32,521 nucleotides of DNA from Slackia heliotrinireducens (GTDB lineage Bacteria > Actinomycetota > Aquicultoria > DYIV01), in assembly GCA_020723435.1 (NCBI GenBank), contig DYIV01000001.1:60272-92792 (forward strand), given 5' to 3'. The notes beneath the pieces are model-generated. The model was not told the DNA's origin. It made no database searches and worked only from the letters and a program-made list of their open reading frames with translations. The position numbers and the translations under genes were made by a program. Positions within the stretch are counted from its first letter, which is position 1; every line of letters begins with the position of its first letter. This document shows, piece after piece, positions 1 to 32,521 of this stretch.

Positions 1-122
1 GAGCCGAGCGCGACCGAAGGAATCAGCGGCGTGTCGCCTTCCTTGAGCGTAATACGCGGCGTCGCGTCGCTCACCGGCAGGTATCTGCTATATCGATCGA
101 TGACGCCCTTGTAGCTGCTCAC
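1..122 (-). CDS. thrC: Threonine synthase, N-terminal fragment (runs off window start)
   Basis: Minus-strand translation from GTG at 122: VSSYKGVIDRYSRYLPVSDATPRITLKEGDTPLIPSVALG, typical threonine synthase N-terminus; directly follows hom. Confidence 0.85.
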   Translation of the reverse strand, partial: MSSYKGVIDRYSRYLPVSDATPRITLKEGDTPLIPSVALG

Positions 123-131
123 GCTATCTCC

Positions 132-1433
132 TCACCCCAGCTGGGGCGCCACCCTAATCACGTTGTCGACCTGGCGGATTACCTCCAGCTCACTGACGAC
201 GCCCAGCGAGTCGCGCAGGTCCTTCTCTCGCGTCTCGTGCGTCAAGAAGATGAGCTCGGCCGCCATCCCGGACGATTCCTTCTGGATCACGCTCGCCAAG
301 CTCACCTGGTGCTTCCCGAACGCGTCGGCGATCTTGGCCAGCACACCCGGCCTGTCGGCGGCGGTCATGCGAATGTAGAACGCCGAGTGCACGTCGCCGA
401 TGGGCCTGATACTGTGCTCGCGGAAACACGTGCACCCCAGACGTCCCGGACAGCCGTTCCGGATGTCTCGGGCCACGTCGTAGACGTCCCCAACTACCGA
501 GCTGGCCGTCGGCATTCGTCCCGCCCCTTGGCCGAAGAACATGACCTCGCCGACCGCGTCGCCCTCGACGAAGATGGCGTTGTAGGGGCCGCCCACCGGC
601 GCCAGCGGATGCATCATCGGAATCATCATCGGATGGACGCGCACGTCCAGATCGCCATCGACCTCCTGCGCCAGCGCGATAAGCTTGATCACGTAGCCGA
701 TCTCGGCCGCGTAGGCGATGTCGTCGGCGGTGACGTCGTAGATGCCCTCGGTATAGACCTCCTCCGAGGTCATGCGCGTATTGAAAGCAATCGAGGCCAG
801 GATCGTCGCCTTGGCCGCCGCGTCGCGACCGGACAGATCGGCGCTCGGATCGGCCTCCGAGTAGCCGAGCTCTTTCGCCTCGCCAAGCGCTTCCTCGAGC
901 GTGCACCACTCGTCGGTCATCTGCGACAAGACGTAGTTCGTCGTGCCGTTTACGATACCCATCACCCGAGTGATCCGATTGGCCGCCAGCGACTCCTTCA
1001 GCGGATGGATGATGGGGATGCCACCGCCGACGCTCGCCTCGAAGCGGACATCGACACCCTTCGCTTCGGCGGCATCGAGTATTTCGGCGCCGTGGTCGGC
1101 CATCAGCTCCTTGTTCGCCGTCACGACGTGCTTGCCGTCGGCTATCGCGCGCAGTATGAAGTCGAGCGCCGGGCGAATGCCTCCTATCAGCTCCACGACG
1201 ATATCAACCTCGGGATCGCCCAGCGCGACGTCGGGGTCGGTAGTGACGAGCGCCCGGTCGAGCCCGACGTCGTCACCCTCCAGCTCCGACATGTCCTTGA
1301 TGAGCACGTGACGGATGGATATCTCAGCGCCCACCTTCTTGGCGATGTCCTCCGCCTCGGTAATGACGCGCCAGACGCCGCCGCCGACGGTACCCGCCCC
1401 AAGTAGCGAAATGTTAATCGAGTCCCCCGCCAT
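132..1433 (-). CDS. hom: Homoserine dehydrogenase with C-terminal ACT domain
   Basis: 433 aa; ISLLGAGTVGGGVWRV nucleotide-binding motif, VVTANKELMADHG, GIVNGTTNYVLSQM, ACT-like C-terminus RPGVLAKIADAFGKHQVSLASVIQKE. Confidence 0.95.
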   Translation of the reverse strand: MAGDSINISLLGAGTVGGGVWRVITEAEDIAKKVGAEISIRHVLIKDMSELEGDDVGLDRALVTTDPDVALGDPEVDIVVELIGGIRPALDFILRAIADGKHVVTANKELMADHGAEILDAAEAKGVDVRFEASVGGGIPIIHPLKESLAANRITRVMGIVNGTTNYVLSQMTDEWCTLEEALGEAKELGYSEADPSADLSGRDAAAKATILASIAFNTRMTSEEVYTEGIYDVTADDIAYAAEIGYVIKLIALAQEVDGDLDVRVHPMMIPMMHPLAPVGGPYNAIFVEGDAVGEVMFFGQGAGRMPTASSVVGDVYDVARDIRNGCPGRLGCTCFREHSIRPIGDVHSAFYIRMTAADRPGVLAKIADAFGKHQVSLASVIQKESSGMAAELIFLTHETREKDLRDSLGVVSELEVIRQVDNVIRVAPQLG

Positions 1434-2750
1434 CTAGACCTCCAGCCTCGTCAGATCCTCGTACGTCTCACGACGGATAATGATGCGCGCTTTGCCATCG
1501 GCCACCATCACTACGGCCGGCCTGGGCTGCTTGTTATAGTTGCTGGCCATTACGTATCCGTAGGCCCCGGTCGCCGGCGTACACAGCGTGTCGCCCACCT
1601 CGACCGCCGCGAGCTTGGCGTCCTTAACGATGATGTCGCCGCTTTCGCAGTGCTTGCCCGCGATGGTAGCCGTGACCTCCTTCTTCCGATCGGCCTTGTT
1701 GGCGATGAACGCCTCGTAGACCGCGTCGTATAGCATTGGCCGGATGTTGTCGCTCATTCCGCCGTCGACCGAGATGTAGGTGCGCACCCGCGGTATCTTC
1801 TTGATCGTGCCGACCCTGTAGAGTGTTATGCCCGCGTTGCCGACGATCGACCGGCCGGGCTCGATCATCACCTTCGGCATCGGCAGGTCGTGTGCGGCGG
1901 TCGCCTTCCGCACGTTGCCGATGATGACCTCGGCGTACTCGGCGATCGTCGACGGCTCATCGGCGGCCTCATATGAAATGCCCAGGCCGCCCCCCGAGTT
2001 CAGCTCGCCGCAGACGAAGCCGGTCTTGTCGCGAATCTCGGCGATGAAGTCGACGATCAGCTCAATCGCCTTGGCGTATGAGTGCAGCTTGAAGATCTGC
2101 GAGCCGATGTGGGCGTGCAGGCCCATTAGCTCGACCTCCTTGGTCGCCAAGACTCTCTCGATCGCCTCCATCGCGGTCCCGTCCGCCAGGCCGAAGCCGA
2201 ACTTCGAGTCGATCTGGCCTGTCTGGATGTATGAGTGCGTCGACGGCTTGATGCCCGGCGTGATTCTAAGAAGGATTCGCGGGCAGGCCTTGCGCTCCGC
2301 GGCGAGTTTGGCGACCAGATCGAGCTCGTTGAAGCTATCGACGACGAGGCGTCCCACGCCTTCGCGGATGGCGAACTCCAGCTCCGCCGGCGTCTTGTTG
2401 TTGCCGTGGAGGTAGATCTTCTCGGGCGCCACCCCGGCGCTGCGCGCGACGAAGAGCTCGCCGCCGCTGGAGACGTCGAGGGAGAGGCCCTCTTCCATTG
2501 TGATTTCGCACATCGCCTTGCAGATGAAGGCCTTGGCGGCGTAGATAACCTCGGTATCGACGCCCGGCGCGGTGAAGGTATCGGCGTAGTCCTGGCACTG
2601 AGCGCGAAGAGTTGCTTCGTCGTAGACGAAGAGCGGCGTGCCGAACTTGTCGGCCAGCTCAACGGTATCGCAGCCGCCGACGACGAGATGGCCCCGGCCG
2701 TTGACTTCGGCGGTGATAGGCAGGATGTCTTTCTTGACAGGTAGATGCAC
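1434..2750 (-). CDS. lysA: Diaminopimelate decarboxylase
   Basis: FGTPLFVYDEATLR, VIYAAKAF, GGGLGI, EPGRSIVGNAG, GAYGYVMASNYN motifs. The ORF extends to 2840, but GTG at 2750 (VHLPVKKDILPITAEVNGRGHLVVGG) is the more plausible start. Confidence 0.93.
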   Translation of the reverse strand: MHLPVKKDILPITAEVNGRGHLVVGGCDTVELADKFGTPLFVYDEATLRAQCQDYADTFTAPGVDTEVIYAAKAFICKAMCEITMEEGLSLDVSSGGELFVARSAGVAPEKIYLHGNNKTPAELEFAIREGVGRLVVDSFNELDLVAKLAAERKACPRILLRITPGIKPSTHSYIQTGQIDSKFGFGLADGTAMEAIERVLATKEVELMGLHAHIGSQIFKLHSYAKAIELIVDFIAEIRDKTGFVCGELNSGGGLGISYEAADEPSTIAEYAEVIIGNVRKATAAHDLPMPKVMIEPGRSIVGNAGITLYRVGTIKKIPRVRTYISVDGGMSDNIRPMLYDAVYEAFIANKADRKKEVTATIAGKHCESGDIIVKDAKLAAVEVGDTLCTPATGAYGYVMASNYNKQPRPAVVMVADGKARIIIRRETYEDLTRLEV

Positions 2751-2822
2751 GAGTGTGACCCCACGAAAAGCCTCGGAAACGGAACGATTGAGTCTAACAC
2801 GGGCAGGTGGGAGTGGCAAAAG

Positions 2823-2847
2823 ACCATGCATGATAATCATGCATGGT
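2823..2847. promoter_or_regulatory. Perfect 12-bp-arm inverted repeat upstream of lysA, candidate operator
   Basis: ACCATGCATGAT-A-ATCATGCATGGT read directly; about 75 bp upstream of the preferred lysA start. Confidence 0.5.
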
Positions 2848-2961
2848 GTGCATAGTTGTCATGAGGCCTGCTCAACGACTGTATTTCGCAGTCAACGAAG
2901 GCATCATGGAGACACGGAGAATCCGCGGACCGTGGACCGTCCTTGCCGGCGCCCAGCCGGG

Positions 2962-5900
2962 TCACTCTAGGCTTGACCAGTCGAAGGTGTCTGACTTGAC
3001 CCGCTCGTAGTTGGCATCGAGCTCGGGCTGCATGAGTACAAGCGCGGCGATGCGGCGGACCATCTCGGTGACATACCGAGCCTCTTCGGGCTTCAGATCG
3101 CGGCCGAGCAGTGCCTTCTCGCGGTACGACAGCCATTTCTTGATGACTTGGTAGCCGCCGATGGTGTAGCGCCAGACGTTCGCCGGCACGCAGCGCCAGT
3201 ACGCCACATCGTTGAGGTAGACGTCAAAGCACGTCTCGCCGAGGAGTTCGATGACCTGGTCTGTGGAAATGTTGAGTGACCTGGCGCCTTCTGCGATAGC
3301 AGCACGCTCATCGGCCGTGTGGTCACGCTCGGTCAGCTTGCCGGTCGACGGCATACATACTCCCCCTCTGCCCGGGATTCCCCACCGAGCGGTTACAGCG
3401 AGGTCGGTTGCCGGATCGAGTTGACCGCCACCGACACGCTCGAGCACACCCAGCACCACAAGCTCAGCAGGCAGTGGTCCTTCCGTCACGCCATCCACAG
3501 GCGTCTCAGGGTTGAGCAGCGCCGCTAGCCTGCAGCCAAGCCGAGCCGAAGATTGGAGCACCGCTCTCGTGCCAGGTAGAGGCACGCGAGGCCAGTCGTG
3601 CCGAAGAGCGCCAGTGTTCTGAACGCGATAGGCTCGCGAACCTATGACCGCTGCGCAGTGTGACAGCATATCAGCAGGGCCAGCGTCGTGCTCACTCAGA
3701 TACGCAGCACTCTTCGCCGAGATGTTCGGCCGGCACGACTCGCTGGCGTCTTCCGTATTCAGGCCGTCGTGACCATCAACCACGTAGAGCGGAAACCCCC
3801 GTGCACCACTGTCCATGTAGTTGAGATCAGTCAAACGCTGGATGGGAATGGCGGGCTCCGCTTGCGGCTTTCTCGTGCGACCGGTAGCGAACAGGAAGGC
3901 GTTCCCTTCAAACACCTGCGCGAAGTACCGCGGTGATTTCTCTCCTAGCAGGCGGGTCTCGGGCTCCCAGTATATCCAGCGGAGATCAAAGGGCCGGTAC
4001 GCGTACCGCACTAGCTGCCTCGGCAAGAAGCCCCTTTTGACCAGGTGCGCACGGGTGGCGACAGGATCGTATCGTGCCGTTGGCAACATGGCACGAGCAC
4101 TCAGTGTGGCCGCCTTTTCATTTGACACGCCTGAGTCGAAGTATGCCAGCATCCGCCCGACAAGCGCCTCACGATCTACATCCACGACCAGGTCGTCGCG
4201 CTTCGCTTGGACGCCGGGGAACGAGGCCGGGAACAGCTCCGGCAACGTCGGCCACTCCAGGTACTCGGGATCGTGCGAGGTTGGCACGAAGGGTAGACCT
4301 AGTTCCGCAGCTGGCGCAATTGGCTCGGCGTTGGTCGATATCTTGCCAAGCGCCTCTGCGTCCAGCCTCGCTCGCTTGCCCTCACCCCAGAGTTCGCGAT
4401 ACTCCACGGATTTGGTGCCGGCATCGGCGTCTGCTCTCACAAGCAGCGTGATCGCGGTGCCAACTTGTATTCCCTCGCGGTTCTTCTCGGTCGAGAAGAT
4501 GCTCGGATCAGGATTTCCGTCAGGTGTCAGCTTACCGGTCTTGTACTTATCTCCATTCAGATTGTCGATCCATATGCCATCGAACCCTTCAAGGAAGCGC
4601 TCACGCATCCCCGTGAACGACAAGCTGTCGAGCCACGAGTTGTTCGTTATGAGACACACGACACCTCGCCCAGCTCGCTCCGCGATCTGACGCTCGGCCA
4701 TGCGGTAGAACCTTACATATAGATCGTTCAAACCTTGACCTTGCGGCTTCGGTGCGCGCTTGGTCGTGCGATACACGTCCGACAGCTCGCGTTCCTCATC
4801 AACCGCAACGCCTGCGTATCCGTTGTACGGCGGATTTCCCAGCACCACGAGAATCGGCGTCTCGCGCTTCACGTGCCCGGCTGCATCACGTTCCTCGGCG
4901 AACTCTGGCAGCAGCAGCGTGCTGTGCATCTGCGCTTCGTGCAATCCCCCACCTTTGACTCTGACTTTGACTGGCTTCGATTCCTCGCCATTCCCCCATC
5001 CGGTCAGGGCATTCGTCAGATACACCGCCGCGCGCTCGTGCGCATCGGTCCCGTGCGCGAGAGGAACTCCAAACTCGGACAAAAGCAGTCCCAGCTGCAG
5101 GTGTGCGATCACAAATGGCGCAGGCATGATCTCGAACCCAATCACGCGTTCCATCGCGGCACGTTTGACGTCCTGCCTGGTAAGAGCATCGGCACCCTTG
5201 GCCATGAGCGTTTCGTCAATCTTGCGGAGCACTTCGACGAGGTAAGCACCTGTGCCGCAGCATGGGTCCAGCACGTAGACGCTCGGATCGGCCAGGCCGT
5301 CGGCGATGTCCAGCTCCTCGCGAAGCGCCCAGTCCACGCGCGCCACCATATACCTAACCACCTCGTCAGGCGTGTACCAGACGCCCAACTCCTTGCGAAG
5401 CTGCGGGTCGAACTCCTCCAGAAACGGCTCGTAGAAGTACTGCACCCCGTGATGTTCTTGAAAGCGCGAGAAGAACTCGGTGCGATTGACTCGGTTGAAC
5501 ACGTCCTCGGCCCACTCCAGCACCTCGGCAATCTCGAGGTCGCGGAGCTTCCCTGGGTTGGAGAACTGCCAGAAGAGCTCGGAGACCATCGGCACGTGCA
5601 GCGTCGACGATGCCGTCTCCCACTCGAATCGACCCATCTTCCCGGCCTCAGTCGTCGCCTGTTCGCGCGTCCACAGCACCCAGGAGGCGAACATGCCGTA
5701 GAAGAGCGTCTGCACGAGCGTGGAGCGGAAGAAGTGGTCTCCCTTCTCCCCTTCGAACTTGAGGCCGAGCGCTTCTTCCAGCTGTTCACGCAGTTGAGCG
5801 AGTGCGGGCAAGTCCCGATGCTCCAGACGCAGTCGCGCGGTCCGTGCGTAGCTCGCCAGAAACCAGGCGACGTCCTTTGGATCGAGCAAAGGCACCTTGT

Positions 5901-6453
5901 GCAACATGACTCGCTTGAGGAACTCGACCAGCCCCTCGCCCGCTTCCTCAGCGTACTTGCGAGGCTGCGCGGCCTTCGCCCAGAAACCGTCCTCCGTCTC
6001 CGAGAGTCGGCATGACTCCTTGAGGATTGGCTCTCCGCCGGGCCCTCGACCAACCAGAACGAAGTCGCGCAAGTTGGTGACGAGCACAAGACCGTACCGC
6101 TCGACGTAGCGGGGAACTTGCTCCGGATCCGGCCACTTCGACCAATCGAACACGTCGTCGGAGGTGCCTTTGACCTCGATGGCGCCTCGCTGTGGCAACT
6201 GCCCCGGCATCGGCTCAGCGTCGCGCGCGTGCGTGAACTGCTGCTGAGTGAACAGGCCGAAGTCGGGAGCGCCGGCGCCGGTGTTCATCAGCTGCGAAAC
6301 CGCGCGGACCTTCGGCTTGAGTGTCTTGCCGATCTCATTGAGCAGGATGGTAAGCGCGCCGTAGTAGGAGGTCTCCGGGACAGCACCGCCCATGTTCCTG
6401 ATATCCCGAAGCTCTTTGAGGTATGCCTCGACAGGATCTTGCACCGAAACCCC
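2962..6453 (-). CDS. Single-chain type IIG/ISP-like restriction-modification enzyme (PD-(D/E)xK N-terminus, N6-adenine methyltransferase, specificity region)
   Basis: SAM motif VLDPCCGTGAYLVEVL, catalytic NPPY (VVLGNPPYNGYAG), PDFGLF...GAIEVKG nuclease-like motif near the N-terminus. C-terminus (DVYLNDVAYWRCVPANVWRYTIGGYQVIKKWLSYRE) resembles type ISP C-terminal domains. Preferred start GTG 6453 (VGVSVQDPVEAYLKEL); the ORF is open to 6546. Confidence 0.85.
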   Translation of the reverse strand, partial: GVSVQDPVEAYLKELRDIRNMGGAVPETSYYGALTILLNEIGKTLKPKVRAVSQLMNTGAGAPDFGLFTQQQFTHARDAEPMPGQLPQRGAIEVKGTSDDVFDWSKWPDPEQVPRYVERYGLVLVTNLRDFVLVGRGPGGEPILKESCRLSETEDGFWAKAAQPRKYAEEAGEGLVEFLKRVMLHKVPLLDPKDVAWFLASYARTARLRLEHRDLPALAQLREQLEEALGLKFEGEKGDHFFRSTLVQTLFYGMFASWVLWTREQATTEAGKMGRFEWETASSTLHVPMVSELFWQFSNPGKLRDLEIAEVLEWAEDVFNRVNRTEFFSRFQEHHGVQYFYEPFLEEFDPQLRKELGVWYTPDEVVRYMVARVDWALREELDIADGLADPSVYVLDPCCGTGAYLVEVLRKIDETLMAKGADALTRQDVKRAAMERVIGFEIMPAPFVIAHLQLGLLLSEFGVPLAHGTDAHERAAVYLTNALTGWGNGEESKPVKVRVKGGGLHEAQMHSTLLLPEFAEERDAAGHVKRETPILVVLGNPPYNGYAGVAVDEERELSDVYRTTKRAPKPQGQGLNDLYVRFYRMAERQIAERAGRGVVCLITNNSWLDSLSFTGMRERFLEGFDGIWIDNLNGDKYKTGKLTPDGNPDPSIFSTEKNREGIQVGTAITLLVRADADAGTKSVEYRELWGEGKRARLDAEALGKISTNAEPIAPAAELGLPFVPTSHDPEYLEWPTLPELFPASFPGVQAKRDDLVVDVDREALVGRMLAYFDSGVSNEKAATLSARAMLPTARYDPVATRAHLVKRGFLPRQLVRYAYRPFDLRWIYWEPETRLLGEKSPRYFAQVFEGNAFLFATGRTRKPQAEPAIPIQRLTDLNYMDSGARGFPLYVVDGHDGLNTEDASESCRPNISAKSAAYLSEHDAGPADMLSHCAAVIGSRAYRVQNTGALRHDWPRVPLPGTRAVLQSSARLGCRLAALLNPETPVDGVTEGPLPAELVVLGVLERVGGGQLDPATDLAVTARWGIPGRGGVCMPSTGKLTERDHTADERAAIAEGARSLNISTDQVIELLGETCFDVYLNDVAYWRCVPANVWRYTIGGYQVIKKWLSYREKALLGRDLKPEEARYVTEMVRRIAALVLMQPELDANYERVKSDTFDWSSLE

Positions 6454-6628
6454 CACGGAATAGGCGCAGTGACGGGTAGCGATCAGACAACGATGACTAT
6501 TGTAGCGCACAGGAGTGACGTTAGCAGAGCCCAGGCTTGCCCGCACTGTGCACGAGCATGTCAGACCCCTGTGTTAGCATGCAGGACACCGCGATACGGG
6601 GTCGAAAACATAAAAGCACATCTACACC

Positions 6629-7024
6629 TTGACGGTGATTAACCCAGAGGTTAACATCTTGCACGGTAAGCTGTTCAATCGGGGCACGGTGAGCGTGTGG
6701 TTCCTGGCTGACACCAGGGGCAACTGTCAGGCAGCCGACTACCTGTTGTCTCTGGACGGAGCAGCACAAGACAAAGCTCGCGCGCTCTTGGATCGGGTCG
6801 CTCCGCGCGGAACCTACCGCAACGAGCAGAAGTTCAGGAATCTCGGCGATGGAATCTGGGAATTCAAGTCTGGACAGGCACGTCTGCTCTGTTTCCAAAT
6901 GCACGGTGGCTACGTGATCACGCATGCAGTGGACAAACCGAAGAGCCGGGCCCTCCTCCGCGAGAAGCGGAAGGCCTTGCGATTGCGGGATCAGTTCCGC
7001 GAGTCTGGGGAGGTTTTGGAGTGA
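6629..7024 (+). CDS. RelE/HigB-family (Gp49-like) toxin
   Basis: LLDRVAPRGTYRNEQKFRNLGDGIWEFKSGQARLLCFQMHGGYVITHAVDKPKSR is a RelE/HigB-type core; stop overlaps the start of the XRE gene (GTGA). TTG start uncertain. Confidence 0.82.
   Translation: MTVINPEVNILHGKLFNRGTVSVWFLADTRGNCQAADYLLSLDGAAQDKARALLDRVAPRGTYRNEQKFRNLGDGIWEFKSGQARLLCFQMHGGYVITHAVDKPKSRALLREKRKALRLRDQFRESGEVLE
6639..6654. promoter_or_regulatory. Inverted repeat TTAACC-CAGA-GGTTAA, candidate HigA operator
   Basis: Perfect 6-bp arms read directly, at the 5' end of the toxin ORF. Confidence 0.35.
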
Positions 7025-7461
7025 AGGACAGCATATCTGAGCTTAGGGAGCGCGCCGCAGAGAGCCGAGACAGCGTCGAGTACAAGCTGGAGTGGGCGAT
7101 CCTGGATATCACCGAGCAGATTGCCGACTGCATGCACGCGAAGGAACTCAATCGGGCGCAGTTGGCGAAGCTGCTGGAGGTCTCTCCGCCAATGGTAACC
7201 AAGATGCTCAATGGCACGGTCAACTTCACGCTCAAGAGCCTGGTCGGTGTTGCCCATGTGCTTGGCTGCGACCTCTCCGTGAGACTTGCCCCGGCAGGCT
7301 TCGAGGCGCCTCGGTTGGCCGTCTGGCGTGGCAACTTCGGCTTCACCGGAGAATCCGCTCCCACGAAGGTCGAGAACATTCGGGTCGTCGGAACGGGACC
7401 GGCCAGGAACGTGGGCGTGGGCCGAATTGCACCGTCGTCCAAGAAGGGACAGGTAGCATGA
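7021..7461 (+). CDS. XRE-family HigA-like antitoxin with C-terminal extension
   Basis: HTH LNRAQLAKLLEVSPPMVTKMLNGTVNFTLKSLVGVAHVLGCDLSVRL; overlaps the toxin stop and the next start (ATGA). Confidence 0.85.
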   Translation: MKDSISELRERAAESRDSVEYKLEWAILDITEQIADCMHAKELNRAQLAKLLEVSPPMVTKMLNGTVNFTLKSLVGVAHVLGCDLSVRLAPAGFEAPRLAVWRGNFGFTGESAPTKVENIRVVGTGPARNVGVGRIAPSSKKGQVA

Positions 7462-7916
7462 TGGGCGATCCACTGAAGACGGAGGTCGCCCTCCTCGACT
7501 ACCAAGTCATCAAGTTCTCGCTGGACATGAGCAGAGTCAAGGCCCGGGAGTTTGAGATCGAAGTGGGCCTGCAAGTTGGCGTTGGACCGAAGCCGAACAG
7601 CGATGTGGACTACCGGCTTGACCTAGGTATCGACATTCGCGGCAAGGAGCCACAGTCGCCGGATTCCGGTTTTGCGATGACCCTGCAGCTTGCGGGCTTC
7701 TTCCGCGTGCAAGAGCACGTGGAGAAGACGCGAAGGCAAGAAGTTGTCGCTCTGAACGGCGTGTCAACGCTGTACGGTACCGCGCGCGCCATCGTGGCTG
7801 GACTCACCTCACAGAGCCCGACCGGCAAGTTTATCCTTCCGGCGATAAACGTATTGGAGCTGCTCAGAAGCAACGACGCATCGCCCGGCGCCAAAACCCC
7901 AGCTCGAAACGAGTAG
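7458..7916 (+). CDS. SecB-like chaperone of a toxin-antitoxin-chaperone (TAC) module
   Basis: 152 aa from ATG 7458 (the listed ORF starts too far upstream). SecB-like beta-rich region FAMTLQLAGFFRVQE and C-terminal LYGTARAIVAGLTSQSPTGKFILPAINVLEL, matching the SecB pattern YARExIxxLxxxGxFPPLxLxPINF. Position directly after RelE-XRE. Confidence 0.75.
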   Translation: MMGDPLKTEVALLDYQVIKFSLDMSRVKAREFEIEVGLQVGVGPKPNSDVDYRLDLGIDIRGKEPQSPDSGFAMTLQLAGFFRVQEHVEKTRRQEVVALNGVSTLYGTARAIVAGLTSQSPTGKFILPAINVLELLRSNDASPGAKTPARNE

Positions 7917-8023
7917 CGTGTCCGACGTGCCGGTTTTGGGTTCCGGGAGAATTACCCTAAGTCATGCGTTCGCTTGCTCGAGCTCCAGCGCGATGCCGTT
8001 GTTCGTACGATCTTCCATTTTGT

Positions 8024-9856
8024 CTACCGAGACGACGCCGATCGTTTAGCCGCGCTCGGAAACCTCACCGTCACCGTGGTCCCCTCGCCCGGCCGGCTCT
8101 CAAGTTCGATCTTAGCTCGATGGTTGTCGGCGACGTGCCTGACAATCGAAAGCCCCAGACCGGTCCCGCCGGCGTCGCGCGAACGTGCCCGGTCGACGCG
8201 GTAGAACCGTTCGAAGACCCGCGGCTGGTCTTCCTCGGGAATGCCGATGCCGGTGTCCTTCACGGTCAGCTCAACTTCCTCGGGTGTTGCACGAGTCGAC
8301 ACCTCGACCTTCCCGCCCTCTCGTGTATACGTCAGCGCGTTGTCGATGAGGTTGGCCACGAGCGAGGAGAGCTGGTCGCGATCCCCGTCGATCGGCGGGA
8401 TGCTCTCGCCTGCCGCCACTGTCAGTCTCACACCGGCCTTCTGGGCCCGCGCCGCCAGAGTCTCGGCCACGTCGGCGACGATCCTATCGATCCTTACCGG
8501 CTCGATCGCGCTCACCACGTCGGGCGACTCGTAGCGCGACAGCTCCAGCAGGTCGGCCACGAGCGTCGCCAGCCGTTCTGCTTCCTCCTCGATACTCGAA
8601 GCGAAACGCTGGGCGCTGGCCGGATCGTCGCGCAGGACGCGCAGGAGCGTCTCGGCGCCCAACCTGAGATTGGCGGCAGGCGTCTTCAGCTCGTGTGAGA
8701 CGTTGGCCACGAAGTCCTTCCGCGTCTTCTCGAGCCGCCGCTGCCTGGTCACGTCCCTAAGAACGACGAGCACCCCCGTCAGTGTCCCGCCGTCACACAT
8801 CGGCAACGCCGTTACCTGCACGGCCCGCTCCGACGGCGTGAGAATCTCGGCATCCGCCTGGCCCACCTTGCCGTCCTTGAGCGCCGTCTCAATAGCCGCC
8901 TGCATCCCCGAGCTGACGACGGTCAGCGTCAGCAGCCTGCCGAGCAGGTCCTCACTGGAGCGTCTGAACATCCGTTCGGCGGCGAGATTGACTCGCACCA
9001 CGTTGCCATCGCCATCGAGCAGGACGACGCCGTTGGTCATGTTATCGAGCATCAGGGCGAGCTTCTGCTTCTCTTCGGTCAGTTGCCCCAGATGGGCGGC
9101 AAGCCGGTCGGCCATCTGCTGCAGTGACTCGGAAAGCTCCCCGATCTCGTCGCGTCGATGCATGGCCAGCCTCTGCGACAGATCCCCGTCGGCGATGCGC
9201 CGGGCGGCCTGGGTGATCTGTTGAATCGGGCGAGCCAGCGACCGGGACAAGACCACCCCCGCAGCCAGCGCGATCAGAAGCACGGCAAAGGCCGCGGTTG
9301 CGGCCGTGTCCCGAATCGTCGCCAGGGATCGCTCGAGGTGTGTGAGGGGCACGGCGAGGCGCGTCACCGTCAGCCGGCCGGCGGGGTCCTTCGATGAGAC
9401 GGCCACGTAGAGAAAGCGCACTCCGATCGTCCGGCTGACGCGAACGTCACTGCCCGTGCCGGATTTCAGCGCTTGGCGGACCTCCGGACGACCGCGATGA
9501 TTCTCCATCGAGCTCGCTTGGCTCTGCGAGTCGAAGAGGACCGTGCCGTCGGCCGCTATCAACGTGATGCGCCTCTGGGTTCGGCGCGCCAGAGCGCGCA
9601 GATCGGCTTGCGACGCCCTACCCGGCGCTACGGCCCCGCCCGGCGAGACGGCCCCACCCGGCGAGACGGCCCCACCCGCGCCGCCCTCGAGCTCGTCGAC
9701 GAGTCTCGCCACCATCCTCGACTCCGCCGCGAGATCGGCTCGCAGGCTCTCGATAAAGTACCGCTCCACAACGCCCAGCGTGACCAGAACGATCGCCAGT
9801 ACCGTCGCGACGGCGACGGCCGCGTAGCCGAGCAGAATCCTACTCCGAATGCTCAT
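8024..9856 (-). CDS. phoR: PhoR-type sensor histidine kinase (TM, HAMP, PAS, HisKA, HATPase_c)
   Basis: FVANVSHELKTPAANLRLGAETLL H-box, LVANLIDNALTYT N-box, VKDTGIGIPEED and GGTGLGLSIVRHV; partner of the adjacent OmpR-type regulator and next to pst genes. ORF open to 9931; preferred start MSIRSRILLGY at 9856. Confidence 0.88.
   Translation of the reverse strand: MSIRSRILLGYAAVAVATVLAIVLVTLGVVERYFIESLRADLAAESRMVARLVDELEGGAGGAVSPGGAVSPGGAVAPGRASQADLRALARRTQRRITLIAADGTVLFDSQSQASSMENHRGRPEVRQALKSGTGSDVRVSRTIGVRFLYVAVSSKDPAGRLTVTRLAVPLTHLERSLATIRDTAATAAFAVLLIALAAGVVLSRSLARPIQQITQAARRIADGDLSQRLAMHRRDEIGELSESLQQMADRLAAHLGQLTEEKQKLALMLDNMTNGVVLLDGDGNVVRVNLAAERMFRRSSEDLLGRLLTLTVVSSGMQAAIETALKDGKVGQADAEILTPSERAVQVTALPMCDGGTLTGVLVVLRDVTRQRRLEKTRKDFVANVSHELKTPAANLRLGAETLLRVLRDDPASAQRFASSIEEEAERLATLVADLLELSRYESPDVVSAIEPVRIDRIVADVAETLAARAQKAGVRLTVAAGESIPPIDGDRDQLSSLVANLIDNALTYTREGGKVEVSTRATPEEVELTVKDTGIGIPEEDQPRVFERFYRVDRARSRDAGGTGLGLSIVRHVADNHRAKIELESRPGEGTTVTVRFPSAAKRSASSR
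9630..9683 (-). repeat. Three tandem 18-bp units encoding GAVSPG-type repeats in the extracytoplasmic part of the kinase
   Basis: acggccccgcccggcgag / acggccccacccggcgag / acggccccacccgcgccg read directly. Confidence 0.9.
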
Positions 9857-10544
9857 GCTTGGCCTCCGGTCGGAACTGATACCCGAGCCCCACCACCGTG
9901 TGGATATAGCGGTAGGAGGATTCACTCTCAATCTTCGTGCGCAGCTTCCAGACGTGGCTGTCGATTGTCCGGCTCGAACCGACGAAATCGTAGCCCCACA
10001 CCTTGTCGGAGAGCACTCGGCGGTCGAAGACGTCCTCCGGATGACTGGCGAGCAGGACCAACAGCTGGAACTCTTTGACCGTCAACCGCACCGGCCTGTC
10101 CGCCACCGTCACGGCGAAGCGGGACGGGTCGACGCGCAGATCTCCGATCTCGATGACGGCCGATTCCCGAATCGCTTCCACCTTCGCCCGCTTCAGATTG
10201 GCGCGGATCCTAGCCAGGAGCTCCTTCATGCTAAACGGCTTGGTCAGGTAGTCGTCGGCGCCGAGCGAAAAGCCTCGCAGCTTGTCCTCTTCGCTGCCGA
10301 GAGCCGTCACCATGATGATGGGCACGTCCTGGTTCGTCTTGCGGACCTCGTCGCAGAGACGAAAGCCGTCGATCTCGGGCAGCAGGACGTCGAGCAGGAT
10401 GAGATCGGGCCGCTCGGCCGCGCAGGCCTTCAAGCCTTCGTCGCCCGTCGCCGCCGTCACAACCCCGAAACCGGCGGCGCGCAGATTGTACTCGACCGTC
10501 TCGCGCAGCACTCTGTCGTCTTCCACTACCAGTATCTTTGCCAC
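9840..10544 (-). CDS. phoB: PhoB/PhoP-type OmpR-family response regulator
   Basis: KILVVEDDRVLRETVEYNL, LILLDVLLPEIDGF, ADDYLTKPFSMKELLARI, winged-helix C-terminus VWGYDFVGSSRTIDSHVWKLRTKIE. Confidence 0.92.
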   Translation of the reverse strand: MAKILVVEDDRVLRETVEYNLRAAGFGVVTAATGDEGLKACAAERPDLILLDVLLPEIDGFRLCDEVRKTNQDVPIIMVTALGSEEDKLRGFSLGADDYLTKPFSMKELLARIRANLKRAKVEAIRESAVIEIGDLRVDPSRFAVTVADRPVRLTVKEFQLLVLLASHPEDVFDRRVLSDKVWGYDFVGSSRTIDSHVWKLRTKIESESSYRYIHTVVGLGYQFRPEAKHEHSE

Positions 10545-10653
10545 GGACCTCCCCTATCTCCCGCGACCCCGCCAACCCCGCCGCGTCTTGCTCCGGCTAG
10601 CTCGGCGCGCGTCCCGCCCAGTATGTCACCCCACCCGTTCCATTCCAATCCGC

Positions 10654-10697
10654 GTGACACGGATTTGACACCTTCTTGACCTGACCGTGACCACACC
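10654..10697 (+). promoter_or_regulatory. Pho-box-like array: four contiguous 11-bp units
   Basis: GTGACACGGAT / TTGACACCTTC / TTGACCTGACC / GTGACCACACC, (T/G)TGAC every 11 bp, between divergent phoB and pstS. Confidence 0.7.
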
Positions 10698-10771
10698 GAT
10701 ACCGCGAGTTGATAGCTTGGCGACAAGGAAGGCCGAATCGCGTTGGAGGAGGAGCGTTGAGAGAGAAGAGG

Positions 10772-11641
10772 ATGAAGGAGGGCACCGTGAGGAGAAGCGC
10801 ACTTGTCGTTGTCATACTGGCCGCCGTGGTGGCGGTCCTGGTTGCGCTGGCGGGCTGCGGCAAACAGCCGGCCGACCAAGGCGCGAGCGAAACCGGGGAT
10901 CAGAGTCTGTCGGGCAAGATCATGATCGGCGGATCGACGACCGTGCTCCCGATCGCGCAGGCGGCCGCGGAGCAGTTCATGGCCGCCAATCCCCAAGTTC
11001 GAGTTGAGGTTCAGGGAACCGGCTCGAGCGAAGGCATCAAGGGCGTCTCGGAGGGCGTACTCAACATCGGAGACTCCTCCAGGGAGCTCAAACCGGAAGA
11101 GAGCAAGCTGGATTTGGTCGATCACAAGATCGCCATCGACGCGCTGGCGCTCGTCGTCAATCCCGACAACAAGGTCACCAATCTGACGAAGAAGCAGGTT
11201 GTCGACATCCTCACCGGCAAGATCACCAACTGGAAGGACGTCGGTGGCGCCGACGAGGACATCGTCGTCGTGGGCCGCGATGAGGCGTCAGGCACCAGGG
11301 AGTTCGTTCAGAAGGACATTATTGGAGAGGACGCCAAGTTCGCAGCCGACGCACTAGCGCTTCCCGGCGCCGGCCAGGTCAAGGCGACAGTCGCCAAGAC
11401 CCCTGCGGGGATCGGCTACGTCGGACTGGGCGCGGTCGACGACAGCGTTAAAGCGCTGAAGGTCGAAGGCGTCGCGCCCAGCGAGGCGACGGTGAAAGGC
11501 GACACCTACGCCTACCACAGATACCTCCACATGTTCACCAAGGGCGAGCCCACCGATCCCACCAAGGCCTTCCTCGACTTCGTGCTGGGCGAGAAGTTCC
11601 AGACGGAGACGGTGGCCAGCGAGTTCGTCCCGGTGAAGTAG
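10772..11641 (+). CDS. pstS: Phosphate ABC transporter substrate-binding lipoprotein
   Basis: Signal/lipobox VALAGCGKQ; IMIGGSTTVLPIAQAAAEQFM, TGSSEGIKGVSEGVLNIGDSSRELK, GRDEASGTREFV. Confidence 0.95.
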   Translation: MKEGTVRRSALVVVILAAVVAVLVALAGCGKQPADQGASETGDQSLSGKIMIGGSTTVLPIAQAAAEQFMAANPQVRVEVQGTGSSEGIKGVSEGVLNIGDSSRELKPEESKLDLVDHKIAIDALALVVNPDNKVTNLTKKQVVDILTGKITNWKDVGGADEDIVVVGRDEASGTREFVQKDIIGEDAKFAADALALPGAGQVKATVAKTPAGIGYVGLGAVDDSVKALKVEGVAPSEATVKGDTYAYHRYLHMFTKGEPTDPTKAFLDFVLGEKFQTETVASEFVPVK

Positions 11642-11642
11642 T

Positions 11643-12509
11643 GTGAGGCGACGGCGCGAGAAATACTATACCTGGCTCGTGGCGGCTGCGGCCGCCACTG
11701 CCGTTGTCGGAGTCGCACTGATCTTCGCGTTCGTGCTCCAAACCGCATGGCCGGTTCTGACGCGCGTCGGTATCGCGCAGTTCATCTTCGGAGACACCTG
11801 GTATCCCACACGCGGCCGGTTCGGACTCCTGCCGCTCGTCGCGGGCAGCGCCGCGCTGCTTCTCGGAGCGCTGCTTCTCGGAGCGCCCGCCGGCGTCATG
11901 ACGGCGATCTTCCTCTCGGAATACTGTCCCAAGAGGCTGGCGTCGCTGCTTCGGCCGGCGATCGACCTGCTCGCGGGCATCCCATCTGTCATCTACGGCT
12001 TCTTCGGTCTGATCAGTATCGTGCCGATCGTGCGGTCGGTCTTCGGCGGAGCGGGCTTCGGCCCCGTGGCAGGCTCACTCATCCTCGCCGTCATGATCCT
12101 TCCAACGATCACAAGCGTCTCTCGCGACGCGCTGGAAGCCGTTCCCCGCGACTACCGCCTGGGCGGACTGGCGCTCGGAGCGACGCAGTGGAGAACGGTC
12201 TACGACGTGGTCGTTCCGTCGGCTTGGTCGGGGATCGTGACCTCAGTGGTCCTCGGCGTCGGCAGAGCCGTAGGTGAGACGATGGCGGTGTTGATGGTCA
12301 TCGGCAACGCGCCGCGCTTCCCCCGAGCGGCCGGACAGCCAATCTCGGCTCTGACCAGTCAGGTCGCCCTCGACATGGCATATGCGTCGGGAGATCACCG
12401 CACGGCGCTCTTCGGCATCGCGGCCCTGCTGCTCTTCATCACCATGGGACTCGTCGGCGTGGGACGCTTGACGGTGAGACGCCAGGCGCGCCAAGGGAGG
12501 CGCCGGTGA
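11643..12509 (+). CDS. pstC: Phosphate ABC transporter permease
   Basis: Hydrophobic permease; LAGIPSVIYGFFGL, VILPTITSVSRDALEAVPRDYRLGGLALGATQWRT, GVGRAVGETMAV. Confidence 0.95.
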   Translation: MRRRREKYYTWLVAAAAATAVVGVALIFAFVLQTAWPVLTRVGIAQFIFGDTWYPTRGRFGLLPLVAGSAALLLGALLLGAPAGVMTAIFLSEYCPKRLASLLRPAIDLLAGIPSVIYGFFGLISIVPIVRSVFGGAGFGPVAGSLILAVMILPTITSVSRDALEAVPRDYRLGGLALGATQWRTVYDVVVPSAWSGIVTSVVLGVGRAVGETMAVLMVIGNAPRFPRAAGQPISALTSQVALDMAYASGDHRTALFGIAALLLFITMGLVGVGRLTVRRQARQGRRR

Positions 12510-13336
12510 CGCGCAGAGTCGCCGACTGGACGGCGCGTGCGGCGGCCTGGGCCGTCGCTGGAGCCTCAATCGCCGTACTGCTCGTGATCATCGGACAGAT
12601 CGTCATCCGTGGCCTACCCGGCTTCCGCCTCTCGTTTCTCGTCACCGCGCCGCACGGCATCAAGATGGAGGGCGGTGTCTTCCCGATGATCGTCGCCTCC
12701 TCGTTCTTGACCCTTCTCACCTTGCTCATCGTCGGGCCGGTCGGTATCGGCGCCGCCGTCTACCTCGCTGAGTTTGCCGGCGACAACCGCCTCACTCGGC
12801 TGGTACGCTTCGCCGCCGACACCCTCGCCGGCGTGCCTTCGATCGTCTTCGGCCTCTTCGGCCTGGCCTTCTTCGTCTACTTCCTGCAGATGGGGTACTC
12901 GATACTCGCCGGCGCGCTCACCCTCTCAATGATGGTGTTGCCCACCATGCTTCGCGTCAGCGAGGAGGCGATCCGCGCGGTGCCGGCGAGCTACCGGGAG
13001 GGCAGCCTCGGGCTTGGCGCGACCAGGTGGCAGACCACCCTGCGAGTCGTCCTTCCCGCGGCGATGCCGGCGATGGCCACGGCGCTCATACTCTCGGTCG
13101 GCCGGGCCTTCGGCGAGACGGCCGCCGTACTCTACACGGCCGGCATGACCCCGTCCACGCCACTGCTTCCGCTGGAGGGCGGTCGCACCCTCACGGTCCA
13201 CCTGTACCTCCTTGCGACGACGGGTTACATCGATCCCGCGTACCGCGTGGCGCTGGTGCTTCTGGCCGTCATCCTTTCATTCAACCTCCTGGCCGGCTGG
13301 CTGATGGCCAGGTTCCGCAGGAGGTTCGTCGCGTGA
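12506..13336 (+). CDS. pstA: Phosphate ABC transporter permease
   Basis: [68 protein letters not shown]. Confidence 0.95.
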
Positions 13337-14109
13337 GCGAATACGCTATCGAGCTGAGAAACGTGAGTGTCGCCTACGGCGACTGTCAGTGCCTGGCGGA
13401 CGTATCGCTCGCCATCCCCATAAACAGCGTAGTCGCTCTGATCGGACCTTCCGGCTGCGGAAAGTCCACGCTCATTCGCAGCATGAACCGCACGAACGAG
13501 CTGGTGGCTAAGACGGTCACGACGGGAGAGGTCAACTTCGGCGGACGCGACGTCTACGGTTCGCGCATGGACCTGCGCGAGCTCAGAGAGCGGATCGGCA
13601 TGGTCTTCCAGCGGCCGAACCCCTTTCCCAAGAGCATCTTCGACAACGTCGCCTGGGGCCTGCGATCGAATGGAATCCGCGGCAGAAAGCGTCTCGAAGA
13701 AGCGGTGGAGCGGAGCCTGAGAGCCGCCGCCTTGTGGGATGCGGTCAGCTCCAAGCTCGATCAGCCGGCGCTTGGTCTGTCCGGCGGCCAGCAGCAGCGC
13801 CTCTGCATCGCCCGAGCGCTCGCTGTGGAGCCGGAGATACTGCTGATGGACGAGCCCTGCTCGGCGCTGGACCCGATCGCCACGCAGCGCATCGAGGATC
13901 TGATCGATGAGTTGAAGGAGCGCTACACCATCGTCATCGTCACGCACAACATGCAGCAGGCCGCTCGCATCGCTGACTTCACGGCGTTTCTCATGGCCGA
14001 GCAACCGCACGAGCCCTCGAGGATCGTCGAGTTCGGCCGGAGCGTCGAGATCTTCACGCGACCGGGCGATGAGAGAACCGAGGCATACGTAACGGGTCGC
14101 TTCGGGTAG
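13333..14109 (+). CDS. pstB: Phosphate ABC transporter ATP-binding protein
   Basis: From GTG 13333: Walker [57 protein letters not shown]. The listed ORF start at 13027 is too long. Confidence 0.95.
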
Positions 14110-14149
14110 CCGCCCACGGCACGAAGCGCCCCGCCCCACATGGCCGCTC

Positions 14150-15349
14150 CTACTCCAACGTGATCCTGTAGATCATCCCGGCGAAATCGTCGGTCACGTA
14201 GAGCGCCCCGTCTTGTCCGAATACTACGTCGACCGGCCGACCGGAGGCGCGACCGCCATCCAGCCAGCCGGTGACCAGATCGTGCTGGGAGAGGACCTTC
14301 GTGCCCTCAACGACAAGACGCACGAGCTTGTAGCCGGTGGGTTCCGAGCGATTCCACGACCCGTGAAAGGCCACGATCAGATTGCCCTGCCACGCCTTCG
14401 GCCACCTCGGGTCCCGCACGAAGGCCAGACCGAGCGGAGCCGAATGCGCCTGGCAGCCCCAGACCGGGGCGATCGTCTTGCTTCATATTCGCCTGGTACC
14501 GCCGAATGGATCGGGGATGCGGTCGCCGTAGCAGTACGGCCAGCCATAGTCCCCTCCATCGGTGATGATGTTGAGCTCGTCCGGGGGTGTGTCATCGCCG
14601 AGCAGGTCACGCCCCATGTCATTGCCCCATATCCGTTCCTGACGGTCGAAGGTGAAGAAGACGGTGTTGCGCAGTCCCTTCGCGTAGACGCGCAGGTTCT
14701 TCCCATCGGCGTCACAGACGAGCATCGCCGCGCGGTGTTTGTCGCTCTCGACGCCGACGTTCATCGACGATCCTACGGTCATGTAGAGCCGGGCTTTGCT
14801 GTCGAATCGCACCGTCCTGGTCACGTGGCCGCCACCGGACGGCAGGTCGACTACCTTGGCCGGACTCGAGAGCGTGATCTTGAGGGGATCGTAGATGTAG
14901 CGGCTCACGCTGTCCGTCTCGGCGACGTAGAGCTCGGCCGGCATGGCGCCGGGCCGAAACGTAAGCCCGTGAGGAACGTCGAGGTTGTCGGCGAGGACCT
15001 TCCTGCTCTCCGCGACGCCGTCTCGGTTCTCATCTCGCAGGGCCGTGACGCGCCCTGCGTCCCTTTCGCTGACCAGCAGCGTGCCCCGATAGTCGAAGAG
15101 CATTACGCGAGGACCGTCGAGGTCTCTGGCAAAGACTCGCACCTTTAGGCCGCCGGCCGCATCGAGAGGAAGCGCGGTCTGCGACGACGGCACGGAGCGC
15201 AGGGGCCGAGCGGGCAAAACAAGCGGCTGGACTCCCCGGCCGAAGCGCCACCACACCGCGACGACCGCGGCGCAGCATGACAGGACCACGGCGCCGGCGA
15301 CCACCGCCATCACACGCCACGGACTCCTACGGTCGGCCGTGCGAATCAC
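14150..15349 (-). CDS. PQQ-dependent sugar dehydrogenase-like (sorbosone/glucose dehydrogenase family) membrane-anchored protein; candidate selenoprotein with in-frame TGA at 14483-14485
   Basis: ORFs 14483-15349 and 14150-14419 are in the same frame (offset 930 nt). Read-through gives ...GDYGWPYCYGDRIPDPFGGTRRI-U-SKTIAPVWGCQAHSAPLGLAFVRDPRWPKAWQGNLIVAFHGSWNRSEPTGYKLV..., a continuous family sequence. N-terminal TM segment. SECIS-like hairpin after the TGA. Confidence 0.82.
14456..14470 (-). promoter_or_regulatory. Candidate bacterial SECIS apical stem-loop (sugar dehydrogenase gene)
   Basis: mRNA: UGA-AGCAAGACGAUC-GCCCC-GGUCU-GGGGC; 5-bp perfect stem, loop GGUCU starting 17 nt after UGA. 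Confidence 0.75.
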
Positions 15350-15447
15350 TCCCCGTCATCTCGCGGGCTACACCGCATGCCTGGAAGCACGCCGTGTAGC
15401 ATATGTGCCCGGAAGGCGGCGACAGCCACCAAAAGAGCGTCTGTGCG

Positions 15448-16263
15448 CTAAGGTTTCACGGCCGATACCTTGACGCTGACGACGGACGCCGCGGCGGTGC
15501 CAATATCATCCTTCGTCAAGCCGAGCGGCTCGAGCGTCCCCGCGTCGAACGCGTCGCCGATCATCTCGGCCGCGAGTATTTCCTCGATGACTTCGACCTT
15601 GTCAAAGCCCGCCGCGCGTATCGACGAGAGATAGTCGTCTTTGAGCAAGGCTCCGGCGATGCAGCCGGTATAGGCCGTCACGGACTCCGCTATCTTCTCG
15701 GGCAGCGGCGCCAGCAAAACGATGTCCGACACGGCGAGTCTGCCGCCGGGCGCCAGAGCCCGGTACGCTTCGCCAAAGGCGCGGCTCTTGTCTGGAACAA
15801 GATTGATGACGCAGTTCGATATGACGACGTTCACCTCACCGTCGGCGACGGGAAGATGCTCCAGCTCGCCGAGGCGGAACTCGATGTTGTCGCGCTTGCT
15901 CTTGCTCGCGTTGGCGCGCGCCTTGTCCAGCATCTCCGGCGTCATGTCGACGCCTATCACGCGACCTGAGGGCCCGACTCTGCCCGCGGCGATGAAGCAG
16001 TCGATCCCGGCGCCCGAACCAAGGTCGAGAACGGTCTCCCCCTCTTGGAGCGACGAGATCGCAACTGGATTGCCGCAGCCCAGACCGAGGTTGGCGCCCT
16101 CCGGCAGCGCGGCCAGATCCTCCTCGCTGTAGCCGAGCTTGAGGCTCTGCTCGCGTTCCGCTCCCGGCCGGCAGCACGAGGACGGCCCGCAGCACGAGCC
16201 CGACTTCACCGCCACCTGCGCGTAGTTGTCTCTCACCGAACGTCTGATGTCGTGATCGTCCAT
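15448..16263 (-). CDS. arsM: Arsenite S-adenosylmethyltransferase
   Basis: GLGCGNPVAISSLQEGETVLDLGSGAGIDCFIAA, VIGVDMTPEMLDKARANA, VISNCVINLVPDK, YTGCIAGAL; Cys-rich N-terminus GSCCGPSSCC. Confidence 0.93.
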   Translation of the reverse strand: MDDHDIRRSVRDNYAQVAVKSGSCCGPSSCCRPGAEREQSLKLGYSEEDLAALPEGANLGLGCGNPVAISSLQEGETVLDLGSGAGIDCFIAAGRVGPSGRVIGVDMTPEMLDKARANASKSKRDNIEFRLGELEHLPVADGEVNVVISNCVINLVPDKSRAFGEAYRALAPGGRLAVSDIVLLAPLPEKIAESVTAYTGCIAGALLKDDYLSSIRAAGFDKVEVIEEILAAEMIGDAFDAGTLEPLGLTKDDIGTAAASVVSVKVSAVKP

Positions 16264-16274
16264 TACCTCTCCTC

Positions 16275-16568
16275 CTAGTCCTTGAAGGCTTCCGTCATTA
16301 CCGGGCCGAGCATACCCTTCACCATCCGCGCCAGATCCTCGACCCTGATGAGAGCGATGCAGCAGACGGCTTCGCCCTGTCGCATGCTCACGGCCGCAAG
16401 CTTGTCCCCCGCCTTGATGCCCGCCTTGTCCCTCAGTTCCTTCGGCAACACCATCTGGCCGCGCTCGTCAACGCTGACGATCCCCTCGATGTTGCAGCAC
16501 GACGCCGCAGCCTCGCCGCAGCAGCCCTGCGCCTCGTCTTCTGATGCCACGCCGGTCACCTCCAACAC
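16275..16568 (-). CDS. AbrB/SpoVT-domain protein of the HgcAB-associated type
   Basis: Cys-rich N-terminus GCCGEAAASCC followed by SVDERGQMVLPKELRDKAGIKAGDKLAAVSM; upstream of arsM. A GTG at 16550 behind GGAGG is an alternative start. Confidence 0.75.
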   Translation of the reverse strand: MLEVTGVASEDEAQGCCGEAAASCCNIEGIVSVDERGQMVLPKELRDKAGIKAGDKLAAVSMRQGEAVCCIALIRVEDLARMVKGMLGPVMTEAFKD

Positions 16569-16569
16569 A

Positions 16570-16605
16570 TCTGACTTCTCTGATGGCTCTGATAGGTCTG
16601 CATCT
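16570..16605. repeat. Four phased 9-bp TCTG(A) direct repeats upstream of the AbrB-arsM pair
   Basis: TCTGACTTC TCTGATGGC TCTGATAGG TCTGCATCT read directly. Confidence 0.6.
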
Positions 16606-16692
16606 TACGCACCCGGCTGGCGGGTGTCAAGGAGATCTTGCTTCGCGGCATGAGGATTTACGGTATGAAGGACGGCTCCGGCGCTGAAAGGT

Positions 16693-18018
16693 CTAGCCTA
16701 GCCGGGCCACGAGCACGAGCTTGTCGTCATCTCGCGTGCGGGGACTGGCGAAGGCGTCGGACGCGGAGCACAGGGTCCGGGCAACGGCCTGCGGATCGCC
16801 TGTCTCCAGCGTCCGCACGAGCGACAGCAGCTTGTCTTCTTCGAAGAACGACCCATCGGCATTGCGGACGTCCGTCAACCCGTCGGTGTAGACGATCAGA
16901 GTGTGTGCCGGACCGTAGCGCACTCGCGTCGTCTCGTACTCCGACCTATCGAGCGCCCCCAAAGGAACACCTGAGTTGCCCAAAACCGTCACCTCAGCGC
17001 CACCGTCTACCAACAAGGGACTTGGATGGCCCGCCAGGGCAAGCGCAAGTTCGCCGAGCGCGGGATCGACCACGACGCACGCGATGGTGGCGAAACGATC
17101 CGGCGGTATCGAGTCCCTCAGAGGCTCATTCACCTGCTCGAGGGCGACGCCGGGGTTCTGCGTGTCGCGAAGCGCCTTCGACAGCATGAAACGGCACCGC
17201 GCGGCGAAGCCGGCGGCGCCCATCCCCTGCCCGGCGAAGTCGCCCACGATGATCCCGGTCCTGCCGCCCGAGAGGCCGATCACGTCGTAGAAGTCACCGC
17301 CCACGACACTCGCCAGGGTCGCCCCACGGAAATCGAGCCCTAAACTGAGACCGTTCGCTTCCAGGGGCGGCGTTGGAAGCAGTATCCGCGTGATGCACGA
17401 TGCCAGGATTCCATCACGTTCTTGAAGAAAGCGCGGCTCAGCCAGAACGCCGGCCGCCGTGGCACAGAGACGCTCTATCTCGGCGGTCGCGCTCGGGTCC
17501 AAGCGGTTGGCCTCCTTGCTTGCCACGTGAACGACACCGGCTATCCGATCGCTCGCGCGAACGGGGAAGATGCCGATGCTCTTGAAGCCCTCATCCAGAC
17601 ACCTGCCTCTCACGAGACCGAGGAGCTGGGCCTCAGGTCCCGCGAGCAGGGCGTCCGCGTCATTGGTGACGAAGCTACCGCCGGGGGTAAAGAAGGACGC
17701 GGCGTCGATGTCTCCGCGCGCCACCCTGCCGCACATGCATTCAGAAGCGGCAATCAGGCCTTCATCTCGCAAGAAGGACGCTGAGTAGTCCTGGCTCGCG
17801 TGGGAGGGCAGCCAATCATCGTTCGTCACCAGGCGCAGCATCGCCGTCTCGCAGTGGCTGATCGACTCGACGATCTCCAGGAAGGTCGCCGCGGCGGTGT
17901 CGAAGGTTGTTAGATTCTGGCCGTCTGGGGCTGCGAACTCGTCATTTGAGACGTCCGCGGAGCCGCTGTTGGCTGCGTCCATCATTTCGCTCGATCGGAG
18001 GCTTTCGCGGACGACCAT
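16693..18018 (-). CDS. GAF-domain SpoIIE-type PP2C serine phosphatase
   Basis: ASVVGGDFYDVIGLSGGRTGIIVGDFAGQGMGAA, FATIACVVVDPALGELALALAGHPSPLLV, LIVYTDGLTDVRNADGSFF. Start may be at an internal Met (MMDAANSG). Confidence 0.88.
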   Translation of the reverse strand: MVVRESLRSSEMMDAANSGSADVSNDEFAAPDGQNLTTFDTAAATFLEIVESISHCETAMLRLVTNDDWLPSHASQDYSASFLRDEGLIAASECMCGRVARGDIDAASFFTPGGSFVTNDADALLAGPEAQLLGLVRGRCLDEGFKSIGIFPVRASDRIAGVVHVASKEANRLDPSATAEIERLCATAAGVLAEPRFLQERDGILASCITRILLPTPPLEANGLSLGLDFRGATLASVVGGDFYDVIGLSGGRTGIIVGDFAGQGMGAAGFAARCRFMLSKALRDTQNPGVALEQVNEPLRDSIPPDRFATIACVVVDPALGELALALAGHPSPLLVDGGAEVTVLGNSGVPLGALDRSEYETTRVRYGPAHTLIVYTDGLTDVRNADGSFFEEDKLLSLVRTLETGDPQAVARTLCSASDAFASPRTRDDDKLVLVARLG

Positions 18019-18152
18019 CGACGCCGCCCGACAAATCGAAGTCCGTCGCGGACGGCCATCAACGCCGTCCGCCGTATGCGTACATGGTACAGGCCATCGC
18101 GCCGGGTGTCGAACGGCGGCCGGGCCGGCACGTCAATCGCGCCGGAACCCGC

Positions 18153-18824
18153 CTATCGTCCGATGGAGGCCTTGTCGCGATCTCCGCTGTTCGTGTAGCC
18201 TCGCCGCTCCCAGTAGCCGCGAAACGACACGTCGTCGGACAGCTCGATCGAGGTGATCCACTTGATCCACTTGTATCCCCATTTGTCCTCCGCGACAAGC
18301 ATGAACGGAAAGCCCCTTACAGCCGGGATGAGCACGCCGTTCATCTTGTCGGCGACGATGATGTCCTTCTTGTAGAAATAGTCGAGCGGAAACGAGGTGG
18401 AGTATCCGTCCGCCGCCCGCAGAATGACCACCTTGGTTCTCGGATCCACGCCAGCCTGCTTGAGCAGGTCTCGCATCAGGAAGCCTTCCCACAGGATATT
18501 CACGCTCCAGCCCTCGACGCAGTCGAGACGGACGACCTTCCGGTACCGCCGCTTGCCAGCAAGCACTTGCGCGTAGGTCAGAGTCAGCGGCCTCTTCACG
18601 AGGCCGTGGAGACGCATCCGGTAGCTCGCCTGCTTCACGTACTGCGGCCCCTTTATCGAGTTCTCCACGAAGTCGCCGACCGACGAGAGCCTCTTGCCTT
18701 GGTACTCCTTGACCTCGACTCGCTTCAGGTCGGCTATCCCTGAGCCCTGTTGCTGCCGCGCGCAGCCGGACGCCAGAAACATCCCGACCGCCAGGATTGC
18801 CGCTGACTTCATCCCAGTGTGCAT
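18153..18824 (-). CDS. Sulfite-oxidase-fold molybdopterin-dependent lipoprotein
   Basis: Lipobox MFLASGC; LHGLVKRPLTLTYAQVLA, VRLDCVEGWSVNILWEG (Mo-ligand Cys region), GYSTSFPLDYFY, GFPFMLVAEDKWGYKWIKWITSIEL. Start chosen at Met 18824. Confidence 0.85.
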   Translation of the reverse strand: MHTGMKSAAILAVGMFLASGCARQQQGSGIADLKRVEVKEYQGKRLSSVGDFVENSIKGPQYVKQASYRMRLHGLVKRPLTLTYAQVLAGKRRYRKVVRLDCVEGWSVNILWEGFLMRDLLKQAGVDPRTKVVILRAADGYSTSFPLDYFYKKDIIVADKMNGVLIPAVRGFPFMLVAEDKWGYKWIKWITSIELSDDVSFRGYWERRGYTNSGDRDKASIGR

Positions 18825-19156
18825 CCACGTCTCCTCGCCGTGCCGTTGCTGTTTGCTCCGAGATGCCCGATCGCGATGACGATCAAACCGGAGCGCACAG
18901 GTCGGCGGTGTCGAATCACCGCCCGTGGGGACACGCATTCCCTTGCGCCAACGACACAATGCGCTTATGCTGTACCGGGCGCCATGCGTATCAAATGTGA
19001 GAATGCACTGGGTGCCTGGGTGAGTCCTCTACCCGCGAGATCTTTCTGAGGCGGTTCCGATCCGGTCCGGGCGGTGCGTGCTACAGGAGTCTCCATCGCT
19101 GTACGACTCGCACCAAAAGCTGTCCCGCGTGGGGACGTTCGGATGGGAGGTTGAAA

Positions 19157-19363
19157 GGAATGACCCAGGGAACCGTCAAGTGGTTCAATGCGAGCAAGGG
19201 CTACGGCTTCATCTCGCAGGAGGATGGTGACGATGTCTTCGTCCATTTCTCCGAGATCCAGACTGAGGGCTACAAGACGCTGGAGGAAGGCCAGGCCGTG
19301 ACGTTCGAGATCACGACCGGCACCAACGGCAAGAAGCAGGCAAGCAACGTTACGCCTGCCTAG
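19157..19363 (+). CDS. cspA: Cold shock protein
   Basis: [36 protein letters not shown]1/RNP2 motifs. Confidence 0.96.
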
Positions 19364-19386
19364 CCCGCGGCTGATAGTCACAGAGA

Positions 19387-19412
19387 AGGCGGCGTCCACA
19401 CGGACGCCGCCT
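19387..19412 (+). terminator. Rho-independent-like terminator hairpin after cspA
   Basis: AGGCGGCGTCC-ACAC-GGACGCCGCCT, 11-bp perfect stem, followed by CTTGT. Confidence 0.75.
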
Positions 19413-19467
19413 CTTGTATGCCTCGAGACGGGGCACGCTCTTCCCACTTGTTGAAGCGCCCGCACTC

Positions 19468-20022
19468 CTACTGAATCGGCGGATTGTGCTCCCACCAGTT
19501 GAAGAGACCGAAGGTGCCGGAGTTGTACTGCTTCACCGCGAACGGCAGGACTTGATCGCGCGCCGCCACGGCCGCCGCGTTGGCGTCGACGGCCACACCC
19601 GGCTGGACGGCCCTAATCAAGAAGAACCGCCGACCGCCCCGGGTGACTTCATCGGCGAGGACTTGCTCGTCCCTCGCCCCGAGCTTGGCGGTGTGGTCGA
19701 ACATGACCGTGGGAATCGACAGAGGAGGCGCCGTGAACTCGTGCGTCGTCATGTGCTGCGGCCACTTCTCGTAGTTCGTGCAGTCAAGGAGGACGAATCC
19801 AAACCACCTGGACCAGTACCATTTCACAAGCTCCTGCAGAGCCGCCGATGCCAAGGCGTACACCGGAGCTCCCGTCTGCGGATCCACCGGTCTCTTTGCC
19901 TTCAGCACCGCCTGGTCCGCGAAGAGCCGGTACCGGTCGTCGTCGCCCAGGACCGTCCTGACCGCCGCCGCCGTGGCGCCTTCTCCGATCACAAGAATGT
20001 CTGTTCTCTTTTCGTGAATCAC
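19468..20022 (-). CDS. Conserved-looking protein of unknown function
   Basis: ORF from GTG 20022: VIHEKRTDILVIGEGATAAAVRTVLGDDDRYRLFADQ...; downstream of and co-oriented with the YVTN gene. Family not recognised. Confidence 0.6.
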   Translation of the reverse strand: MIHEKRTDILVIGEGATAAAVRTVLGDDDRYRLFADQAVLKAKRPVDPQTGAPVYALASAALQELVKWYWSRWFGFVLLDCTNYEKWPQHMTTHEFTAPPLSIPTVMFDHTAKLGARDEQVLADEVTRGGRRFFLIRAVQPGVAVDANAAAVAARDQVLPFAVKQYNSGTFGLFNWWEHNPPIQ

Positions 20023-20119
20023 GTCGACTCTCTCCCCTCGACCACCCTGATCTGCCGGCGCGAGGACCACTCCGCGCCAGCCTCAAAGTACGTGAATGCG
20101 CTCCGTGAAGCAAGCCGCC

Positions 20120-21448
20120 TCATCGCTCGAACCACCAGAACGGGTCGGTGGCGAGTCCCATGGCAGTGCCGCCGCCGATAGAACCGAACAGCTTCTCGCC
20201 GCCCGTCCCGACCTGCACCCGAGCTACGACCTTGTCATTGGCCGTGTTGATGACGGCCACCTTTCCGTCGGCGTACGTGCCCGAGCTCACGTAGGTCCTC
20301 TTGCCGTCAGACCTGACGGCGACGTCGAACGGTCAGCCGCCGAGGTCGAGCGGTATTCCCTTCATCCTCGTGTGGCCGGCCACCTTGATCGGGACGGCCA
20401 GGTCACTTGCGCCGCAGATGGTATAGGCTTTCGTACCGTCCGGAGTGAACGCGACCGCTTTCGGCCCGCTTCTGGGCTCGAATGCGATCTTCTTCGTCAC
20501 CTTCAAGGCGGCGGTGTCGATCGCCGCCACGCCGTCCCATCTACCTCCCCCACTGCCCGATGCCGCCTGTGTGCCGACGCGATTGACATCGACCGACGAA
20601 ACCGTCGCGTACACCAACGTGCCGTCGGGACTCACCGCGACGTCGGAGCCGAAGCCGTGGAGCGGAATGCGCTTGATGACCGCGTCGGTCGCCACATCGA
20701 TCACCGCCACGAACTCCGAGCCGTTCGCCAGCTTCGGTATCGACAGCGTGGCGGACTGTCCGGGCATCTTCTGCACCGACTTTCGCCCTACAACCGCGCT
20801 GACGTGACTGACGTAGGCGCGCTTGCCGTCAAATGAGATCGATATTCCCAACGGATGCTTGCCTACGGCGATTGACTTGAGCCGGGCGCGCGTCGCGGCG
20901 TCGTAGACCGCCACCTCACTGCCGCCGGTCATTGTAATGTAGGCCTTCTTGCCGTCCGGAGTGAAAGCAACCTGACCGGAGTGGCGGGCGTCTATCGTCT
21001 CTTTCACTTCACCGCTGGTGGGATCTAGGATCAGTAGCGGCTTGTCGAGCATTCCGCGGAGGGTATCCCACCCCAGCGACGTGCACCACAGCTCCGTGCC
21101 GTCCGGCTTGAGAGCGACGTTCTGGATTGAGTGCGGCACCGGCCACTGCGTGTCCCGCTTCTCCGTCGCTCCCTTGATACGCGCGACAACGTCCTTCTTC
21201 CCGCCGGCCGCGCAGTAGACGAAACCAGGCTCCGCCTCCAACCGGGCGCGCAGTGTTCTCACCCAGTCAGCTTCCGGCTCGGCCCGATCCTTGTCGTCGC
21301 TTGTCTCGGTCCCGGTCGAGCCCTTCGTCCCGTCGGAGTCCCTCGTTTGGGACAGCAACGAGCAACCGCCCGATGCAACGGCGAGACCCAGCAGCAACGC
21401 AACGATCAACGGCCCGGCGATGGCGCGCGCGAATCTCAAAACCTTCAT
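20120..21448 (-). CDS. YVTN-family beta-propeller lipoprotein; candidate selenoprotein with in-frame TGA at 20333-20335
   Basis: Lipobox GLAVASGGCSLL; repeated blades (QVAFTPDGKKAYITM, GISISFDGKRAYVSH, DVAVSPDGTLVYATV, AVAFTPDGTKAYTIC). After the TGA the same frame continues with another blade: GG-U-PFDVAVRSDGKRTYVSSGTYADGKVAVINTANDKVVARVQVGTGGEKLFGSIGGGTAMGLATDPFWWFER, stop at 20120-20122. SECIS-like hairpin after the TGA. Confidence 0.82.
20303..20320 (-). promoter_or_regulatory. Candidate bacterial SECIS apical stem-loop (YVTN gene)
   Basis: mRNA: UGA-CCGUUCGACGUC-GCCGUCA-GGUC-UGACGGC; 7-bp perfect stem, GGUC loop starting 19 nt after UGA. Confidence 0.78.
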
Positions 21449-21634
21449 GACTCCCTCCTCATCCGTCCAGCCACAATCGTTGTCGGTCCATTCATACCGC
21501 TACTGAAGCTCTTGGGGGGGCGAGGTCCATCTCATTGGGCATGGCCGGACAGGAGCCATGGGAAGATACGGCACCCGGTCATTGGCCGACCCCAGACCGA
21601 TGGGACCGCTGCAGAGCCGCTTGAGGCCGGCCGC

Positions 21635-21802
21635 CTATCTGGCCTGAGCCTTGAGATAGGTAATCACCAAATAGGCGGTAGGGATGGCGAGGACGACCAT
21701 GCTTGCCTTGAACGCCGGGGTGCTGTCTCGGAAGCCGAGCCATCGCCATTTCCAGATCGCGTCTCGCTGGCGCTGTGTGAGGTTGTCATCTCGCGCGCTC
21801 AT
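21635..21802 (-). CDS. Small putative single-pass membrane protein (55 aa)
   Basis: MSARDDNLTQRQRDAIWKWRWLGFRDSTPAFKASMVVLAIPTAYLVITYLKAQAR; begins 6 nt after the upstream GGDEF gene stop; absent from the supplied ORF track (below length cut). Confidence 0.5.
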   Translation of the reverse strand: MSARDDNLTQRQRDAIWKWRWLGFRDSTPAFKASMVVLAIPTAYLVITYLKAQAR

Positions 21803-21808
21803 ACCGGA

Positions 21809-23044
21809 TTAATCGGCAGGGCGGCGGCGAAACTTCAGCTCCGACGGCGCGGAATCGCCGTTGTGCGGTCCCGATCTTGCGATGGAAGGCCGCCTGTCCG
21901 AGAACGCCGCGGCCAGCCGATCGTGAAGACCCCCCAAGTTCGAGACGGAGGTCTGGCCCTTGCCCGACTGCTTCGCCACGTACATTGCGGCGTCGGCCTC
22001 GCGCATCACGCGATCCCCGGTGGTCCTGCCGTCTATCATCGCCACGCCTACGCTTAGGTCGAGCTCCACCTTCTGTCTCGCGGCGAACTCGCGCACGCCG
22101 GCGCGCAGTCTGTCCGCGACGAACTTGGCGGTTCTGGCGGTGGCCCGCTCCAGGAGTAGCGCGAATTCGTCCCCTCCCAGTCGCGCGACCATCTCCTCCG
22201 TTCGCGCCGCCTTTCGCAAGACGTCGGCCACGCCGACCAGGATGACATCCCCGAATTCGTGACCGCGCGTGTCGTTGCACGTCTTGAAGTTGTCGACGTC
22301 CATGTAGAGCAGCGCGCCGGACATCCCGCGGGCCGAGCGAGACACCTGACGATCGAGAGCGTGCTCCATCGATCGCCGGTTGGGCAGTCCCGTCAGGGGA
22401 TCGTGCGTGGAAAGCTGCTCCAGCGTCTCCGCCTGTTCCTTGACCGCCGTGACGTCCGAGCAGACGCCGATAAACCCAAGGTAGTTGCCTTCAGGGTCCT
22501 CAAGCGGGCGACCGTGCTCGACCATCCAGCGATAGACATCGTCGCGACGGCGCAGACGGTACTCGACTTGGTAGGGCTCCCTGCGGATGAAGGAGACGCG
22601 CCGGATCGCGCGATACTCGTCGACGTCGTCCGGATGGATTCCCTTGATCCATCCGTCTCCGACCTCCTGGCTGGGCATCCTTCCGGTGAAATCGAGCCAG
22701 GCCTGGTTGAAGTAGTCGGCCTCGTGGTCGCCGCTCGCCCGCCAGATGAGGCTCGGGAAATCCTCGAAGAGGTCCAGATAGAATCTGCGCGAGTCTTCGA
22801 GCGCCTCGCGGATACGCTTCGTCCTGCGCGACAGGACGAATGCGACGCACGCCGCGGCCGTCGCAGCAAGCCCGCCTGCGGCCGCGACCGACTGCCACGC
22901 GGGAAGGCTCGGTGCGACCAGTTGTGTGATCAGCTCGAAGAGGGCCGCACCCGCGCCAACCGCGACCGAAGCCGCGAGCACGTCTATTGCGACGCTCGTC
23001 CCGTGATCTGTCCTTCGCTGAGTCATTCCTCTCTCCGTAGCCAA
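21809..23044 (-). CDS. Membrane-anchored PAS-GGDEF diguanylate cyclase
   Basis: PAS/PAC YQVEYRLRRRDDVYRWMVEHGRPLEDPEG, THDPLTGLPNRRSMEHAL, MVARLGGDEFALLL (GGDEF). Start may be internal (MTQRRTDHG). Confidence 0.92.
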   Translation of the reverse strand: MATERGMTQRRTDHGTSVAIDVLAASVAVGAGAALFELITQLVAPSLPAWQSVAAAGGLAATAAACVAFVLSRRTKRIREALEDSRRFYLDLFEDFPSLIWRASGDHEADYFNQAWLDFTGRMPSQEVGDGWIKGIHPDDVDEYRAIRRVSFIRREPYQVEYRLRRRDDVYRWMVEHGRPLEDPEGNYLGFIGVCSDVTAVKEQAETLEQLSTHDPLTGLPNRRSMEHALDRQVSRSARGMSGALLYMDVDNFKTCNDTRGHEFGDVILVGVADVLRKAARTEEMVARLGGDEFALLLERATARTAKFVADRLRAGVREFAARQKVELDLSVGVAMIDGRTTGDRVMREADAAMYVAKQSGKGQTSVSNLGGLHDRLAAAFSDRRPSIARSGPHNGDSAPSELKFRRRPAD

Positions 23045-23234
23045 GAAACGCGTCGCGTCGCATCATCGAGCAGCCATTATGATTGTCGACCAAAGCCCAA
23101 GTCGCCTGTAACGTTTCGGCCCGTCCGGGCGCCCATTTCGGGAAACACATTCATCGTGGGACGCCTGCGGTCGGAAAGGGGTTCCTGTCATTCACACAGA
23201 ATGATTGGACCAGGCGAGCGCAAGGAGGGATCGC

Positions 23235-24593
23235 GTGGAAGAGACTCAAGACAGCCTCCAGAAGATGATCGATGCAATCATGAAGTCCCAGGTGGTTCGT
23301 CTCGTTCTGCTCGGGTTCCTGGTGTTGACGCTTCTAATCCCGGTTGTGATGATCGCCGACCTGGTCCGCGAGCGTCAGGCTCGCGAGCAGGAAGCGGTTC
23401 GCGAAGTCAGCGCGAAGTGGGGCCAAGCGCAGGACATCGCGGGGCCGGCGATCGTGGTGCCCTACAGGCGGCGCGTTGTCGAGATCAGCGCCAACGGGAA
23501 ACGCGTTACCCGCACCGCCATCTCCAACGCCACCTTCCTGCCCGAGCGTCTCGACATACAGGGTGACATCGAGAGCGATGCTAGGTACCGGGGGATCTTC
23601 TCGGTCCCGGTCTATCGGCTGAAGCTCAACATCGACGCCGAGTTCGCGCCTCCCGACTTCAGGCAGCTCGACCTCGATCCGGCCGACGCACTGTGGGATC
23701 GGGCAATCCTGGCGGTGGGCGTAACCGACATACGCGCCATACAGCGCGCCGGCCGAATGACCCTCGATGGACGAAGGCTCGCCTCCCTGCCGGGAATGGG
23801 CATATCAAGCGATGTGGCCGGTGCCGGAATCCACGCCGAGGTGCCGCGGCAGGTGCCGCGGACTCTCGTCTCGAAGCGCTCAAAGTTCTCTCTGTCTCTT
23901 CTGCTCAACGGGAGCCGCCGGCTATTCTTCGCTCCGGTCGGCCGCGACTCAACCGTGCATCTGAAGTCCGACTGGAGCAGCCCCAGCTTCCAGGGGAACT
24001 GGCTACCGGCCCAGAGACGCGTGGCGCCCGGCGGGTTTGAAGCGACCTGGAACATCCCCTTCCTGGGGCGCAACTACCCCCAGGCCTGGACGTCTCAGTC
24101 GAACCGGCGAGAGGCCGTCCCCGCCTCGCGCTTCGGCGTCGACATGATCATGGCTGTCGACAAGTACCGGATGGCCGAGAGAAGCGTGAAGTACGCGGGT
24201 CTATTCATCCTGTTGACCTTCGCCGCCGTATGGCTCATCGAAGTGCTGGGCAAGTTCCGGGTCCACCCCGTGCAATATCTGCTGGTCGGCTTCGCCTTGT
24301 GCGTCTTCTACCTGCTGGAGCTTTCTCTTTCGGAACAAATGGCGTTCGGCCTGGCGTATGCCATCGCGTCCGTTGCGATAGTGGGGATGATCGCCGCCTA
24401 CGGCAAGGCGATGCTTCGGACGATCGGCAAGGCCGCGATCGTCGGCGGAGTCGTCGCGGCGCTCTACGCGTACCTGTACGTGGTCTTGATGAACGAGGAT
24501 TACGCGCTGTTGGCGGGCTCGGTCGGCCTGTTCGTCATCCTTGCCCTGGTCATGTTCTTGACGCGAAAGGTCAACTGGTACGAGAAGAACTGA
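23235..24593 (+). CDS. creD: CreD-like inner-membrane protein
   Basis: RLVLLGFLVLTLLIPVVMIADLVRERQAREQEAV, WGQAQDIAGPAIVVPY, C-terminal multi-TM block VQYLLVGFALCVFYLLELSLSEQMAFGLAYAIASVA. Preferred start GTG 23235. Confidence 0.9.
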   Translation: MEETQDSLQKMIDAIMKSQVVRLVLLGFLVLTLLIPVVMIADLVRERQAREQEAVREVSAKWGQAQDIAGPAIVVPYRRRVVEISANGKRVTRTAISNATFLPERLDIQGDIESDARYRGIFSVPVYRLKLNIDAEFAPPDFRQLDLDPADALWDRAILAVGVTDIRAIQRAGRMTLDGRRLASLPGMGISSDVAGAGIHAEVPRQVPRTLVSKRSKFSLSLLLNGSRRLFFAPVGRDSTVHLKSDWSSPSFQGNWLPAQRRVAPGGFEATWNIPFLGRNYPQAWTSQSNRREAVPASRFGVDMIMAVDKYRMAERSVKYAGLFILLTFAAVWLIEVLGKFRVHPVQYLLVGFALCVFYLLELSLSEQMAFGLAYAIASVAIVGMIAAYGKAMLRTIGKAAIVGGVVAALYAYLYVVLMNEDYALLAGSVGLFVILALVMFLTRKVNWYEKN

Positions 24594-24621
24594 GACCGGA
24601 GGCACCGCCGCTGGGGACTTC

Positions 24622-25758
24622 CTACACCCGCGCGAACTGGTCGAGCCAGTAGGCCTCGTCGTCCCGCGCAAGAACGATCATCTTCCCCTCGTCGGATGGG
24701 TACTTCGCGCGGTGGTATCTTGCGTAGACGTGTTCGTCGTCGTATCCGACAACTTCGATCTTGCCCGTCGCGTGCGACATGCAGAAGCGAGCCTGCCGCG
24801 ATAGTCCCGACACGCGGGAACGGGCCTCCGAGACGAGTCTGAATGCTCTAAGCAGCGGTATCTTGAACGATCCGTTGCCCGCCGTCGGGCGGCACTGAAA
24901 GATGTAGTACTGAGGACAACCCGCGTCCGTGCACGCCTGGAAAAGCTCCGCGAGGGTGACCACGTCATCGTTGATGCCCCGGGTCAGAGGACATTGGTTG
25001 GCGCACATTACGCCGAGACTCCTCAAGACCCGGATGCCCTTGACGGCGGCTGGTGTCAACTCCCGGGCGTGATCGAAGTGGCACATGACATAGATGCGCC
25101 CGCCGTCGGAGGCATGCGAGCGAAGGATCGCCTGAAGATCGTGGTCGTCGAGAATGCGGTACGGATTGAACGCGACCACCTTCGTCCCGATGCGAACTGT
25201 GTGGATATGAGGTATCTCGCGGACGGCTTCGATGATCTCCCCTAGTCGGGAGGTCGGCAGCGTCAGAGGATCACCGCCGGTTAGAAGCACGTCGGTGATC
25301 TCGGGATGGGCGCGAATGTAGTCCAGCCCCTCATCCACCCTACGGCTCGCCTCCCGGCTTCCAGGCAGAAACAGCCGCTTGCGGAAGCAGTACCGGCAGA
25401 AACCGGCGCACTGATCTGTGACGAGCAAAACCGCGGTGTCCGAGTACTTGTGCTGAAGACCCTGCAGCTTCGTGTTGGCGCTCTCGTCGGACGCGTCGAG
25501 CGTGCCGAATTCACACAGCTCGTCCGGTGAGGGCACGATGAGGCGACGGATGGGATCCTCAGAGTCGGACCAGTCGATCAGTCCCAGGTAGCTGCTGCTC
25601 GCGCGGAAGGCGTACCTGTCGGTCACCGGCCGAAGGCTGTCCAACTCATCAGAGGAAAGCTGCTCGATGCCTCGGACATCGGTCAGATACCGAATCGACC
25701 CATGGCGCGGGATTCGGCCTCCCCGATCCTGCCTGTGGTGAATAGTGCTGCGTCTCAT
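24622..25758 (-). CDS. KamA-family radical SAM protein (lysine 2,3-aminomutase-like)
   Basis: DQCAGFCRYCFRKRLF (CxxxCxxC), TDVLLTGGDPLTL, VMCHFDHARELTPAAVKGIRVLRSLGV, NQCPLTRGIND. Confidence 0.92.
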   Translation of the reverse strand: MRRSTIHHRQDRGGRIPRHGSIRYLTDVRGIEQLSSDELDSLRPVTDRYAFRASSSYLGLIDWSDSEDPIRRLIVPSPDELCEFGTLDASDESANTKLQGLQHKYSDTAVLLVTDQCAGFCRYCFRKRLFLPGSREASRRVDEGLDYIRAHPEITDVLLTGGDPLTLPTSRLGEIIEAVREIPHIHTVRIGTKVVAFNPYRILDDHDLQAILRSHASDGGRIYVMCHFDHARELTPAAVKGIRVLRSLGVMCANQCPLTRGINDDVVTLAELFQACTDAGCPQYYIFQCRPTAGNGSFKIPLLRAFRLVSEARSRVSGLSRQARFCMSHATGKIEVVGYDDEHVYARYHRAKYPSDEGKMIVLARDDEAYWLDQFARV

Positions 25759-25815
25759 GGCTGCCACTTCCTTTGTCCTTGGTGCTGCCGGGCCGCTTTC
25801 CAAAGCCAACGCTTC

Positions 25816-25834
25816 AGATAGCGGCCCGACTATC
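25816..25834. repeat. 19-bp repeat copy 1 (AGATAGCGGCCCGACTATC) containing GATAG/CTATC inverted arms
   Basis: Exact copy found again at 25957-25975. Confidence 0.85.
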
Positions 25835-25956
25835 AGTGCTGGTAACCTCCGGAGCTCGCGGCCCCGGACCCTACTACGCCTCTATATACGTGTTGTATCG
25901 GTACCTAGCTTCGGGAGGCTGACACCTCACATGAGAAAGCCGCCACCCGACATGTT

Positions 25957-25975
25957 AGATAGCGGCCCGACTATC
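25957..25975. repeat. 19-bp repeat copy 2 (AGATAGCGGCCCGACTATC)
   Basis: Exact match to 25816-25834. Confidence 0.85.
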
Positions 25976-26115
25976 CAGTGTCTCCTCTGGAGTCCCCCAC
26001 CCCAGACCCTGTCGAGAACATTATCCGCCCGCTGTCGGTCGGGTGTCAATTCTGCCCGGTTGTGCGGAGTCGGACGGAGCGAACCGACCATCCGTCGCCC
26101 TCGTCCGGCCGTGGA

Positions 26116-27267
26116 TCACAGCCACCTCCACCACCAGTACTTCTCGAACCAGACTTTTGCCCAGTGGTTCCAGACCGACGGCTTTCTCATCCGCACGTCA
26201 GGGTCGGGCCGGGCGTAGAATTCCCCACTCGCATAGCCCGCTTTGGCGTGGCCGACCTCCAGAAAGCACTGCCCCCGGCCTTCGAAGACGCCTTTCCGTT
26301 CCCGTCCGCGAATGGCCGCCGCGATGTTGGCCGCCACGACCTCTGCTTGGTAGTGCGCGAATACACCCGCCTTGGGCAGGAACTTCCCATTCGGCAGCTT
26401 GATCGCCGTCACATCCCCTATCGCGTACACGTTCTCATGCCGTGTCGCCATGGTTCCGCTATCCACCGGCACCCAGCCGGTCTCATCACACATCCCGCTT
26501 TCCGCGACCGCGGACGGAGCGGCGTGCGGCGGTACCGCAATGGCGAGCGCAAACGGCCTGTCTTCCGCCCCTTCAAAGCTCGCCCGGCCGTTGTTGTGGT
26601 CCACGCCCGTGAGTTTGATGCCCGTGGCCAGACCGATCTCTCTTGATGCGAGCATTCCCGTGATCGTCCCACCTATCAGCGGACCGGCCACCGGCATGGG
26701 CTGCGGTTCCACAGTCACGATCTCAATCGGCGAACGCTCCCGCAGGCCACGCCTGCGCATGAGCTCATCCACAAGGAAGGCCGCCTCGTAAGGAGCAGCC
26801 GGGCACTTGTACGGCATCGACGGCATCGTGATGAGGATGGGGCCTCCCCGGAAGGAACGCAGCGCGTCCAGCAGCGTGCGGGTACCCTCGAACGTGTAGA
26901 AGGTCCGGCACTCCGCAAGGCCGGGTAGCGCGTCCATCCTCAACCGCGCGCCAAGGCTTATCACGAGGTAGTCGAATTGCATCGGTCGACCGTCAACGAC
27001 GACCGTGCGAGTGGCAGGCTCTATCGATTCTATCTCCCCGGTTACCACATCGATACCCTTCCGCGTCAGCCGGTCCAGGGGTCGGTGCAACTGCTCCGGG
27101 CGTCGCTTGCCCGTGAGAGCCCACAGATACGATGCCGGGAAGTAGTGGTCGGTCTCCCGTTCGACGAGGACGACGTCGTTCTCTTGCGGTAAGGCTTTGC
27201 GCAGCAGGTTGGCCACAACGACTCCGCCTGACCCACCGCCCAGGACACCAATGCTTGTAGCAGTCAT
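26116..27267 (-). CDS. NAD(P)/FAD-dependent oxidoreductase, sulfide:quinone oxidoreductase-like
   Basis: IGVLGGGSGGVVVANLLRKAL, FDYLVISLGARLRMDALPG, HENVYAIGDVTAIKLPNGKFLPKAGVFAHYQAEVVAANI. ORF open to 27393; start MTATSIG at 27267 preferred. Confidence 0.88.
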   Translation of the reverse strand: MTATSIGVLGGGSGGVVVANLLRKALPQENDVVLVERETDHYFPASYLWALTGKRRPEQLHRPLDRLTRKGIDVVTGEIESIEPATRTVVVDGRPMQFDYLVISLGARLRMDALPGLAECRTFYTFEGTRTLLDALRSFRGGPILITMPSMPYKCPAAPYEAAFLVDELMRRRGLRERSPIEIVTVEPQPMPVAGPLIGGTITGMLASREIGLATGIKLTGVDHNNGRASFEGAEDRPFALAIAVPPHAAPSAVAESGMCDETGWVPVDSGTMATRHENVYAIGDVTAIKLPNGKFLPKAGVFAHYQAEVVAANIAAAIRGRERKGVFEGRGQCFLEVGHAKAGYASGEFYARPDPDVRMRKPSVWNHWAKVWFEKYWWWRWL

Positions 27268-27426
27268 GTCTTCACTCCTCATGAACGATCGTCGCACCGG
27301 ACTTGGCCTCCAACTCGTCTGCTCCGCGGCCTTGCGCGGACGGAGTCGCCAGCCGTCTCTTGACATATAGGCATGCCGTGGCCAATAATTCAAGCAGTTT
27401 CTTGAATACTTGAAGAAGGAGCGTAT

Positions 27427-28110
27427 ATGCCATCCGATGACAGGAAATACAAGAACGCGATCTACGAACAGTTTGCGCGGGTCGGCAAAGCCGTCTGTAA
27501 TGCAAAGCGCCTAGAGCTTCTTGATCTACTGCTGCAGACTGAAAGATCCGTGGAGGTTCTCGCGGAACAGGCCGGGAGTTCCGTCGCGAATGTCTCTCAG
27601 CATTTGCAGGTGCTAAAGCAAGCACGCCTGGTCGAGTCCGAGAGGCGGGGCAATCGAGTCGTCTATCGGATCGCGGACCCGGCCGTCGGTCAGATGCTGC
27701 ACGTCGTTCGCGCTCTGGCCGAGAAGCAGCTGGCGGAGGTGAGCGCCATCACGAAGCAGTTCCTCTCGGGTCGGGAAGGAATGGAGCCTGTAGACCGGGA
27801 GGTGCTGCTCCAACGCGTTCGCGGCGGCGACGCCGTGGTGCTGGACGTCCGACCCCCCGAGGAATACGAAGCGGGACACCTGCCCGGCGCTACTTCCATC
27901 CCCCTCAGTGAGCTCCAGCGACGCCTGTCTGAGCTGCCCAAGGGCAAAGAGATAGTCGCCTACTGCCGGGGGCCGTACTGCGTGCTGGCAGTGAAGGCGG
28001 TCGAGATGTTGCGCGAGCGCGGGTATCAGGCCGTCCGGCTCGAGGATGGCGTACAGGAATGGTTGGAGCGCGGGCTTCCGATCGAGATCTCCGCGCCAAA
28101 GAAGTCGTAG
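27427..28110 (+). CDS. ArsR-family regulator fused to a rhodanese domain
   Basis: HTH RSVEVLAEQAGSSVANVSQHLQVLKQARLVESERRGNRVVYRI; rhodanese VVLDVRPPEEYEAGHLPGATSIPLSEL, active-site VAYCRGPYCVLA. Confidence 0.93.
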   Translation: MPSDDRKYKNAIYEQFARVGKAVCNAKRLELLDLLLQTERSVEVLAEQAGSSVANVSQHLQVLKQARLVESERRGNRVVYRIADPAVGQMLHVVRALAEKQLAEVSAITKQFLSGREGMEPVDREVLLQRVRGGDAVVLDVRPPEEYEAGHLPGATSIPLSELQRRLSELPKGKEIVAYCRGPYCVLAVKAVEMLRERGYQAVRLEDGVQEWLERGLPIEISAPKKS

Positions 28111-28160
28111 CCCGGCCGGTGAAGACACCCAATTGACTGATGCTAGTTGAAGGAGCGGAC

Positions 28161-28511
28161 ATGAAGTATCTATTCATCTTGAACGACCCGCCCTACGGCA
28201 CGGAGCGCGACTACAACGGCCTGAGGTTGGCCACCAAGGTGCTCGAACTGGATCGGGAAGCCGAAGTCACGGTCTTCCTCCTCGGGGACTCGGTGACTTG
28301 CGCGAAGGCCGGCCAGCAGACGCCGGACGGCTACTACAACTTGGGCCGAATGCTCAAGCCGATCGTTCGCCGGGGAGAGCTGCTGCTTTGTGGGTCGTGC
28401 ATGGAGGCGCGGGGCATGAAGGACGCGGAGGTGACGGAGGGCGCCCAGCGCAGCAACCTCGCGCGGCTTGCGGAGAAGACCATCGAGGCGGATAAGGTGC
28501 TCGTATTCTAG
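28161..28511 (+). CDS. DsrE/DsrF-like sulfur-relay family protein
   Basis: MKYLFILNDPPYGTERDYNGLRLATKVLELDREAEVTVFLLGDSVTCAKAGQ...LLLCGSCMEARGM. Confidence 0.85.
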   Translation: MKYLFILNDPPYGTERDYNGLRLATKVLELDREAEVTVFLLGDSVTCAKAGQQTPDGYYNLGRMLKPIVRRGELLLCGSCMEARGMKDAEVTEGAQRSNLARLAEKTIEADKVLVF

Positions 28512-28524
28512 CCTGGGACCGATG

Positions 28525-28550
28525 TCCCTGCGGTGTGCACCCCGCAGGGA
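28525..28550. terminator. Candidate bidirectional terminator between convergent genes
   Basis: TCCCTGCGG-TGTGCACC-CCGCAGGGA, 9-bp perfect stem between DsrE-like (+) and the 36-aa ORF (-). Confidence 0.5.
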
Positions 28551-28569
28551 GAGGTCGAAGAGACGCCGG

Positions 28570-28680
28570 CTAGCGGGCCTTCGGTGGTGCCGGCTGATCA
28601 CAGCCGCAGCCGCAATCACATCCCTCGTCGTCGTTCCGTTCCCTGTCGCTCGTCGGATTGGCTTTCTTCTGGTCGGACAT
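28570..28680 (-). CDS. 36-aa Cys-rich peptide
   Basis: MSDQKKANPTSDRERNDDEGCDCGCGCDQPAPPKAR; preceded by a strong Shine-Dalgarno-like AAAGGGGGTGATG. Below the ORF-track cut-off. Confidence 0.55.
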   Translation of the reverse strand: MSDQKKANPTSDRERNDDEGCDCGCGCDQPAPPKAR

Positions 28681-28696
28681 CTGACATCACCCCCTT

Positions 28697-29116
28697 TCAC
28701 CGTCGGTCATGGTTTGCGCACTCGCACGGTTCGTTGGCCTTCCGGCCGCGTCGAGCGCGGGCTCGGGCTTCGCGCTTGAAGGCAAGCAGGCTCTTCTTGA
28801 GTTCCTCGAGTGCCGCCATCTGGGTATCTATCCAGGCCAGGCGGGCGCTCACGGCACGCTCCAGCGTGGCCGACAGCGAGCGGCAGTCGCGCGAGTCCGC
28901 CAAGGGCACAAGTCCGCGAATCTCGTCGAGGCTGAGACCCAGCCGCTTGGCGTTCTGGACGAAAGCAAGTCGAGCGACATCGGCGTCGGTATAGACTCGA
29001 TAGCCGTTCGACGCGCGGCGCGACTCGGGCAGCAGACCGATTGACTCGTAGTACCTGATCGTCTTCGGATTGACCGAGCAGTGTCGCGCCAATCCTCCAA
29101 TGGTTAGGTTCTCCAT
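28697..29116 (-). CDS. MerR-family transcriptional regulator (metal-responsive type)
   Basis: From ATG 29116: MENLTIGGLARHCSVNPKTIRYYESIGLLPESRRASNGYRVYTDADVARLAFVQNAKRLGLSLDEIRGL; C-terminal CEC motif. The listed ORF start at 29920 is spurious (it crosses the tRNA). Confidence 0.92.
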   Translation of the reverse strand: MENLTIGGLARHCSVNPKTIRYYESIGLLPESRRASNGYRVYTDADVARLAFVQNAKRLGLSLDEIRGLVPLADSRDCRSLSATLERAVSARLAWIDTQMAALEELKKSLLAFKREARARARRGRKANEPCECANHDRR

Positions 29117-29553
29117 CGTCAGCACCTCCGTCCGTAGTCTAAAGCTTACAGCTAGGTGGAATGTCAAATCGGTCTGTTGGGACTCGTTGTCTACGAGATG
29201 CTTGTGATCGTCGCGGCGCTGTATCTGTTCGGCACCCAGAAAACGCCGCAGCCACAGCGCGAATCTCCGCCCATCAGGCGTGTCCGCGCCTCCGACCTGC
29301 AGCCTCCGTTCTGCATGTGTCACCACAAGACCAGCCCTCACACGAATGAATCGAACGCGTGCGACAGCGGTGCCGGACGAGCCTGTCACCCCGAGGCCCA
29401 CAGAGCCGACAGTCGGCCGCGACCATATTCCTTCGGCCCTGGCCTGAGCCGCTGAGCGGACGAGTGGATTCAAGCTACGAACCTCGCTTCGGTCAGCCCC
29501 GCCAGCTCGCGGTACGAACGCAAAACGGCCGCCGGTGTGGCGACCTAGGTGCG

Positions 29554-29628
29554 TGGTGGGCGTTGTAGGATTTGAACCTACGACCTCTTCCGTGTGAAGG
29601 AAGCGCTCTCCCCCTGAGCTAAACGCCC
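29554..29628 (-). tRNA. tRNA-Val (CAC), CCA encoded
   Basis: GGGCGTTTAGCTCAGGGGGAGAGCGCTTCCTTCACACGGAAGAGGTCGTAGGTTCAAATCCTACAACGCCCACCA: 7-bp acceptor GGGCGTT/AACGCCC, anticodon stem CTTCC/GGAAG with loop TTCACAC, T-arm GTAGGTTCAAATCCTAC. Confidence 0.95.
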
Positions 29629-29731
29629 GCGAAACCATGTGATTATACCAAAGCGTCTGGCGTGAGGCCCGGCGTGGGCGGGTAGACAATACCAACAGCC
29701 GACCCCGCGGGCAACAGGAGCGTCCATTCGC

Positions 29732-31249
29732 ATGATCGAGGACGGCAGCCAGACCGGCAAGGCAACAGCATGGTGGAGCCAAAGAGGCGCGGCCAGGTGG
29801 ATGTTCCTGGTTGCGGCCGTCTTGATAGGCGTGGCGGCGACCGCCGTTGTCGCATCGTTTCGCAGCGTCGCGGATGACAACCGGCGGGCTCAACTCGCAC
29901 TGGGCACGTTCAGAGAACAAGCCTACCGTCTCAGCTCAATCGAGTGGCAAGCCATAGCGCAACGGCGCGTAGACCCTGAACTGAGAGAGGCAGCGGTTTC
30001 CGCACGTACGCAAATGGTCCGAGCGTTGGCCACGGCCAACGCACTCGATCCTCAGCAGCCAGGATTGAAGACGGTCGCGGCTCACCGCGTCCGCTACACG
30101 AGAGCCGTCGAGAAGGAGCTTTCCTTGCTCGCCGCCGGACGCTTCGAGGAGGCGGTTGAGATCGACGAGAACATGGTCGATCCTGCCTTCGCAGCATTGG
30201 ACCGGGCTACGACCGAGGCGGTCAACATCAACGATGTCTTGGCGGAGGACAGGATCCGCGCGGCAGAGACGACTTCCCTCTCAGCAACCGCGGCGGGCGT
30301 CGCGCTCATAGGCCTGCTCCTGTTCATGTACAACCGGGCGGAGCAAGAGGTGCGAATCAGCGAGGTCCAGAGAGAGACGCTGAGGCAGAGCGAAGAGCGA
30401 TTCCGCTCCCTGATACGGAACTCATCCAACGTCTTCATGATACTCGATTCCGAGAACCGCGTGAGCTACGTGAGCTCCTCGGCGCGCCGGGTCTTTGGAC
30501 ACCCGCCCGAGGAAATCAGCGGCGCGGGACTGTGCGAACTGATTCATCCCGATGACCTAACTGACGTGAAGGCGGCCCTGCGCCGCTGTGCGCGCGATCA
30601 CAACGAGATCGCCACGCTGGAGTTCCGCCTTCAGCGACAGCCCGGCCGCTGGATCTTCATTGAAGCCGCAATCACCAACAGCCTGGATGATCGATCCGTG
30701 AACGGGATCGTCATGAACTGTCGAGATATCTCCTGGCGAAAGGAGATGGAGGAGAGATTGCGCTCGCTGTCGCTCAGAGACGACCTGACGGGGCTGTACA
30801 ACCGGAGGGGATTCTTCACTCTGGCCCAGCGCGAGGTCGGATCCGCCGCACGCTCCCGCAGAGAGCTGTTTCTGCTATTCGCCGACCTTGACGGGATGAA
30901 GCTCATCAACGACACCTACGGCCACAATGCCGGAGATGAGGCTCTGCATCTAGCCGCCAAAGCCTTTCGGAGGACCTTTCGCGATTCCGACATCCTCGCC
31001 CGGATGGGAGGGGATGAATTCGCCGTGCTTGGCGAACGAACGCCGGGTGCGCGCTCCAGGACAATCGTTGCGCGGCTCCGCCGCCACCTGGCAGAGTGCA
31101 ACATGGCCAGCGATGTACCATACGAGGTCGCGCTCAGCGTCGGCGTTGTCCTTCTCAAGGCCGGCGCCGGCACGAAGATCGACGATGTCCTGGCAGCGGC
31201 AGACACACGCATGTATGCGCAGAAGAGAGGCAGACAGGAATCGGCCTGA
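29732..31249 (+). CDS. Membrane PAS-GGDEF diguanylate cyclase
   Basis: Two TM segments flanking a periplasmic region, PAS (ERFRSLIRNSSNVFMILDSENRVSYVSSSARRVFG), LRDDLTGLYNRRGFF, ILARMGGDEFAVLGE. Confidence 0.92.
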   Translation: MIEDGSQTGKATAWWSQRGAARWMFLVAAVLIGVAATAVVASFRSVADDNRRAQLALGTFREQAYRLSSIEWQAIAQRRVDPELREAAVSARTQMVRALATANALDPQQPGLKTVAAHRVRYTRAVEKELSLLAAGRFEEAVEIDENMVDPAFAALDRATTEAVNINDVLAEDRIRAAETTSLSATAAGVALIGLLLFMYNRAEQEVRISEVQRETLRQSEERFRSLIRNSSNVFMILDSENRVSYVSSSARRVFGHPPEEISGAGLCELIHPDDLTDVKAALRRCARDHNEIATLEFRLQRQPGRWIFIEAAITNSLDDRSVNGIVMNCRDISWRKEMEERLRSLSLRDDLTGLYNRRGFFTLAQREVGSAARSRRELFLLFADLDGMKLINDTYGHNAGDEALHLAAKAFRRTFRDSDILARMGGDEFAVLGERTPGARSRTIVARLRRHLAECNMASDVPYEVALSVGVVLLKAGAGTKIDDVLAAADTRMYAQKRGRQESA

Positions 31250-31250
31250 C

Positions 31251-32336
31251 CTAGGCCCGTGCGGTGAGCAGCGAGAGCGCGTCGACAATCCGTGAGCTGA
31301 CCTCTATGTCCCACTTCTCCGGCGCCCTCCAGGCCGGGTACTTCCCGTTCTTGATCCGCTCGACGGCCGCGATGATCTCCCGCCTGTCGATCGGCACCAG
31401 CCTGTTCGCACCGATGTCCACCGTGAGCCGGCGCTCCGTGTTGTCGCGAAGCGTCAGGCACGGCACACCAAGCATGCAAGACTCTTCCTGCACGCCCCCT
31501 GAGTCGGTCAGTACGAGGCGGGCATTCGCCATCACGTTGAGCAAATCGAGATAGGCCATCGGCTCCGTCAGCTTCACACGAGTGGCAAGATCATCGATCA
31601 ACTTGAACTCCTCGAGCTTCTTCTTCGCACGCGGATGCAGCGGCCACACGATCGGCACGCTCGAGTAGTGGAAGCCCTCGCAGATCGCGCGCAGCCGGCA
31701 CTCATCGTCCGTGTTCTCAGCGCGGTGGATCGTGGCCAGCGCGTACTCGCCCGCCGTCAATCCCAGCTCGGCGTAGTTGGCGCGCGCCTTCACCTTGTGC
31801 AGGTTGCGAAGGAGCGTTTCGGCCATGACGTTGCCGACGAAAACAACATGCTCCCCCGCCACGCCTTCCTTCGCCAAGTTCTCAACGGCGTCGGGAGTCG
31901 GCGCAAATAGCAGCTGCGAAATCTGATCGACGACGAGCCGATTGACCTCCTCGGGCATGGAGAAGTCGCCGCTGCGGTAGCCGGCCTCCACGTGCGCCAC
32001 CTTGATGTGCAGCTTGACGGCGGCCAGCGCCGCCGCCAGCGTGGAGTTGACGTCTCCGACCACGACGACGACATCGGGGGTGTTCTGCTGGAATTCCTTC
32101 TCCAGCCCCATCATCGCGGTGCCGGTCTGAACCGCATGCGTCCCCGAGCCGATTCCCAAGTCCGCATCCGGCTTGGGCAGGTCAAGATCGGCGAAGAAGC
32201 TGGCGCTCATCTCGAAGTCGTAGTGTTGTCCCGTATGGACAAGGCGGCGGTCCGTTCCGCGCTTTGCCAGTTCGGCCATTATCGGAGCGATCTTGACGAA
32301 GTTGGGCCTGGCGCCCACGACGCATGTCACATTCAC
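31251..32336 (-). CDS. wecB: UDP-N-acetylglucosamine 2-epimerase (non-hydrolysing)
   Basis: VVGARPNFVKIAPIMAEL, VHTGQHYD, VVVGDVNSTLAAALAAVKLHIKVAHVEAGYRSGD, TDSGGVQEES. GTG 32336 preferred start. Confidence 0.93.
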   Translation of the reverse strand: MNVTCVVGARPNFVKIAPIMAELAKRGTDRRLVHTGQHYDFEMSASFFADLDLPKPDADLGIGSGTHAVQTGTAMMGLEKEFQQNTPDVVVVVGDVNSTLAAALAAVKLHIKVAHVEAGYRSGDFSMPEEVNRLVVDQISQLLFAPTPDAVENLAKEGVAGEHVVFVGNVMAETLLRNLHKVKARANYAELGLTAGEYALATIHRAENTDDECRLRAICEGFHYSSVPIVWPLHPRAKKKLEEFKLIDDLATRVKLTEPMAYLDLLNVMANARLVLTDSGGVQEESCMLGVPCLTLRDNTERRLTVDIGANRLVPIDRREIIAAVERIKNGKYPAWRAPEKWDIEVSSRIVDALSLLTARA

Positions 32337-32444
32337 GTTGGCTTCCTCTTGCTCATGGGATGCCGCGCGCAGCCACGGCATCGCGCTGGGATTCGGGTCA
32401 GATGACGCAACGAAGTGTAGCTGAGCGAGGCGGTCTTCGCCAGG

Positions 32445-32521
32445 CTACTCCTTCTTCGCGTAGAACATCGCGCAGTTGCCACGATGTACGGTGACGTCGC
32501 CGATGGCCTGGCCGCATTCGT
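32445..32521 (-). CDS. C-terminal end of an unidentified protein (runs off window end)
   Basis: Minus-strand frame ECGQAIGDVTVHRGNCAMFYAKKE then TAG. Confidence 0.4.
   Translation of the reverse strand, partial: ECGQAIGDVTVHRGNCAMFYAKKE

Follow-up and report, generated by a model that had tools for sequence, protein, structure and literature searches.

The minus strand of the window (the whole stretch of 32,521 nucleotides analysed here) contains a frame running from 21448 to 20120, which consists of 371 codons, an in-frame TGA (20335-20333), a further 70 codons and a second TGA (20122-20120). The standard reading of this gene stops at the first of these, codon 372. Taken as a whole (20120..21448, minus strand), the putative selenoprotein gene would have 442 codons, with selenocysteine (Sec) at 372, followed by the terminal TGA. 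A purine-rich ribosome-binding site (GAGGAGGG, 21453..21460, minus strand) can be read from the sequence 4 nt upstream of the ATG at 21448, as can a signal peptide spanning residues 1-28 (21365..21448, minus strand) and directly preceding Cys29. The latter is likely to be the lipid-attachment cysteine, an inference from the sequence; the lipobox, with ASGG ahead of the cysteine, is imperfect. A signal peptide followed by a cysteine is also seen in the homologs from three other genomes (G396, G398 and G431). The 70 codons beyond the first TGA (20123..20332, minus strand) correspond to the last blade of a β-propeller and a predicted final closing strand, ending in PFWWFER, and alignment indicates that the same end is kept in the homologs. 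A first-pass annotation had claimed that the frame continues for 70 codons as a propeller blade, from the TGA at 20333-20335 to the one at 20120-20122, and this held. The window copy shows no frameshift-type damage.

In the RNA, the UGA (20333..20335, minus strand) is followed by a 12-nt spacer (20332-20321), the arm GCCGUCA (20320-20314), a GGUC loop (20313-20310) and the arm UGACGGC (20309-20303), together forming a SECIS-type hairpin (20303..20320, minus strand) with all seven pairs made and an energy of -12.2 kcal/mol. The perfect 7-bp stem and GGUC loop claimed earlier are thereby upheld, with the correction that the distance of 19 nt from the UGA applies to the start of the loop, the stem itself starting after 12 nt. 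The further claim that the tip is identical to that of the Escherichia coli fdhF SECIS also held: annotated fdhF records share CAGGUCUG with the window hairpin and place their GGUC loop 18 nt after the UGA. Of the 909 TGAs that the two strands of the window contain, no other is followed by a stem of at least 7 bp with a GGU-type loop. The bSECIS model (PMC13188914) specifies a loop of 3-9 nt, an upper stem of 4-16 bp, a G in the first two loop positions, a distance of 16-37 nt from the UGA and an MFE of -7.5 or lower; it is met by the hairpins of the window, G396, G398, G401 and G431. No Sec-related element was reported in the window by Rfam at its cut-offs. As an in-gene control, 46 other Asp-(Gly/Asp/Ser) turns from five family genes were considered; these have at most three consecutive pairs next to the loop, against seven at the Sec turn of each of the five. 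This supports the earlier suggestion that the RNA hairpin constrains the codons of the blade signature AVRSDGK.

Homologs with the UGA at exactly the same column were recovered from seven other genomes, spanning two classes of a single phylum, with protein identities of 26-53%. A search of 60 related genomes yielded G013 and G018, which belong to the same class as the window and show C-terminal identities to it of 53% and 44%, respectively. Extending the search to 397 genomes of the phylum brought in G396, from outside that class, and searching the class of G396 in turn added G398, G401, G431 and then G449. In all eight genomes the TGA is followed by proline and a blade. The protein runs on past the TGA to the same C-terminus in the window genome (G000) and in G013, G018, G396, G398, G401 and G431; G449 has the TGA and the hairpin, and its contig ends shortly afterwards. 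The seven members with long enough contigs, which make up our alignment to the exclusion of G449, have in common a C-terminal PF motif, mostly PFWW (in G018 a TAG directly follows PF, near the gene end), and their invariant columns include Cys345, Sec372 and Pro373. On sequence evidence, and with translation inferred, the earlier claim that Sec is inserted just before the conserved proline of a YVTN blade is supported. The TGA recurs in seven further genomes, which makes it very unlikely that the codon is a TGG or TGC misread in sequencing, another of the refutations listed by the first-pass annotation. Among the pairs close enough to be compared, codon changes after the TGA fall mostly at third positions (6-1-16 at positions 1-2-3 for G398/G401, 1-3-9 for G431/G401 and 10-8-22 for G000/G013); hence, selection appears to have acted on the extension as protein.

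The hairpin shows a parallel conservation. Each TGA is followed by the same order of 12-nt spacer, 7-nt stem arm, 4-nt loop and second arm, and six genomes have the loop GGUC, the exceptions being G013 (GCUC) and G018 (AGGC). Stem pairing is 96.4% of 56 pair cells and falls to 21-50% when the partner is slid by 1-3 nt. Two stem pairs show compensatory changes and others change by wobble; a shuffle control gave only moderate support for covariation (25/500). The hairpin cores of G396, G431, G398 and G401 lie between -13.0 and -14.4 kcal/mol; those of G013 and G018, the weakest among the carriers, reach -5.8 and -4.6 and fall short of the bSECIS energy limit.

Apart from the TGA, five of the family genes are uninterrupted. 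The copies in G013 and G018, the closest homologs, contain frameshifts, while several neighbouring genes look intact, and these copies are probably decaying genes unless the assemblies are in error. As a separate observation, a C-terminal remnant of the same propeller, KVVNEQKNEIIDRVKVGLGNEGNALGLTVKPFWWFEH, occurs on the minus strand beside a formate-dehydrogenase-like gene in G009 (locus L038, 1501-1640, contig C50). It was rejected as a Sec-less ortholog, being a remnant without the Sec blade, and is likely to mark a lost gene. Barring assembly errors, then, the gene is seemingly in decay in several members of the class of the window (G013, G018 and G009).

Almost all selenoproteins have cysteine homologs (PMC12013277), although these are not a requirement, and the first-pass annotation had proposed inspecting this column for Cys or TGA. 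Within the family only TGA is found there; generic YVTN blades have A, N, Q, H, F, K and others. The expected cysteine form did not turn up in the close matches (up to 399 genomes of the G396 class) or in the generic YVTN matches, a survey that covers essentially one phylum. Plasmid matches were rejected as family members, being generic propellers only, and a single-sequence scan of genome contigs likewise returned only distant propellers.

All eight genomes carrying the gene code for SelA. However, SelA is widespread among genomes of the G396 class (159 of 299), and its co-occurrence with the gene alone proves little. SelB scored over the cut-off in six of the seven carriers tested, with G013 giving only fragments. 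Two SelB matches exceed the cut-off in the window genome, one (C116:24626-26521) near a tRNA-Sec that scores 54.2 bits, above its cut-off, and lies 33 nt before the selB match, and the other (C23:70-987) beside SelA; two long SelB matches are seen in G018 as well. The formate dehydrogenase of the window genome has an in-frame TGA at the classic Sec site (CARL-U-HSSTVAGL; locus L105, contig C135, locus position 1924), with a hairpin whose GGUCU loop lies 18 nt downstream. Hence, this organism appears to incorporate Sec into an already known selenoprotein by means of the same type of signal. As refutations of its proposal, the first-pass annotation had listed orthologs ending at the UGA, absence of the Sec machinery and lack of hairpin conservation. 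No such orthologs were found, those recovered continuing past the TGA at the same column; the machinery is present in the window genome as SelA, SelB and tRNA-Sec; and the hairpin is conserved across orthologs, with compensatory changes.

The whole window protein matches the YVTN repeat model TIGR02276 with 76.4 bits (cut-off 27.85, E 1e-21), and the G398 protein falls just below this cut-off at 26.9. The match to the Pfam lactonase propeller rises from 28.7 to 33.9 bits once the extension is included. AlphaFold2 predicts a propeller in which most blades exceed 85 pLDDT (the whole chain averages 76), and Foldseek and sequence searches against the PDB matched YVTN and seven-bladed propellers. 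In the read-through part the model has strands at 373-378, 384-389, 396-401, 406-412 and 428-434. The last of these is likely, by inference, to close the ring, so that a stop at the UGA should leave an open, incomplete propeller. Cys345 (codon 20414..20416, minus strand), which occupies the 'N' place of the YVTN strand (YTIC or YVVC) and is invariant in seven of seven aligned members, ends the model strand 340-345, and strand 373-378 starts directly after Sec372. Sec372 thus immediately precedes strand A of the last blade and Cys345 terminates strand B of the neighbouring, preceding one, an arrangement that in the model places the two residues on the same face. We infer that the two residues are likely to be close together, probably near the central channel, with no distance having been measured.

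The gene has no conserved neighbourhood; in different genomes it adjoins acyl-CoA ligase, amidohydrolase, branched-chain amino-acid ABC transporter or cyanophycin-synthetase-like genes. Operon context was consequently dropped as a functional link, and the function remains poorly constrained. Downstream in the window, on the minus strand, lie a 200-aa protein without family matches (19468-20070) and a molybdopterin-binding protein of the sulfite-oxidase type with a signal-peptide-like start (18153-18959). A link to the latter, two genes downstream, was discarded, as no such gene was recognised beside the G396, G398, G401 and G431 copies.

Elsewhere in the window, about 6 kb away, a glucose/sorbosone-dehydrogenase-like propeller gene (14156-15349, minus strand) ends at a TGA (14485-14483), with its frame continuing for 110 codons (SKTIAPVWGCQAHSAPLGL...) and a GCCCC-GGUCU-GGGGC hairpin whose loop lies 17 nt after that TGA. 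This is a second, independent Sec candidate, and is probably what the first-pass annotation had counted as its first. Two tandem copies of the nhaA-I RNA motif (25816-25871 and 25957-26009, minus strand) lie upstream of a gene (24622-25809) that looks like lysine 2,3-aminomutase.

We consider it very likely that UGA 372 encodes selenocysteine in a propeller protein; all the evidence is sequence, without protein, ribosome-profiling or selenium data. As we envisage it, the gene product would be an exported, probably lipid-anchored, seven-bladed YVTN β-propeller, whose UGA codon 372 would be decoded by the standard bacterial route, with SelB carrying Sec-tRNA and binding the GGUC-loop hairpin just downstream, a step for which the sequence evidence is strong. 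Read-through would supply the whole last blade and the ring-closing strand. In our preferred reading, which is inferred, Cys345 and Sec372 would act together in an extracytoplasmic site, either a redox site of the selenol-thiol/selenenylsulfide type or one that binds a soft metal.

One objection is that the UGA is an ordinary stop, the gene being a pseudogene or coding for a truncated protein, with the downstream similarity a remnant of an older, longer gene. The frameshifted copies in G013 and G018 and the remnant in G009 speak for this, and the window copy on its own could pass for a nonsense mutant. Against it, the TGA recurs in eight genomes from two classes, the downstream frames stay open and change with a third-position bias, five genes are otherwise uninterrupted and a SECIS-type hairpin is conserved at fixed spacing; we regard this explanation as very improbable. 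It could also be argued that the codon is read as some other amino acid, through a reassigned code (TGA as Trp or Gly) or near-cognate read-through. TGA is reassigned in some bacteria, and the identity of the residue is not given by sequence alone. However, many window genes, such as hom and pstC, appear to end in TGA as usual, the hairpin after the TGA is of the SECIS type, and the genome encodes SelA, SelB and tRNA-Sec, together with a Sec formate dehydrogenase whose hairpin shares this loop; this alternative, too, has very little to recommend it.

A less easily dismissed alternative accepts Sec but makes it independent of Cys345, for example as a metal ligand together with channel histidines or as an attachment point. 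Metals can sit in the central pore of propellers, as in AztD, which binds zinc there with three histidines (PMC6689063), and histidines recur at blade positions in the subgroup of the window (GKHP, YVSH/YVGH). On the other hand, these histidines are not conserved in the G396 subgroup, and Cys345 does not vary across the seven aligned members. We lean slightly against this version without being able to set it aside. The preferred reading of Cys345 and Sec372 as some form of Cys-Sec site, redox or soft-metal, is itself a functional inference that we advance tentatively, at rather less than even confidence.

The May 2026 review of prokaryotic selenoproteins (PMC13188914) lists 119 families or subfamilies, with no propeller in its Table 1; NCBIfam (June 2026) has no selenoprotein model matching the window protein; and the literature searched held nothing relevant linking YVTN or YncE with selenium. 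The first-pass statement that no YVTN selenoprotein is known held within these sources. The best PDB sequence match (E 5e-49), and the best fold match by E-value, is the archaeal surface-layer YVTN β-propeller (1l0q), which is not a selenoprotein; the Sec-blade turn of the window protein reads R-S-D-G as against S-P-D-G in the YVTN consensus. YncE and PQQ-associated propellers, hydrazine synthase β, L-NosZ and the AztD zinc chaperone show detectable repeat similarity, and some are metalloproteins; none figures in the PMC13188914 list, and the window protein is far under the curated whole-protein cut-offs where these were compared (YncE 55/400 bits, L-NosZ 51/700, hydrazine synthase β 74/560). 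The Sec formate dehydrogenases FdhF/FdhA share the recoding signal, with a GGUC loop 18-19 nt after the UGA, and are unrelated in protein and fold. GrdA, the selenoprotein A of glycine reductase, has likewise been reported to lack known cysteine homologs (PMC1794560) and is an unrelated protein.

As far as that review, NCBIfam and the literature searched go, this is very likely a new selenoprotein family, inferred from sequence alone, which combines a known mechanism with an unlisted fold. A bolder reading, which we offer as a conjecture more apt to fail than to hold, is that of a Sec-only family on the propeller fold with an extracytoplasmic Cys-Sec or selenium-metal active centre. The finding would enlarge the prokaryotic selenoproteome by one family and, it appears, by one fold. 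As no cysteine form was found, methods that rely on Cys/TGA pairs would miss the family, and with the standard reading stopping at the UGA, similar families may exist unseen. It also raises the question of why an exported propeller would need selenium.
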